Source: Thalassotalea agarivorans
GTDB taxonomy: Bacteria > Pseudomonadota > Gammaproteobacteria > Enterobacterales > Alteromonadaceae
Reading direction: 5' to 3'
Assembly (NCBI RefSeq): GCF_030295955.1
Contig: NZ_AP027363.1
Span: 2,046,001-2,110,000, forward strand
DNA: 64,000 nt
Shown here: positions 1-64,000 of the stretch, one piece after another
Layout: every line of letters starts with the position of its first letter
How positions within the stretch are numbered: position 1 is the first letter of the stretch
Translations under genes and position numbers: made by a program
The notes under the pieces: model-generated
Database searches by the model: none
What the model saw: the letters and a program-made list of their open reading frames with translations, nothing else
What the model was told of the DNA's origin: nothing

Positions 1-1381
1 CTAGCTCTTTACTCGTTATATGATTGATTAAATTGTCGCGTTGAAGCTTATCTTGCTCAATACGATAGACCTCTTCCGCTAAAATTTCTTTACTATTTAC
101 ATTGACCCAGCGGGTATACCGATATTGTTCGGTTCGAATGGAATACCCCATCTGCTTTACGGGCTTATTACTAGGCCAAGGTCTGGCAGTTTGAGATAAT
201 GCCATTGCTTTATGAGTCGAGTTTGGCTGTTCTAACAGGTGATAAAAACTTGCGCCATCGACGTCTGCAGGTAATGCAATGCCTGACAGTTGCGCTAGCG
301 TTGGATATAAATCGACATATTCTACAAGTGTCTTACTTATAGCTCTTTCTCTGCCTGGTACTTTAATTAACAATGGGACCTGAGTATCTAATTCGCGAAT
401 TGTCGCTTTAGTCCAATGGTTGTTTTCCCCCAAGTGATATCCATGATCGGAAGCAAATACAATGATGGTATTTTCATATAAGTGATTATCTTTAAGTGCT
501 TGTATGACGAGACCTAAATTTTCATCCATATAGCTAGTCGCTGCATAATAACCATGCCTCAGACGCTGTTGTTGCGCATGACTAAAAGGTTTACGTTTAG
601 GGAGGTCAGTAAGTGTACGTAGCTCTTTATAATCAAACCAGTTAATGTCCGGGACATTGGTAGGTTTTGACAATGCCCCTAAAGCTTCTATTTCATTTCT
701 GTCATATAGATCCCAGAACTGTTTTGGCGCATTGAACGGAGAATGGGGCTTCATAAAACCAAGCGCTAGAAAGAAGGGTTTATCATTGCCTTTTAATCGC
801 TTTAGCGTTTGTACTGCATCTACTGTTATCTGGTCGTCAACATATGTGCGTTTTGACGATTGTCCTACTTCAGTTGCAACCCCTTTTTTCTTGCCATCCT
901 CTAGGCTTTCAGGATTAACATAATCGTTAAAATGAGAGGCTTGATTTAAACGCGCTGGGACTGACCACGATATGCTATCAGTAATATTGGCATAGTTGTG
1001 AAAAACCTTACCAATAGACTCAGTATGATAGCCATTATTCTTAAAATGCTGAGGCATAGTTACGACATTAGGGGCGGTGTTTCTAAAATGGGAGTTTAGG
1101 CGCCAAACTTTGATGTTATCTGGGTATTTTCCAGTTAGCATCGAGGCCCGTGATGCATTGCAACTTGCAAATTGCACGTAGGCACGATCAAACCTCACAC
1201 TTTCATTTGCTAGTGCGTCTATATTGGGCGTTTTTGCTACTGCATCTCCATAAGCACCGATATTCATCCTTAGATCATCAGCAACGATAAGTAATACGTT
1301 GGCTTGCTGATTTTCTTTACCAAGTAATACGCTTGGATAAAAAAGCGTAATGGCTAACATAAAGAAAATTAAGCGATTCAT
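1..1381 (-). CDS. Sulfatase, iduronate-2-sulfatase-like (3' end outside window)
   Basis: Exported S1-family sulfatase, cut off by the window start; 460 codons are visible without a stop. A signal peptide (about residues 1-21) is followed by the metal-binding start LLIVADDL. The formylglycine site C-N-A-S-R has its Cys at residue 74. Later come GKVFHN and a second metal-site motif, SDHGYHLGE. The site has Ala where most family members have Pro (CxPxR); CxAxR is a known, less common variant, so activity is likely. The start is the only ATG before the signal peptide. It is the last visible gene of the minus-strand sulfatase/GH95 operon, separated from its upstream neighbour by 135 bp that hold a large hairpin. 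The fold resembles iduronate-2-sulfatase, but the substrate in an algal-type PUL cannot be read from sequence. Confidence 0.9.
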   Translation of the reverse strand, partial: MNRLIFFMLAITLFYPSVLLGKENQQANVLLIVADDLRMNIGAYGDAVAKTPNIDALANESVRFDRAYVQFASCNASRASMLTGKYPDNIKVWRLNSHFRNTAPNVVTMPQHFKNNGYHTESIGKVFHNYANITDSISWSVPARLNQASHFNDYVNPESLEDGKKKGVATEVGQSSKRTYVDDQITVDAVQTLKRLKGNDKPFFLALGFMKPHSPFNAPKQFWDLYDRNEIEALGALSKPTNVPDINWFDYKELRTLTDLPKRKPFSHAQQQRLRHGYYAATSYMDENLGLVIQALKDNHLYENTIIVFASDHGYHLGENNHWTKATIRELDTQVPLLIKVPGRERAISKTLVEYVDLYPTLAQLSGIALPADVDGASFYHLLEQPNSTHKAMALSQTARPWPSNKPVKQMGYSIRTEQYRYTRWVNVNSKEILAEEVYRIEQDKLQRDNLINHITSKEL

Positions 1382-1436
1382 CTTCAATGATATTCCTTTA
1401 AAGCCTTATCGATAAACGAATTATACTGGCCTTAAA

Positions 1437-1509
1437 TGTTGGGCAATCACAGCGAGGATATAGCTATAGCATCATAGAGTTCTATAACTATATCGAGTAA
1501 TGCCCAACA
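1437..1509. repeat. Large imperfect inverted repeat between two sulfatase genes
   Basis: Outer arms TGTTGGGCA (1437-1445) and TGCCCAACA (1501-1509) are perfect complements. Inner arms GATATAGCTATAG (1457-1469) and CTATAACTATATC (1482-1494) pair with one mismatch. RNA of the minus-strand operon would fold into a long stem with an internal loop. No T-run follows on the minus strand, so it is not a classical terminator. It may be an mRNA-stabilising or processing hairpin, or a small palindromic repeat. Confidence 0.6.
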
Positions 1510-1516
1510 AGGCTTT

Positions 1517-3016
1517 TTAGTTCTGTTTATTTTTGTTTTTCTTCTTTTTTTCTTTCTTTTTGTCTTTTTTATTGCCGTCTTTTTTACCACTTTTCTTTAA
1601 ACGCGCTTTATCCGCGCCGTAGAGGCTCCAGTCGGCAATATACTCTTCAACAATGGGTGCTTCGTGGGCTGGCAACAAGGCCAGTAACTCTTGCTTTTTA
1701 CTTTGATACTTAGGATCGCCCGCTACGTTGTGCCATTCGTTGGGATCTTGTTGGTTGTGATAAAGCTCAATAAAACCATCAAAATAACGAATCAAACGCC
1801 AGCCTTTTGTCCGCACCGAATAATTGCCTCTGCCCCACGTAGAAATAGCTGGCTTTGCCATAGGCGCTTCAGGGTCATTTAGTTGCGGCAATAAGCTAAA
1901 ACCGTCTACATATTCTGGTGCTTGCAAGCCAGCATAGTCAGCTAGAGTGCGATATACATTGATCAAGGTTACCGCTTGATTAACGTTTTGCTGAGCTTGA
2001 TTGGCTTTGCGTGAATCATAAATGATAAACGGAACACGAGAAGCTTCTTCCCATAAGGTGAACTTTCTAAACGTGCGTTTTTCACCTAAATGAAAACCAT
2101 GATCAGACCAAAGTACAACAACTGTATTGTCGGCGTTTGGCCCTTCTGCTATTGCCTTCATTAAACGCCCGACATTGTGGTCGACCCAAGAAATACAGGA
2201 CAAATAGGCGCGACGAACACTTTCCCATTGCTTGTTCTTTCTAAACTTATTGTCATCGCCGACGCGGCGCATTGAGTTCCCTTCTGGTCCAATATCATCT
2301 AGATCATTGGCTAACATTGCAGGCGCTTCAATAGCGTCGGGGAGCGCGTCATAAAACTGTACTGGACAATCGAACGGTAGATGTGGCTTTACAATACCAA
2401 TGGCTGCGAAAAACGGCTTGTCGTGTTTCTTAGAAACGATATCAACCCCGTAAGAGGTCACTTGATAGTCTGGCAGTTGCTCAAATGGATTAGTAACTGG
2501 TCTAAAAGAAGATTTGCTGTTGTCATGAAACCCTTTTCCTTCGGCAAAGGTCTTAGCAAACTTTTCGACCTCAAGGTAGTCTGTCCATTCTACTTCCCCC
2601 TTTTCTGGGCCATGGTGAATTTTACCTGCGCCAAACGTGTTGTAGCCATTTTCCTTTAGAAACTGTGGCAGGCTGACATACTTTTCTTTCAACTGCTTAT
2701 GAATATCATGCTCATAGAATGGGTAGAGTCCCGAGTTAAATGGCTCTACACCGTAAAGCAACGCGTTGCGACTAGGAGAGCAGCCCGGCGATACGCTATG
2801 AGCATTAGTAAAGGCGCTACCTTGTTGTGCCAGTGCGTCAATATTCGGCGTCATGGCTTGCGGATGCCCGCCCATATAGCCCAACCAGTCATTCAAATCA
2901 TCAATCGCAATAAACACGAAGTTTGGTTGCTCTTTGCTTTGCTTTTCTTGCGCATCAGCACCGGCTGAGCCCAATAATAAAAGACACACAGTAAAAAAGA
3001 TAAAAATTTTATTCAC
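1517..3016 (-). CDS. Exported sulfatase with a lysine-rich C-terminal tail
   Basis: S1-family sulfatase of 499 aa, expected to remove sulfate esters from a polysaccharide in the periplasm or outside the cell. A signal peptide covers about residues 1-22. The metal site FIAIDD lies near residue 36, the formylglycine motif C-S-P-S-R has its Cys at residue 79, and the second metal site is SDHGFHLGE. It belongs to the iduronate/choline-sulfatase-like branch, like the genes at 1-1381 and 24367-25827. The last 25 or so residues are almost only Lys, Asn, Asp and Glu, dominated by Lys, which is not part of the catalytic fold. It starts 15 bp after the stop of the GH95 gene in the same operon. Confidence 0.93.
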   Translation of the reverse strand: MNKIFIFFTVCLLLLGSAGADAQEKQSKEQPNFVFIAIDDLNDWLGYMGGHPQAMTPNIDALAQQGSAFTNAHSVSPGCSPSRNALLYGVEPFNSGLYPFYEHDIHKQLKEKYVSLPQFLKENGYNTFGAGKIHHGPEKGEVEWTDYLEVEKFAKTFAEGKGFHDNSKSSFRPVTNPFEQLPDYQVTSYGVDIVSKKHDKPFFAAIGIVKPHLPFDCPVQFYDALPDAIEAPAMLANDLDDIGPEGNSMRRVGDDNKFRKNKQWESVRRAYLSCISWVDHNVGRLMKAIAEGPNADNTVVVLWSDHGFHLGEKRTFRKFTLWEEASRVPFIIYDSRKANQAQQNVNQAVTLINVYRTLADYAGLQAPEYVDGFSLLPQLNDPEAPMAKPAISTWGRGNYSVRTKGWRLIRYFDGFIELYHNQQDPNEWHNVAGDPKYQSKKQELLALLPAHEAPIVEEYIADWSLYGADKARLKKSGKKDGNKKDKKKEKKKKNKNKQN

Positions 3017-3031
3017 TACTACACCTTTGTT

Positions 3032-5467
3032 TTAATTATATGTACTGAGCAAATACAACTGATTCGCTTTTAAGTCGAACGCGTATTTGCCCTGTGCTAA
3101 CTGTTCTACCTTGACGCTTTCTCCAGCGCTCGTAGTTATGCTAATGCCTTGCCCCAAATGACGGACAACGGTGGTTTGTTGAAATGGACTAGACAACGCT
3201 GCTTGGGTTAGTTGTCCATGATTCCATTGAATATCGATAACAATACCACCTCTAGCTTTAACTCCGAGCAATGTCCCTGTTTGCCATTCACTTGGTAGCG
3301 CAGGCAACAGGTCAATAAACCCGCCATGCGATTGAACAATCATTTCAACAATCGCTGCCGTTGCGCCAAAATTTCCATCAATTTGAAAAGGTGGATGGAA
3401 ATCAAATAAATTGATTGACGTTGATTTTTGATACAGCACGTCTAAATGATGTTTTGCTGCCTCACCATCGTGAAGCCTTGCCATAAAATTAATCATCCAA
3501 GCTCTACTCCAACCAGTCGCTGCGCCGCCGTGTTTTAAGCGATGTTCAATGGTATTTCGTGCAGCTGCAGCAAGCTTAGGCGTATTTATCGGATGAATGG
3601 TGTTGCCCGGATAAAGCGCATATAAGTGCGAAATATGTCTATGGCCTGGTTCTGCTTCTTGATAAGGGTAAAACCACTCCATAATTCTGTTACTTTCATC
3701 TATCTTTAAACCTGGTGAAAGCTGACTTTGTGTTTCGTTTACCTGCGCAATGAATGTGTCTTCAATTGCTAGCTCATTAGCAACATACAACATATTGCTA
3801 AATAGCTCTGATATTATTTGTTGATCTATCGCAGGCCCCATGGTTGATGCTCTTGCGACCCATTGTCCATTTTCCAATACTAAGTATTCATTTTCTGGAG
3901 ACGCCGAAGGCCCGGACACGAGCTGACCAGTATCTGGATGTTTAACTAACCAATCAAAGTAAAAAAGACACACTTCTTTAAGCAATGGGTATACCGTATC
4001 CATTAAGAATTGTTTATCTTTTGAATACCGATAGCTTTCCACCATATGACTCATTAACCATGCATTGCTAATATGGCTTAATCCCCATTTTGCTTTTCTC
4101 GCTCTTGTCCATGCAGGTGCCCATATATCGCTTGCATGAGGGCTAACCCAACCGCGCGCACCAAAACTGTCTTTAGCTCTTTTTCTGCCCCGCTCAGCGA
4201 GTCGTTCTATAAAATCAAACAGTGGATATTGCAGTTCAGAAAGGTTAGTAAGGTCGGCAGGCCAATAATTCATTTGCAGATTAATATTAAGGTGATAGTC
4301 ACCATTCCATGGCGCTCTAATATGATTGTTCCAAAGCCCTTGTAGGTTTGCCGGTTGTGTATTTTGGCGCGAACTACTGATTAACAAGTAACGTCCAAAA
4401 TGATAATACAATGCGGAAAACGACGGATCTTGTTCGCCTGCCTTTATTTGTGCAAGGCGCTGGTCTGTGGGTAAGAAAGAATGTTCCGACATTGACAGTT
4501 TCAACGAAGAGCGTTTTGCGAACCTTTGAAAATCGTCTATATGGCGCGCTTTAATTTGTTGCCAGTTGGATGACAAGGCGCGTGCCAATTCATTTTGTGT
4601 TTTTTCTATATAGCGCTCGTTGTAAAAGTTGCTATTGGCAGAAAAGTATATTTCTACTGTATTTGCGCCTTCAATGACCAATTGGCCTTGTCGAATGTTT
4701 ACTGCGCCGCTATCTAGTTTTACGCCAAGCAAGCCATAAAACATCACACCAGCACCATTGTTCGGGTCTATACCGCCATGTTGCGTTACCTGACCTTTCA
4801 TCACGATTTGATTCGCTTTTACACTAACTTCAGCCGTTTGATGGCCGTTATCAAAAGGTCTGGATAAGGTAATAGCAATGTTTATGGCGTTTTTTGCAGA
4901 ACTGGTGAGCCTTGTCGCAAGCACTTGCTCGGGTTGGCTAACTAAAGTCTCTCTTTTATAGTCAATTTGATTTACCGTGTAGTTCACGGTTGAAAGCGCG
5001 TTATCAAGTGACAGTTTTCTTTGATAATTACGGACGGTTAGCGGACCTTCAGCGTAATGATAGGCAATGGTCAAATCACCTAAAGTTTGATGAGAACGCT
5101 TAGGTTCTAAATTAATAGAAAAATCCGCCATGATATTATCATCGACGGATTTTATATCGCCAGCAAACAGGGCTTTGCGGTATGCATCTAACTGTTGTTT
5201 CGAGCCCTTATTGTATGTGTCTGTTGGCTGCCCAGCCCAAATCGTATCTTCATTGAGTTGTATACGTTCTTTGTGAATCCCACCAAACACCATAGCACCA
5301 AGCCGGCCATTGCCTAGTGGTAAAGCGTGATCCCAGTGCTGTGCACTTTGTTTGTACCAAATATCTGTGTGAGGGTTGATATCGCTATATTCACTTGCAG
5401 CTACGTCTATTGCAAAGCTAGCGATAGAAGTAGTGCAAGCAAATATAGTGGTTAGGAAACGAAACAA
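3032..5467 (-). CDS. GH95 alpha-L-fucosidase or alpha-L-galactosidase
   Basis: An 811-aa exported glycoside hydrolase of family 95, which removes terminal alpha-L-fucose or alpha-L-galactose by inversion. The family start (ALPLGNGRLGAMVFGG, then ERIQLNEDTIW) follows a signal peptide ending near residue 24. Residues matching those known from the Bifidobacterium AfcA enzyme are visible: N394 and N396 in LNINLQMNYWPAD, acid E525 in SASPENEY, and D697 in QIDGNFG. The length is usual for the family. It sits in the operon with five sulfatases, 7 bp after the stop of one and 15 bp before another, suggesting it acts once sulfate has been removed. Fucose versus L-galactose specificity cannot be decided here; L-galactose would fit an agaran/porphyran-like substrate. 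Confidence 0.93.
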   Translation of the reverse strand: MFRFLTTIFACTTSIASFAIDVAASEYSDINPHTDIWYKQSAQHWDHALPLGNGRLGAMVFGGIHKERIQLNEDTIWAGQPTDTYNKGSKQQLDAYRKALFAGDIKSVDDNIMADFSINLEPKRSHQTLGDLTIAYHYAEGPLTVRNYQRKLSLDNALSTVNYTVNQIDYKRETLVSQPEQVLATRLTSSAKNAINIAITLSRPFDNGHQTAEVSVKANQIVMKGQVTQHGGIDPNNGAGVMFYGLLGVKLDSGAVNIRQGQLVIEGANTVEIYFSANSNFYNERYIEKTQNELARALSSNWQQIKARHIDDFQRFAKRSSLKLSMSEHSFLPTDQRLAQIKAGEQDPSFSALYYHFGRYLLISSSRQNTQPANLQGLWNNHIRAPWNGDYHLNINLQMNYWPADLTNLSELQYPLFDFIERLAERGRKRAKDSFGARGWVSPHASDIWAPAWTRARKAKWGLSHISNAWLMSHMVESYRYSKDKQFLMDTVYPLLKEVCLFYFDWLVKHPDTGQLVSGPSASPENEYLVLENGQWVARASTMGPAIDQQIISELFSNMLYVANELAIEDTFIAQVNETQSQLSPGLKIDESNRIMEWFYPYQEAEPGHRHISHLYALYPGNTIHPINTPKLAAAARNTIEHRLKHGGAATGWSRAWMINFMARLHDGEAAKHHLDVLYQKSTSINLFDFHPPFQIDGNFGATAAIVEMIVQSHGGFIDLLPALPSEWQTGTLLGVKARGGIVIDIQWNHGQLTQAALSSPFQQTTVVRHLGQGISITTSAGESVKVEQLAQGKYAFDLKANQLYLLSTYN

Positions 5468-5474
5468 ACTGATG

Positions 5475-6893
5475 CTATTCCTGAGGCTGTATTAAGTTGT
5501 ATTCAACATCATAACTATCAAGCTGAATCTTCTTATACTTAGCACCTTCCATATACAAATGTTGTGGCGTAGATACGTCCCATTGGCCAAGTACTTTTAA
5601 CAGTCTATTCACTCGCTCTGGGTGTTTACTTGCAACATCGTGTTGCTCGGCCACATCAAGTTTCACATTGTACAGCTGAGGTAACCTATCGGGTAAACGT
5701 ATGAGTTTCCAATCGCCTTCTCGAATACTAGCACTGACCGTAAAGCGCCACATTAGCTTGGCATTAGGATTACCGCTTTTTTCCATGGTTAGATAAGGAA
5801 ACACGTTAACGCCGTCAATGTTATCTTGTTTTTCAATACGGCCACCTGCCGCTGCAACGAAACTCGGTAAAATATCCAATGCGGTAATAGGATAATGATA
5901 TCGCGTACCAGCTTCTAACTTACCAGGCCAAGACACGATAAATGGCACTCGTATACCACCTTCAAGTAAAATACCTTTACCACCTCTATAAGGCGCATTA
6001 GTGAGCCTTGGGTTTTTACGCGCTACCGAGCCGCCATTGTCACTTAAAAAGATGACGACTGTATTGTCATAAACACCCTGCTCTTTTAACGTGGCAATGA
6101 TTTTACCTACATTAACATCAAGATTATGAATCATTGCAGCATAGATTTGGCGCTTTTCATTTTTAATATGTTTATATCGCGCTATGTCTTCTTTTTTTGC
6201 CTGTAAAGGAGCGTGAGGGGCATTGAAAGAAGCGTAAAGGAAGAATGGCTTATCTTTGTGACGACGAATGAAATCGACACTTTCGTTACCGGTATCATCG
6301 GTTAGATAAGTGATCGGCTGGGGTGTTTTGAAATTGCTTTCGAGCGGCGATAAATAGCCTTCACCATCGGGCTCTGATCTAAAATAATCATGTCCGCCCA
6401 CAGGATAGGTCCAAACTTCGTCAAAGCCTCTGTTCTGTGCTTTAAAATGAGGCTCATCGCCTAAATGCCACTTGCCCATTAAGCCACTTACATAACCAAG
6501 TGGTGCCAGCCAATTGGCTATCGTTTTTTCTGTAACAGGTAAGCCAAAGTAATCTTTATTGTACTGTGGGCCTGGTTTAACGTTGTTATTGTCAAAACCA
6601 AAGTTAACTTGATTTCGTCCCGTCATCAAACCAGCTCTTGATGGACCACAAACGGGTGCTGATACATACCCTTGTTCAACAATAACACCGCCATGGGCAA
6701 GTTGATCGATGTGGGGCGTCTTTATTTGTAAACTCCCGGTATAACCAAGATCGCCATAACCTAAATCATCCGCAATAATCACAACGAAATTAGGTTTATC
6801 TTGCGCCGAGCTTGCGCCTGAGAAAATCGAAAGAATCAGGACAAAGAGGCTAAGCATAGCCCCCTTGTGAATATTGAGTTTAAACATCATCAC
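5475..6893 (-). CDS. Exported sulfatase (arylsulfatase-A-like)
   Basis: S1-family sulfatase of about 472 aa. A signal peptide runs to about residue 30, followed by FVVIIADDLGYGDLG. The formylglycine motif C-G-P-S-R has its Cys at residue 82, then GKWHLGD and the second metal site LSDNGG. The longest frame opens with GTG (6893) followed by two ATGs. The Shine-Dalgarno-like AGGTG at 6899-6903 is best spaced for the ATG at 6890, so the true start is probably one codon in. It begins 8 bp after the stop of the upstream lipoprotein sulfatase, indicating one transcript. The substrate position is unknown. Confidence 0.92.
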   Translation of the reverse strand: MMMFKLNIHKGAMLSLFVLILSIFSGASSAQDKPNFVVIIADDLGYGDLGYTGSLQIKTPHIDQLAHGGVIVEQGYVSAPVCGPSRAGLMTGRNQVNFGFDNNNVKPGPQYNKDYFGLPVTEKTIANWLAPLGYVSGLMGKWHLGDEPHFKAQNRGFDEVWTYPVGGHDYFRSEPDGEGYLSPLESNFKTPQPITYLTDDTGNESVDFIRRHKDKPFFLYASFNAPHAPLQAKKEDIARYKHIKNEKRQIYAAMIHNLDVNVGKIIATLKEQGVYDNTVVIFLSDNGGSVARKNPRLTNAPYRGGKGILLEGGIRVPFIVSWPGKLEAGTRYHYPITALDILPSFVAAAGGRIEKQDNIDGVNVFPYLTMEKSGNPNAKLMWRFTVSASIREGDWKLIRLPDRLPQLYNVKLDVAEQHDVASKHPERVNRLLKVLGQWDVSTPQHLYMEGAKYKKIQLDSYDVEYNLIQPQE

Positions 6894-6901
6894 CCAAGCA
6901 C

Positions 6902-8449
6902 CTAGTACTTATTGCTAACAATGTCTTCAACGCGTGCTTTAAATTGCTCTACTAGCGCTGGATTTTGCTCTGCAATATTGTTCATTTCGCCAGGATCTTT
7001 GCTTAAATCAAACAGTTGATCATAGTTTTCATAGCCGCCTTTGATCTTCTTAGACTTGATAAACTTGGGCTTAAGCTTACTCGCTGGGATGAACTTATAT
7101 TGATTATGACGAAGCGCAACATTACCCAGCGACTCTTCAAGTAAGTCGACACGACCTTGCTCCGTTTTCCCTAACCACACATCAAGTTGTTCTAGGCTAT
7201 CCACTGCCTCATCTGCAGCCACATCAACGCCAACTAATTTAGCTAAAGAAGCGTATATATCCATTTGAGATACTAATGCATCACTTACTTTTGGATTTAT
7301 AGTACCTGGCCAGTAAGCGATAGTAGGCACACGCGTACCGGCTTCTAATCGGCTATATTTTCCGCCGCTAAATGGACCCGCTGGCTTATGTTCACCTAAC
7401 ATTTCAATGGCGTTATCACGATAACCATCAAATAGTACTGGGCCATTGTCACTGGTAAAGATAATCAAGGTATTTTCCGCAATACCAAGGGCTTCTAGTT
7501 CACGAATAACTTGGCCTGTCATCCAATCCATTTGTACGATAGCGTCACCACGTTCACCCATTGTACTTTTGCCTTTGAAACGTGGGTGAGGAAGACGTGG
7601 CACATGAATGTCATGGTAAGATTTAAACAAGAAAAATGGCTTATCTTTGTTGTCACGAATAAAGTCGATCGCTTTGTTAGTAAATACTTCAGCAAAATCT
7701 TCGTCCGTCCATAGTGCCGATTCACCACCGGCCATGTGGCCTATGCGACTGACACCGTTAACAATGGTGTCGTTGTGCTGTTTATCAGCCCAATACCTAA
7801 GTTGCTCAGGATTTTCGTATCCTGTGGCGCGATTTCCTACTTTTTTCTTGTAGTTAACGGTAATTGGATCAGATTTATCTAAATCAACAACATGATGGTT
7901 CTCAACATAAACCGTTGGCACGCGATCGCCCGTTGCAGGAAGCAAAAAGCTATAATCAAAACCAATCTCTAACGGACCTGGTTTGATCGCCTCGTTCCAA
8001 TCAACATTGCCGTCACCTAGACCTAAATGCCATTTACCAACAACACCTGTTGTATAACCTGCTTTTTTCAGCATAGATGCCAGCGTGCCTTTGCCCGGTT
8101 GAATAAGTGCTGGCGCGTCACCTTTTAAGATTTTAGCTTTACTTCTAAACCCGTGTTCACCAGTCAATAAAGAGTAACGACTCGGCGTGCATGTTGCTGC
8201 AGATGAATGACCATCGGTAAATCGAATACCATTGTTTGCGATTCGATCGATTTCCGGTGTTTCTACACCGGTTGCTCCGTAGCTACCTAAATCACCCCAG
8301 CCTAGATCGTCAATGTAAAAAATAACCACATTGGGTGATGTGCTGCGATCAACTGTGACCTTTTCAACCTCAGTTTCTACTGACTGCTGACTGCAACCAA
8401 ATAACGACGTTGCGATAACGATAGAAAGTATTTTTCCTGCCTTAATCAT
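6902..8449 (-). CDS. Lipoprotein sulfatase (paralogue of 22789-24351)
   Basis: S1-family sulfatase of 515 aa with a lipoprotein signal: lipobox LFGC, Cys at residue 19, followed by SQQ rather than Asp, so probably sorted to the outer membrane. Motifs are FYIDDLGWGDLG, C-T-P-S-R (Cys 87), GKWHLGLG and TSDNGP. The frame is open up to an ATG at 8467, but AAAGGTGA lies 6 bp before the ATG at 8449, which also gives the cleaner signal peptide, so 8449 was chosen. Either start overlaps the end of the upstream sulfatase, implying translational coupling. It is collinear with the sulfatase at 22789-24351, including the shared stretch PATGDRVPTVY. Confidence 0.92.
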   Translation of the reverse strand: MIKAGKILSIVIATSLFGCSQQSVETEVEKVTVDRSTSPNVVIFYIDDLGWGDLGSYGATGVETPEIDRIANNGIRFTDGHSSAATCTPSRYSLLTGEHGFRSKAKILKGDAPALIQPGKGTLASMLKKAGYTTGVVGKWHLGLGDGNVDWNEAIKPGPLEIGFDYSFLLPATGDRVPTVYVENHHVVDLDKSDPITVNYKKKVGNRATGYENPEQLRYWADKQHNDTIVNGVSRIGHMAGGESALWTDEDFAEVFTNKAIDFIRDNKDKPFFLFKSYHDIHVPRLPHPRFKGKSTMGERGDAIVQMDWMTGQVIRELEALGIAENTLIIFTSDNGPVLFDGYRDNAIEMLGEHKPAGPFSGGKYSRLEAGTRVPTIAYWPGTINPKVSDALVSQMDIYASLAKLVGVDVAADEAVDSLEQLDVWLGKTEQGRVDLLEESLGNVALRHNQYKFIPASKLKPKFIKSKKIKGGYENYDQLFDLSKDPGEMNNIAEQNPALVEQFKARVEDIVSNKY

Positions 8450-9875
8450 TCTGTTCACCTTTAGCATTGCGCATGTTCTTGTTTTTATTCTTAGTTTTGG
8501 GTTTGTGTTTCTTCCAACTACCGAGATACGGGAAAGCCGGACCTTTCATTTGAGCTTCCCAAGTTTGGTACGATTGTTCTAAGTCCTGAGCTTGTTCTGC
8601 TTGTTGCTTTATATGGTTTGATGATTCGCCTATATCTTGGTTTAAATCAAACAACATCGATTGTTGCTTTACGTCCACTAACTTTTCATTACCACGGCGC
8701 ACAGCATGTGCATTAGCCTTTAGGTGACGCCAAAAGAGTACGTCATGCGGACTACCAGATTTTTGCTTAGTAAGGTATGGAATCAGATCAACCCCATCGA
8801 GCGGCTTGTTGCCTGTAACGTCGACATTAGCTTGTGACACTATTGTTGCTAGGATATCGAGGGCACTCACTGGCTGCTCATAATCTATGCCCGCAGGAAT
8901 AGTGCCTGGCCATCTGACTGCAAAGGGCACCCTAACGCCGCCTTCAAATAGATCATTTTTAAAGCCTCGCAGTTCGCCGTTGTCCGACGCATTGTTTTTC
9001 GCCCCACCGTTGTCTGATAAAAAATAGACCATCGTATTTTGGTCGATATCCAATGCTTTCAACGTATCTAAAATGCGCCCGACACCGTCGTCAACAGCGG
9101 TTATCATGGCAGCATAAGTACGGCGTTTTGGATCTTTGATATGAAGATTTCTATCTAAATATTCTTTACTTGCTTGCAGAGGTGTATGCGGTGCGTTGTA
9201 TGCTAAATATAGAAAGAATGGGTTGTCTTTTTCACGTTTAATAAAATCAACAGCTTCGTGTGAAAGTTCGTCAGTTAAATATTCATCAAAGTCTTCGCGC
9301 GTTTCGTTTCTCAAAAGTCGCGTGCGATACCAATCATATTTGTACTGAACGTCACTCAAATCATTAATGGTAATGTCTTTTGGAAAATACTGGTGACCAC
9401 CTGACAAGAAACCGTAAAAGAAGTCAAAACCTCGTTTATTTGGTCTTAAATCAGGGTGTGAACCCATATGCCATTTCCCAATAATGCCACTGGTATAGCC
9501 TGCTGGTTTTAATACTTCAGCAATATTTTTTTCAGACGTTGGGATACCATTTTGTTCAACACTTGGATCAATCGTTGGATTTGATGTAAAACCAAATCGA
9601 TCTTGGTATCGCCCTGTTAACAGGCCAGCGCGACTAGGACCGCATACCGGATAAGTAACGTAGCCATTTGTTATGCGAGCACCTTCTCGGGCAATGCGGT
9701 CGATATGGGGTGTATTAATATCCTGACTACCATTAAAACCGACGTCTTGGTAACCCTGATCGTCGGTCAAAATGATGATTAAATTGGGCTTTTTATCGTC
9801 AGATTGCGCAAAAGAGCACGCACATAGCAAGAGCGCAATTACTGACATTGACACCTTAAAAATACCTTTTAGCAT
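8442..9875 (-). CDS. Exported sulfatase, first gene of the 9875-1 operon
   Basis: S1-family sulfatase of 477 aa. The N terminus is hydrophobic and ends LLLCACSFAQS; whether signal peptidase I or II cleaves is unclear. Motifs are ILTDDQGYQDVGFNGS, C-G-P-S-R (Cys 78), GKWHMGSHP and LSDNGG. The C terminus is rich in Lys and Asn (from about residue 455), like the sulfatases at 1517 and 16995. It is a close paralogue of 16995-18437, sharing RPNKRGFDYFYGFLSGGH-type sequence. This branch resembles carrageenan-type galactan sulfatases as I recall them, which is only a hint. It heads the operon, with a predicted LacI-type operator 66 bp upstream of its ATG. Confidence 0.93.
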   Translation of the reverse strand: MLKGIFKVSMSVIALLLCACSFAQSDDKKPNLIIILTDDQGYQDVGFNGSQDINTPHIDRIAREGARITNGYVTYPVCGPSRAGLLTGRYQDRFGFTSNPTIDPSVEQNGIPTSEKNIAEVLKPAGYTSGIIGKWHMGSHPDLRPNKRGFDFFYGFLSGGHQYFPKDITINDLSDVQYKYDWYRTRLLRNETREDFDEYLTDELSHEAVDFIKREKDNPFFLYLAYNAPHTPLQASKEYLDRNLHIKDPKRRTYAAMITAVDDGVGRILDTLKALDIDQNTMVYFLSDNGGAKNNASDNGELRGFKNDLFEGGVRVPFAVRWPGTIPAGIDYEQPVSALDILATIVSQANVDVTGNKPLDGVDLIPYLTKQKSGSPHDVLFWRHLKANAHAVRRGNEKLVDVKQQSMLFDLNQDIGESSNHIKQQAEQAQDLEQSYQTWEAQMKGPAFPYLGSWKKHKPKTKNKNKNMRNAKGEQND

Positions 9876-9940
9876 ACTTTTCTCTTATTGTTCTTTTGCG
9901 TTTATCATAAGCGTATTTAACCCACAAAACAACTACTTTA

Positions 9941-9954
9941 TGAAAACGTTCTCC
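9941..9954. promoter_or_regulatory. Predicted LacI-family operator, sulfatase/GH95 operon
   Basis: TGAAAACGTTCTCC is an imperfect palindrome centred on AACGTT and matches the TGRnAACGTTnYCA pattern found before other PUL genes. It lies 66 bp before the first sulfatase gene of the operon, in a 160-bp intergenic region. The regulator encoded at 33037-34041 is the inferred binder. Confidence 0.65.
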
Positions 9955-10035
9955 CTGTTTTAAACCCTCATATACAATACTTTGCATAACAAAACAAAAA
10001 GAAATCAATGGGAACGATAAACAACTAATTATTAC

Positions 10036-11550
10036 TTACTTATCAGTGATGGTCACGCTACCACCAGACGTCCATTTAGCTAAGAGTTTTTGCCAAGGTG
10101 TTACATCCCAATTCAGGCCATTGCCCTGAATAATTGCCGATCTCAGCATTTTAACCGCAGCAGGAAAGTCTCTATTTTCCTCTTTAGATAATGCAATCGC
10201 TTTTAGGTATTTATATTCAGGGTTATCCGATTGGTTATCGGCTATGTCGCTTAAGTACTGATTGGCACCGGGTAAGTCGTGCAATGTTTGCGATTGCGCT
10301 AGCATTTTTAGTTCAGCAAGTTTTAACTTAGCAGCAATATGTCCGTGTGAAGCGGCGCGTTCAAACCAAAATAATGCTTTGGCTTCATCATGCACCACCC
10401 AAGGGCTGTCTAATAACATTCTAGCCAAGCGATACTGTGCTTGCGGTAAGTCGTCATTGGCGGCTTCATACATCCAGTGTATCGCTTGCGATGTTTTTTT
10501 TTGCTGACGATATAGCAACAAACTGTATTCGTACTTTGCAAGCTTGAAATCATTGTTCGCCGCTTGCTCAAACAGCGACTCTACTTCCCCATCCTCACGT
10601 GCTAACCACTTAAAGTTCATTAAGGTCATGGCGTAAGTATATTGATCCTTTATATCCTCGCTGTCTTTTAGTGTATTTGCTTGGCGAACAATATTTTTGT
10701 AAAAACGGTAATAGTCATTTCTCATGCGATACTTATTAAAGCTCGCAAGTCCAAGGTAAGTTCGACTTGTAAAGGCGACAGGCACTTCTTTAAACATCGG
10801 CACTGGAAAGCTATTCATTGACAGGTTAAATAAAGCAGAATCAACTTTACCACTGGATTTCACCGTTGTGATGTTTCTGATCGAACCGTCAGCTTCAATA
10901 TCATAATCAACAATTAAAAAGAAAGGGTCGATAACATCAAAGCCATCTTGAGTGGCATAACCAGTGAAATCGTCAAAGCCTTCATTAAAATCTGGGGAGT
11001 CTAAACTACCACCATAGATGTTTTCCCCTAAAAACTCATCGTTTGTTTGAAGTTCTACCTCTTCTACACTGTCATAATCATCAAATTGTACCTGTAGTGT
11101 TAAATTCTTTTCGTTCACTATAGGTTTAAAGTTTTGGTTGATGCCCTGCTGTTTATAAGACGACTTAGAACGTTCGATTAAGGCAGTTATCTTGGCTTTT
11201 TCTTCAGGCTGAACGTTCGCAATCAAGCTTTTAACAATGTCATTGGCATTATCGTAGTTAAAGTCTGCCGCTAACGAAAACCAGATAAGTGCTTTCATAC
11301 TATCAGCTTGTACACCTAACCCTTTATATTGCATGACCCCTAAGCGATAGAACACTTTAGGGTTTTCACTGTCAACTAGCGCCAAATAGGCGCTAAACGC
11401 TTGCTCAAATTTTTGATTTGCATATAAATCATCGGCGACAGTTAATTCGCTAGCCTGGGGCATAAAGCTCACTGACATTAACGACAAAAAGACAAAGATG
11501 ACCAGACGAGAACTAAAAGAACGACAATTGGGCTTATTTTTGTGAGACAT
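10036..11550 (-). CDS. Sel1-repeat protein with an embedded TonB-C-like domain
   Basis: A 504-aa protein with a signal sequence or N-terminal anchor (about residues 15-36). Sel1-like repeats come first (about 38-120; RLGVMQYKGLGVQADSMKALIWF). A segment resembling the TonB C-terminal fold follows (about 205-270; VDYDIEADGSIRNITTVKSS). More Sel1 repeats come near the C terminus (about 335-420; AQYRLARMLL and ALFWFERAASHGH). It is collinear with the protein at 21442-22764. Sel1 repeats mediate protein contacts; TonB-C domains contact TonB boxes of outer-membrane receptors. A periplasmic role linked to the PUL receptor is inference. It lies downstream of the surface-protein gene, beyond a terminator, with no operator of its own. 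Confidence 0.8.
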   Translation of the reverse strand: MSHKNKPNCRSFSSRLVIFVFLSLMSVSFMPQASELTVADDLYANQKFEQAFSAYLALVDSENPKVFYRLGVMQYKGLGVQADSMKALIWFSLAADFNYDNANDIVKSLIANVQPEEKAKITALIERSKSSYKQQGINQNFKPIVNEKNLTLQVQFDDYDSVEEVELQTNDEFLGENIYGGSLDSPDFNEGFDDFTGYATQDGFDVIDPFFLIVDYDIEADGSIRNITTVKSSGKVDSALFNLSMNSFPVPMFKEVPVAFTSRTYLGLASFNKYRMRNDYYRFYKNIVRQANTLKDSEDIKDQYTYAMTLMNFKWLAREDGEVESLFEQAANNDFKLAKYEYSLLLYRQQKKTSQAIHWMYEAANDDLPQAQYRLARMLLDSPWVVHDEAKALFWFERAASHGHIAAKLKLAELKMLAQSQTLHDLPGANQYLSDIADNQSDNPEYKYLKAIALSKEENRDFPAAVKMLRSAIIQGNGLNWDVTPWQKLLAKWTSGGSVTITDK

Positions 11551-11595
11551 AACATTGACCTATACAACAATAGAAAAGCTAAAAACAGATAAAAA

Positions 11596-11622
11596 AAAAG
11601 CTATTCCAAATGAATAGCTTTT
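11596..11622 (-). terminator. Rho-independent terminator after 11642-13312
   Basis: On the minus strand AAAGCTATTC pairs with GAATAGCTTT around a short loop and is followed by a run of nine T. It lies 20 bp past the stop of the surface-protein gene and should limit read-through into the Sel1 gene. Confidence 0.85.
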
Positions 11623-11641
11623 AACACAGCATTGAACGCTC

Positions 11642-13312
11642 TTATTTTGTTATTTTACGAGCGCGTCTAACAAACATTGATAGACCTAACAGGATAAATG
11701 CATAAAGTCCCATGCTTCCTGAGTCTGGCTTCTCTTGTTCTGTTTTCAAAATAGTTGCTGTAAGTGTTACCGTTTCCTCAGTGCCATAAGACTTGCCGTC
11801 ATGACGCATTTCATTGTTGGTAATGGTCACGGTAAAGGTAACGTCAGTATCAGCATTTAACTCAGGTACCATAAACGATGCTTTAGACGTATCTGCAGCA
11901 GTTAACGTTAGTGGTGCACCTGATGAAGCCCAATTAAAGTTCAATTCAAAACCTTCACTGTCTGTCGTTTCCGTTGCATCTAAGATGACGAAGTCGCCAC
12001 TTTGTAACACTGTAGAACCTTCAGCAACGCCCAGAAGTGCAGCTTTTGCCATAATTTCAGATGGTTTTTTAAGAATATCAACGGTGAATTGTGCTGACAC
12101 GGTAGATAACTTACCTGCAACAGTAAGTTCAAATACCGCTTGCTCTACACTTTGAACACCTTCTGGTGCAGTAAATACTAAGTTACCGTTTTCAATGGCA
12201 ACCTCGATAGGTGAGCCAGAAACTTGTGCCCATGTAAAGGTCGCATTCTCATGATTTGGTACTGACTTACTCGTATCGATAGTAAAGCTATCGCCCGAAA
12301 TTAATTCTGCAAAAACACCACCTAAGTCAATTTTTACACTTTGAGTTGCGTCTTGCGGATAGCCGTCATTTACATCAAGAACGGTATCGTTATCGTCATC
12401 ATCATCAATAACTAAATCTGTTGCATCCATACATGCCTGATCACAAGCTTTGTTATAGTCATCAGGCATACCATCTTTGTCGGTATCAACTGATGCTGCT
12501 GGATCTGTTGGGAAGACATCATACAAATCACTTACGCCATCTTCGTCCATATCGGGAATCGGAGGCCCTTGTAGTGACATATTATCAACCCACATTCTGG
12601 CATATTCTGTGTTTTTGATTGCTGCAGGTTCTTGATCTACTGTACGTAAATATACTTTTACTGGATGTGCCAGGTCGATATCATCCGGCACAGTAAAACT
12701 GTCTGTTACGTTCACCCATGTATTGTCTGACATAACAGTGTTTTCAAGCGTCACATAAGTGACTTCTACATTGCCATTTTCGTCAAGTGGAGCACCGACT
12801 TTCGAATAAGCATAAGCCCAAACAAACGTACCTTTAGTGTAACCATCTGCCGATAAGTTATAGGTTTCGCCAATTTGTAAACCTTCCACTTCCCTCGCTA
12901 AACCGGCACCATGTTCTTGTCTAGCATGGTTGAAGAAAGCAACAGCTGTATCGTTACCTTCCGGTGGACCTTCTGCTAGCTTAATTGAAGTTGGACCAGC
13001 TTTTTGCGTTCGCGTAGCATTAACAAAACGTGTCCAACCTTTACCTACATGGCTATATGCTGGTACGGCAACTTCTTCGCCATTTTCATTTGTTTCAGTG
13101 CGTTGTAAAAATATCGAACCTTCAGCATCATAGGCTAACTGCCCTTTACCCCAACCTTCTGTCTGGAAACCAGTTAAGCCTTCCAAATCGCCATCTGGAA
13201 AATACTCAAATAAATCATCATTCGCAAATGATGATGCGCTCGCTAGCATAAACGTAGCGGTAATAACCGAAGCAACTTTGTTTTTTAATAATATGCTCAT
13301 ATTGTTTCTCAT
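11642..13312 (-). CDS. Cell-surface protein with TSP3-like repeats, Ig/PKD-like domains and a GlyGly-CTERM-like tail
   Basis: A 556-aa exported protein of unknown function. It has a signal peptide (to about residue 30), a beta-rich region (about 32-255) that could be a carbohydrate-binding-type domain, Asp-rich calcium-binding repeats of the thrombospondin type-3 kind (about 257-325; DMDEDGVSDLYD, DTDKDGMPDD), and two Ig/PKD-like domains (about 330-520). The C terminus is Ser/Gly, then a hydrophobic segment, then RRARK, which fits GlyGly-CTERM sorting signals processed by rhombosortase. ATG 13300 (MSILLKN) is an alternative start. The operator 30 bp upstream and the PUL setting suggest that it holds polysaccharide at the cell surface; that is inference. 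Confidence 0.78.
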   Translation of the reverse strand: MRNNMSILLKNKVASVITATFMLASASSFANDDLFEYFPDGDLEGLTGFQTEGWGKGQLAYDAEGSIFLQRTETNENGEEVAVPAYSHVGKGWTRFVNATRTQKAGPTSIKLAEGPPEGNDTAVAFFNHARQEHGAGLAREVEGLQIGETYNLSADGYTKGTFVWAYAYSKVGAPLDENGNVEVTYVTLENTVMSDNTWVNVTDSFTVPDDIDLAHPVKVYLRTVDQEPAAIKNTEYARMWVDNMSLQGPPIPDMDEDGVSDLYDVFPTDPAASVDTDKDGMPDDYNKACDQACMDATDLVIDDDDDNDTVLDVNDGYPQDATQSVKIDLGGVFAELISGDSFTIDTSKSVPNHENATFTWAQVSGSPIEVAIENGNLVFTAPEGVQSVEQAVFELTVAGKLSTVSAQFTVDILKKPSEIMAKAALLGVAEGSTVLQSGDFVILDATETTDSEGFELNFNWASSGAPLTLTAADTSKASFMVPELNADTDVTFTVTITNNEMRHDGKSYGTEETVTLTATILKTEQEKPDSGSMGLYAFILLGLSMFVRRARKITK

Positions 13313-13341
13313 TACTGATTGTCAGTGTTGTTATTATAAAG

Positions 13342-13355
13342 GGATAACGTTTTAC
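13342..13355. promoter_or_regulatory. Predicted LacI-family operator, surface-protein gene
   Basis: GGATAACGTTTTAC, centred on AACGTT, lies 30 bp upstream of the 13312 start codon, where it could cover the promoter or block elongation. A second copy lies 184 bp further upstream. Confidence 0.65.
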
Positions 13356-13525
13356 CTAATTTACACAATATTGACAGTTTGTAAATAGTGAATTGTAATA
13401 TTTTTGTAGCCTATTCTATCGTAAAAAACAGCAAATCAAGCCACAGACCTTTATAGTATTGACGTACACATACGATGAGTTAAATAAAAATTGTTCGCAT
13501 AGAAATAACAATACTTAACAAATAA

Positions 13526-13539
13526 TGGCAACGTTATCT
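13526..13539. promoter_or_regulatory. Predicted LacI-family operator, distal copy
   Basis: TGGCAACGTTATCT, centred on AACGTT, lies between the end of the GH2 gene and the surface-protein gene. With the copy at 13342 it forms a spaced pair of the kind that allows repression by DNA looping. Confidence 0.5.
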
Positions 13540-13553
13540 CTTCTTGCAATAAT

Positions 13554-13580
13554 GCGAGTGACGTTCGACGTTACACTCGC
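13554..13580. terminator. Hairpin after the GH2 gene
   Basis: GCGAGTG (13554-13560) pairs with CACTCGC (13574-13580), and the intervening ACGTTCGACGT extends the stem. It lies 14 bp past the stop of the minus-strand GH2 gene. No T-run follows on the minus strand, so a rho-independent function is uncertain. Confidence 0.45.
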
Positions 13581-13593
13581 AGTATATGTCGAA

Positions 13594-16809
<3,216 letters not shown>

Positions 16810-16870
16810 TTAGTCCTCGTTTAAAAAAGCGAGATACTGGCAGCCATTTTAAATAGCAAACAAGCATCCC

Positions 16871-16884
16871 TGAAAACGTTTTGA
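16871..16884. promoter_or_regulatory. Predicted LacI-family operator, divergent GH2/sulfatase promoter (copy 1)
   Basis: TGAAAACGTTTTGA, centred on AACGTT, lies 68 bp upstream of the GH2 start. It is the weaker of two copies in this divergent region because the right half lacks the usual C. Confidence 0.55.
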
Positions 16885-16928
16885 TTGTTATTATTTAAGG
16901 TTTGCAAGGATAGAGAATAATAAAATAG

Positions 16929-16942
16929 TGGGAACGTTGCCA
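16929..16942. promoter_or_regulatory. Predicted LacI-family operator, divergent GH2/sulfatase promoter (copy 2)
   Basis: TGGGAACGTTGCCA is nearly perfectly palindromic, and its flanking G and C extend the symmetry. It lies 53 bp upstream of the sulfatase ATG at 16995 and 58 bp, centre to centre, from copy 1. Confidence 0.7.
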
Positions 16943-16994
16943 CTTTTAATTTATAGTAATTGAAAACTGATAACTAAAATAATAGAAACTCGCT

Positions 16995-18437
16995 ATGAAC
17001 AAGTTTATTCTTTTACTTTCTTTACTTACTGTCGTTGTTAGCCAACCAGTGCTTTCAAATGAAAAACCTAATTTCATCATTATCTTAACTGACGACCAAG
17101 GTTATGGTGATGTTGGCTTCAATGGTAGCAAGGAGATCATCACCCCGAATATCGACCGAATTGCTACCGAAGGTGCGAAGTTTAGCAACGGTTACGTGAG
17201 CTATGCCGTTTGCGGTCCTAGCCGAGCGGGTTTGTTAACGGGTCGATATCAAGGGCGTTTTGGTTTTGATCGAAATCCGCATATGGATCCAACAGATCCG
17301 ACAGCAGGTGTCCCGTTGGACGAAAAAATGATTTCCGAAGTGTTAAAGCCTGCCGGGTATACCTCAAGTATTATTGGCAAATGGCATATGGGTACTCACC
17401 CTACTTTACGTCCGAATAAACGAGGTTTCGATTATTTCTATGGTTTCCTTTCTGGCGGACATCGTTATTTTCCTGAAGACTTGATTTACGACAGTGTTGA
17501 GCAGGGACTCGAGCAAGAAAACCCAAAGAAACAATGGCTTTCTTGGTATTACACAAAAATTCTCGAGAATGAATCCATTGTCGAAACAGATGAATACCTT
17601 ACCGATGAACTTTCAACGGCTGCAGTCGAGTTTATAAAACGTGAAAAGGACAATCCCTTTTTTATATACCTTGCATACAATGCGCCGCATGCACCTATGC
17701 AAGCAACCAAAGAATACTTAGACAGAAACAAACACATACCAAAAGGGAAAAGACGCACCTATGCCGCTATGGTTACAGCAGTAGATGACGGTGTTGGTCG
17801 TATTCTAAAGACCTTGAAAGAACAAGGAATTGATGACAATACGCTTGTCGTATTCTTATCAGACAATGGTGGTCCTGAAACAAAGAATGGCTCAGATAAT
17901 GGACCACTGAGGGGTGCTAAAGGCGATTACCATGAAGGTGGCATACGTGTTCCATTTGCTATGCGATGGCCGGCTAAAATCCCAAGTGGTCTCGTTTACG
18001 ACAACCCTGTCATTTCGCTAGATTTAATGGCAACTTTTGCCGCTTTAGCAAAAGCTCCTATTAATCCAAACAAGCCATTAGACGGCGTAAATTTACTTCC
18101 ATACCTCACTGGCACCAATAAAGGCGCGCCACATGACATTCTGTTTTGGCGAAACTTCGACAAAGGTATTGTGGCGGCTCGCGAAGGCAATAACAAAACA
18201 CTTTTCATCAAAAAGAGTAATAAGAAAGAGCTGTATAACCTTGAGCAAGATATATCAGAGTCTCGCAATTTAACTAAGGAAAACAAGCAGCACCAACAAA
18301 CCTTTGACACGCAACAATCAAAGATGACGGAATGGGAGTCTGGTTTAGCTAAAGAACCCGCTTTTAAAGGCCTAATCATCGCCAAAAAAGAGAATCAAAA
18401 GGCGACAAAAGCATATAAAAAACAACAGCAAAAATAG
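16995..18437 (+). CDS. Exported sulfatase (paralogue of 8442-9875)
   Basis: S1-family sulfatase of 480 aa with a signal peptide (about residues 1-21). Motifs are ILTDDQGYGDVGFNGS, C-G-P-S-R (Cys 73), GKWHMGTHP and LSDNGG. It is collinear with 8442-9875 over its whole length, so the two arose by duplication or share a recent ancestor. The C terminus is again basic and low in complexity (AKKENQKATKAYKKQQQK). It is one of only two plus-strand sulfatase genes and is paired divergently with the LacZ-type GH2. The next gene downstream is the IS-interrupted EF-hand/thioredoxin gene, 69 bp away. Confidence 0.94.
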   Translation: MNKFILLLSLLTVVVSQPVLSNEKPNFIIILTDDQGYGDVGFNGSKEIITPNIDRIATEGAKFSNGYVSYAVCGPSRAGLLTGRYQGRFGFDRNPHMDPTDPTAGVPLDEKMISEVLKPAGYTSSIIGKWHMGTHPTLRPNKRGFDYFYGFLSGGHRYFPEDLIYDSVEQGLEQENPKKQWLSWYYTKILENESIVETDEYLTDELSTAAVEFIKREKDNPFFIYLAYNAPHAPMQATKEYLDRNKHIPKGKRRTYAAMVTAVDDGVGRILKTLKEQGIDDNTLVVFLSDNGGPETKNGSDNGPLRGAKGDYHEGGIRVPFAMRWPAKIPSGLVYDNPVISLDLMATFAALAKAPINPNKPLDGVNLLPYLTGTNKGAPHDILFWRNFDKGIVAAREGNNKTLFIKKSNKKELYNLEQDISESRNLTKENKQHQQTFDTQQSKMTEWESGLAKEPAFKGLIIAKKENQKATKAYKKQQQK

Positions 18438-18440
18438 AAA

Positions 18441-18460
18441 CAAGGCATTTTTATGCCTTG
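18441..18460 (+). terminator. Hairpin after sulfatase 16995-18437
   Basis: CAAGGCAT, a TTTT loop and ATGCCTTG form a perfect 8-bp stem 3 bp past the stop codon. No T-run follows, so it may be a weak terminator or an mRNA 3'-end protector. Confidence 0.45.
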
Positions 18461-18713
18461 TACATTGCAGCTTAATAATAACAACGACTAACTAAAGCGA
18501 CTTTTTATGAAAACATTACTCTATACCGCACTTTATTGTTTTACTTTGCTAAACAGTAGCGCTTTATTCGCCAACCAGTTGAATATCAGCGATGGTGAAA
18601 AAAGCCGCTTTAATCAGCTAGATAGCAACAATGATGATGCGCTAGACAATATCGAGTTTAGAGAAACCACGAAAGGCTGGATGACTAAGGCAGGATGGTA
18701 AGGCCCCAGAATT

Positions 18714-19574
18714 CTAGACAGTTTCTAGCTCCTTAAAATAACGTTTCTCAAATTCGTTTGGAGAAACACCACCATTTGTACCATGATTTCTTTTTGAATT
18801 GTAGAAACATTCAATGTAGTCAAATATCTCAGCCCTTGCTTCGTCACGGGTTTTATAGATCTTACGTTTAACTCTGTCCTTCTTGAGCAATGAGAAAAAG
18901 CTCTCCGCCACGGCGTTATCATGGCAATTACCTTTCCGACTCATGCTAGCTTCCAAGTTGTGCTCTTTTAAGAAGCTACGCCAATCAGAGGAGGTATATT
19001 GGACTCCCTGATCAGAGTGAACCAGCACCTTACTTTGTGGTCTTCGACGCCATACGGCCATCAGTAAAGCATCGATTACTAGGTCAGATTTGGGGCTGCT
19101 TTTCATCGTCCAGCCAACGACTTTTCGAGAAAATAAGTCAATCACAACCGTGAGATATAGCCACCCCTCGTAAGTGCGGATATATGTGAAATCTGTCACC
19201 CACGTTTGATCGGGCTTATTCACCTTGAACTCCCTATTTAAAGTGTTAGGCGCTGCGGGATGTTGTTTATTATTTCCAAAGCCTCGGTGGCGTTTGTAAC
19301 CTCTGATAGCTTTAATTTTATTGGTTCGCATTATCCGATGGATGCGATTTTTACCGCATATCTCACCATCATTTTTCAAGTCAATCGTGATATTGCGATA
19401 ACCATAGGTACAGCCACTTTCGAGCCAGAATTGTTTAATCTTGCCCAACAGCCTTTGGTCTTCGATTGCACGATTACTCAATGGCTTTTTCTGCCAGGCA
19501 TAAAAACCACTGCGGTTGATGTTAAGAACCTGACACATTAACTCGACAGGATATTGCTTGAGTCGAGATTTCAC
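18714..19574 (-). CDS. IS3-family transposase OrfB (DDE integrase domain)
   Basis: A 286-aa transposase catalytic subunit. An HTH_21-like N terminus (about 15-75) is followed by an rve/integrase core with D128 (TWVTDFTYI), D188 (VHSDQGVQYTS) and E224 (NAVAESFF). The second and third are separated by 35 residues, as expected for IS3. Its start overlaps the end of orfA by 4 bp in another frame. In this family the active OrfAB fusion arises by -1 frameshifting, and A-rich AAAG motifs lie near the end of orfA. The frame is complete, so the element may be mobile. Confidence 0.95.
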   Translation of the reverse strand: MKSRLKQYPVELMCQVLNINRSGFYAWQKKPLSNRAIEDQRLLGKIKQFWLESGCTYGYRNITIDLKNDGEICGKNRIHRIMRTNKIKAIRGYKRHRGFGNNKQHPAAPNTLNREFKVNKPDQTWVTDFTYIRTYEGWLYLTVVIDLFSRKVVGWTMKSSPKSDLVIDALLMAVWRRRPQSKVLVHSDQGVQYTSSDWRSFLKEHNLEASMSRKGNCHDNAVAESFFSLLKKDRVKRKIYKTRDEARAEIFDYIECFYNSKRNHGTNGGVSPNEFEKRYFKELETV

Positions 19575-19864
19575 GAACGTGTACTTTTCTTTGACTCCCC
19601 TGCAAAGTACACGGCGGCCTCCTTTAAGATGTCACGTTCCATTGTAACCCGCTTTAATTCGGCTTTTAAGCGACGTATTTCATCAGATTGGGCATCATCT
19701 ACTTGACGCTGCTTGGCGGGCTTGGAATATCTTTTTACCCAATCATGAATGGACTTGTAGCTGACTCCCAATCGCTCAGCAACGGAAGTCATCGAGTGAC
19801 CTTGCTCTGTTACTTGTTTGACTGCTTGGATTTTAAATTCTTCTGTATAGCGCTGACGGCTCAT
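19571..19864 (-). CDS. IS3-family transposase OrfA (HTH)
   Basis: A 97-aa DNA-binding subunit with a helix-turn-helix (about residues 10-45; TSVAERLGVSYKSIHDWV) and a leucine-zipper-like coiled coil (about 60-85; EIRRLKAELKRVTMERDIL). The ATG is preceded by AGAGGTG. It recognises the terminal repeats and supplies the N-terminal part of the OrfAB transposase. Confidence 0.94.
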   Translation of the reverse strand: MSRQRYTEEFKIQAVKQVTEQGHSMTSVAERLGVSYKSIHDWVKRYSKPAKQRQVDDAQSDEIRRLKAELKRVTMERDILKEAAVYFAGESKKSTRS

Positions 19865-20569
19865 TATTACACCTCTTAGTTTTATATATTATAAAGCTAA
19901 GAACTGTTTAGTGAACTAGGGCCTTACCAGGACTTAGCGAGCAAGATCAAATCACTCAAACTAATAAACGATTTCGTCAGTATGATGCTGATAATAATAG
20001 TCTGTTAACTATCGAGGAGTTTGTCCTAAAAAATAGGCAACAAAACAGCGCTAAACAAACCAGTAAGAAACAAGTTGCTAAATCGCAGAGCAAAGCCAAA
20101 GAGATTGAAACAGCGGCTAATACGCCCTCTGAGCAATTACCTATAGCCCCTAGTTATCTTGGCACTGATAGCGCAGGTAACGAAGTTAACTTAGACGAAT
20201 TGCGAGGCAAAGTGGTGGTGGTTTCATTTTGGGTTTCGTGGTGTAAATCATGTAAAAACGAATTAGCTATTCTAAACAACTTACAACAGCAAGTAGGTAC
20301 CGATCTGTTGAAAGTTGTCGCGGTTGCGCTAAGTAAAGAAAATAAGCTGTCATTCAAAAAGTATCGTGAACAGTTAGCTGAATTAGATTTGACACTCACA
20401 CATGATAAGTTTGGTAAGATTGCTAAAAAATATGGCGTGGATAAGGCACCGCACCTATTCGTAATAAGTAAAGAAGGCAGAATTACGCTAGAACAAAGTG
20501 ATTATAAAAAGACGCCGGTTAATGCTTTGGTAGCAAACTTAAAACAAGAACTTGTGAAATAAACCACAA

Positions 20570-20596
20570 AAAAGTCGGCAAGGAATGTCGACTTTT
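20570..20596 (+). terminator. Terminator after the EF-hand/thioredoxin gene
   Basis: AAAAGTCG (20570-20577) pairs with CGACTTTT (20589-20596) around an 11-nt loop, and T-rich sequence follows. It lies 7 bp past the stop codon of the interrupted gene. Confidence 0.75.
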
Positions 20597-20735
20597 GTTT
20601 CATACTAAACAAGTGATTAAGGCGTTGCTGAACTTTCAGGTGAAAATGTTAGGTCTTGTTTAAGCAGACGATTTCATTAATCACGGTTCTGAAAATTAGG
20701 CATTGACCGCTTTGTGCCATGAACAACCGTTCAAA

Positions 20736-21281
20736 TTAACTTAGTTTCAGATCATAATCTCGATTATAGTCAATTCCTTGAGTTAGCCTTTGTCCTTTTA
20801 ACAATTTTTTATAAGACGATGGCATTACTCGAAAACTATTAACTTTAGTGCTGACCTTATCAATTAATTTTCGAATAATAAGCAATTTTTTTCTAGCTGC
20901 TTCACTATAATATGCTGAGCTAATTACAGTTTGAACGATTGTATCTGAAGCGGCTTCGCCACCAAGCAATATAGATATTGCCGATGGATTAAAGACTTCG
21001 TCAGTTTTAAATTTAATACCGTTACTACCATCCTTCATGGAAAGTTCCCTGCTATTGACGCTTGCAGATTTACTTAGGCACAAAAAAAGAGATTTGGGGT
21101 TTGGGTTTTCGTAATCGACTTGATACTGAGATAAATTCTCAGCATTTTCATAGATTCTTGGGTTTTGATTGAGATCACTTAATGATTGGACAAATTTAAA
21201 TTCACCAATTGAGTTCAGCAATTTAAACAACAGCTCTAAATCATGTCGATCTGCATATATTTCAACGCTCGAACCGTTCAT
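20736..21281 (-). CDS. Hypothetical protein, 181 aa
   Basis: I do not recognise a family. The ATG is preceded by AAGGAGT at good spacing, which supports a real gene. There is no signal peptide or membrane segment, so it is probably cytoplasmic. The N terminus reads like the start of a small alpha/beta domain (VEIYADRHDLELLFKLLNSIGEF). The C-terminal half has a helical, basic stretch (EAARKKLLIIRKLIDKVSTKV). It shows no visible link to polysaccharide use and stands alone between the interrupted thioredoxin gene and the end of the 31532-21442 operon. It could be an immunity- or regulator-like accessory gene, but nothing in the sequence decides this. Confidence 0.7.
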   Translation of the reverse strand: MNGSSVEIYADRHDLELLFKLLNSIGEFKFVQSLSDLNQNPRIYENAENLSQYQVDYENPNPKSLFLCLSKSASVNSRELSMKDGSNGIKFKTDEVFNPSAISILLGGEAASDTIVQTVISSAYYSEAARKKLLIIRKLIDKVSTKVNSFRVMPSSYKKLLKGQRLTQGIDYNRDYDLKLS

Positions 21282-21441
21282 TCAAACTCCTTGTAGTAAT
21301 CGATGTAGACAATAAAGATTTGTTTACTCTCAATGACTCTTAATCGCTCATTGCAGTCTGTCAGACCACATCTAACCCTGTCAATTATTAATGTCCGAGT
21401 GGATTGAGAATTCTCCATATTAAGGTAAAAAAAATACAGCG

Positions 21442-22764
21442 CTATAGCTTTTCAAACTGTTCGGATAGCGCATTAAACTCATTCAATTGCCAACCATAAT
21501 TTTTAGCTAACTTTTTCCCTTCATTCAAAACGCTCAAACCACGTTCTTTATTCTTATAATGCAATTCAGTACTAGCCGCATAATAATACCAGTTGGGGTT
21601 ATATGATTGTTGCTCCTTCACCGAAGCTAGAAGTGCTTTTGCACGATCAGGATCTCTCAACAATTCGTTATCGCTTTCAATCAATAGTCTAGCTAGCCAA
21701 AATTGAGCGTACTGCTCTCCTTGCTCTGCCGCTTGCTCTAACCAAAACTTAGCTTTAACTTCATCTGTTTCGATAGCTCTACCTGATAAAAATTCACGAG
21801 CTAGTTTGTATTGAGCGCGCGCATAGCCGGACTGAGCTGCCCGCAGTAAGTATTGTATAGCTTCTTCTGAGTTTTTATTTGTGCCAAATCCCAACATTAA
21901 CATATAGGCATATTCATTCTCTGCCTCTGGCACACCTGCCTCTGCGGCACTTTTTACGTATGTTTTGTAAATATCACGACCCATATCTAATGAGGGGAAA
22001 GCGACACTAAGCATAGCTAATTGATACTGTGCGTATGGTTCACCACTTTCAGCATCTTTTTTCATTTGCTTAATCTTCTTTAAGAATTTTGGTTCACTCG
22101 ATTGAAGATATTGCATACTTAACTTCTGTCCCCATACACTCCTGCGACCAAAAGCTTTTACAGCTTGTTTATTGCCTCCTTTTCTTCTAGCTGGTCGGTA
22201 AACGTAGTATGAAAGTTGCTCTAAAATATTCGCGACCGCAAAAGGCTCAGTATAAAAGTTTTTATCTATTTCTATATCTTTTACTCGACCATCAGTATCG
22301 ACATCAAAGTGATAAATAGAAGATGCTAAAACTGTACCTCCAACAAACCTTGAACCTGAAGCCGTCCCTGATTTCTTTTGGATTTTTGGCCGCTTAATAT
22401 TTATCGTTTTACCTTTAATAACTGGGTAAATTTTAGTCGACAATGCTTGGTAGCCATAATGCTGTTTAAGCTGACTTTCTGCATACAGTTCTCTGACTGC
22501 TTGGCTCTGACTTGCAGGTAACGATGCCAAAATCCTTTTTGCTTTTTCACTGCCAAAATCTGCAGCTAGGCTCATATACATGACAGCCTTCATATTATCT
22601 ACAGCGACACCTTCGCCGTTAGAATAGGCATTGGCTACTTGCAATTGAGCATAAATGTCTCCCAAATGAGCACTGTTGATTAACTGTTGAAAATGCTCAT
22701 TGTTTTCATTTGCATATGCTGACAAAGAAAATACACACACGAGTGCTTTAACCCAATGTTTCAT
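21442..22764 (-). CDS. Sel1-repeat protein with an embedded TonB-C-like domain (paralogue of 10036-11550)
   Basis: A 440-aa exported protein (signal peptide about 1-18). Sel1 repeats (about 25-95; AQLQVANAYSNGEGVAVDNMKAVMYM) precede a TonB-C-like segment (about 140-200; SIYHFDVDTDGRVKDIEIDK, then LEQLSYYVYRPARR). At least three Sel1 repeats follow (about 240-355; AQYKLAREFLSGRAIETDEVKAKFWLEQAAEQGEQ region). It is the last gene of the beta-helix/sulfatase/GH2 operon, 24 bp after sulfatase 22789-24351. A paralogue beside another PUL unit argues for a function tied to polysaccharide uptake, perhaps contacting the TonB-dependent receptor; this is inference. Confidence 0.83.
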   Translation of the reverse strand: MKHWVKALVCVFSLSAYANENNEHFQQLINSAHLGDIYAQLQVANAYSNGEGVAVDNMKAVMYMSLAADFGSEKAKRILASLPASQSQAVRELYAESQLKQHYGYQALSTKIYPVIKGKTINIKRPKIQKKSGTASGSRFVGGTVLASSIYHFDVDTDGRVKDIEIDKNFYTEPFAVANILEQLSYYVYRPARRKGGNKQAVKAFGRRSVWGQKLSMQYLQSSEPKFLKKIKQMKKDAESGEPYAQYQLAMLSVAFPSLDMGRDIYKTYVKSAAEAGVPEAENEYAYMLMLGFGTNKNSEEAIQYLLRAAQSGYARAQYKLAREFLSGRAIETDEVKAKFWLEQAAEQGEQYAQFWLARLLIESDNELLRDPDRAKALLASVKEQQSYNPNWYYYAASTELHYKNKERGLSVLNEGKKLAKNYGWQLNEFNALSEQFEKL

Positions 22765-22788
22765 ACTATGTCCCTATAATAATTTTAG

Positions 22789-24351
22789 TTACGGCATCGC
22801 TCTGATTTGATCTATGCGCGTCTGCAGCTGATTAACGATTTCAGGATACTTTGTCGCAATATTGTTTTGCTCTGCAATATCATTGCTTAGATCAAATAGC
22901 TGCGGTTCGGATTGCAAACCATTTTCTATTGCGGTTTTGTTGGCTAACCAATCGGGTGTAGTCCCTGAAAATGGTTCGATATACTTCCACTTACCACTGC
23001 GAATAGAGACGGTAAATGATTCTTCTAACATTTCTTCTCGGCCAGTAGCTGATGCATCAAGCAATGCAGGTAACAAGTCGACACTATCAAGCGCTTCGCC
23101 TTGTTCGAGCTCTACAGATACAAGATTTGCTAACGAGCGATACAAGTCTATATGACTGATCAACGCACTGCTCTCTCCAGCCGATGTTATGCCGTTAGGA
23201 AAAGTAACAATCATAGGCACTCGTGTACCTGCTTCATAAGCACTGTATTTGCCGCCTCTAAAGCCCGCTGAAGGGTCATGTTCACCTTTAAGCTCTTCTG
23301 CCTGATCAGCGTAGCCATCGTCCATTACCGGGCCATTGTCACTTGAAAACACAATTAAGGTGTTGTCATAAACGCCTGCATCTTTTAACGCTTGAACAAT
23401 TCGTCCCGTCATCCAGTCCATTTGCAATATTGCGTCACCACGGGGCCCCATGCCAGACTTACCCACAAACATTTCGTTTGGTACACGCGGTACGTGAATA
23501 TCATGAAAAGGAAAATAAAGCAGAAACGGCTTTGCTTTATTTTGCTCAATAAAATCAATCGCTTTATTGGTAAAAACCGTGTGAAAATCTTCGTCTACCC
23601 ATTCCGCTTCATGACCACCTTTCATCCAGCCAATACGGCTAATACCATTGACTATGGTGCGGCTATGCTGCAGATCAGCACCTTGTTTCAATAGTTGAGG
23701 TGATTCTGTACCCACTGGACGACTACCAATGCGCTGTTGATAACTAATTTCTATCGGGTTAGCGGGATCTAAGTTGACCACATGATGATTTTCTAAATAC
23801 ACGGTAGGTACTCTATCGCCCGTAGCCGGCATCAAAAAACTATAGTCAAAGCCTAGCTCCAACGGACCTGGTTTAACCGCCTCGTTCCAGTTAACATGGC
23901 CTCGTCCCAAACCGAGGTGCCACTTTCCAACAACGGCTGTTTTATATCCTGCCTTTTTCATCATATCAGGCAAGGTGGGCGTATCAGGATCGATAATAAG
24001 TGGCGCATCTCCAGGTAAAATCGCCGCATTATTCCTAAAAGCGTATTGACCTGTTAGCAAAGAATATCGAGAAGGCGTACACGTTGCAGCAGAGCTATGT
24101 GCGTCGGTAAATCGAATGCCTTCTCGAGCCAAAGCATCAATACTTGGCGTTTGTGTTGCCGTCATGCCATAGCTACTGAGATCGCCATAGCCAAGGTCAT
24201 CAACGTAGAAAATAACGACATTGGGTTTTATCGTGTCTTTTCTAACGAGTGCTTCATCAGTGCCGTGCTGCGCGCTTTCTTGTTGGCTGCATGCAGACAA
24301 CAATGAGCAAAGCACAACGCTACAGGTAAATTGAATTAGTATTTTTTTCAT
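22789..24351 (-). CDS. Lipoprotein sulfatase (paralogue of 6902-8449)
   Basis: S1-family sulfatase of 520 aa with lipobox LSAC (Cys 21) followed by SQQ, suggesting an outer-membrane lipoprotein. Motifs are FYVDDLGYGDLS, C-T-P-S-R (Cys 91), GKWHLGLGRG and SSDNGP. It is collinear with 6902-8449. GAGGGT lies before the ATG. It begins 15 bp after the stop of sulfatase 24367-25827 in the same operon. The specificity is not known. Confidence 0.93.
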   Translation of the reverse strand: MKKILIQFTCSVVLCSLLSACSQQESAQHGTDEALVRKDTIKPNVVIFYVDDLGYGDLSSYGMTATQTPSIDALAREGIRFTDAHSSAATCTPSRYSLLTGQYAFRNNAAILPGDAPLIIDPDTPTLPDMMKKAGYKTAVVGKWHLGLGRGHVNWNEAVKPGPLELGFDYSFLMPATGDRVPTVYLENHHVVNLDPANPIEISYQQRIGSRPVGTESPQLLKQGADLQHSRTIVNGISRIGWMKGGHEAEWVDEDFHTVFTNKAIDFIEQNKAKPFLLYFPFHDIHVPRVPNEMFVGKSGMGPRGDAILQMDWMTGRIVQALKDAGVYDNTLIVFSSDNGPVMDDGYADQAEELKGEHDPSAGFRGGKYSAYEAGTRVPMIVTFPNGITSAGESSALISHIDLYRSLANLVSVELEQGEALDSVDLLPALLDASATGREEMLEESFTVSIRSGKWKYIEPFSGTTPDWLANKTAIENGLQSEPQLFDLSNDIAEQNNIATKYPEIVNQLQTRIDQIRAMP

Positions 24352-24366
24352 CTATGCTACCCTCGA

Positions 24367-25827
24367 CTATTTTGCTGAATTCCAAACAACACTTTGCATC
24401 TTGATTTCAAAGTCTTTGATCAATGGCTGATAAGCTTTGTCTTGTGCAAGGTTATTCCACTCATGAGGATCTGTTTCGAGGTTATAAAGCGCTTTACGAC
24501 CATCAGCGTATACTGTGAAACGGTACTTGTCTGTCACAACACCGTAACTTCCTTTGGCGCTACTGGTATGAACAAGGTTGGTCCAACTGCTTGAGCTATC
24601 GGCTAACAATGGCACAAGGCTATTACCGTGATAGACAATCGATTCAGGCGCTGATATCCCTGTTAACTCCATTATGGTGGGGTACAAATCGATATTTTGT
24701 ACAACTTGCTCCACGACATCGCCTGGTTTGATTCCAGGTGCTTTAATTAATAGTGGGCTTCGAAGTGATATATTAAAAGGCGTGTTTTTACGCCACAAAC
24801 CATGGTCGGTTAGATGATAACCATGATCGCCCCAAACAATGATAATGGTATCTTCGTATAGGCCTTCTTCTTTTAACGCATTGATAATTTTACCCATTTG
24901 GGCATCTGCGAACGACGTACTCGCCATATAACCGCGTATCAGCTTTTGTGCAGTTTCATCATCGACACCTTCATTCCATAAGCCGTTTCGCGTTTTACTT
25001 TTATATGTTTGCGCATCAAACTGTTGTTTTGCACCTTCAGGAAAATCGGCAATCTTTCCCGCATCGGCTGGATACATATCAAAATATCGTTTTGGTGCCA
25101 CCCATGGCATATGCGGACGAGAGAAGCCAGCGGCAATCATAAAAGGTTTAGATTTGTCGCGGCGATGTTTGATCATATCAACAACATCTTTAGCTACTTT
25201 ACCATCGTTAAGCAAATCATCAGGGCCATCAACAGAAGCGTACATTAATGCACCGGGACCAGAGCCCTTTTTAAGATAGTCTTTGATTTGGTCTTCACGC
25301 CCTCCTATATCAACAATACGTTGTTGAATTTCTGGACCACCATCTTTGAATCGACTTTTTGGCCAAAATTCGCCAGCCACATGCCATGTGTGTTTCTCAG
25401 ATGACGGCACGTTGCCGTGGTATAGCTTGCCGCGAGTAGCAGTCCAATAACCATTGTCCTTCAAAATACGTGGCCAGGTCGTTTGCTTAACAATGAGCTT
25501 AGGGTGCTTATTGTCTTTGAAATTGTCGTGATTATTGTCAAAGCGAATTCCGGTCAGCATCGCAGCCCTTGAAGGGTTGCAAAGCGGATAATTAACATAG
25601 GCACGATCAAAACGCACGGCGTCGTGAGCAAATGCATCAATATTAGGTGTTTTGGGCTCTGCCTCACCGTATGCGCCAATCAGAGGCCTTAAATCATCAA
25701 ACGCCACAAACAAGATATTAGGTTTGTTCTTCGCTTCATTAGTGTCTGCAGCATAAACACTGTTGATGCTTATCCAGCCCAGCATAACCAGCACAATAGT
25801 CATCATTGAATTAATTAAAACTTTCAT
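24367..25827 (-). CDS. Sulfatase, iduronate-2-sulfatase-like
   Basis: S1-family sulfatase of 486 aa with a signal peptide (to about residue 27). The metal site is LFVAFDDLRPLIGAYG, the formylglycine motif C-N-P-S-R has its Cys at residue 83, and the second metal site is WGDHGYHLTDHG. It is the same branch as the truncated gene at 1-1381 (compare LIGAYGEAEPKTPNIDAFA and VRFDRAYVNY). It lies 55 bp after the GH2 gene and 15 bp before the lipoprotein sulfatase. The ATG is preceded by AAGAGAG. Confidence 0.93.
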   Translation of the reverse strand: MKVLINSMMTIVLVMLGWISINSVYAADTNEAKNKPNILFVAFDDLRPLIGAYGEAEPKTPNIDAFAHDAVRFDRAYVNYPLCNPSRAAMLTGIRFDNNHDNFKDNKHPKLIVKQTTWPRILKDNGYWTATRGKLYHGNVPSSEKHTWHVAGEFWPKSRFKDGGPEIQQRIVDIGGREDQIKDYLKKGSGPGALMYASVDGPDDLLNDGKVAKDVVDMIKHRRDKSKPFMIAAGFSRPHMPWVAPKRYFDMYPADAGKIADFPEGAKQQFDAQTYKSKTRNGLWNEGVDDETAQKLIRGYMASTSFADAQMGKIINALKEEGLYEDTIIIVWGDHGYHLTDHGLWRKNTPFNISLRSPLLIKAPGIKPGDVVEQVVQNIDLYPTIMELTGISAPESIVYHGNSLVPLLADSSSSWTNLVHTSSAKGSYGVVTDKYRFTVYADGRKALYNLETDPHEWNNLAQDKAYQPLIKDFEIKMQSVVWNSAK

Positions 25828-25882
25828 CGCACTCTCTTATTATTGTTTTAGTTCGTTGTTGTTTCAGTATTCCTAGCAACCA

Positions 25883-28378
25883 CTATTGCTTTGATTCAAT
25901 TTGTACAGGCAAAACGTTCAACTGTTTGCTGTATCCCGTTACGGTAATTTGACCCACTTTCCCTTTTTTGCTTTGCACTACAACAAGGGCCTTGCCATTG
26001 AAGGCTCGTCGATAGTCTGCAACAAAAGGTTCTGTTGTAGCAGAGTCGCCGTTACCAACAGCAATGATCTTGCCCGGCCCTTCAATGCTAAAATGGATCA
26101 GGTTATCGGCATTTGGTACTAAATTGCCCTTTGCATCCAAAACATCAACGGTAATAAAGGAAAGATCTTTGCCGTCAGCTGTGATTGCATGTCTATCTGC
26201 GGTCAATTTAACTTGCGTTGCCATGCCGGCAGTAAAAACTTGCTTTTCTGCAACGACTTTACCTTGGTTATAAGCAACTACCTTAATATCGCCAGGCTGA
26301 TAGTTAACCAACCATTGCAAGCGATAAGGAGAATCAAAATGTTTGATGTTTTTCTTGTAACGAAGCGCTACTGGAATGCGCACTGTATCAACGCCCATCA
26401 CTTTCTTCCCTTGTGATACACCGTTAACAAAAAGCTCAACTTCTTCGGCGTTAGAATAGGCAACGACAGGTATGCTTTCGCCAACTTTGTTTGGCCAATT
26501 CCAATGTGGAAGCACATGTACCATAGGCTTCTTTGTCCAGCGGCTTTGATACATAAAGAATCTGTCTTTAGGAAAACCAGCTAAATCGACCGCTCCAAAA
26601 GATGAACTGCGCGCAGGCCAATCTTGATTCCAGTAAAACTTGTTGCCGTGATCGCGACCGCCATATGGAGTCGGCTCACCTAAGTAATCAAAACCGGTCC
26701 AAATATACTCCCCCATGACGGCAGGGTTTTTATCTAGGTTGTACCATTCAACGTCAGGTATGTAGGCCCAGTATGGCGCGTAATTGTCGTAACTACTGAC
26801 ATATTTCGATGGATGTTTTTCTAGTGGTTTAACAGGAAAGTGATACTCTCCTCTCGTACTCACAACAGATGATGTTTCTGTACCTAATATCGGCTTTCCT
26901 TTATATCGTTTAATGATATCGCCGTATTCAGTTGCTTTGTAATTTAAGCCAACAATATCTATCTCATCGGCAATTTTACTTTTTACAAATGCTGGATAAT
27001 CACTGAGTCCTGCTGTTACCAGTCTTGTTGGGTCGGCTGCTTTAACGATACTAGTTAAACGCTTTGCGTATTTCCAACCATCATTCTTTTTTTGCTCATA
27101 GATTTCGTTGCCAATGCTCCACATAATGACAGAAGGATTGTTACGGTGGATTCTAACTGTGTCGGTTAGATCTTGCTCTGACCACTCGTCATAGTACTTA
27201 TGATAACCATTGACCACGGTATGCTTCGGTTTTTTCCATGTATCAAAGGCTTCTATTTGCAGTAAAATCCCCATTTTATCAGCAAGCTCTACTAGTTCTG
27301 GAGACGGTGGATTGTGGGCTGTTCGAACTGAATTTACGCCCATTGCTTGCATAATCTCTAGTTTACGCTCAATTGCTCGTTCATTTACCACAGCACCCAG
27401 CGGCCCGTTATCATGGTGTAAACAAACCCCTTGAATTTGCACTCGACGGCCATTTAACCAGAAGCCGTCATCAGCTTTGTATTCAATACTGCGAACACCC
27501 AATGGCTGTATGTCGGTATCAATAACGTTACCGTCCTTACGCAGCGTAGTAATTACTTTATAGCGATAAGGGTTATCCACGTCCCACCTGATAGGCTGGT
27601 CAATCGTTAATTTTGCTTCTACGCTGTTTTTGTTGCCAATTTGCGTTGTGATAGTTTGTTCAACTGCGGTCACAAGACGCTCGTCGGCATCTAAAATATC
27701 AAACGAAACATCATATTTACCGGCATTTGCAAAACTATTGATTTGAGTTTTGGCGATAACCTTGGCACTGCTCGTCGAAATGTTTGGTGTGGATATTTGG
27801 GTTTCCCACTGCGCTATATGGGTTTGGTTATCAAGTTCAATCCAAGTATTTCGATAAATACCGGAACCTGGATACCAGCGAGAGGCATAATTCTCAGGCG
27901 CGGTTTTAACGGCGATAACATTTTCTGACCCAACTGCAACTAACAGATCAGTAATGTCATAGGCAAAGCCGATATAGCCAAAGGGACGCTTTCCTGCTAG
28001 TTGTCCATTTACGTACACTTCGCTGTTTGCCATGACTCCGTCAAATGTGACCGTTACTCGCTTACCTTCAGCTTGCTTTGGCACGACAAACCGTTTGCGA
28101 TACCATGCCGTACCAAACACTGGCAAACCACCATTGCGGGCACTGTATTTCTTTGAAAATGGCCCTTCAATCGCCCAATCATGCGGTAAGCTAATGGTGC
28201 GCCATTTAGCGTCATTGAAGCTCGGTTTAGCCGCTTGGTCATTATCGATAATAGCAAACTGCCAATTAGCATTAAAACTTTGCTTTTCCAGGCTGTAAGT
28301 AATGTTTTCAGCATGGATTGTTAAGGCAGTAAACACTAACCCCAATATACTCACTAACTTCAGAATCTGTTTTTTCAT
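25883..28378 (-). CDS. Exported GH2 glycosidase, probable beta-galactosidase
   Basis: An 831-aa GH2 enzyme with sugar-binding, Ig-like, TIM-barrel and extra C-terminal Ig-like domains (DUF4982-type). The acid/base is E425 in MWSIGNEIYEQ and the nucleophile E501 in ILGTETSS. A GTG at 28387 opens the longest frame, but AAAGTGA, which includes that GTG, is well placed as ribosome-binding site for the ATG at 28378. That ATG also starts a clean signal peptide (MKKQILKLVSILGLVFTA), so 28378 was chosen. It begins 13 bp after the stop of sulfatase 28392-29837. It resembles the GH2 at 34212-36683. Beta-galactosidase is the commonest activity for this architecture, but others occur. Confidence 0.92.
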   Translation of the reverse strand: MKKQILKLVSILGLVFTALTIHAENITYSLEKQSFNANWQFAIIDNDQAAKPSFNDAKWRTISLPHDWAIEGPFSKKYSARNGGLPVFGTAWYRKRFVVPKQAEGKRVTVTFDGVMANSEVYVNGQLAGKRPFGYIGFAYDITDLLVAVGSENVIAVKTAPENYASRWYPGSGIYRNTWIELDNQTHIAQWETQISTPNISTSSAKVIAKTQINSFANAGKYDVSFDILDADERLVTAVEQTITTQIGNKNSVEAKLTIDQPIRWDVDNPYRYKVITTLRKDGNVIDTDIQPLGVRSIEYKADDGFWLNGRRVQIQGVCLHHDNGPLGAVVNERAIERKLEIMQAMGVNSVRTAHNPPSPELVELADKMGILLQIEAFDTWKKPKHTVVNGYHKYYDEWSEQDLTDTVRIHRNNPSVIMWSIGNEIYEQKKNDGWKYAKRLTSIVKAADPTRLVTAGLSDYPAFVKSKIADEIDIVGLNYKATEYGDIIKRYKGKPILGTETSSVVSTRGEYHFPVKPLEKHPSKYVSSYDNYAPYWAYIPDVEWYNLDKNPAVMGEYIWTGFDYLGEPTPYGGRDHGNKFYWNQDWPARSSSFGAVDLAGFPKDRFFMYQSRWTKKPMVHVLPHWNWPNKVGESIPVVAYSNAEEVELFVNGVSQGKKVMGVDTVRIPVALRYKKNIKHFDSPYRLQWLVNYQPGDIKVVAYNQGKVVAEKQVFTAGMATQVKLTADRHAITADGKDLSFITVDVLDAKGNLVPNADNLIHFSIEGPGKIIAVGNGDSATTEPFVADYRRAFNGKALVVVQSKKGKVGQITVTGYSKQLNVLPVQIESKQ

Positions 28379-28391
28379 AGCGATCACTTTA

Positions 28392-29837
28392 TTATTTCTT
28401 CTCTTGCTTCTTCCAAGGGTTCGGAAGTTTTTTCAAGGTAAACTCAGGGTGATAGGTACGTGAATCCCGCACTATGCCATTCATTTTTTCGACAACATCA
28501 GGAAAAGATTTTGCTAGATTGTTTGACTCTGAAATATCCTTGGTTAAATCATAGAGTTCGTCTGGCTTTTTATACTTTTTAACAAGCTTCCATTTTCCCA
28601 TTCTTAACGCTTGTAAAGGACCTTCTTTCTCATTGAATTCCCAATACAACGATTCATGCTGTGCTTGTGACGCATCACCTTTAAGCGCCTTAACCATTGA
28701 AATGCCGTCAGTTTTTGGGCACTTTGACGCTTGAGATAATTCGCAAAACGTTGGCATCATGTCCCAGAATGCCGAAATATGCTCAGACGTACTGTTTGCT
28801 TTGATGTTGTTAGGCCATTTGGCGATAAAAGGAACTCTTATTCCACCTTCATAAAGATCTCTTTTTTGACCACGCAAAGGTCCATTGCTGTTGAAAAAGT
28901 CCTTGTCATATTCATGGCCATTGTCACTAGTAAATATCACAAGAGTATTCTCTGAGAGTCCTTTTTCTTCTAGTGCTGCTAGCAAGCGACCAATATCTCT
29001 GTCCATTCTTGAAATCATGGCGGCGTAAGTGACATTTCCTTCTGCGTCATTGCGATAATGCCCTTGAGTGTCCATCTTACGCTGTGGCCATCCAAGCTTG
29101 AGATACTGTTCTTTAGAATCACCAGGCACGGTGAGTGCTAGATGAGGAATAGTGTAGGATAAGTAAAGGAAAAATGGCGTATCCTTAGATTGCTGAGCAA
29201 CGTAATTTAGCGCCTTATCTGTGAACAAATCATGAATGTAGACACCTTTGTTATTCATGAAATCATTGTCTTTTAACTCGAAGGGTTGGTCATTTTCAAA
29301 CAAACGATGCCAATAATGGTGATGTGCATCTAAGTGCGTTCTAAGGCCATAAAAATAGTCAAATCCTTGATGACTTGGCATAGACGCCAAGTGTTCGCCT
29401 TTTTCTTCTTTTGCTTCAGACATCCCCCACTTACCAATAATGGCAGTGCGATAGCCATTGTCCTTGAGCATTTCAGCAATAGTCGTATCTTCTGGTGACA
29501 AGTCGACAGGCGTGCCACTGTTAGTCCATTTAGGGTTTCCTCGAATAGGACTGTGCCCACTGTGAAAACCGGTTAATAAACTGGCTCTTGATGGGCCACA
29601 TACAGTCGAGCCTGCATAATGTTGGGTGAATTTTACGCCTTGCTGAGCCATTAAATCTAACGTGGGTGTTCTCGTTTTAGTTTGACCAAACGCGCCGATA
29701 TCGCCGTAACCCAAATCATCGGCAAGAATATAAATAATATTAGGTTTACTGGTTTTTTGCTCAGCCGCACTTGCGGAAAGTGAAACGACAATAAAAACAG
29801 TAAAAACGTAACATAGGTAGTTGGTAAAATATTTCAT
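28392..29837 (-). CDS. Exported sulfatase
   Basis: S1-family sulfatase of 481 aa with a signal peptide (about 1-25). Motifs are YILADDLGYGDIGAFG, C-G-P-S-R (Cys 80), GKWGMSE and TSDNGHEYD. GKWGMSE replaces the GKWHLG/HMG seen in most other sulfatases here, so the His of that active-site loop is missing, as in some family members. The C terminus is basic (LKKLPNPWKKQEKK). It lies 9 bp after the beta-helix gene and 13 bp before the GH2 start. Confidence 0.93.
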   Translation of the reverse strand: MKYFTNYLCYVFTVFIVVSLSASAAEQKTSKPNIIYILADDLGYGDIGAFGQTKTRTPTLDLMAQQGVKFTQHYAGSTVCGPSRASLLTGFHSGHSPIRGNPKWTNSGTPVDLSPEDTTIAEMLKDNGYRTAIIGKWGMSEAKEEKGEHLASMPSHQGFDYFYGLRTHLDAHHHYWHRLFENDQPFELKDNDFMNNKGVYIHDLFTDKALNYVAQQSKDTPFFLYLSYTIPHLALTVPGDSKEQYLKLGWPQRKMDTQGHYRNDAEGNVTYAAMISRMDRDIGRLLAALEEKGLSENTLVIFTSDNGHEYDKDFFNSNGPLRGQKRDLYEGGIRVPFIAKWPNNIKANSTSEHISAFWDMMPTFCELSQASKCPKTDGISMVKALKGDASQAQHESLYWEFNEKEGPLQALRMGKWKLVKKYKKPDELYDLTKDISESNNLAKSFPDVVEKMNGIVRDSRTYHPEFTLKKLPNPWKKQEKK

Positions 29838-29846
29838 AAAAATGGC

Positions 29847-31532
29847 CTATTCTTGTAGTTCTATGGCACCAATGTCGGGCAATCCCTTTATAGGGTTGCC
29901 TAAAACATCATGAGGAGACTGCAGTCCGACAATAAGTCCTGTCGAGTCATTCGGAATGCGCGGAATGTTTATGCCTTTATCTTTTATCAAGGCAATGTTT
30001 TGCGGTGTGTAATCTTTAAGGTTAAGCCCGCCTGGATTGACAAAGTTTGCATTGCCGTATATCGGGCTAGCATCTTGTACAAGTACTTCTTTAGGCCAGT
30101 TACCTTGCTTAAGATAAAGGTTATTTTCAAAGATAAAGTGTTTTAAATTGACATCATCTTTGTCACTTTCTGGTACATACTGATCGCCTTTGACTAGCTG
30201 ACTGTCGCCCATAATATGAAAGATGTTGTTTGCAATAAGCGCGCCTTCCGCAACTTTTGTGACAGCTATTTTTGCCGTGATTTCGCTATCAACAAAAATG
30301 GTGTTGTTGTATATGTAGCTATTGTAGGGACCATGCCTTTTACGTGGCTTTCGCTTATTACCGATTTTTTCTGAACCGACAAAGCCGCTAAACCAAAACG
30401 TTTTACCCTCTTGAAAGGCAACGCCTTTTTCCTTAACACGATGACCGTCGTTAACGCTGACGTTGTATCGGTAGGTATTGTTAAAGTTATTACCCAGTAT
30501 TTCGATAAAGCCACCAGCATTGTTAGCCGAAAGGTTGTATTGAACAATCACATTACTGCAGTTGAAATCGATATGAAAACCGGCTGAATCTCCCGGCCCA
30601 TTAGCGTTTAAAAATTGATTGTGCTCGACAATAATATTGTCACTACCCCAGGTCCACATTCCGCTACCTCGCGCCCAATTTCGACTGTCTTGCGCGCTGC
30701 CAGAGCTATCTACGATATTATGTTTGACCTTTGCACCAGCGACACCGCCCATTTGCATGCCGGGACCGCCAGTATGGATAACGCGATTGTTATCAAGCAA
30801 CACATTAGTGATATTTCGTTTACCACTAAACTTAATACCTGTATGCCCTACCGCTTGTACTTGGCTATTAGAGACTGAAATATTCGTCAGTAGCGTTTGT
30901 GGCAGACTGATAAAGTAAATACCAAAGCCGTATGCTTCGGTTCCATTAGCCGTTACTGTTTCTTGATAAGAACGCTGATAACCTTCATCTTTGGCATAGA
31001 TGTTGGTTACTTTGACTTTATTCATGTGAATCTGAGCGTATTCACCTGCGTCACTTGTAATTACGGCTATACCAACTCGCATGTTAGGCTTTTTGGCCTT
31101 TCTCATCTTTTTTAATAATTGAGCAGGCAAAACAATATCGCCACCACCGTTTGCGGTTATTGATAGGTTTTCGACAATAATATGATCGCTATCAGCCAAT
31201 AAAATTCCAGCAAACTCGCCTTTAGCATTGATTGTCGCAGGAGTCGCTGAAGATGTAGTCTCATAGGAAGAGATAACAATAGGCTTTTCGATAGTGCCAG
31301 AAACGTTATAGAGGCTAATAGAGCCTTTAAATGTTTGACCCGCTGCAAGCAGAATCTGATCGCCTGCAGAAATTTTTGCCGAAGTTAACCGAGCAAGTGA
31401 TTGCCAAGGCTGGCTTGGTTCTGTGCCGAGATTATCATCACTGCCCTGCTGACTATTAATATAATAATTTGTTGCATCGACAGATATCGAAAAAGTGATA
31501 ACTAAGAGCGCTACTAGCTGTCGTATATACAT
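29847..31532 (-). CDS. Exported right-handed parallel beta-helix protein, putative polysaccharide-active enzyme
   Basis: A 561-aa protein with a signal peptide (about 1-20) and the typical beta-helix entry TNYYINSQQGSDDNLGTEPS followed by PWQSL. Many Asn-rich coils follow (VEHNQFLNANG, IVQYNLSANNAGG, YRYNVSVNDGH). The fold is shared by polysaccharide lyases and by glycoside hydrolase families such as GH28, GH82, GH110 and GH141. I cannot assign it to one. It is the first gene of the long operon down to 21442, with a perfect operator palindrome 60 bp upstream. It is the only candidate in the window for a chain-cleaving or unusual-linkage enzyme. Confidence 0.82.
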   Translation of the reverse strand: MYIRQLVALLVITFSISVDATNYYINSQQGSDDNLGTEPSQPWQSLARLTSAKISAGDQILLAAGQTFKGSISLYNVSGTIEKPIVISSYETTSSATPATINAKGEFAGILLADSDHIIVENLSITANGGGDIVLPAQLLKKMRKAKKPNMRVGIAVITSDAGEYAQIHMNKVKVTNIYAKDEGYQRSYQETVTANGTEAYGFGIYFISLPQTLLTNISVSNSQVQAVGHTGIKFSGKRNITNVLLDNNRVIHTGGPGMQMGGVAGAKVKHNIVDSSGSAQDSRNWARGSGMWTWGSDNIIVEHNQFLNANGPGDSAGFHIDFNCSNVIVQYNLSANNAGGFIEILGNNFNNTYRYNVSVNDGHRVKEKGVAFQEGKTFWFSGFVGSEKIGNKRKPRKRHGPYNSYIYNNTIFVDSEITAKIAVTKVAEGALIANNIFHIMGDSQLVKGDQYVPESDKDDVNLKHFIFENNLYLKQGNWPKEVLVQDASPIYGNANFVNPGGLNLKDYTPQNIALIKDKGINIPRIPNDSTGLIVGLQSPHDVLGNPIKGLPDIGAIELQE

Positions 31533-31591
31533 GAATTTGTCGTTTTATTTTTATGCATTTTTAACAGATTCTACACAATCAAAAACAAAAA

Positions 31592-31605
31592 GGAAAACGT
31601 TTTCC
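31592..31605. promoter_or_regulatory. Predicted LacI-family operator, beta-helix/sulfatase/GH2 operon
   Basis: GGAAAACGTTTTCC is a perfect 14-bp palindrome, 60 bp upstream of the beta-helix start codon and just downstream of the transporter gene. It suggests that the operon has its own regulated promoter in addition to any read-through from lacI-transporter. Confidence 0.75.
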
Positions 31606-31646
31606 CAAATTTAACAAAAATACCCTATTATCGATTTATTTAGTAA

Positions 31647-33014
31647 TTAATGAAGGTGTAAATGCTGATACTTTTCACGGTACCGAGCAATTAAAAACAA
31701 AGCGATTAAGGCAGGAATAACTGTGCCAAGAGAAAGTATAATCTTCATGCAATACAGTGCGTCTAGTGGTTGAGCGGCTCCTAAATTAGCATCAAAACCA
31801 ATACCATTTAAACTCAAGCCTGTTATTAGTAATGCAAACACAATCGAAAAGGTTAAAACCATATGATGCAGCGCTGCAAAACCACCCGCTCTGCCTGTAG
31901 TTTTATGCTTTTCGTCATTGTCACTGGCCTGGGCTATTAACGCAGGAATGATAATCGTCATTGAACTCCAAATGGCAGAACAAAAAATGGGGTCTAAGAT
32001 AATTAACCAAGTATTGCCTTTTTCGTAAATGAACCATTTTACAATGCCGCCGATAGCGGTTAATACAAAGATAACTTGTAAGGCATTTAACTTGCCATAG
32101 CGACGAGATAGCAGCGAAACGATAGGGATGTAGATTGCCGCCGAAATAGCATAGGCGGTAGATAATACAGCTTTCCATACCGTGCCCTGTGCAATATCAC
32201 CTTCAAACATAAGATAGACTAGCACATAGTAGTCCATTTTAGCGGCATAAGCAGCAATACCGACTTGCAGAAAGATGATAAGACATACAAGTTTCATCAG
32301 AGGGACTTCTATGATTTGCTTAAACGTAGTGAGCATTGATGTTTTAATGTCGTCACTTTTGTTCAAGTCTACTTTTCTATCCGGAATAACTAAGGCAGGA
32401 ATGATACCCATGAGGGTAATAATAAATATAGCTACAGACCATCCAACAACTTTTACACCCAAGTAAATACTGCCAAACAAAGCGAGTGCAGCCAACGGGT
32501 AAAGCCACTGGCTAGAAAAAGAGGCCAGTTTGATAAAATAACTATTGATTTCCATGACCTTGATGCGTTGCTCATGGTCAGACGTAATTTCATAACTCAG
32601 CGAAGTTAACGGCACATTGTAGAAACACACACAACAATGAAAGAGCACAGATAAGCACAAAAAATAAGAAAATTGACTGGTTGACGTCCAATCCTGAGGA
32701 ACCATCCATATTAAGCCAAACAGCACAGCAGATAAGATAGCAAAGGCAAAAATAAACGGTTTACGTCTACCGAAGCGGCTTTCACAATTATCAGAAAGTT
32801 TACCCACTACAGGTGATAATATAGTAGATACAAAGAGTGGCACCATAAGGGCGAAATTAAACAGTACAGGGTCGACGCCAAGCGTCATTTGATAAAATGG
32901 GATGGCAAGAATTTCGGCCGCCTTCTCCATATAAAACAACGCAAATATACCGCAGCCTAAAGCTAGCTTTTGCTTAAGAGACGGTATCGCTGTTGTTTCT
33001 GTGGTATTGCTCAA
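31647..33014 (-). CDS. GPH-family (MFS) sugar:cation symporter
   Basis: A 455-aa inner-membrane transporter with about 12 membrane segments. The loop GKLSDNCESRFGRRKPFIF is the signature of the glycoside-pentoside-hexuronide:cation symporter family (MelB-like). It would import the mono- or disaccharides released in the periplasm by the PUL enzymes. It lies 22 bp after the lacI stop and is probably cotranscribed with it. The sugar is unknown. No cytoplasmic glycosidase or catabolic enzyme lies beside it, so the imported sugar must be processed by genes elsewhere. Confidence 0.9.
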   Translation of the reverse strand: MSNTTETTAIPSLKQKLALGCGIFALFYMEKAAEILAIPFYQMTLGVDPVLFNFALMVPLFVSTILSPVVGKLSDNCESRFGRRKPFIFAFAILSAVLFGLIWMVPQDWTSTSQFSYFLCLSVLFHCCVCFYNVPLTSLSYEITSDHEQRIKVMEINSYFIKLASFSSQWLYPLAALALFGSIYLGVKVVGWSVAIFIITLMGIIPALVIPDRKVDLNKSDDIKTSMLTTFKQIIEVPLMKLVCLIIFLQVGIAAYAAKMDYYVLVYLMFEGDIAQGTVWKAVLSTAYAISAAIYIPIVSLLSRRYGKLNALQVIFVLTAIGGIVKWFIYEKGNTWLIILDPIFCSAIWSSMTIIIPALIAQASDNDEKHKTTGRAGGFAALHHMVLTFSIVFALLITGLSLNGIGFDANLGAAQPLDALYCMKIILSLGTVIPALIALFLIARYREKYQHLHLH

Positions 33015-33036
33015 TCTGTTCTGGTCTTTTTTTGGA

Positions 33037-34041
33037 TCAAGCCAGCTTGATCACAGAATCGCGCGTGACTAAATGCGGAATAAACAAATGTGTTCTTCCC
33101 GCTTCCTTTTGATTTTCCGATAGTTCTATCGCTAAGTTTGCTGCGTATTGCGCCATTTCTTCAATCGGGTAATGCATCGTTGTTAACTGCGGCAAACAAG
33201 CCTTTGCAATCAATAAATCATCAAAACCAATAACTGACACATCTTCTGGCACTTTTAATCCATTGGCGCTAAGCTCATGTACTGCACCTACCGCCATATT
33301 GTCGTTATATACAAGCAATGCAGAAAACGTATGTTTGCGCGCAAGTAACGCTTTAACAGCACCTCTACCACCATCCATATCAGCAGTTTGCGCACCGACC
33401 AGTAGGTCTTCATTTAGCGGAAACCCTGCTGTTGAAAGTGCTGTTCGAATACCTTCTAACCTAACGATTGCATCTGGGTTTTGATCTTCACGGGTGACAA
33501 CAGCAATGTTCTCATGGCCATTAGCTAGTAAAAATTTGGTTGCTTCTTGCGCACCTAAATTATTATCCAACCATACGCAGCGATGTGCTAGCTGTGGAAT
33601 CAAACGATTGATAAATACCAAACCAGGGATTTTTTCAGCTAACTCTATCAACTGTTCGTTTGAGCAATGAATACTATGAAAGACGATTGCGGTACAACGA
33701 TGTTGCAATAATGAATCAATAGCATCTAATTCCGCTTGTTCGTCGGCTAACGCATTACTAATGAGGACTTTAAAATGATTATCTTTAGTAGATTCTTCTG
33801 CCCCGCGTGCCAGCGCACCGAAAAAAGGCATGGAAACTTGCGGAATAACGATACCAAGAGAGTCTGATTTTTTACTGACCAAAGCTTGCGCATTAATATT
33901 AGGTTTATACCCTAAGTCATCGATGACCTTTTGCACTCTAGCACGGCATGCTTTGCCAACCTTGCCTTGTTTTCTCACTACGCGAGATACGGTTGAAGTA
34001 GATACGCCAGCAACGCGGGCAACGTCCTTAATAGTTACCAT
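33037..34041 (-). CDS. LacI-family transcriptional regulator
   Basis: A 334-aa regulator with the N-terminal helix-turn-helix MVTIKDVARVAGVSTSTVSR and a periplasmic-binding-protein-like effector domain (about 60-330). The frame is open to 34077, but AAGGA before the ATG at 34041 and the canonical LacI start MVTIKDVA fix 34041. It is the only transcription factor in the PUL. A palindrome of the pattern found before all other PUL units lies 78 bp upstream, so autoregulation is likely. By family knowledge it would repress until a sugar released from the polysaccharide binds; the inducer is unknown. Confidence 0.93.
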   Translation of the reverse strand: MVTIKDVARVAGVSTSTVSRVVRKQGKVGKACRARVQKVIDDLGYKPNINAQALVSKKSDSLGIVIPQVSMPFFGALARGAEESTKDNHFKVLISNALADEQAELDAIDSLLQHRCTAIVFHSIHCSNEQLIELAEKIPGLVFINRLIPQLAHRCVWLDNNLGAQEATKFLLANGHENIAVVTREDQNPDAIVRLEGIRTALSTAGFPLNEDLLVGAQTADMDGGRGAVKALLARKHTFSALLVYNDNMAVGAVHELSANGLKVPEDVSVIGFDDLLIAKACLPQLTTMHYPIEEMAQYAANLAIELSENQKEAGRTHLFIPHLVTRDSVIKLA

Positions 34042-34118
34042 AAGTTTTCCTTGAATGCCCGAGACAAGCTCAAACAATTAAATGATTAAAGCCCTGATGA
34101 TTATAGGGAAATTAATAA

Positions 34119-34132
34119 TGTCAACGTTACCA
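34119..34132. promoter_or_regulatory. Predicted LacI-family operator, lacI-transporter
   Basis: TGTCAACGTTACCA, centred on AACGTT, lies 78 bp upstream of the lacI start codon. It suggests that the regulator controls its own gene and the sugar symporter. Confidence 0.65.
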
Positions 34133-34211
34133 TTATTATTTCCCTTTTACCAGCCATGATAGCTCTTTAAATGCTTTATACCACTAAAGTACCAAGGCTA
34201 AGACAACCCAG

Positions 34212-36683
34212 TTATTTGCTACTTGATATAACGACTGTATCTTGTGATAAGTCTTTACTTTTCACGGTGACAACTATGTCACCGGGCATGTCAGTTGTCT
34301 GAATCAAGGCAAGGGCTTTACCCATAAACGCTTTTCTATTTCTAGCTTTATGAGGTTCAAGATCGAGTATGTCACCATTTTCAACACCTAGCAGGGTTGC
34401 AGGACCACTGACTTCAATTTCAAATCGATGATCGGCTTCTGGCAACATCACACCTTTTTCATCAACAATTTCTAAGGTTAAACGTACAATGTCACGTTGA
34501 TTAGCCGTTACACTCTCTCTGTTTGCAGTTATCGACACAGCATGCGCTTTCTGCGCTGTATTTAACGCCTTTGTTACTATCGTTTTGCCGTTGCTCTTCG
34601 CCACAACTTTAAGTTCACCTGGCTGATAAGGCACCAACCAAACCAGTTGCATATCGTCAGTCATAGTTTTCTCGCCCAACGATTCACCATTTAAAAACAG
34701 CTCTGCCGATTGTTGATTGGTGTATACAACAACGGGGATTACCGTGCCCTCTTTACCGTGATGTGTCCAATGCGGGTCTAGGTGGACCATTGGCTCAGTC
34801 GACCATTGACTTTGATACAGGTAGTAAGGCCCTTTTTCAAAACCTGCCAAATCAATGACACCAAAGTTCGCCGTTCTTGCTGGCCAGCCAAATGATTCAC
34901 CTAAGTAATCAAATGCTGTCCACCGAAACGTACCCAATAGATAAGGCAACTTGCGCGCTAGTTTAATTTCATCACGAATTGGCATTCTTACCACAGAGTT
35001 ATCAAACGATGAACCATACGCCGTTGGTACATCCGGAAAGACTTCGTTTTCCGTTAAATTTGGAATTTTATATACTTTGCTTTTAATACGATTCCATTTT
35101 TTCATTGGCTCGTGCTTTTCCCACGGCGCAGGAAAATCGCGTACTCGGTAGCTAGTTTTTGTTCTGTAAACACCTCTGGTATGAATGGTATGCGTCATTT
35201 CGGTACCAATTACAGGCGTATTAGGGTTTTTACGATGGAATTTTTGAATCGCCCCTTTAAACTCGCCATGGCCATTGAAACCAGCAATGGTTAAGTGCCC
35301 GCCTGCATAACCTCTACCTTGAGTGATAGGTCTTGTATCATCTATAGACTTAGCAAAATCCACCATAATTTTTTGTTGCTCTGGCGTATAGTTAGGTACT
35401 TCGTTTCCTACCGACCACATAATGATACTTGGATGGTTACGATCGCGACGCATAAAGTCGGTTAAATCTTTTTGCCACCATTTATCAAAATATAAACCAT
35501 AGTCATATTTCGCTTTTGCTTGCCACCAACCATCAAATGCTTCATTCATTACCATAAAGCCCATTTCATCAGCCATACGATAGAACTCAGGAGAAAATGG
35601 GTTATGCGTTGTTCTAATGGCATTAACACCCATTTCTTTTAACATTTTCAGGCGGTATTCAAGCTCATCTTCAGGTACGGCAGCGCCTACTGGACCAGCA
35701 TCGTGATGCATGCTTATGCCTTGCAACTCGACTGCTTGACCATTTAACAAGAACCCTTTGTCCGCCGTAAATTCTATACTTCTAAAACCTGTTTTTGTTC
35801 GTTTAAGATCAACAATATTGTCACCACTTAATACGGTGGATTGCACTGTATACAAGTAAGGTGAATTAGGAGACCACAATTGTGGAACTTGAACCGTGGT
35901 TAGTTGCTCAACTGTTTCTGTTTTGCCAGCAGCAACAATAATATCAGATGACGTTGAAGCAACTCTGCGATGCTCAGCATCTAATACATCCGTCTGCAGA
36001 ACAAAGCGTTGGTTTTTATCGCTGTCATTAAAAATTTCGGTAGACACATTCACCGCCGCAGATTCTTTATCTACGTTTTCACTTCTAACAAAAACACCAT
36101 CTTTAGGAATATGAATTTTGTTAACCGTAGTGAGCCATACATGTCTATAAATACCAGAGCCCGTATACCAACGGCCGCTCGGTGCTAAGCTATTATCTAC
36201 CTTAACGGCAATTATATTGTCGCCCTGTACAAGATAGTCTGAAATGTCATAGCTAAAACTTATGTAACCATAAGGACGCTTACCCAAATAGTGACCATTT
36301 ATCCAAACTTCACTATTCATATAGACGCCATCAAACTCTATAAATACCGCCTTGTCTTGCCATTGAGATTGCCACTCTATGTGTTTGCGATACCAACCAG
36401 TACCCGTTGGCAAAAAGCCCCCCGCAATCCCTGCAGGATGATTTTCATCATATTTTCCTTCTATTGACCAATCGTGCGGTAAGTTAAGTTGTCGCCATTC
36501 GCTATCATCATATTTAGGTAAATTCGCGTTTTCTGCGTCACCTAATTTGAACTTCCAATCAAAATCGATATTTGATTTCGTGCGAACAGTTTCAGAGTCA
36601 ATAAAAGTTGATTTACTTGTAGCTTGGAGTGGCAACGTTACCACTAAAAGAAAAAAAAGCTTTACGATGATTTTATTAAACAT
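34212..36683 (-). CDS. Exported GH2 glycosidase, probable beta-galactosidase
   Basis: An 823-aa GH2 enzyme with a signal peptide (about 1-23), sugar-binding domain (LPHDWSIEG, TGTGWYRK), Ig-like domain, TIM barrel and C-terminal Ig-like domains. The acid/base is E428 in MWSVGNEV and the nucleophile E495 in VIGTEMTH. It has the same architecture as 25883-28378 but is clearly diverged. It lies between the receptor gene (which ends in its own terminator) and lacI, so it should have its own promoter. The best-matching operator of the window lies inside its signal-peptide codons. It is expected to act on desulfated oligosaccharides in the periplasm. Confidence 0.92.
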   Translation of the reverse strand: MFNKIIVKLFFLLVVTLPLQATSKSTFIDSETVRTKSNIDFDWKFKLGDAENANLPKYDDSEWRQLNLPHDWSIEGKYDENHPAGIAGGFLPTGTGWYRKHIEWQSQWQDKAVFIEFDGVYMNSEVWINGHYLGKRPYGYISFSYDISDYLVQGDNIIAVKVDNSLAPSGRWYTGSGIYRHVWLTTVNKIHIPKDGVFVRSENVDKESAAVNVSTEIFNDSDKNQRFVLQTDVLDAEHRRVASTSSDIIVAAGKTETVEQLTTVQVPQLWSPNSPYLYTVQSTVLSGDNIVDLKRTKTGFRSIEFTADKGFLLNGQAVELQGISMHHDAGPVGAAVPEDELEYRLKMLKEMGVNAIRTTHNPFSPEFYRMADEMGFMVMNEAFDGWWQAKAKYDYGLYFDKWWQKDLTDFMRRDRNHPSIIMWSVGNEVPNYTPEQQKIMVDFAKSIDDTRPITQGRGYAGGHLTIAGFNGHGEFKGAIQKFHRKNPNTPVIGTEMTHTIHTRGVYRTKTSYRVRDFPAPWEKHEPMKKWNRIKSKVYKIPNLTENEVFPDVPTAYGSSFDNSVVRMPIRDEIKLARKLPYLLGTFRWTAFDYLGESFGWPARTANFGVIDLAGFEKGPYYLYQSQWSTEPMVHLDPHWTHHGKEGTVIPVVVYTNQQSAELFLNGESLGEKTMTDDMQLVWLVPYQPGELKVVAKSNGKTIVTKALNTAQKAHAVSITANRESVTANQRDIVRLTLEIVDEKGVMLPEADHRFEIEVSGPATLLGVENGDILDLEPHKARNRKAFMGKALALIQTTDMPGDIVVTVKSKDLSQDTVVISSSK
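36630..36643. promoter_or_regulatory. Predicted LacI-family operator inside GH2 codons 13-18
   Basis: TGGCAACGTTACCA, extended by A and T to an 18-bp near-perfect palindrome (36628-36645). It lies 38-55 bp inside the GH2 coding region and encodes part of the signal peptide (VVTLPL). Binding here could act as a roadblock or loop with another site. Confidence 0.7.
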
Positions 36684-36810
36684 ATTTCATTCTTATTTGC
36701 TGTTATTTGCAGGTACTGCGATAAATCGAAATACCCGATTGTGTAGCAATTTACTGCGTTGGTAACTGACGTATACCAAGAAAAGGGCCTTAAAAAAGCT
36801 CTAGAGAAAA

Positions 36811-36824
36811 CGGGAACATTCTAA
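36811..36824. promoter_or_regulatory. Weak operator-like site upstream of GH2 34212-36683
   Basis: CGGGAACATTCTAA differs from the AACGTT core by one base. It lies 128 bp upstream of the GH2 start and about 180 bp from the intragenic copy, so it could be an auxiliary site. Weak evidence on its own. Confidence 0.3.
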
Positions 36825-36842
36825 AGAGCTTGAAGATAAAAC

Positions 36843-36864
36843 CGGTGGGAAATTATTCCCACCG
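36843..36864 (-). terminator. Rho-independent terminator after the TonB-dependent receptor gene
   Basis: CGGTGGGAA and TTCCCACCG form a perfect 9-bp stem with a 4-nt loop, followed on the minus strand by GGTTTTAT. It lies 13 bp past the receptor stop codon. Confidence 0.85.
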
Positions 36865-36876
36865 AGTCATTTCGCG

Positions 36877-39822
36877 TTAGAAATTAACGCGTACACCAGC
36901 ATAGTAGCTAATACCACGAGCACTTTGTTGGGCAACAAAATCTGTTGCAGCAAAGCCTAGATGGTCACCTGATAGATACCCTTTAGTTTGAGTTTCATCA
37001 AGTAAGTTACTTGCTTGGGCAAAGACAGTAACGCTTGGAATAATCTTGTATCGAATATTCATGCTCAAGTTTTTACTTGGCCATTGCGTAAAGTAGCTTT
37101 GTCCGTCACGCGTTGCTTGGTAGCTTTGTTGGTTCAAGTTAATACGTGCAGAGAAACTTTTGCCAATATCATAAGTTAACGCAACGTTATAGGTGCTATC
37201 GATCCAACCTAAAGGTTGATACCAAATTTCCGTAGGGATGGTTAATGGGTTGTCGCCTGGGTTACGAATATTGTAATCCTGATGAGCACCATGGAAAAAG
37301 TCCATGTAGTTACCCGATAACGCTAGACCTTTAAGATAATCTGAAATAAAACCTAGATCTTGACGGAAAGAGAATTCCCAACCTTTAACATTACCGCCTT
37401 CGCCTTTAACCTCAGAGGTAACCGGCATAGAAATTGGGTAGCCTTCGCTATCCACTGCACCCTCTACAGGAATATAGTTAGCACCCGTTTGATACAAACC
37501 ATCTAAATCTTTATAGAATCCTGCAATCGCATAGTAATCCCACTGTGTAGGATAGTATTCAAATGAGACATCTACTTGATTTGAGATAATAGGATCTAAG
37601 TATGGGTTACCTGCATCGGCAAGCGTCTTAGATTGCAAATTAACTTCAGTATCGAATTCTTGGTCACTGTTACTTTTCAGTTTCAATGCATTGTTCACAT
37701 CACCCAAACTTGGACGAATCATTGCTTGACCAGCACCAATTCTAATAAAGAATTCATCTGCAGGAATGATGTTCACATTAAGCGATGGTAATACGCCTGA
37801 ATAGTCGTGCGTACTAGTAACAAAGTCAGCACCTTCACCAACTATTAGCTGGAATGTACCAGGAATTGGTTCCCCTGTTTCATCGTTGATTTTTTCTTGA
37901 ACGATGAATTCACTTTGGTAACTTGTTGATTCAAGCTCTGTTGAGTAATAGCGTAAACCGAATGTACCGTTGTAGTAGTCACCTGCGAAGGCGAGTTGTA
38001 CATAGGCTGCATCAGTATTTTCTTCCAACTCATAGCTTGCGAATCTATCTTCGTCAGAAATTGTTCTGTTAGCAAAAAATTCAGGCATTGAACCAATGAT
38101 GTCACCAACATCTACATAGTATAAATCACTAAAGCCCTGAATATACTCAAGCTTTCTGTAGTTCTCGTCTTTCAGCTTGGTCGCTAACGCGTTGAAGTCG
38201 AGGTGACCAAACGCATCTGCCCATTCTTCATCCGTCATCGTACGGTTTTTAGGGTTCTTACTATACTTTTCGCTATCATCAAGATGATCTTTTGTGTTTT
38301 GAGAACGTCTATAACCAAATTTAATCTGATGTAGTGGTCCTAAATCGACATCCCAGATAAAGTCTAACTTAACCGCTGATACCGCGCTTTCCATGAAGTT
38401 TTGGCTATTATTAACACTATGAAAATCAAAGTTGCTTGGATCGCCCAAGTTGTTTTCCAAAATACGTTGATTGATAGCATTACGATCCGGATCATAGGCT
38501 GTACCAGTAAAGTCAGCACCCAAATAGTAAAGGCCATAGTTTGACGTATTAGCGTCAAACGCAATGTAATGATCAGCCGCGTCGTCTATGTTACCTGACG
38601 CGGTTCTGTAACTGTAAAAACGATCTGCCGCCGAGTGCGCAATATCAAGCTCGGCTCTAAAGTCTTCCGTAATTTGATAGGCAAAGTTGATACCAAACAC
38701 ATCCGTTTTATCGTTATTTAGAACGCTGCCGTCCCACTTACCCATACCACCGCCAGGCTTGCGAACAACACCACTCATTAAAAAGTTATCGTCTGATACG
38801 TCAACTTCGTCTTGAGGCACTAACCAATCAACGCCCCAAAAGGTTGGAACCGATAAGGTAAGTACATTTTGTTTATAATCGTATTCAGACGTTAGGTAGT
38901 CAGCAGAAATTAACAAATCATCAGTTAATTGCCACTGCGCAGCTGCAAAGATAGCATCTTGTTCAATGGTAAATTTCTTTGAGTTCAATACCGATGCTGT
39001 ACTTGCGTATTCACCAACTCCATCACCATTTCTGTCTGGTAACCATGCATGATTACCAACCACTTTATCGCCATTTTTGATGCCTTCTAGGTAACGAATG
39101 TCATCACGAAATGCTGCGCCGACAGAAAAAGCAAAATCATCACCGATATGCTGGCTAATCATACCATCGATATTGGTACCATATTTGTCGCCTTCGGTAA
39201 TATCTTTGTACAAAGAGTTACTGTTAACTGTTGCTGAGAACGTTCTCACATTCTTGTCAACTTCCAGAGGTTTAAACGTCTCCATGTTTACATGACCAGA
39301 GATACCACCTTCTAAACCATCTGCCCTAGCTGTCTTGTATACTTGTGCTCTACGAATACTTGCTGATGGATACAAACTTAAGTTAACTGAGCGAGAACCG
39401 AATGAACTTACTACCTCACGGTTATTTAATGTGGTTAACGTATATGCACCACCCATACCACGAACAGAAACGGTATTACTACGGCCGTTATCTTGGTTAC
39501 CTGTTACACCTGTCAAACGCTCTAACGATTCGGCGATACTTTGGTCAGGCAACACACCAATTTCTTCAGCTGATAAGTTGTCAGAAATGCTATTTGCAAA
39601 CTTTTTCATGTTGATGGCCGCAACTTCACTTGAACGCATACCACCTACAGTAATGACTTCAATTTCAGCTTTCTTTTTTTCAGCTTCTTTAGCAGCTTCT
39701 TTTTCTTTTGCCGATTGAGGCTTTTGGATTTCAGCTTCTTCTGATTCTGCAGCGAACGCAATCGATGGTAATTGCACAGATAATGCCGCTAAGAGAGCTA
39801 AACTAATTTTGGACTTGTTCAT
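36877..39822 (-). CDS. TonB-dependent outer-membrane receptor for (sulfated) oligosaccharides
   Basis: A 981-aa receptor. A signal peptide (about 1-24, ending SIAFA) is followed by a charged Glu/Lys/Ala linker, a TonB-box-like IEVITVGG, a plug domain (about 60-190; SVRGMGGAYTLTTLNNREV) and a large beta barrel ending in aromatic F. The longest frame begins at 39909, but the signal peptide and GGGGA before the ATG at 39822 fix that start. It belongs to the large marine receptors annotated as TonB-dependent receptor, carbohydrate type. It has its own terminator and an operator about 100 bp upstream, and is divergent from sulfatase 40241-42145. No SusD-like partner is present, as usual in gammaproteobacteria. 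Confidence 0.94.
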   Translation of the reverse strand: MNKSKISLALLAALSVQLPSIAFAAESEEAEIQKPQSAKEKEAAKEAEKKKAEIEVITVGGMRSSEVAAINMKKFANSISDNLSAEEIGVLPDQSIAESLERLTGVTGNQDNGRSNTVSVRGMGGAYTLTTLNNREVVSSFGSRSVNLSLYPSASIRRAQVYKTARADGLEGGISGHVNMETFKPLEVDKNVRTFSATVNSNSLYKDITEGDKYGTNIDGMISQHIGDDFAFSVGAAFRDDIRYLEGIKNGDKVVGNHAWLPDRNGDGVGEYASTASVLNSKKFTIEQDAIFAAAQWQLTDDLLISADYLTSEYDYKQNVLTLSVPTFWGVDWLVPQDEVDVSDDNFLMSGVVRKPGGGMGKWDGSVLNNDKTDVFGINFAYQITEDFRAELDIAHSAADRFYSYRTASGNIDDAADHYIAFDANTSNYGLYYLGADFTGTAYDPDRNAINQRILENNLGDPSNFDFHSVNNSQNFMESAVSAVKLDFIWDVDLGPLHQIKFGYRRSQNTKDHLDDSEKYSKNPKNRTMTDEEWADAFGHLDFNALATKLKDENYRKLEYIQGFSDLYYVDVGDIIGSMPEFFANRTISDEDRFASYELEENTDAAYVQLAFAGDYYNGTFGLRYYSTELESTSYQSEFIVQEKINDETGEPIPGTFQLIVGEGADFVTSTHDYSGVLPSLNVNIIPADEFFIRIGAGQAMIRPSLGDVNNALKLKSNSDQEFDTEVNLQSKTLADAGNPYLDPIISNQVDVSFEYYPTQWDYYAIAGFYKDLDGLYQTGANYIPVEGAVDSEGYPISMPVTSEVKGEGGNVKGWEFSFRQDLGFISDYLKGLALSGNYMDFFHGAHQDYNIRNPGDNPLTIPTEIWYQPLGWIDSTYNVALTYDIGKSFSARINLNQQSYQATRDGQSYFTQWPSKNLSMNIRYKIIPSVTVFAQASNLLDETQTKGYLSGDHLGFAATDFVAQQSARGISYYAGVRVNF

Positions 39823-39922
39823 AATTCCCCGCCAGGTTTCGTCACATATACTTATTGTTTTTGAGTTTTGATTTATTCTTGTAAATATTTCCTGCGATCG
39901 TAAAAGCATCCACTTCTACTAG

Positions 39923-39936
39923 GGACAACGTTACCA
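39923..39936. promoter_or_regulatory. Predicted LacI-family operator, receptor promoter
   Basis: GGACAACGTTACCA, centred on AACGTT, lies 101 bp upstream of the receptor start codon in the 418-bp divergent region 39823-40240. Apart from this site and the one at 40090, that AT-rich region shows nothing else recognisable. Confidence 0.65.
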
Positions 39937-40089
39937 CCTGAATAATAAACATTCAACAATGTTTATCGATAAATCTCATTTATTCTAGTTTGCACACTAT
40001 GTAATAGCATCTAATTTACAACTTAAGTTGTTGTTTTTATATGTTTTTATTTAGCCAATTTAAAAACATTAAAAAAATTCAAAATTTTA

Positions 40090-40103
40090 GGATAACGTTT
40101 TTC
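40090..40103. promoter_or_regulatory. Predicted LacI-family operator, sulfatase 40241 promoter
   Basis: GGATAACGTTTTTC, centred on AACGTT, lies 138 bp upstream of the sulfatase start and 167 bp from the receptor-side copy. The pair would allow both divergent genes to be controlled together. Confidence 0.6.
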
Positions 40104-40240
40104 CTATTGTTGTGATAATGTTGAAAATAAGATACACAAACAAAGCAAGCAAACCATTCGCTTTTGCACCGTTTTATTTAGTACTTAACTGGCAAATGAT
40201 AAGTACATAAGCACATAACTAGATATTTAGGCATCACCAC

Positions 40241-42145
40241 ATGATGAGCATGCAACGAACAACATACTATATTTCTCTTATACTAACCGTAGCGATTTTG
40301 TTAATTAGTAACCAGGCAATCGCCTCTAATACAAAGCAGCCAAATATTTTGTGGATCATCTCTGAGGACAACTCGAAGCATTTTCTTAAACTATATGACG
40401 AACAAGGCGCTTCAATGCCGGCTATTGAAGCCCTAGCAAAGCAGGGCTTAGTATTTGAAAATGCCTTTGCCAATTCGCCAGTATGCTCAACTGCTAGAAC
40501 AACGTTAGCAACAGGCTTTTACGGTACAGAATTAGGCACCAACAATCACAGAGGACTGGAAAGGGTCAAGCTTCCAGCCAGTATTGTACCGGTAAGCAAA
40601 GTACTGTCAGAACATGGTTATTTTACGTCAAACAACGTGAAGACTGATTATAACTTTCTTGGTGATCAAGAATTCTGGGACGCGTTATCAAATAAATCAG
40701 ATTGGCGAGGTAGAGAAACAGGCCAGCCGTTTTTTCACGTGCAAACGTTCGGCATTACCCATGAAGGAAAACTCCATTTCCCTGAAAAAGCTGTAACTAA
40801 GCAGAAAACGCGTCACAATCCGAGCGATATTGAACTTCCACCTTACCTTCCTGATACTGAACTATTAAAATATACCTATGCCAGATCGTTAGATAATCAT
40901 TTAAAAGCTAACGCTCAAATCACACAACTACTAGCCAAACTGCAGCAAGATGGAGAGCTAGAGAATACTTTCATATTCTACTTTGGTGACCACGGTGGTG
41001 TGTTACCTCGCAGTAAAGGCTATGTTTTTGAAACCGGGTTAAGCGTGCCTCTTGTAGTAAGAATTCCTAAGAATTTTACGCATTTGGTTGATGCGAGTCT
41101 GACTAGCGGCAACACACACGTAGATGGGATAGTTAGTTTTATTGATTTCGCCCCTACAATTTTAACACTTGCGGGCATAGATAAGGCGCAGCACTATCCT
41201 GGTAAAGCGTTTTTGAGTGAAAGCATATCGCTTAAGGAGCTTAACAAAAGAGACGAGGTATATGCGCAAGCTGACAGATTCGACGAAAAATCGGATTTCG
41301 TCAGAAGTGTTCGTAAAGGTAAATTTAAGTATGTGCGCCATTACCAGCCGTATTATCCAGATGGATTAGAAAACTACTATCGATACAAGCAACAAGCCTA
41401 CAAACAATGGCGAGATCTTTATCAATCGGGTGAACTAAATCAGCAACAATCAGCGTTTTTCGAACCTAAAACCGCTGAAGCACTTTACGATTTACAAACA
41501 GACCCTTATGAAACAAACAATCTAGCAACTTCCGCGCAATACCAGAATCAGCTCAAAAAAATGCGTGAGCTATTGAAGAAACATCAGTCGACCTACCCAG
41601 ATTTAGGCTTTATGGCTGAATCTCGCGTTGTTGCAGAAACCTTTTCAAAAACACCTTATGACTTTGGGCAGCAACATCATCAAGACTTAATTTCTATGTC
41701 GGATATAGCTGACCTGCAATTACTCTCTTTTGCTGAGGCCCAAGACGAATTAGTGCAGTACTTAAATAGTAATAACAGTGACTTTGCCTATAGAGCGCTT
41801 ATTAGTGCCACAAGTTTTGGTGATAAAGCAAAAGGGCTGTTGCCTCAGGTGAAAAACTTGCTTAGCCGCTCGAACAGTATTGCGGTAAAAGGGCGAGCAA
41901 TTGAATTTATTTCTATGGTAGGTAATGAAGACATTACACAAACATTTTACGACGTGTATGCGCAAGCACAAAAGCCATTAGAAAAAGTTGAGCTGTTAAA
42001 CATCGCCACACTGTTGAAAGAACAAAGGCAAGTCAAATTCGTAAGATCTAAAGCTATCAAAATCCCTGAAAAAAGTGACAACAGACAGAACAATAAAATG
42101 CATGTTTGGTTAACAAACCGCTGGACTTACCTAACCGCAGGTTAA
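40241..42145 (+). CDS. Sulfatase with unusual C-S-T-A-R site and C-terminal HEAT-like repeats
   Basis: A 634-aa exported S1-like sulfatase. The signal peptide is about 1-29. The metal site reads WIISEDNS (Glu-Asp-Asn instead of Asp-Asp). The modification site is C-S-T-A-R (Cys 82), with Thr where CxPxR or CxAxR is usual. The second metal site is FGDHGGVLPRSKGY. The region after the catalytic domain (about 505-610) has alpha-helical repeats resembling HEAT repeats (FAYRALISATSFGDKAKGLL). It is divergent from the receptor gene, with an operator upstream. Subfamilies with CSxAR sites and HEAT repeats exist, so it is probably active, but maturation is less certain than for the other nine sulfatases. 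ATG 40241 is followed by two further Met codons. Confidence 0.9.
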   Translation: MMSMQRTTYYISLILTVAILLISNQAIASNTKQPNILWIISEDNSKHFLKLYDEQGASMPAIEALAKQGLVFENAFANSPVCSTARTTLATGFYGTELGTNNHRGLERVKLPASIVPVSKVLSEHGYFTSNNVKTDYNFLGDQEFWDALSNKSDWRGRETGQPFFHVQTFGITHEGKLHFPEKAVTKQKTRHNPSDIELPPYLPDTELLKYTYARSLDNHLKANAQITQLLAKLQQDGELENTFIFYFGDHGGVLPRSKGYVFETGLSVPLVVRIPKNFTHLVDASLTSGNTHVDGIVSFIDFAPTILTLAGIDKAQHYPGKAFLSESISLKELNKRDEVYAQADRFDEKSDFVRSVRKGKFKYVRHYQPYYPDGLENYYRYKQQAYKQWRDLYQSGELNQQQSAFFEPKTAEALYDLQTDPYETNNLATSAQYQNQLKKMRELLKKHQSTYPDLGFMAESRVVAETFSKTPYDFGQQHHQDLISMSDIADLQLLSFAEAQDELVQYLNSNNSDFAYRALISATSFGDKAKGLLPQVKNLLSRSNSIAVKGRAIEFISMVGNEDITQTFYDVYAQAQKPLEKVELLNIATLLKEQRQVKFVRSKAIKIPEKSDNRQNNKMHVWLTNRWTYLTAG

Positions 42146-42158
42146 CAATAGATTTATT

Positions 42159-42213
42159 CCGCGTTGAAATATGATCTTTTTCATCCCTAGTTTTGAGATC
42201 TATTTTTACGCGG
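42159..42213. repeat. Imperfect palindrome after sulfatase 40241-42145
   Basis: CCGCGTTGAAATATGATCT (42159-42177) pairs with AGATCTATTTTTACGCGG (42196-42213), with one bulge and two mismatches. It lies 13 bp past the stop codon, and no T-run follows on the plus strand. It may be a terminator variant or an mRNA-protecting hairpin. Confidence 0.5.
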
Positions 42214-42280
42214 GATTTCCTTCTCCTCGCAGATAATTCTCATTAAATTTGAACTAAACTATATAAACCTGTTTCAATAC

Positions 42281-43951
42281 TTGTTGAGTTTGAATTTGAA
42301 ATTAAATGCATCTTTCGTCGCTCTTATTGCGATCTTACTAGCGAGTTATGCAAGCCTACGTGCATTTGACGACAATAAACCCGATAGCATTGTAAACACG
42401 AATAATAGCAATGCGATTGGAGGGCTAAGATTAGAAAGAAACTTACTCGTTGAACAAGAAATTAATGCCATTATTTCTCAGTGGTTTGATGATGAACTTG
42501 AACGCCAAGGAGGCAAGTTCAAATCGCATGGTTGGTGGCCATGGGGCGTCAATGGCTTTGACTATGATAATGACGGCGACATTGATCTGTACCTGTCACA
42601 TCACGGGAAACCTGGTGGAAAGCTATTGACCAACCTTTTGCAACAAAAAGGCGCACTTTCCTTTAAACCATTCCCACAAATACGTTTACCTGGTGCCGAT
42701 GACAACCCCGAATTTTTCGACTTTAATGGTGACGGCTTTTTGGATATTGCTGGCCTATCAGATGAAGCAAAAGCCCCCTACTTGTTTAACCTGCAAGGGC
42801 AAGCATTTGAGCGAAAGACGCAACACACATTGAGGCCTCTTTCACGGTTTAATCAACTGACAGATTTTAATCAAGATGGTTTCTTAGACATCGATGGCGG
42901 TCGCAAAGGCAAATGGCTTTATATTCCTAGTGAACAACGTTTTAAACGCGACAAAACACCGCAAACAGCACAAATATCTGATCTTCCAACAGACTACCAA
43001 GACTTTGCCGCTAAACGGAAAAAGGCGAGTAGTAAAAATCGATTTCTAACCATCAATTATCTTGTTCATGCGCAAGTGTATCGCAAGCAATTATATAACC
43101 ACCAAGCACCGCTCGATCTCAATCATGACGGACACACGGATATACTGATCAATGGCGCTGGTAGTTATGGCGGCGAATACCATTCAACTGTATTGGCTTA
43201 TACGCCAAATGGATACGTAAAGGCCAACAAGCGCCTTAAACTGCCAGACAATGCGCTGATTATTTACGTCGGTGATATTAACTTAGATGGTCGACAAGAC
43301 GTACTTATGGCAGGCGACAATGGTGGCCTTTTTATCAACTCCCCTACTGGATTTATAGAAAAACGAAATGGTCTATCCAAATTTATTTCAAGGCGAGCAC
43401 CTTATGCTATTCGTGCTTTTGCTGTTGATTTTGACCTAGATAAAGATCCTGATTTTGTTCTAAACAATCCAAGAAAACGAGAAACAGAAATATATGAAAA
43501 TCTAGGCAACGGTGATTTTAAGCGTATTTTTAAAAGCTTTTCTTGGGAAGCAAATGCTATTTGGATAACCGACATAAATAACGACAGTATGTATGATGTG
43601 ATCATTGGCGGCGCGGGTAAACAATTTAAAAAGTCGGTCGCGGTGCTCGTTAATCAATCGAAAGCCAAAGGCAATTTTCTCACCTTATATCCAAGAGCTT
43701 CTTTTCCCAATTTATACGCCGTTAATGTGCTCATGAAAGTTGCCTGTAACGATACAACGCTAATGCGAGAACCATACTGGCATGGAGCGCCATTGATATT
43801 TTCAATTGGCAGTAGCAGCCAATGCGATGTCGAAATAGATTATGGCAACAACCAAATCGTTACCTTTGACAAGTTGAAAGCAAATCAAACATACACCTTG
43901 TACCAGAATCAAAAGAAAGTCGTTGGATATCAACCAGCTCATAGCGAATAG
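42281..43951 (+). CDS. FG-GAP/VCBS-repeat protein with ASPIC/UnbV-like C terminus
   Basis: A 556-aa exported protein. Its hydrophobic N terminus (NASFVALIAILLASYASLRAF) is followed by Asp-rich FG-GAP/VCBS repeats, a seven-bladed beta-propeller motif (FDYDNDGDIDLYLSHHG, FDFNGDGFLDIAGL, DLNHDGHTDILINGAG, DINLDGRQDVLMAG). The C-terminal domain is of the ASPIC/UnbV type (about 480-545). The frame opens with TTG (TTG at 42281 and 42284) and has no ATG before the signal region, so the exact start is uncertain. Such propellers bind calcium and often serve in cell-surface or carbohydrate binding. It follows the sulfatase on the same strand after 135 bp; membership in the PUL is possible but unproven, as no operator-like site precedes it. 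Confidence 0.8.
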   Translation: MLSLNLKLNASFVALIAILLASYASLRAFDDNKPDSIVNTNNSNAIGGLRLERNLLVEQEINAIISQWFDDELERQGGKFKSHGWWPWGVNGFDYDNDGDIDLYLSHHGKPGGKLLTNLLQQKGALSFKPFPQIRLPGADDNPEFFDFNGDGFLDIAGLSDEAKAPYLFNLQGQAFERKTQHTLRPLSRFNQLTDFNQDGFLDIDGGRKGKWLYIPSEQRFKRDKTPQTAQISDLPTDYQDFAAKRKKASSKNRFLTINYLVHAQVYRKQLYNHQAPLDLNHDGHTDILINGAGSYGGEYHSTVLAYTPNGYVKANKRLKLPDNALIIYVGDINLDGRQDVLMAGDNGGLFINSPTGFIEKRNGLSKFISRRAPYAIRAFAVDFDLDKDPDFVLNNPRKRETEIYENLGNGDFKRIFKSFSWEANAIWITDINNDSMYDVIIGGAGKQFKKSVAVLVNQSKAKGNFLTLYPRASFPNLYAVNVLMKVACNDTTLMREPYWHGAPLIFSIGSSSQCDVEIDYGNNQIVTFDKLKANQTYTLYQNQKKVVGYQPAHSE

Positions 43952-43993
43952 GTGTTATAATTAACTGCACTTTCCATTCACAAGAATAATTCC

Positions 43994-45346
43994 TTGAACA
44001 AAACCAATGCATCCATCGCCGATCGTAGCCTGTTTAGTTTAACGTGGCCGATTTTTATCGACTTGTTTTTTGTCTTTATGGTCAATATAGCCGACGCGTG
44101 GTTTTTAAGTAGGATCTCAGACGCGGCGGCTGCTTCTGTAGGCGCAATTATGCCTATTCTAGGTATTGCATTCTCTGTATATAGCACGCTTTATCAAGCC
44201 GGCAGTGGCGTGGCGTCACAACGAATTGGCGCCAATGATCACAAAAAACTGTCGCGCACTTATGGCGTAATCATGCAGTTAGCAATTGGTTTCGGTCTTG
44301 CCATGTCATTGTTCTTCTATTTTGGCGCTAGTTTCTTTGCCAACGTTATGGGCCTTGAGGCTGAAATGAATACCATGGCAAGCATCTATATGAGCACATT
44401 AGGCCTTGGTAGTTGGTTGCTGGCATTGCGCTTCGCCGCAGCGGCGATTTTAGCATCGCAGGGTAAAACCCATTGGAATATGTGGTCTACGGCGCTAATG
44501 TCGGTGATTAACATCGCCTTAAATTACGTGTTGATAGATGGCAAATATGGTTTCCCTGCTCTTGGCGTACAAGGTATAGCGATTGCTTCTGTAACGGCAT
44601 GGGGGATTAGCTTTTTATTTAGTCTTGCCGTGATTTTATGGGGACAAAAGATACGCGTAAATATTCCTTGGAGTTTACCTAAGTTTACGGATATGGCTCG
44701 CCCGATTATGCGCATCGCCTCGCCAGCAGTAATAGAGCCTTTGTCTTGGAATTTCACGCAAATTATCATGACAGCGATGGTTGTTACTATGGGTGAAGTG
44801 GCATTGGCCACCCGTATTTATGCATTTAACCTATTATTCACCGCAATTTTATACTGCGTAGCCATTTCCGGTGGTGTACAAATCAAAGTCGCCTTCTTTG
44901 TGGGTGGCGGGCGTTTTGAAGAAGCGCATAAAGCGCTCATTTCAGGGCTAAAAATAGCAATCGTTGGCGTAATTGTTTTTATGTCTACGATGATCTTAAT
45001 CTCCGACCAACTGTTTTCAATATTTACCGACAATAAAGCAATTTGGGCGTTAGGTGCGAGTGTGCTTATGATCGCCTTTATTGGTGAAATCGGTCGGGCA
45101 TCTAATCTCATTGTAGGTGCAGCGTTGCGCTCCAGTGGAGACTCAAAGTATATCTCGGTTTATGGTTTTACTATGATGTGGTTTGTAGCGCTGCCGATGA
45201 CCTACATCTTTGGTATCTGGATGGGATTAGGTTTGATAGGAATATGGCTTGGCACCTCAATTGACGAATGTATTCGAGGCACCATTAACTACCGCCGTTG
45301 GCTTTCGAAAAAATGGCAAGATAAAGGCGTTTATGCGCAACAATAG
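43994..45346 (+). CDS. MATE-family multidrug/metabolite efflux transporter
   Basis: A 450-aa membrane protein with 12 predicted segments and two MatE halves (FSLTWPIFIDLFFVFMVNIADAWFLS and a repeat-like second half from about residue 235). MATE proteins export cationic drugs or metabolites using Na+ or H+. The frame starts with TTG at 43994, with no ATG nearby and only a weak ribosome-binding site, so the start is tentative. It lies 42 bp after the FG-GAP gene on the same strand. The substrate is unknown. Confidence 0.9.
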   Translation: MNKTNASIADRSLFSLTWPIFIDLFFVFMVNIADAWFLSRISDAAAASVGAIMPILGIAFSVYSTLYQAGSGVASQRIGANDHKKLSRTYGVIMQLAIGFGLAMSLFFYFGASFFANVMGLEAEMNTMASIYMSTLGLGSWLLALRFAAAAILASQGKTHWNMWSTALMSVINIALNYVLIDGKYGFPALGVQGIAIASVTAWGISFLFSLAVILWGQKIRVNIPWSLPKFTDMARPIMRIASPAVIEPLSWNFTQIIMTAMVVTMGEVALATRIYAFNLLFTAILYCVAISGGVQIKVAFFVGGGRFEEAHKALISGLKIAIVGVIVFMSTMILISDQLFSIFTDNKAIWALGASVLMIAFIGEIGRASNLIVGAALRSSGDSKYISVYGFTMMWFVALPMTYIFGIWMGLGLIGIWLGTSIDECIRGTINYRRWLSKKWQDKGVYAQQ

Positions 45347-45353
45347 TTGCGCA
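45334..45353. terminator. Hairpin overlapping the MATE stop codon
   Basis: TGCGCAAC and GTTGCGCA form a perfect 8-bp stem around AATA, overlapping the TAG stop. It lies between convergent genes (MATE and ATP-grasp) and may end either transcript, though the T-runs are short. Confidence 0.5.
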
Positions 45354-45367
45354 AAACTATTACCTAG

Positions 45368-46249
45368 CTAGCTAATGTTATGCATGGTTTGCATACGTTT
45401 ATCAAACGCCTGCGCAAATCTTTTAGCCGATTGCTCGTCCATATTAAAGTATAGTGATGGTTCGATGAGTTCGGCTTCCATCATTGCAAAACAATCCCCC
45501 ATTCGCACGAAATCAAGGCGAGCATATGCCAAGGATTCACTTATTTGTGCTAGCGCGTGAGACGCCTGTTGCTTTAGTTTCGCTTCAGGCGAAACTGAGG
45601 CCAAACTACCGCCATGCTCCTCTTGTACTCTAAAATCATTTTTCTTTGGCGTTTTCAAAATGGTATGACTGTATTCACCATTAAAATAGAAGCAGGAATA
45701 CTCACCCTCTTCTACCACGTTTTTGACAAATGGTTGCACCATGAAATCACGAGCTGCGAACGTTTCAGACAACGCCGTTGAAGACTGTTCAAACAAACCT
45801 TTAGTGAGTCTAAACGTATTATCTGCATTTGCACTAACACATGGTTTAACCACGATTTCATCAACGTTAAAGTGAGTAAAAGCTTGTGCTATTGCATCTT
45901 TATTGTATTCGTCGAACCACAGCGTAGGTACAATATTTACACCTTTTTGCTGCAAGTCTTTTAGGTATTTCTTATTAATATTCCACGTTACAATATTAAG
46001 GCTATTTTCTAACTTAGCGTTACTTTCCTCTATCCGTTGCAGCGTATCCATAAAGGCATCCGCGTCATCTTGATAATCCCAAGGCGAGCGAATCAGTACC
46101 ACGTCAAAATCATTCCAATTAACGGATTGATCGCGCCAAGGTACTTCACTAACTTGCCAACCAAGTGCTGTTAAATGAGGATAAAAAAGCTCGTCGTATA
46201 CTTCAAATTCGTCGAGATTCTCCATGGTTAAAATCGCGCAACGCTTCAT
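45368..46249 (-). CDS. ATP-grasp-domain protein
   Basis: A 293-aa cytoplasmic protein of the ATP-grasp superfamily (glutathione-synthetase/DcsG-like). The N-terminal part (1-95) is a pre-ATP-grasp domain (VVLIRSPWDYQDD). The ATP-binding part includes IVVKPCVSANADNTFR (about 135-150), the loop EYSCFYFNGEYSH and the metal-binding end MEAELIEPSLYF. Such enzymes ligate a carboxylate to an amine or thiol using ATP. The substrates cannot be inferred, and no biosynthetic partners lie beside it. It is convergent with the MATE gene. Confidence 0.85.
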   Translation of the reverse strand: MKRCAILTMENLDEFEVYDELFYPHLTALGWQVSEVPWRDQSVNWNDFDVVLIRSPWDYQDDADAFMDTLQRIEESNAKLENSLNIVTWNINKKYLKDLQQKGVNIVPTLWFDEYNKDAIAQAFTHFNVDEIVVKPCVSANADNTFRLTKGLFEQSSTALSETFAARDFMVQPFVKNVVEEGEYSCFYFNGEYSHTILKTPKKNDFRVQEEHGGSLASVSPEAKLKQQASHALAQISESLAYARLDFVRMGDCFAMMEAELIEPSLYFNMDEQSAKRFAQAFDKRMQTMHNIS

Positions 46250-46317
46250 TGTTTTACCTTAACTTGTTGTAGTGTGGCGATTTTAGAGGGAATTTTCATT
46301 GAAAGAAAGGGGGAAAT

Positions 46318-46350
46318 GGGTCAAAACTACTGACCCAGGGGAAATGTCCC
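46318..46350. repeat. Two small inverted repeats upstream of pldA-like gene
   Basis: GGGTCA/TGACCC (46318-46336) is followed at once by GGG-GAAATG-TCCC (46338-46350), in the 256-bp gap between the ATP-grasp gene and the phospholipase gene. The GGGTCA/TGACCC core recalls the palindromes beside the RAYT gene at 49848 but is not identical. Nothing else is recognisable in this gap. Confidence 0.35.
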
Positions 46351-46505
46351 GCATTTTGGCCGAAGCGAGCATATTTTCTGTGCTTTGACACACAGCCGTA
46401 TTATTTACGCCTAGCTCCTTATGAAAGATCACTTTAATTCAAAAATTGGCAAAATCTCAACGTTTTACTAGCTTTAAAGTATCAAGCAAGGATGCGGAGG
46501 CCCTG

Positions 46506-47411
46506 ATGCGTCATCTCAACATAGTAGTTTTCTCACTTACTTTAACTTTGTTATCAGTTCAAAGCTTGGCTGAAGAAGAACGCGAAATAAAACTTCAATC
46601 GTTTGAACCGAATACGATAGGCATAAACTATACTCGTGACGAAGCATTCATCGATGTGCTGTTATCACAAATGTACCCTATGTTTCATTCTGGCATATAC
46701 AGTGAAGACAATAGCCACGGCCTGTACTTTGCAGTATCGGTAAGATTTGGTTTCTACTGGGGAACACGCGACTCATCGCCGGTGATAGGCAAACGATTTA
46801 ATCCAGAAATGTTCTATCGATTCTGGTTGGGAAAACAAGATCACTATATAGACGCAACCTTTGGGCATGAATCAAACGGGCAAAGTATTAACTCCGAACA
46901 AGCATACTTGCAAGCACAACAAGACTTAGATGAGCCCGAACATGCCATAGACTATATTAGCCGCGGTTATGACTATGTTGGTACTCGTTATTTTTATGAG
47001 CATAAAAATGCCTTCAATATTAACTTTGATGTTAGCCACATGGTCAATTTACGATACTTTTTAGAGGATGGACCACTACAGGGAGAAATTGAACAATACT
47101 ATCCGTTTGAAGATCAACATAATCAACTCGAAATACGACAAGTGAACGGCATATTTTATCAAGCGCGGCTATCGAGTTTTGCCAGTGAAACATTTCGCGA
47201 CCTTAAAATTAACATCAACTATATAACAGGCTATAAAAACCCGTTTAAATACAACACCGTTGAACTTGAATTAACTAAAGGCATATTTGACGATATTCCC
47301 ATCACCTTATTCTTTAGAACAGGATACAACAGCGATTTGGCACATTTTTACGTGCAAGATAATTCTTATGGTATCAAGTTAGAACTTAAAACCTTTTTAG
47401 ATGAAATCTAG
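46506..47411 (+). CDS. pldA: Outer-membrane phospholipase A (OMPLA/PldA-like)
   Basis: A 301-aa outer-membrane protein with a signal peptide (about 1-22) and an alternating beta-strand pattern. The OMPLA signature is HESNGQS, with catalytic His 121 and Ser 123 (H-x-S-N-G-x-S). The enzyme hydrolyses phospholipids that reach the outer leaflet. The longest frame starts at a TTG (46446), but GGAGG at 46496-46500 sits 5 bp before the ATG at 46506, which also begins the signal peptide, so 46506 was chosen. It is a single gene with no operon partner visible. Confidence 0.88.
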   Translation: MRHLNIVVFSLTLTLLSVQSLAEEEREIKLQSFEPNTIGINYTRDEAFIDVLLSQMYPMFHSGIYSEDNSHGLYFAVSVRFGFYWGTRDSSPVIGKRFNPEMFYRFWLGKQDHYIDATFGHESNGQSINSEQAYLQAQQDLDEPEHAIDYISRGYDYVGTRYFYEHKNAFNINFDVSHMVNLRYFLEDGPLQGEIEQYYPFEDQHNQLEIRQVNGIFYQARLSSFASETFRDLKININYITGYKNPFKYNTVELELTKGIFDDIPITLFFRTGYNSDLAHFYVQDNSYGIKLELKTFLDEI

Positions 47412-47473
47412 ATCATAGGTTTTAGCGCTAAATCATGATAAATTAAGCGCAAAATAAAAATGATTTTTGCCTG

Positions 47474-48913
47474 ATGACAACAAACCAACCCACCATCTTG
47501 TGGCACGATTATGAAACTTGGGGTGTCAGCCCGAAGTTTGATAAGCCTTCTCAATTTGCCGGTATTCGCACAGATTATGATTTAAACATTATTGGCGAAC
47601 CTGAAGTGTTTTATTGTAAGCCGCCAGCTGACTACTTGCCTCATCCGGAAGCTGCATTGGTAACAGGTATTACCCCTCAAAAAGCATTAAATGAAGGGCT
47701 AACAGAAGCAGAATTTGCAACGCGTATTCATCAGTTAATGTCTCAGCCAAATACCTGTGTCGCAGGGTACAATAGTATCCGCTTTGACGATGAAGTATCT
47801 CGCTATCTATTCTATCGTAATTTTTATGATCCTTATGCGCGCGAATGGCAAAATGGTAATAGCCGTTGGGATATTATTGATATGGTAAGGGCATGCTATG
47901 CCTTAAGACCAGAGGGAATCAATTGGCCTGAAACAGAGGAAGGTAAGGTCAGTTTTAGACTAGAGTTACTAACCCAGGCAAACGGCATCAGTCACGAAGC
48001 TGCTCACGACGCAATGAGCGATGTATATGCAACTATTGCAATGGCTAAGCTGATCAAAGAAAAACAACCCAAGTTATATGATTTCATTTTTAACCTAAGA
48101 GACAAAAAAGAAGTTAATAAACACATTGACGTATACAACTTAACGCCGATTGTACATACGACATCTCGCATTCCTTCAACACATGGTTGCACCTCATGGT
48201 TTGCGCCAATAAGTTATCATCCGAGTAATAAAAATGCGTATATAGCGGTTGATCTTGCGTACGATCCTTCACCGTTAATAGACCTAGATGCTGAACAAAT
48301 AAAAACGCGACTTTATACAAGGCGCAGTGAGCTTGCCGAAGGTGAACTGCCTGTTGCGGTTAAGTTAATTCATGCCAATAAATGCCCTGTGGTTGCGCCA
48401 GCTAAAACGCTTTTACCAGAAAACGCGGCGCGCTTAGATATAGACAGAGAAAAGTGTTTAGCGCACCTTGAGCTGTTAAAAGAGCATGCTTCTGAAATCC
48501 GTGAAAAGCTTGTCGAAGTATTTAATGAGCGATACGACGAAGATGTAGAGGTGGATGCTGAACACGCATTGTATAGTGGCGGTTTCATATCCAATACCGA
48601 CAAAGCGCAAATGGATATTTTACATCAGATCCCTGTTGAACAATTAGCAACTCACCCTTTTCAATTTACCGAAGCGAGATTTGAAACCATGTTGTTCCGC
48701 TACAGGGCGCGCAACTTTCCTTTGACGTTAACGAGCGAAGAACAAATGAAGTGGCAACAGTATTGTCAGCAAAAAATGCAGTTTGGCGAAAAGGGTGCCC
48801 TCACGGTCGACGAATACATGCTTAAGATTGAGAACATGGCGTATGAACATGAAGGCAACGAAAAGAAGATGGCAATCTTAAAAGCGCTTGCCAGCTACGT
48901 AGGGGCTAACTAA
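47474..48913 (+). CDS. sbcB: Exodeoxyribonuclease I
   Basis: A 479-aa 3'-5' single-strand DNA exonuclease for recombination and mismatch repair, in the cytoplasm. DEDD-type catalytic residues are visible: D12 and E14 in HDYETWG, further acidic residues in NSIRFDDE and the H-x-AxxD motif SHEAAHDAMSDV. The SH3-like and C-terminal helical regions typical of SbcB follow. The length matches E. coli ExoI (475 aa). It is convergent with the dehydrogenase gene, with 17 bp between stops. Confidence 0.97.
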   Translation: MTTNQPTILWHDYETWGVSPKFDKPSQFAGIRTDYDLNIIGEPEVFYCKPPADYLPHPEAALVTGITPQKALNEGLTEAEFATRIHQLMSQPNTCVAGYNSIRFDDEVSRYLFYRNFYDPYAREWQNGNSRWDIIDMVRACYALRPEGINWPETEEGKVSFRLELLTQANGISHEAAHDAMSDVYATIAMAKLIKEKQPKLYDFIFNLRDKKEVNKHIDVYNLTPIVHTTSRIPSTHGCTSWFAPISYHPSNKNAYIAVDLAYDPSPLIDLDAEQIKTRLYTRRSELAEGELPVAVKLIHANKCPVVAPAKTLLPENAARLDIDREKCLAHLELLKEHASEIREKLVEVFNERYDEDVEVDAEHALYSGGFISNTDKAQMDILHQIPVEQLATHPFQFTEARFETMLFRYRARNFPLTLTSEEQMKWQQYCQQKMQFGEKGALTVDEYMLKIENMAYEHEGNEKKMAILKALASYVGAN

Positions 48914-48930
48914 AACGTTTAGCTGCTCGA

Positions 48931-49797
48931 TTACGATTTGAATCGAGCGATTAAACTAGAGGTATCCCAGCGATTGCCGCCCATTTTCTGTATTTCACTA
49001 TAATAGCTATCAACCAGTTGAGTGACAGGCAGTGCAACATCATGCTTTTTCGCTTCTTCAAAGGCGATAGCTAGATCTTTTCTCATCCAGTCGACGGCAA
49101 AACCAAAATCATATTCACCGGCAAACATGGTTTGATAACGATTTTCCATTTGCCATGACCCTGCTGCTCCTTTACTGATCGTATCGACGAGTTTCTTAGG
49201 ATCTAAACCGACTTTTTCAGCAAACGAAAAACCCTCCGCCAAGCCCTGCACTAACCCAGCTATGCAAATCTGATTAACCATTTTGGCGAGTTGTCCGCTA
49301 CCTACAATGCCCATTAATTGGCTAAATCTTGCGTAAGCATCCATAACAGGTTTAACGCGCTCGAAGGTGGCTTCATCACCACCTACCATAATTGTTAAAA
49401 CACCGTTTTCTGCACCTGCTTGGCCGCCAGATACTGGCGCATCTAGAAAACCGATAGATTGCGCAGCACATTTATCTGCTAACTCTTTAGCAAGTTCAGC
49501 TGACGCTGTTGTATGGTCTACTAGCACTGCACCTTCCGACGCACCAGCAAGTATACCTTGGTCTCCGTAAACAACACTTCTGACATCATCATCATTACCA
49601 ACACAGCAAAAGATAATGTCTGCATTTTCCGCAGCCTCTCGCGGCGTATCAACCGCCTGACCACCATATTGCTGTGCCCAACGCTGTGCTTTTTCTTTTG
49701 TGCGGTTATACACCGTCACATCATGACCTGCGTTGACTAAATGCCCTGCCATTGGATACCCCATGACACCTAACCCTACAAATGCTAATCTCATCAT
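48931..49797 (-). CDS. NAD(P)-dependent beta-hydroxyacid dehydrogenase (3-hydroxyisobutyrate dehydrogenase family)
   Basis: A 288-aa cytoplasmic oxidoreductase. The Rossmann motif is FVGLGVMGYPMAGHL (residues 6-20), the substrate loop DAPVSGGQAGAENGVL (about 119-134), and the catalytic Lys 172 lies in GSGQLAKMVNQ. The family covers 3-hydroxyisobutyrate, tartronate semialdehyde and succinic-semialdehyde reductases; the exact substrate cannot be told. The ATG at 49797 is followed by a second Met. A RAYT palindrome lies 13 bp upstream, inside its 5' region. Confidence 0.92.
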   Translation of the reverse strand: MMRLAFVGLGVMGYPMAGHLVNAGHDVTVYNRTKEKAQRWAQQYGGQAVDTPREAAENADIIFCCVGNDDDVRSVVYGDQGILAGASEGAVLVDHTTASAELAKELADKCAAQSIGFLDAPVSGGQAGAENGVLTIMVGGDEATFERVKPVMDAYARFSQLMGIVGSGQLAKMVNQICIAGLVQGLAEGFSFAEKVGLDPKKLVDTISKGAAGSWQMENRYQTMFAGEYDFGFAVDWMRKDLAIAFEEAKKHDVALPVTQLVDSYYSEIQKMGGNRWDTSSLIARFKS

Positions 49798-49809
49798 CTA
49801 TCCCAATAT

Positions 49810-49837
49810 TTGGGGTCAGAACATGTTCTGACCCCAA
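49810..49837. repeat. REP-like perfect palindrome (RAYT-associated), copy 1
   Basis: A perfect 28-bp palindrome (half-site TTGGGGTCAGAACA) that is identical to 50457-50484. The two frame the RAYT gene in opposite orientation, as the outer AATATT flanks show. It lies between the RAYT gene and the dehydrogenase start. Confidence 0.93.
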
Positions 49838-49847
49838 TTTTCAATAA

Positions 49848-50402
49848 TTATTGCTCAATACCTTGCTTAACAAAGTCGCGATAACTTGTGCGGCGACGTT
49901 CGCTATTTTTAGACAGCCTAGTATATACATCGTGGGGATTACATAAACTAGAATTTTTTCCTAACCCGTTCACAACATAGCTAGACCATTGGTAATGTTC
50001 GGGCAATTGTACAATGTTTGCACGCACCGGATTCAACTCAATGTAGCGATAGAGCTCAAGTAAATACTCTTCCTGCTCGACTGCAAAAGACTTAAAACGT
50101 CCTTCCCACAATGTTCCTGTTCTTTCATGCATGTAATTGAAATACCTAACATATCTTCTGCCAATCGATTGCATCATTTTACTGATTGCTTGTTCATTTT
50201 TAGCAGTACAAAGTATGTGTACGTGGTTTGGCATAAGTACCCACGCATGAATCTCAACATGCTCAATAGATGAATAAACCTTTAGGTAATTCAGGTAAGT
50301 GACAAAGTCTTGTGGACGCATAAAACAGCGTTGTCGATTGTTGCCACGTTGAATAATGTGCTGCGGTACACCTGGGGTGATGTTGCGAAGTGATCTCGCC
50401 AT
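49848..50402 (-). CDS. REP-associated tyrosine transposase (RAYT, Y1/IS200-like)
   Basis: A 184-aa HUH-type single-strand transposase domain. The HUH motif is H60-V-H62 in MPNHVHIL, the catalytic Tyr lies in YRYIELNPVRA (about residue 118-120), and GTLWEGRFKS is typical of RAYTs. AAGGAGG precedes the ATG. RAYT proteins act on REP palindromes and spread them round the chromosome; they are single-copy genes rather than self-mobilising insertion sequences. It is framed by two identical palindromes. All key residues are present. Confidence 0.94.
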   Translation of the reverse strand: MARSLRNITPGVPQHIIQRGNNRQRCFMRPQDFVTYLNYLKVYSSIEHVEIHAWVLMPNHVHILCTAKNEQAISKMMQSIGRRYVRYFNYMHERTGTLWEGRFKSFAVEQEEYLLELYRYIELNPVRANIVQLPEHYQWSSYVVNGLGKNSSLCNPHDVYTRLSKNSERRRTSYRDFVKQGIEQ

Positions 50403-50456
50403 AAGTTTCCTCCTTGAAACAGTTGAACTTGTTTAAGCATAGTCCATTTTTAATGG

Positions 50457-50484
50457 TTGGGGTCAGAACATGTTCTGACCCCAA
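50457..50484. repeat. REP-like perfect palindrome (RAYT-associated), copy 2
   Basis: Identical 28-bp palindrome to 49810-49837, followed by AATATTT where copy 1 is preceded by it, so the pair forms inverted boundaries of a RAYT element of about 680 bp. It lies 68 bp upstream of the glutathione peroxidase start and may affect its transcript. Confidence 0.93.
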
Positions 50485-50551
50485 ATATTTGTGGGATTAC
50501 TGATCCAATTGAGCTACATTGAACGTACATTTTTCATTTTTTGAGGAAGAT

Positions 50552-51034
50552 ATGAGTCAATCCATCTATCAGTTTTCCGCCAAGAACTACAAGGGCGAAG
50601 ACGTTGCATTAGAAAAGTTTGCAGACAAAGTATTACTTATCGTTAATACGGCAAGTGCATGTGGTTTTACGCCACAGTATGAAGGCTTACAAAATCTTTA
50701 CGCAGAGCTTCAAGACAAAGGCCTTGAGGTGTTGGCATTTCCTTGTAATCAGTTTGGTAAACAAGAAAAAGGTAGCAACGAAGAAATCGCCTCGTTTTGT
50801 GACTTAAATTTCCATATTACCTTTCCACTGTTTGAAAAAATTGATGTCAATGGTGACAACGCACATCCTCTTTACAAATACCTGAAACAAGAAGCTAAAG
50901 GTGTGCTAGGCAGTGAAAAGATAAAATGGAATTTTACTAAGTTTTTAGTGGATAAGTCTGGCAAGGTGGTAAAACGTTACGGCTCGATAACAAAGCCAGA
51001 AGCTATTAAAGCTGACATCGAAAAATTACTATAA
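50552..51034 (+). CDS. btuE: Glutathione peroxidase family (thiol peroxidase)
   Basis: A 160-aa cytoplasmic or periplasmic peroxidase that reduces hydroperoxides. The peroxidatic Cys is at residue 37 (NTASACGFTPQY), the Gln lies in FPCNQFGKQE and the Trp in KWNFTKFLV, the usual catalytic tetrad. The frame is open from a TTG at 50519, but GAGGAAGAT before the ATG at 50552 and the family length fix that start. It is convergent with lysC; a shared terminator lies between. Confidence 0.93.
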   Translation: MSQSIYQFSAKNYKGEDVALEKFADKVLLIVNTASACGFTPQYEGLQNLYAELQDKGLEVLAFPCNQFGKQEKGSNEEIASFCDLNFHITFPLFEKIDVNGDNAHPLYKYLKQEAKGVLGSEKIKWNFTKFLVDKSGKVVKRYGSITKPEAIKADIEKLL

Positions 51035-51059
51035 AAAAGGCGACTATTGTCGCCTTTTT
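51033..51059. terminator. Bidirectional terminator between gpx and lysC
   Basis: AAAAAAGGCGAC, TATT and GTCGCCTTTTT form a strong stem with A-run and T-run on opposite sides, so it works for both converging genes. Confidence 0.9.
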
Positions 51060-51061
51060 CT

Positions 51062-52408
51062 TTAAACAAACAAGGTGTCGTGGAGCTTCTCGACGACGCC
51101 GTTGGCCGCTTGCTCTGGCACAAGAAAGCAGACATTATTCGGGCTCGCACCATGGCAAATCATACGAATAACCGTATCTTCCACCTTATCAAAAATTTGC
51201 TCACCTAAATCACTGGTTTGATGCAGGTTATTGCCAATTACGGCCACTAACGATAAACCGTGCTCAACAGAAACCTCACACAACTGTTCTAACTCTTTAA
51301 CCACAGTGGAATTGATTAATGCTTGTGTCGAACCGGTTGGATTATCAAAGGTTAAAGCAACACTAATTTCACTTGTGGTGATCAAGTCTACACTCAGCTC
51401 ATGCTTGGCAAGAATGGCAAATACCTTCGCCAAAAAACCGCTCGCATGTAACATCGCAGGGCTTTTTACTGTCACTAAGGTTTGTTCTCTGCGAAGCGCA
51501 ATAGAACGATATGTTGGATTTGATGCTACCGTTTGTTGTATGCGTGTGCCGCCTCTTTCAGGTTCTTTAGAAGAGCCTACAAATACTGGGATATTACAAC
51601 GCATCGCCGGAATCAACGTTGCAGGGTGCAATATCTTTGCGCCAAATGTTGCCATTTCCGCCGCTTCGCCAAAACTAATTTCGTCTATCGCTCGAGCTTG
51701 TGCGGTAATGCGAGGATCTGTCGTAAAAATACCGACTACATCCGTCCATATTGCTAAATTATCTGCGTTTAACGCTTCTGCAAGTAATGCTGCACTGTAG
51801 TCTGAGCCGCCACGCCCAAGCGTAGTGGTATTGCCGAGGCCATCTCTACCAATAAAACCCTGTGTAACTACAACTTTATCTGCAAGCTTTGGCAACAATT
51901 TCTGTTGCGCTTGTGTCGCTAGTAGATCAACCTCTACCACTGCTTTACCGTACAAGCTATTCGTAGCCATGACATCACGCACATCAAACCTTTCGCCATC
52001 AACACCTACCGAGCGCAACACTTGGGTGAATAGCAATGAACTCATTTGTTCACCGAAACTCATAATTGCGTCCGCTGTTTGGCCTGTGTGCTGCATAGAT
52101 TGTTGTGAAGCAAGCTCGGCAAGTTCAGTCAATAATGCCTCGATTTGGCCCAGCAATTTCTGTGGTTGCTCTAATTGCTCGATAATATTGACCTGAATGG
52201 CTTTGATTTCTGCAATGATTTGCTCACGCTCTTGCGTTGAAACGTTTTCTTGGCTTAAGCGTACAAGATGGTTGGTCACACCTGCGCTCGCTGACACAAC
52301 AACGACGCGAGTTTCAGGTCTGTTTTTAACAATATTGGCACAACGCAACATCGCTTGATGATCTGCGACACTGGTTCCACCAAATTTAGCGACGGTAAGC
52401 TGACTCAT
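51062..52408 (-). CDS. lysC: Lysine-sensitive aspartate kinase III
   Basis: A 448-aa aspartokinase, the first step of lysine/threonine/methionine synthesis in the cytoplasm. The kinase start VAKFGGTSVAD, the loop GRGGSDYSAALLAEA and two C-terminal ACT domains (about 300-445; LVTVKSPAML) are present. The longest frame begins at a TTG (52438), but the ATG at 52408 gives the canonical MSQLTVAKFGGTS. That ATG overlaps the TAA of a 22-codon upstream ORF (TAATG). A lysine riboswitch lies further upstream, so lysine should repress it. Confidence 0.96.
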   Translation of the reverse strand: MSQLTVAKFGGTSVADHQAMLRCANIVKNRPETRVVVVSASAGVTNHLVRLSQENVSTQEREQIIAEIKAIQVNIIEQLEQPQKLLGQIEALLTELAELASQQSMQHTGQTADAIMSFGEQMSSLLFTQVLRSVGVDGERFDVRDVMATNSLYGKAVVEVDLLATQAQQKLLPKLADKVVVTQGFIGRDGLGNTTTLGRGGSDYSAALLAEALNADNLAIWTDVVGIFTTDPRITAQARAIDEISFGEAAEMATFGAKILHPATLIPAMRCNIPVFVGSSKEPERGGTRIQQTVASNPTYRSIALRREQTLVTVKSPAMLHASGFLAKVFAILAKHELSVDLITTSEISVALTFDNPTGSTQALINSTVVKELEQLCEVSVEHGLSLVAVIGNNLHQTSDLGEQIFDKVEDTVIRMICHGASPNNVCFLVPEQAANGVVEKLHDTLFV

Positions 52409-52476
52409 TAAGCCACCCCCAAAAGCTGAAAAATACAATTACGGCTACTTAAACCCGCATTTAAAGTAAAAAACAT
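52408..52476 (-). CDS. 22-aa leader ORF translationally coupled to lysC
   Basis: An ATG preceded by GGGAGA at proper spacing opens a 22-codon ORF (begins MFFTLNAGLSS, ends FQLLGVA). Its TAA shares one base with the lysC ATG. It lies between the riboswitch aptamer and lysC and has a better ribosome-binding site than lysC, so lysC translation may depend on it. It contains no Lys codon, so it is not a classical lysine-attenuator peptide. Confidence 0.6.
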   Translation of the reverse strand: MFFTLNAGLSSRNCIFQLLGVA

Positions 52477-52565
52477 AAAAGTCTCCCTATATGCTAACGT
52501 GCATAAGACAAATAAGGAAGAGCATGACTGATAAGGTGCGCTGACAATAGAAAAGGTGCAACAAA

Positions 52566-52757
52566 CATTTTCAGCCAGAAGCCCTCCACCTTGCTCTTTT
52601 GATTAGAGCGGTGACAGCCCCAAGGATTCAGCCTTGGCGACCGAAACTCAACATCCACTGGGTTAAGTTCCTCGGCATTAGTCCCCCTCTGCAACCTGCA
52701 TAGAAATAGTGGTTTCTTCAGTTGCATACCTGGCTAATGCACCTCTTCTGGTGCCTT
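52566..52757 (-). ncRNA. Lysine riboswitch (L box)
   Basis: The minus-strand leader of lysC shows the conserved L-box blocks in order: CCAGAAGAGGTGCATTAGCC, AGAGGGGGACTAATGCCGAG, AGGCTGAATCCTTGGGGCTG followed by TCACC, then GGTGGAGGGCTTCTGGCTG and AAAAT. The 5' CCAGAAG pairs with 3' CTTCTGG as helix P1. It binds lysine and lowers lysC expression. No clear terminator hairpin with T-run lies between the aptamer and the leader ORF, so control of translation start is more likely. Confidence 0.95.
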
Positions 52758-53079
52758 GGTTAATTTTTAATACATTAACCGAAAAGCGGCGTTATTTAAC
52801 CGTATCTATTGAACAAATGCAATAACTTATCTGCACTGTTAACTATTTTTTTGTTATAAGCGCTGTTTTTCTATGTTTTTACTCATACAGTTTATAAAAC
52901 ATTAGGCTTATAAGGCGATGTAGGCCAACCATAGTTTTACATTTATTTACTATAATACATAAATTAAAGCACAAAGTACGAAAAAACAGGTAATTTTATT
53001 TTGACTATTAATGAATTCGTAGTAAGGTAGGGTTGATTGATATTTACTCAGTAGTAACGTTTAAGAAAGGACTAATCAA
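52758..53079. other. Intergenic region without recognisable gene
   Basis: AT-rich stretch between the lysine riboswitch (minus) and the 24-aa small ORF (plus). It must hold the lysC promoter and probably the small-ORF promoter. No repeat, RNA or longer ORF was recognised. Confidence 0.6.
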
Positions 53080-53154
53080 ATGCGTTTGAGTACATTACTA
53101 AGGCACTTTTTGTGGTTTTTCGTGTTATGCGTTGTATTTGCCGCCGCAAGTTAA
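53080..53154 (+). CDS. Possible 24-aa hydrophobic small protein
   Basis: An ATG preceded by AAAGGAC (7-9 bp away) opens a 24-codon ORF that starts MRLSTLLRHFLW and ends VVFAAAS. It has a positively charged start and one hydrophobic helix, like single-span membrane microproteins. It is isolated between lysC and the TonB-C lipoprotein gene. Translation is predicted only from the ribosome-binding site and composition. Confidence 0.45.
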   Translation: MRLSTLLRHFLWFFVLCVVFAAAS

Positions 53155-53204
53155 CATGTATCAGTAGCCTAGAGCGCTAATCAACTGCGCCACTAATTGC
53201 TATA

Positions 53205-53241
53205 AAAAACGGGCAAATCAAGCGATTCTAATTTACCCGTT
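53205..53241 (-). terminator. Terminator after the TonB-C lipoprotein gene
   Basis: On the minus strand AACGGGTAAAT pairs with ATTTGCCCGTT around a 12-nt loop and is followed by TTTT. It lies 16 bp past the stop at 53257. It could also slow transcription from the small ORF on the plus strand. Confidence 0.8.
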
Positions 53242-53256
53242 ATCATTCATTACTCA

Positions 53257-53760
53257 CTAATGACTAAATACTTCATCACTCGCTCTTTTTTGAGCCGCAG
53301 TGTCTCTTAGTTTAGCCACGCAATAATTAGTTAACGCTTTATTACTTCTTCCCTTGTGCTGTTTGGTCGAAAATTCAAACTGAACAGAGGTTAAAACAGG
53401 TTTGTAATCCGCATTCGATGGCGCTGGTTTCCACTGCCACTGTTGCAATGCCGCGATAGTTGCTTTTTCGAAATCTGCCGGAACGGTAGATCGTCTAATA
53501 TTAAACTTTTCTGGATAACCCGCACTATTTATAAGTACCTGCACATCAATACAACCTCTCAACCCTTTTAATTCATAAGCTGGTGGGTAAACTGGGTTTG
53601 GTGTGTGCTTTTTCAGCCAAAACATGCGCGTTAGGTGAACTTCATCAAAAGAAGACACGTCGGTTATTTTAACTTTTTCTCTAGGTTTTATTTCGACAGG
53701 TTCGGATGCACTACATGACATTAGTAAAAGACTAGACGCCGCAAGCCAAAATTGTTTCAT
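53257..53760 (-). CDS. Lipoprotein with TonB C-terminal-like domain
   Basis: A 167-aa protein. The lipobox LMSC gives a lipidated Cys at residue 16. Residues about 50-135 look like the TonB-C fold (NPVYPPAYELKGLRGCIDVQ, INSAGYPEKFNIRRS, ALQQWQWKPA). It lacks the N-terminal membrane helix and proline-rich spacer of a true TonB, so it cannot couple to ExbBD in the usual way. It stands alone with its own terminator. The role is unknown; it may be a periplasmic or outer-membrane partner of receptors. Confidence 0.8.
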   Translation of the reverse strand: MKQFWLAASSLLLMSCSASEPVEIKPREKVKITDVSSFDEVHLTRMFWLKKHTPNPVYPPAYELKGLRGCIDVQVLINSAGYPEKFNIRRSTVPADFEKATIAALQQWQWKPAPSNADYKPVLTSVQFEFSTKQHKGRSNKALTNYCVAKLRDTAAQKRASDEVFSH

Positions 53761-53922
53761 ATTCCCTCACAATCTTATTAAATTTTTATTATTTATTAAA
53801 CATTTGCACAATAACGAAAGGATTAGTACTTTTCAAGAGCTTTACGTCTTTAACACAAGTTTTCGTGGTAATAATGTGGCTAACGTTGCTATAGTCTATT
53901 AAAACAATCGTCAAATACAGTT

Positions 53923-54687
53923 ATGGATCTGTTTCTACTTAAAAAATTCATTGGTTTTATGGTCATGCCAATGAATATTATCTTAATTTTTCTGATCATT
54001 GCCCTGTGCTTTTTTCGCGCCAACCCAAAGCTCAGCTTTAAATCTTTAGTCGCCGGCATTGTTGCTTTATGGCTAGCAGCGACGCCCGCAGTTGCAGACT
54101 TTTTACTCAACCCCATTGAAGACAATTACACCGCGTTTACTTATCCAAATAAGCCAATAGATTACATTGTTGTACTGGGCTGTGATCATGTTGAAGATCC
54201 AGCTTTACCGCCAACGAGCCAGTTAAGATACTGCTCGCTTGCTCGGTTGGTAGAAGCGGTAAGAATTTACCAACAAAATCCTTCAAGTGAATTGATAACA
54301 TCTGGCGGAAGTTATAAGGGAGGTACGCCAAATGCAGAAGTTGTTAAAAATGCAGCGCAATCATTAGGCATTCCAGAAAGTAAAATAACGACAGAAGTTA
54401 ACGCTTTTGACACCTACGAAGAAGCACAATTACTTGCACCACGTTTACAAGGAAAATCTGTGGTTTTAGTGACCAGCGCGTCTCATATGCCAAGAGCGAT
54501 GGCCTATTTTAAACGTTTTGGTATTGACCCAATGCCAGCGCCTGCAGGCAATTTGGTTAAAAACTACTATGGCGATAAATCTTGGACGTATTACTTGCCT
54601 AACGCCGCGACACTCAATAAAACCACAACAGCTTGGTATGAAACGTTAGGCCGGATAGTGCAGTGGTTTACTGCACTTGTTGACTAA
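53923..54687 (+). CDS. elyC: ElyC/SanA/YdcF-family envelope protein
   Basis: A 254-aa inner-membrane protein with two N-terminal membrane segments (about 8-30 and 38-58) and a DUF218 domain (about 80-235; YIVVLGCDHVEDP, ITSGGSYKGGTPNAEVV, LVTSASHMPRAMAYF). In E. coli ElyC helps peptidoglycan and lipid-carrier metabolism. Two-helix topology and length favour ElyC over SanA. It is convergent with the Nif3-family gene, 8 bp between stops. Confidence 0.85.
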   Translation: MDLFLLKKFIGFMVMPMNIILIFLIIALCFFRANPKLSFKSLVAGIVALWLAATPAVADFLLNPIEDNYTAFTYPNKPIDYIVVLGCDHVEDPALPPTSQLRYCSLARLVEAVRIYQQNPSSELITSGGSYKGGTPNAEVVKNAAQSLGIPESKITTEVNAFDTYEEAQLLAPRLQGKSVVLVTSASHMPRAMAYFKRFGIDPMPAPAGNLVKNYYGDKSWTYYLPNAATLNKTTTAWYETLGRIVQWFTALVD

Positions 54688-54695
54688 TTTAATTA

Positions 54696-55454
54696 TTAGG
54701 CTGGATTGTCGATATCAACAAAGGTCACATCAAGATCATATTGTTTGGCAATATATTCACCCAATGCTTTAGCACCGTAGCGCTCTGTTGCATGATGGCC
54801 AGCGGCAAAATAATGTATACCCATTTCTCGTGCTGTATGCGTCGTTTGTTCGGATATTTCACCTGAGATAAAGGCATCGATACCCTGCTCTGCTGCCAAA
54901 TCTATATATCCTTGCCCGCCGCCAGTACACCAAGCAACCGTTTTAATGGTTTGCTTTTCAGGTGCATCAATATGTAGACATGGGCGTTCTAGCGCACTTG
55001 AAATGCGCTGCTGGAGCTCATTTGCTGATATTGCTTGCTCAAAGGTGCCGCGCATAGAAACACTTAAAGGGTTCCCTTGCTCTAGCGGCTCTATATTGGC
55101 TATTGATAATAGTTTGGCCAATTGAGCGTTATTGCCCAATTCTGGATGAATATCTAACGGTAAATGATAGGCAAACAAGTTTATGTTGTTATCTAGCAAC
55201 GCTTTAATGCGATTGTATTTCATACCACGAATAACATACGATTCATTTTTCCAAAAGTAGCCGTGGTGAACTAATAGCGTATCTGCACCCATTGCAATCG
55301 CTTGATCAATTAACGCCTGAGAAGCAGTCACTCCAGTGACAACTTTATTGACCTGGTCGCTACCTTGTATTTGTAAACCATTAGGACAGAAGTCCTTGAT
55401 CATTTCTGGTTTCATTAATTGATTCAGGGCAAATTCAAAATCGGATCGTTTCAT
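54696..55454 (-). CDS. Nif3-like dinuclear metal-centre protein (YbgI family)
   Basis: A 252-aa cytoplasmic protein of the Nif3/YbgI family, equal in length to E. coli YbgI (247 aa). Metal-binding motifs are visible: VHHGYFWKN (about 63-71), YHLPLDIHPELGNN (about 96-109) and the C-terminal GHHATERYG (about 217-225). A GTP-cyclohydrolase-I type 2-like role is often annotated, but the function is not established. It follows the yafS-like gene by 20 bp on the same strand, suggesting cotranscription. Confidence 0.92.
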   Translation of the reverse strand: MKRSDFEFALNQLMKPEMIKDFCPNGLQIQGSDQVNKVVTGVTASQALIDQAIAMGADTLLVHHGYFWKNESYVIRGMKYNRIKALLDNNINLFAYHLPLDIHPELGNNAQLAKLLSIANIEPLEQGNPLSVSMRGTFEQAISANELQQRISSALERPCLHIDAPEKQTIKTVAWCTGGGQGYIDLAAEQGIDAFISGEISEQTTHTAREMGIHYFAAGHHATERYGAKALGEYIAKQYDLDVTFVDIDNPA

Positions 55455-55474
55455 TATTCTACTGCGCTATTTGC

Positions 55475-56215
55475 TTATGAGTTTCGGTTCATTGGCGACA
55501 CTTTTACCGGCGAAAATCCTGGTGCTATGCGCCATTTAGGTTTGATTGGTGTCAATGGTAACACGCGTTTTTTAGCAACGATAATATAAATACTGCCAAA
55601 CGGTGTTAAATATTTATTTGCGAGTGAATGCCAAGCGCTAGTGACCTTACCTGGCGTGGTATTTGACGTTAAAAAACTTGGCATACAACGAATGTCATCG
55701 AGAATTTCATAGCCCATCAAGTTTAGCCAGTCTTTAACCCGCCCAGCAGAGAAAAATCGTGCATGCCATGGCGACTTCTTGCGTCTTATGGGAATAAAAC
55801 GATTTAACCCCGCTAATGAAAAAGGGTTGTAGCTCGTCACGACCATATAGCCGTTAGGAATGAGCACACGATTAGCTTCTCGCAGCAAATGATGAGGATC
55901 GGGAGAAAAAGGTAGCACATGGCTCAAAAGGCACATATCAACGCTGTGTTCTTGAAAAGGTAAATCGTCTAATTCTGCGCGAATATCAACATTACCAGGG
56001 GTACTATTAACCCTATGCTTTCGTTTAATTGCGCAAGCCTTGTGATCAAAAGCGGCACTAAGAGGGCCTATTTTTAAAGCATGATAGCCAAAGAATCTTG
56101 GCATCCATTGTTCAAGCTGAAGATTAATCTCGTCAAAAATTAAATGGCCGGCAGGTATAGAACCCCAGGAGTCGGGTGAATCGAATTGATAGGAGGACAG
56201 CGCCGGTTTTATCAT
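55475..56215 (-). CDS. yafS: SAM-dependent methyltransferase (YafS-like)
   Basis: A 246-aa class I methyltransferase. The acidic SAM-contact segment is NVDIRAELDDLPF, followed by CLLSHVLPFSPDPHHLLREANRVL and NGYMVVTSYNPFS. Motif I is not of classical GxGxG form. It is divergent from gloB, the same arrangement as yafS/gloB in E. coli, which supports the name. The methyl acceptor is unknown. Confidence 0.85.
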   Translation of the reverse strand: MIKPALSSYQFDSPDSWGSIPAGHLIFDEINLQLEQWMPRFFGYHALKIGPLSAAFDHKACAIKRKHRVNSTPGNVDIRAELDDLPFQEHSVDMCLLSHVLPFSPDPHHLLREANRVLIPNGYMVVTSYNPFSLAGLNRFIPIRRKKSPWHARFFSAGRVKDWLNLMGYEILDDIRCMPSFLTSNTTPGKVTSAWHSLANKYLTPFGSIYIIVAKKRVLPLTPIKPKWRIAPGFSPVKVSPMNRNS

Positions 56216-56311
56216 TTTAGGTTACTTATTTAGCAAACAACTTTATAATCAAATGAATGGGATTAATATTGACCCATAATGCAAAGATGATCAATTAAGG
56301 TTAACGATTCA

Positions 56312-57121
56312 ATGGCAGAAACCGCAGTATACAGTCAGCCAACATTTATTGTAGAACCCATAAAAGCGTTCAACGATAACTATATTTGGGCATTAAAAAA
56401 CACCACAGATGATATCGTGTTAGTTGATCCTGGCGATGCAGCGGTGTGTATCGACTACTTGCAGCGCAATAACGCCAATCTGGTAGCAGTACTTATTACC
56501 CATCATCATAGAGACCATGTAGGTGGTTTACCTGAGTTAAAAGCGTATCAAGCACAGATAAATGAGAGCCTGACTATCTATGGCCCACACAATGACAATA
56601 TTGCCTTACTAGATGTAAAACTTACTGAGGGGCAAACAGTAAATTTAACAGGCTTTGGTAGCTTCGATGTAATAGAACTGCCTGGTCATACGCTCGGCCA
56701 TATAGCCTATTATGACCAGCAACACCTTTTTTGTGGTGATACCTTGTTTTCTGGAGGCTGTGGCAGAATGTTTGAAGGTACTGCAGAGCAACTGCATGGC
56801 TCCCTCACTAAGTTAAGTCACTTACCTGGCGACACACAAGTATACTGCGCTCATGAATATACGTTATCTAATTTGAACTTTGCGAAGGAAGTAGAGCCTA
56901 ACAACCAGGCGTTACAGTCCTATTTTGATGAAGTTGTACAAAAACGTGAAAGAGATCAAATTACCTTACCTACCTCGATAGCCATAGAGAATAAAATCAA
57001 TCCATTTTTGCGCTGCCATATAGAGCAGATTAAGCAGTCTACAGCACGTAAAAAAGGTGGTAGTATTAACTCGGATGTCGAATGCTTCGCGATTTTGCGC
57101 GCTTGGAAAGACAACTTCTAA
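56312..57121 (+). CDS. gloB: Hydroxyacylglutathione hydrolase (glyoxalase II)
   Basis: A 269-aa metallo-beta-lactamase-fold enzyme that splits S-lactoylglutathione to lactate and glutathione. The metal motif THHHRDHVGG covers His 64, 65, 66, Asp 68 and His 69; further ligands lie in PGHTLGHIAY, FCGDTLFSGGCGR and YCAHEYT. The C-terminal substrate-binding domain (NPFLRC) is present. It has about 12 more N-terminal residues than the usual start; no internal Met offers a better one. It lies 101 bp before mltD. Confidence 0.96.
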   Translation: MAETAVYSQPTFIVEPIKAFNDNYIWALKNTTDDIVLVDPGDAAVCIDYLQRNNANLVAVLITHHHRDHVGGLPELKAYQAQINESLTIYGPHNDNIALLDVKLTEGQTVNLTGFGSFDVIELPGHTLGHIAYYDQQHLFCGDTLFSGGCGRMFEGTAEQLHGSLTKLSHLPGDTQVYCAHEYTLSNLNFAKEVEPNNQALQSYFDEVVQKRERDQITLPTSIAIENKINPFLRCHIEQIKQSTARKKGGSINSDVECFAILRAWKDNF

Positions 57122-57222
57122 CCTACTGATTTAAATATAAATAACAAACAAATATAACGATGAGCTTGAATAAGCTTAAGAAATAAGTAAAACTTTTGTT
57201 AACCACGGTATAGAGAGAATAC

Positions 57223-58845
57223 ATGAAATATATCAGCGTAGCTGTTTCTGCTGTTATAGCGCTAACCGCTTGTCAAAGTACCACTGACAATGCATCAACA
57301 GCAAATAACACTAATCAAGAGCTTGATATCGCAAGTCCATCAGATATAAACCAAGCTTTATTAAAGGATGAAACGATAGACGTTATTCATCCCGTTGCTG
57401 ATGTCGAATTCTCTATTCCCCACGACAATGTCAACGTTGATTATGATGCATGGCGACGTATTCGCGATGGTCTTTCTTTCGACGTGCCACAAAATCGCCG
57501 TGTTATTGCGCAGCGAAATTGGTACGCAAAACACCCGTCATACTTAGATAGAGTAGCCAAGCGAGCGGAACCATTTATGTTCTATATTCTTGAAGAATTA
57601 GAAGCAAATGATATGCCGCTGGAAATAGCTCTATTACCTATAGTTGAAAGTGCCTTCGATCCTTTTGCCTACTCTCACGGTAGAGCGTCTGGCATGTGGC
57701 AATTTGTTCCTGCAACTGGTGAACGTTTTGGCATGAAGCAAAACTGGTGGTATGACGGCCGCAGAGACGTTATTGCATCAACAGAAGGTGCAATTCAGTA
57801 CTTGAAACGTTTACATAAATATTTTGATGGCGACTGGATGCTTGCACTTGCTGCATACAACTCCGGTGAAGGCCGCGTGATGCGAGCCGTTAAAAACAAT
57901 GCCCGAAAAGGAAAACCAACCGATTTTTGGTCACTTGATTTGCCACGAGAAACACGTGCTTATGTACCTAAACTATTAGCGCTAGCGGATATCGTTAAGC
58001 GCCCAGCAGATTTCGACCTTACGCTTTACGCTATCGAAAATGAGGCGGTTATTTCTAAAGTCGACACCGGTTCGCAAATCGATTTAGCAAAAGCGGCTCA
58101 ACTTGCAGACTTAACGCTAGCTGAGCTTCAGCGTCTCAATCCAGGTTTCAACCGCTGGGCGACAGATCCAGACGGCCCACATTATTTACTATTGCCAAAT
58201 GATCGCATAGAGCGCTTCAAAACCGGTTTAGATAAACTAGAACCGAAAGACCGCTTGGCTTGGCAGCGATATAAAATTAAAAGTGGTGATACCTTAGGGA
58301 CTATCGCTCAAAAATTTAATACCCGTGTTAGTTTGATCCAAGAAATTAATGGTATTTCAGGACACCAAATTCGTGCTGGTAAGCATTTGATGATACCCGT
58401 GGCTGCGCGTTCAGCTGATAGCTATACGTTTTCGCAAGAGCAACGTTTGGTAAAAACTCAGAATCGTTCACGAAATGGTTATAAATCAACGCATATTGTT
58501 AAATCGGGTGATAATTTCTGGGATATCAGCAGAAAATATAAGGTGAACCATCGCTCATTAGCTAAATGGAATGGCATGGCCCCAACAGATCCACTGCAAA
58601 TTGGTCAAAAGCTTGTCGTATGGCAAGAAAATCCATCTACTGCAAAATCGCATCAGCCTGTTGAAAATGCTGTGATGAGAAATATCATGTACAAAGTGAG
58701 ACGCGGTGACTCATTGGCGCGGATAGCAGATAAGTTTAATGTCTCGATAAAAGATATTGAACGATGGAATAATTTGAATCGAAAAACATATCTTCAACCG
58801 GGGCAAATGTTAAAACTCTCGGTTGATGTTACCAATAACATATAA
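57223..58845 (+). CDS. mltD: Membrane-bound lytic murein transglycosylase D
   Basis: A 540-aa outer-membrane lipoprotein (lipobox LTAC, Cys 17) that cleaves peptidoglycan, forming 1,6-anhydromuropeptides. The SLT domain has catalytic E142 (PIVESAFDPFAYS) and SGMWQFVPATGERFGM. Three C-terminal LysM domains (about 345-390, 420-467, 484-535) bind peptidoglycan; E. coli MltD has two. Its place after gloB matches the enterobacterial order. Confidence 0.96.
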   Translation: MKYISVAVSAVIALTACQSTTDNASTANNTNQELDIASPSDINQALLKDETIDVIHPVADVEFSIPHDNVNVDYDAWRRIRDGLSFDVPQNRRVIAQRNWYAKHPSYLDRVAKRAEPFMFYILEELEANDMPLEIALLPIVESAFDPFAYSHGRASGMWQFVPATGERFGMKQNWWYDGRRDVIASTEGAIQYLKRLHKYFDGDWMLALAAYNSGEGRVMRAVKNNARKGKPTDFWSLDLPRETRAYVPKLLALADIVKRPADFDLTLYAIENEAVISKVDTGSQIDLAKAAQLADLTLAELQRLNPGFNRWATDPDGPHYLLLPNDRIERFKTGLDKLEPKDRLAWQRYKIKSGDTLGTIAQKFNTRVSLIQEINGISGHQIRAGKHLMIPVAARSADSYTFSQEQRLVKTQNRSRNGYKSTHIVKSGDNFWDISRKYKVNHRSLAKWNGMAPTDPLQIGQKLVVWQENPSTAKSHQPVENAVMRNIMYKVRRGDSLARIADKFNVSIKDIERWNNLNRKTYLQPGQMLKLSVDVTNNI

Positions 58846-58874
58846 CAACATCATTTAATAAGGGACACATATTC

Positions 58875-59204
58875 ATGGAAGATTACATTGTTATTGCGGT
58901 TATCGCGGCAGCGATATTACTAATGGCTTTTTTAACGAGATACATCGAAAAAGAGTCATTAGTAGACAATGGTGACTATGTCATTATCAGAGGCACATTG
59001 ATGTCTCGCCTATTCGACATTAACTTCAAGCGCGTTTTAAAAACCGACATAATCAAGATTCAAATTGCAGGCAATACCGTCAGCTTGTTTAATAAAAGTG
59101 ACAACGCTTACGATATATTCTTGTATGGTGAAACGGTTAACGAACTTATTAACATCAGCGATAGACTCTTTCCCAACGCTAAGACCATCGAATTTAAGTG
59201 TTAA
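58875..59204 (+). CDS. Small membrane-anchored protein, 109 aa
   Basis: I do not recognise the family. An N-terminal membrane helix (about 4-22; IVIAVIAAAILLMAFL) is followed by a charged cytoplasmic domain of about 80 residues with alternating beta-strands (DYVIIRGTLMSRLFDINFKR, IIKIQIAGNTVSLFNKS) ending in a helix. This recalls small PH-like domains. It follows mltD by 29 bp on the same strand and may share its transcript. Confidence 0.8.
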   Translation: MEDYIVIAVIAAAILLMAFLTRYIEKESLVDNGDYVIIRGTLMSRLFDINFKRVLKTDIIKIQIAGNTVSLFNKSDNAYDIFLYGETVNELINISDRLFPNAKTIEFKC

Positions 59205-59221
59205 AAAGACAACATAAAAAA

Positions 59222-59244
59222 AGCCAGCATAAGCTGGCTTTTTT
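59222..59244. terminator. Bidirectional terminator between 58875-59204 and ligA
   Basis: AGCCAGC, ATAA and GCTGGCT form a 7-bp stem with an A-run before and a T-run after, so it can end both converging transcripts. Confidence 0.9.
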
Positions 59245-59274
59245 ATCTTCGTAATAGCGTGAGCATTCAAATCA

Positions 59275-61365
<2,091 letters not shown>

Positions 61366-61373
61366 TTAAAAAG

Positions 61374-62441
61374 TTATGCGGTTGAGATTCTGTTTTTTCG
61401 CTCAAATTCGCGAATTTTACTCACATAATGTTGTTCAGTTTGTCGAGTTAAAACACTGCGTTTATCGTCTAATAACTGACCATTAAATTCTTGTGCAAGT
61501 TGCTTAGCTGCATGCAACATTTGCTCAAACACCTCGAACGGGTCGCCCGCATTTGGCAAGGTCATAAACAAACTAACCCCCTGTGTTGCAAAGTTTTCCA
61601 TATTATCGAGGTTAAAGGTGCCAGGATTCATCATATTGGCAAGGCTGAAGGTAACTTTACCGTTTCCTGCATTGTCTTGATGACGATGAAAAATAGACAT
61701 ATCGCCATATTTCATACCTAAGGTTAATAGGCTTGGCAGTAAAGCAGCACCTTGCATTACTAGGCCTTCTGGCATCACCACTGAAACGACAAGCACTTCA
61801 GGATCGACAGCAGGCTTTTCATGTTTGTCGAAATCCATCTCCAGCTGATCTTTCTGCGCCTTTTTCTTTACCGGCGACTTTCTACGTGCGACTGTTTTTT
61901 TAACTTCAGGTTTTGGCTGAATAACCGGCGCTTCGTATAAAGGCTTTTCTTCTTTTTTTGGTGTTTCTTCTTGCTCTTGCGGCAGTGCATCTTCCGGCAA
62001 GGCCAGCGCATCATTAACGCCTGCGGTTTGTGTCAGCGAGAAATCATCTTCTTGAGGATCATCAGCGACAAAATTTAAATTGTCGATATTGTCTAACGCT
62101 GGCTCTTCCGCAATTGTCGGTTTTAATTTTAAATCTGCAGGAATTGGATCTTCATTGTATTGTGGTGCAGGTGCGGGTTGACCAGCAATTTCTTCTTCTG
62201 CTGGAGGATTGTCTATTTCACCGGTTAAACTATTGGCGCCAACGACACGAGCTTCTGATACGCCGTCTTGATCAAAACCAGACGAATCAAAGTTTCTTAA
62301 ATCTGGTTCGCTTTTATTCTCTTTCGCCTTCAATTTGTACGGATTTTTGTTTTTTCTTATAGTCCACAATCCATGCAGGAAAATCGCTGTGATCACAACA
62401 GCGGCTATGATGATTAAAACGAGTCTAAAATTATCTTCCAT
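61374..62441 (-). CDS. zipA: Cell-division protein ZipA
   Basis: A 355-aa inner-membrane division protein that tethers FtsZ to the membrane. It has an N-terminal membrane helix (about 5-28) with basic residues after it, a long acidic Pro/Glu-rich linker (about 50-205) and the C-terminal FtsZ-binding domain (about 212-350; VSVVMPEGLVMQGAALLPSLL, VTFSLANMMNPGTF). It lies 12 bp after smc on the same strand. Confidence 0.95.
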   Translation of the reverse strand: MEDNFRLVLIIIAAVVITAIFLHGLWTIRKNKNPYKLKAKENKSEPDLRNFDSSGFDQDGVSEARVVGANSLTGEIDNPPAEEEIAGQPAPAPQYNEDPIPADLKLKPTIAEEPALDNIDNLNFVADDPQEDDFSLTQTAGVNDALALPEDALPQEQEETPKKEEKPLYEAPVIQPKPEVKKTVARRKSPVKKKAQKDQLEMDFDKHEKPAVDPEVLVVSVVMPEGLVMQGAALLPSLLTLGMKYGDMSIFHRHQDNAGNGKVTFSLANMMNPGTFNLDNMENFATQGVSLFMTLPNAGDPFEVFEQMLHAAKQLAQEFNGQLLDDKRSVLTRQTEQHYVSKIREFERKNRISTA

Positions 62442-62452
62442 TTTGCAACCTG

Positions 62453-64000
62453 TTACGACAATTCTGCCATGGCTATTGCTTCATCTATGTCTACTGCCAC
62501 CATGCGAGACACACCGGGTTCAAACATTGTGACACCGGTTAAATGAGAAGCCATTTCCATCGCTATTTTATTATGACTTATATATACAAATTGTACCGTT
62601 TGAGACATTTCCTTAACCAAATTACAAAATCGGCCAACATTAGCGTCATCCAACGGCGCATCCACTTCATCTAACATACAAAATGGTGCTGGATTCAATC
62701 GAAATATCGCAAACACCAATGATAAAGCGGTTAACGCTTTTTCTCCACCTGATAATAGATGAATCGTGCTATTTTTTTTGCCTGGCGGTCTTGCCATTAT
62801 CGTCACGCCAGTATCAAGCATATCATCGCCGGTTAAGTCTAAGTATGCACTACCGCCGCCGAAGACTTTAGGGAACAATGATTTAAGATCAGTATTCACT
62901 TGTTCAAAAGTTTCTTTGAATTTTTGTCGTGTCTCTCGATCTATTTTTGCTATCGCCCCTTCAAGCGTTTCGATAGCGTCATTCAAATCTTGGTCTTGCT
63001 GATCTAAATACTCTTTGCGGGCAAGTTGCTCGTCATATTCATCGATCGCTGCCAAGTTGATGGGACCCAAACGGCCTATATCTTTGCTAATGCGCGCTAG
63101 TTGCGCCTGCCATTGTGATTCTTTTGCTTCAGCAGGCATTTCAGCTTGAACATCTTTTAGGCGTACATCGAGTTCATCAAGTTGCTCCAACGCTTGTTGC
63201 GCTCTTAATTTATAGCTCTCCGCATCTAAATGCTGTTTAGCCACTTGTTCTTTTAACGTAATCAGTTGATCGGTTGTCGCTTGTTTATCGCGCTCCAACG
63301 CCTCTACTTCTTGCTGCGCACTTGATAGATGTTCATTAATGTAAGCCAATTTTTCATCAACTTCGACCACATCTTGTAACCAAATTTGTAATTGTTCTTC
63401 ATCTTCTAATAAAGGCGCTGCTTGTTCTTCAAATTGTGCACGTCTCGTTTCTAGTTGTGCTTTGAAGTGTTCTAACTGCTCTTCTAATCGAAGTTTGTGC
63501 TGTTCGCTACTATGCTTTTGACTTTTTGCCTGTTCAATTTGGGCTGTTAACTGATGGCGCTTTTGGTTCGCTTGTTGCAATTCATGTTGCAATGTCTTAG
63601 CTTTTGATTGCAGCTGTGCTTGTTCGTCTTCATTATCTATTTCAACATCATCTTGCTCAGCACCTTCAGCCACTAACTGTTCTTCTTCCAGCATCAACAA
63701 TTGCATTTGCTCTTGTTCTATTTGCTCTTCTACAAAAGCCAAATCATCCACGAGTTGTTGTCTTTGCCCTGTTTGAAGCTCGAGTTCCTGCTCCACCAAA
63801 GCCAGAGACTGTTTGCATTGTGCCATTTGTGAGGATAGTTGCTGTAACTGTTGTTGCAGCGCAAGGCGCTCTTCGCGTGCTACCTCTAAACGACTGGCAA
63901 TTAACTGCGTTGAATCTTGATGATCATCTAGCCATTGACTTAACGCCTGTTGTTGTTCAGTTAAGGACTCTAGCTCTTGATGCAAACTCAATACACCTTG
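62453..64000 (-). CDS. smc: Chromosome-segregation ATPase SMC (5' part outside window)
   Basis: The C-terminal 516 codons of SMC, the ATPase core of condensin; the frame runs off the window end. The visible part contains coiled coil rich in Gln/Glu/Leu (to about residue 280 of this fragment), then the C-terminal head with [12 protein letters not shown], the ABC signature [17 protein letters not shown] and Walker [20 protein letters not shown]. The kleisin partners are not in the window. Confidence 0.96.

Follow-up and report, generated by a model that had tools for sequence, protein, structure and literature searches.

A Sel1-repeat protein with a predicted internal TonB/TolA-type domain, linked to sulfatase loci, in Thalassotalea agarivorans and its relatives

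Within the 64,000 nucleotides of Thalassotalea agarivorans DNA analysed here (‘the window’), we find two Sel1-repeat proteins, P0001 and P0002, each with a TonB-C-like domain set between its repeats; genes of the P0001 type are linked to sulfatase loci. Both open reading frames proposed in an earlier note on this DNA are present, and the order it gave (signal peptide, here a reading of the N-terminus, then Sel1 repeats, TonB-C-like domain and further Sel1 repeats) holds for each (Table 1). The reading we favour, if tentatively, is of a soluble periplasmic interaction hub for sulfated-polysaccharide enzymes, built around a repurposed TonB-C fold.

Sel1 repeats (PF08238) score 63.9 bits in P0001 and 79.9 bits in P0002, both above the Pfam cut-off of 30.7; an AlphaFold2 (AF2) model of P0001 (mean pLDDT 87.5) predicts the solenoid–domain–solenoid layout with high confidence, and P0002 matches a model built on its canonical relatives from position 42 to position 452 of 460 (E 2e-33). 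The two proteins share 26% identity across 388 columns (E 5e-22, a single pairwise comparison), and their earlier description as ‘paralogous’ stands as a statement of kinship; a recent local duplication giving P0002 from P0001 is rejected, since the tree (a quick, unrooted one with SH-aLRT support only, and long branches for L173 and L174) places each in its own clade.

Table 1. Features of the two Sel1/TonB-C genes and their surroundings; positions are counted from the first nucleotide of the window.
Feature	Position	Strand	Basis or remark
P0001, first Sel1/TonB-C protein, 504 aa	10036..11550	-	ORF and translation
P0001 putative signal peptide, ~residues 1–34	11449..11550	-	hydrophobic N-terminus, no lipobox; end set by eye
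P0001 N-terminal Sel1-type solenoid, ~residues 35–140	11131..11448	-	AF2 helices and Sel1 matches
P0001 acidic disordered loop, residues 176–205	10936..11025	-	AF2 pLDDT <50
P0001 predicted TonB/TolA-C-fold domain, ~residues 209–268	10747..10926	-	AF2, structure search, profile link
P0001 C-terminal Sel1 solenoid, residues 281–494	10069..10710	-	Sel1 matches, AF2, structure search
P0001 C-terminal tail, GGSVTITDK-type	10039..10068	-	clade conservation; low pLDDT
P0002, second Sel1/TonB-C protein, 440 aa	21442..22764	-	ORF and translation
P0002 TonB-C-like domain, ~residues 148–212	22129..22323	-	alignment to canonical TonB_C relatives; hhalign
P0002 C-terminal Sel1 region, ends approximate	21475..22107	-	Sel1 matches
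Sulfatase downstream of P0001	8442..9875	-	neighbour annotation
Terminator-like hairpin and T run between PKD gene and P0001	11596..11622	-	11-pair stem
PKD-type-domain protein, directly upstream of P0001	11642..13312	-	homologue at same position in Colwellia L101, L102
Sulfatase 24 bp upstream of P0002	22789..24351	-	neighbour annotation
TonB-dependent receptor found in locus	36877..39909	-	14 kb from P0002, 25 kb from P0001

Turning to the middle domain, the Pfam model TonB_C (PF03544) reaches 14.6 bits in P0001, below its cut-off of 24.6, and a Pfam scan of P0002 gives no match to it; the genome scan returns 16.9 and 13 bits, again below the cut-off, and at E values up to 1 the model matches just two of the 46 family members. 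In the AF2 model, the P0001 domain runs strand, strand, helix, short strand, strand. Folded alone by AF2 and searched with Foldseek and VIA-align, it retrieves nothing other than TonB-type or TolA C-terminal domains at ranks 1–17 and 1–24, respectively (the TonB-type ones being TonB, FusB and HasB); the best Foldseek E value is only 0.02. The best VIA-align match, a TonB chain complexed with the receptor FoxA, has a Z of 7.8 over 82 residues (rmsd 3.0), with Z down to 3.0 at the first match of any other type, after rank 24. TolA and TonB are matched almost equally (Z 6.8 versus 7.8, a tie within the limit of the tool), TolA domain III (2x9a, 3qdp) being alike in fold at Z 6.8 and 6.3. At the level of a predicted model, computation shows the P0001 middle domain to have the TonB/TolA-CTD fold, in agreement with the earlier assignment. 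A search with the whole P0001 model gives Sel1, TPR and other helical-repeat proteins throughout the best 50 rows per method, because the solenoids fill the list.

Homology is traced through ten bridging relatives, which are needed because a profile of the P0001 domain, compared straight with that of the genome’s nine TonB_C domains, aligns over only 28 columns (probability 47.9). By hhalign, the bridging relatives join the P0001 clade with a probability of 86.8 (E 4e-6), the P0002 clade with 95.3 (E 2e-8) and the genome’s nine TonB_C proteins with 99.6 (E 3e-24), the E values being those of single pairs; reversed and Sel1 controls give 0.1–0.2. TonB_C is above cut-off in nine of the ten, the tenth scoring 22.4 of 24.6 bits, and Sel1 itself is below cut-off in two (L170, L173). 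They match TonB_C, with no TolA model among their listed matches, which sets them apart from TolA. For P0002, profile comparison alone suggests a TonB-C-like domain.

The hydrophobic N-terminus of P0001 reads as a putative cleavable signal peptide, and P0001 is among the 25 of 46 family members that pass a crude hydropathy test; P0002 fails it, its short signal peptide having been assigned by eye. A lipobox is found in none of the 46 members and a second strongly hydrophobic segment is absent from 45, the match in the remaining one (L119) looking like the signal region of a too-early start call. Judged by their N-termini, both proteins are probably secreted. The lack of a proline-rich spacer, remarked upon earlier, is confirmed: no member has six or more prolines per 30 residues (start positions 31–300 scanned). 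The solenoid fold of P0001 is common to Sel1-like repeat proteins (PF08238; 6ok3, LceB 8sxq, LpnE 6deh, HcpC 1ouv), from which the domain set between its repeats would distinguish it, and that domain has the fold of the TonB C-terminus (PF03544; 1u07, 6i97, 7zc8), with homology via the bridging relatives, but is sub-cut-off, internal (~residues 209–268 of 504, not at the C-terminus), without the spacer and stripped of two motifs considered below.

In the window, P0002 is last in a tightly spaced gene run, 24 bp after a sulfatase; P0001 ends no run. It follows the PKD gene across a 91-bp gap holding a terminator-like hairpin (a consensus match only, since 14 such sites are found against 11.5 expected), and after it come the genes for four sulfatases and a GH95 enzyme. 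The order GH2–PKD–Sel1 is also found in two Colwellia genomes (L101, L102).

Linkage was measured over 40 loci with full-length relatives of P0001, within ~10 kb around the gene. A sulfatase gene is present in 24 of them against ~4.9 at most expected (~fivefold; the bound may be slightly low, as four of 33 genomes have at least 50 candidates), and none of 200,000 simulated counts is as high. The sulfatases were detected by phmmer with the window’s proteins and the chance bound was taken from Pfam counts per genome, which covered 39 of the 40 loci (for L123 and L124 the genome was taken from a record name in common). The loci are partly related by descent: on the tree, presence of a sulfatase needs 9 changes, fewer than the shuffled mean of 19.1 and so clustered, although the starred branches still force 8. 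The other 16 loci, several of them housekeeping-like, have no sulfatase nearby. Neighbours of P0001-type genes include rhamnosidases, fucosidases, GH2, GH42, GH43, GH92 and GH95. Among 35 genomes of the window’s family, five (its own included) carry a full-length P0001 homologue, and their sulfatase counts exceed those of the other 30 (Mann-Whitney p 0.005, top counts entered as at least 32), though two of the five have only 2 each. Computation thus shows P0001-type genes to be linked to sulfatase loci, and the tie to polysaccharide loci drawn in the earlier note is real.

We consider it more likely that P0001 and P0002 hold or regulate the enzymes of the locus than that they power transport. 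In an interaction hub, the two Sel1 solenoids would each hold other proteins, of which the exported sulfatases and glycoside hydrolases encoded in the locus, or proteins that arrange them, are the likeliest. Strand addition is the docking mode of TonB and TolA domains; by the same means the middle domain may hold an envelope partner by one of its peptides or strands, and would do so without energy transduction. Sel1 repeats and a polysaccharide context are also common to AlgK (3e4b), a Sel1/TPR lipoprotein of alginate export, from which P0001 differs in its score (21.1 of 700 bits, the NCBIfam cut-off), in having no lipobox and in its setting, a degradation rather than an export locus.

The main rival, which we judge rather unlikely, is a periplasmic signalling subunit: by sensing oligosaccharide, the load of enzyme or the state of a receptor, the protein would control a regulator in the membrane, in the manner of ExoR and ExoS. 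Like P0001 and P0002, as we place them, ExoR is a periplasmic Sel1 protein, and it binds and regulates the sensor ExoS (PMC7327166). Three loci from three genera (L119, L120, L124) are consistent with such a role: immediately after the gene come those for a repressor of the BlaI type and for an M56 (BlaR1-type) protease that carries TPR-like repeats (the protease of L124 by phmmer only). In G034, a genome with two relatives whose TonB_C scores exceed the cut-off, both lie next to a Trans_reg_C/PD40 regulator and to a TonB-dependent receptor (that of L099 identified only by phmmer). That said, the BlaI/M56 pair is found by phmmer in only 3 of the 40 P0001-type loci, all inside one nine-row clade; the regulator found at the window’s locus is a LacI protein; and P0001 scores 18 of the 450 bits of the ExoR NCBIfam cut-off and has the extra TonB-C-fold domain.

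Less likely still is a general envelope factor trapped in these loci, kin to a housekeeping Sel1/TonB_C gene and hitch-hiking with mobile polysaccharide islands. Relatives with an intact TonB_C and the same domain order do lie mostly in housekeeping loci: in each of the four genomes with a full-length core gene, that gene and its presumed sthA neighbour share a strand, and others are near recN-like, dnaK-like and other housekeeping genes (named by eye). This goes part of the way towards refuting the role proposed in the earlier note, by that note’s own test of the same proteins occurring apart from receptors or PULs; two of these relatives, both in G034, do lie beside a receptor. Against trapping, the roughly fivefold sulfatase linkage and a clade-specific conserved tail suggest a specialised role. 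The strand-like C-terminal tail (G-x-V-x-[IV]-x-[DE]) is present in 41 of 44 P0001-clade members and 3 of 420 background ORFs, a looser pattern reaching up to 22 of 420; both patterns were drawn up after inspection of the tails.

The adaptor or competitor envisaged earlier, whose domain would engage the locus receptor at its TonB box, there to hand over or block TonB, is improbable on our data. In its favour are the TonB-CTD fold with the FoxA-complex chain as top match, the receptors in the window’s locus and beside the two G034 relatives, and the one directly preceding the Sel1/TonB-C gene in L138. Yet receptors are not enriched, being present in 8 of the 40 P0001-type loci (by our own HMM and motif) and at most 11 with doubtful ones counted, against 8.7–9.9 expected; these counts do not bear out receptor linkage as the general reason for the PUL link. 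Of the 116 ORFs in these loci that are not Sel1 and reach 560 aa, Pfam identifies 10 as receptors; a later check brings in L111, with one more probable receptor, and L123, with an incomplete ORF at its edge; and a rescan of ten ORFs (possible receptors or controls) ruled out five, confirmed four known ones and left one without a family; hence 8 is a floor and ~11 a ceiling. TolA, moreover, matches the fold about as well as TonB, and the W-x-aromatic and YP motifs typical of the genome’s TonB_C proteins are found in none of the 44 P0001-clade members (the YP patterns searched differed between groups). The W motif is absent from P0002 too, and present in 10 of 10 bridging relatives and 8 of 9 canonical TonB_C proteins. 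Having lost motifs that its relatives keep, the domain of the P0001 clade may no longer bind any peptide, which counts against the hub reading as well.

Least probable is that each TonB-C-fold domain docks the tail of the next molecule, or the like tail of a partner, in a periplasmic chain arraying sulfatases and glycoside hydrolases, which if true would be a scaffold built from the coupling piece of a transport motor; in the AF2 monomer of P0001 the tail is not docked on its own domain but free, at low confidence.

Literature searches, which covered few subscription journals, found no paper joining Sel1 repeats with a TonB C-terminal domain, or with both TonB and polysaccharide utilization, nor Sel1 with ulvan lyase, nor a TonB C-terminal domain with tetratricopeptide repeats in a periplasmic, TonB-dependent setting; PMC5943477 does not contain ‘Sel1’.

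To our knowledge, little is understood of how Gram-negative bacteria organise the numerous sulfatases and glycosidases that they export. In this repeat protein, conserved, lacking any recognised enzyme domain and tied to sulfatase loci in degraders of algal polysaccharides, there is a direct candidate for that organisation. It also shows a TonB-C fold set inside a repeat protein, so that a TonB_C match or a TonB-like annotation need not denote an energy transducer.

The two ORFs placed here by an earlier note, which had described Sel1-repeat proteins with an embedded TonB-C-like domain, are indeed present, both on the minus strand, as seen from ORF calls and translations. The window holds a sulfated-polysaccharide locus that encodes many sulfatases together with GH2 and GH95 enzymes; it also has genes for an MFS transporter, a LacI regulator and a TonB-dependent receptor. 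P0002, the second of the proteins, closes a run of genes whose five upstream gaps measure 24, 15, 55, 4 and 9 bp; P0001, the first, is preceded by a PKD-domain gene across a gap of 91 bp that contains a terminator-like hairpin, and is followed by a 160-bp gap, then four sulfatases and a GH95 gene. The locus seems to extend past the left edge of the window, with more sulfatases at about 2.025–2.035 Mb of the same contig. A protein of another P0001-type locus, L130, matches a window ORF near 19571, in the region of the IS3-like transposase.

On sequence evidence alone the case for a TonB-C domain would be weak; the Pfam TonB_C profile (cut-off 24.6 bits) scores 14.6 bits for P0001, gave no match in a scan of P0002 and, with E values up to 1 allowed, matches two of the family's 46 members. 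Our AlphaFold2 model of P0001 (46 sequences) is confident, with a mean pLDDT of 87.5; it has helices at residues 32–140 and 273–494, an acidic, disordered loop (176–205), a strand-strand-helix-strand-strand unit (211–267) and a free tail. Modelled alone (AlphaFold2, 145 residues), the domain reaches a mean pLDDT of 77.5, with 63 residues at ≥90. TonB-type or TolA C-terminal domains occupy all of ranks 1–17 in Foldseek (best E 0.02) and ranks 1–24 in VIA-align (Z 7.8 to 4.7; next match 3.0). The predicted fold cannot separate TonB from TolA and, from model and profile comparison, the first helix of TonB_C and its YP motif seem to be absent.

Homology is bridged by ten relatives from other genomes, in which TonB_C scores 39.4, 32.1, 32.0, 58.5, 101.3, 26.4, 69.5, 30.2, 28.6 and 22.4 bits; the Sel1 score lies under its cut-off in L170 and L173. 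Profile comparison gives 86.8% for the P0001 clade and 95.3% for the P0002 clade against the ten bridging domains, and 99.6% for the latter against the TonB_C proteins of the window's own genome, with controls at 0.1–0.2%; a model built from three bridging relatives also matches P0002 across positions 42–452 of 460 (E 2e-33). One 589-aa relative carries two TonB_C domains, one within the Sel1 repeats and one C-terminal, the latter behind a linker of mixed composition.

The P0001 clade has lost motifs of the canonical domain: W-x-aromatic occurs in 0 of 44 members, against 10/10 bridging and 8/9 canonical domains, and a YPxxA-like motif likewise in none, against 9/10 bridging domains by a looser pattern and 7/10 by strict YP. 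Forty-one of the 44 end in a tail, G-x-V-x-[IV]-x-[DE], found in none of 12 other relatives (one a cut row), a contrast that is descriptive only, because the patterns were drawn up after the tails had been seen; in background ORFs the pattern occurs in 3/420 and a looser one in 22/420. In its alternating hydrophobic pattern the tail looks like strands of the kind seen in a receptor's TonB box (EVITVTG in L138), which is a likeness only.

Two peptide patterns served as seeds for a single scan over 84,980 species genomes; the outcome, hence a sample, is 69 loci, 40 of which code for full-length or near-full-length P0001 homologues (39 in Alteromonadaceae, Colwelliaceae or Pseudoalteromonadaceae; one in Microbulbifer). 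About 10 kb was examined on each side, eight stretches ending early at contig ends. A sulfatase ORF is present in 24 of the 40, against at most about 4.9 expected (union bound, sulfatase counts). The loci are non-independent: the sulfatase label clusters on the tree (9 changes against a shuffled mean of 19.1; starred branches still require at least 8). Some of the others carry GH92, GH2, GH43 or rhamnose-related genes (some named by eye), and some look plainly housekeeping (rpsF-rplI and mutL/miaA regions); the neighbour names rpsF, rplI, mutL, miaA, hemE, sthA, recN and dnaK were judged by eye from sequences. TonB-dependent receptors, of which there are about 53 per genome, are no commoner near P0001-type genes than chance (8/40 loci, at most about 11; expected 8.7–9.9). 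P0001-type genes form tandem pairs in L112, L125 and L139, the second copy in L139 being short and tailless.

The unrooted tree (SH-aLRT support) groups ten core-like rows (98), P0002 with a Catenovulum protein (98), and 44 P0001-type rows (100). In that Catenovulum strain a 3-kb interval containing a sulfatase separates a P0002-type from a P0001-type gene, and the pairing therefore recurs at least once. The full-length core form occurs in four of 59 relative genomes, the window's own counted (G016, G019, G021 and G028; their sulfatase counts, at E ≤ 1e-30, are 1, 0, 0 and 2), and in all four its gene (L097, L098, L100, L170) adjoins a presumed sthA on the same strand. From its canonical domain we infer the core form to be the older.

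Coordinates of the genes and clusters discussed
Feature	Position	Strand	Remark
P0001	window 10036-11550	-	504 aa
P0002	window 21442-22764	-	440 aa
IS3-like transposase (rve, HTH_21)	window 18714-19574	-	between the locus's two gene runs
181-aa protein, no Pfam match	window 20736-21281	-	directly after P0002
Small lipoprotein-like protein, 167 aa	window 53257-53760	-	TonB_C 51.1 bits (above cut-off); outside polysaccharide genes
M56-type-like membrane protein (by eye)	G000:C1:287475-287708	-	C-terminal TonB_C; window's own genome
Relative with two TonB_C domains	L174:8157-9926
Sel1/TonB-C gene, then BlaI and M56 pair	L119:11431-13564, L120:11459-13631, L124:11502-13721
Regulator/receptor clusters of genome G034	L099:9465-15848, L175:262-6151

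Signalling is the main rival to a periplasmic hub for sulfated-polysaccharide enzymes, and is kept alive by regulator neighbours. In 3 of the 40 loci, from three genera, the genes after Sel1/TonB-C encode a BlaI-type repressor and an M56 protease of the BlaR1 type that carries TPR-like repeats; twice in G034, a Sel1/TonB_C gene, a Trans_reg_C regulator with a PD40 propeller and a TonB-dependent receptor adjoin. The analysis shows the layout, the fold of P0001's domain, the homology, the sulfatase linkage, the motif loss and the tail. As a periplasmic hub, both proteins would be secreted, their Sel1 solenoids would hold partner proteins, presumably the enzymes of the locus, and the middle domain may dock a strand. 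TonB_C beyond classical TonB is not rare in the window's genome, where nine proteins score above cut-off; judged by eye, three of them are classical in look (L063–L065), three resemble small lipoproteins and one is the M56-type-like protein. What is new is the TonB-C layout within a Sel1 solenoid, linked to sulfatase loci, with a derived domain and tail.
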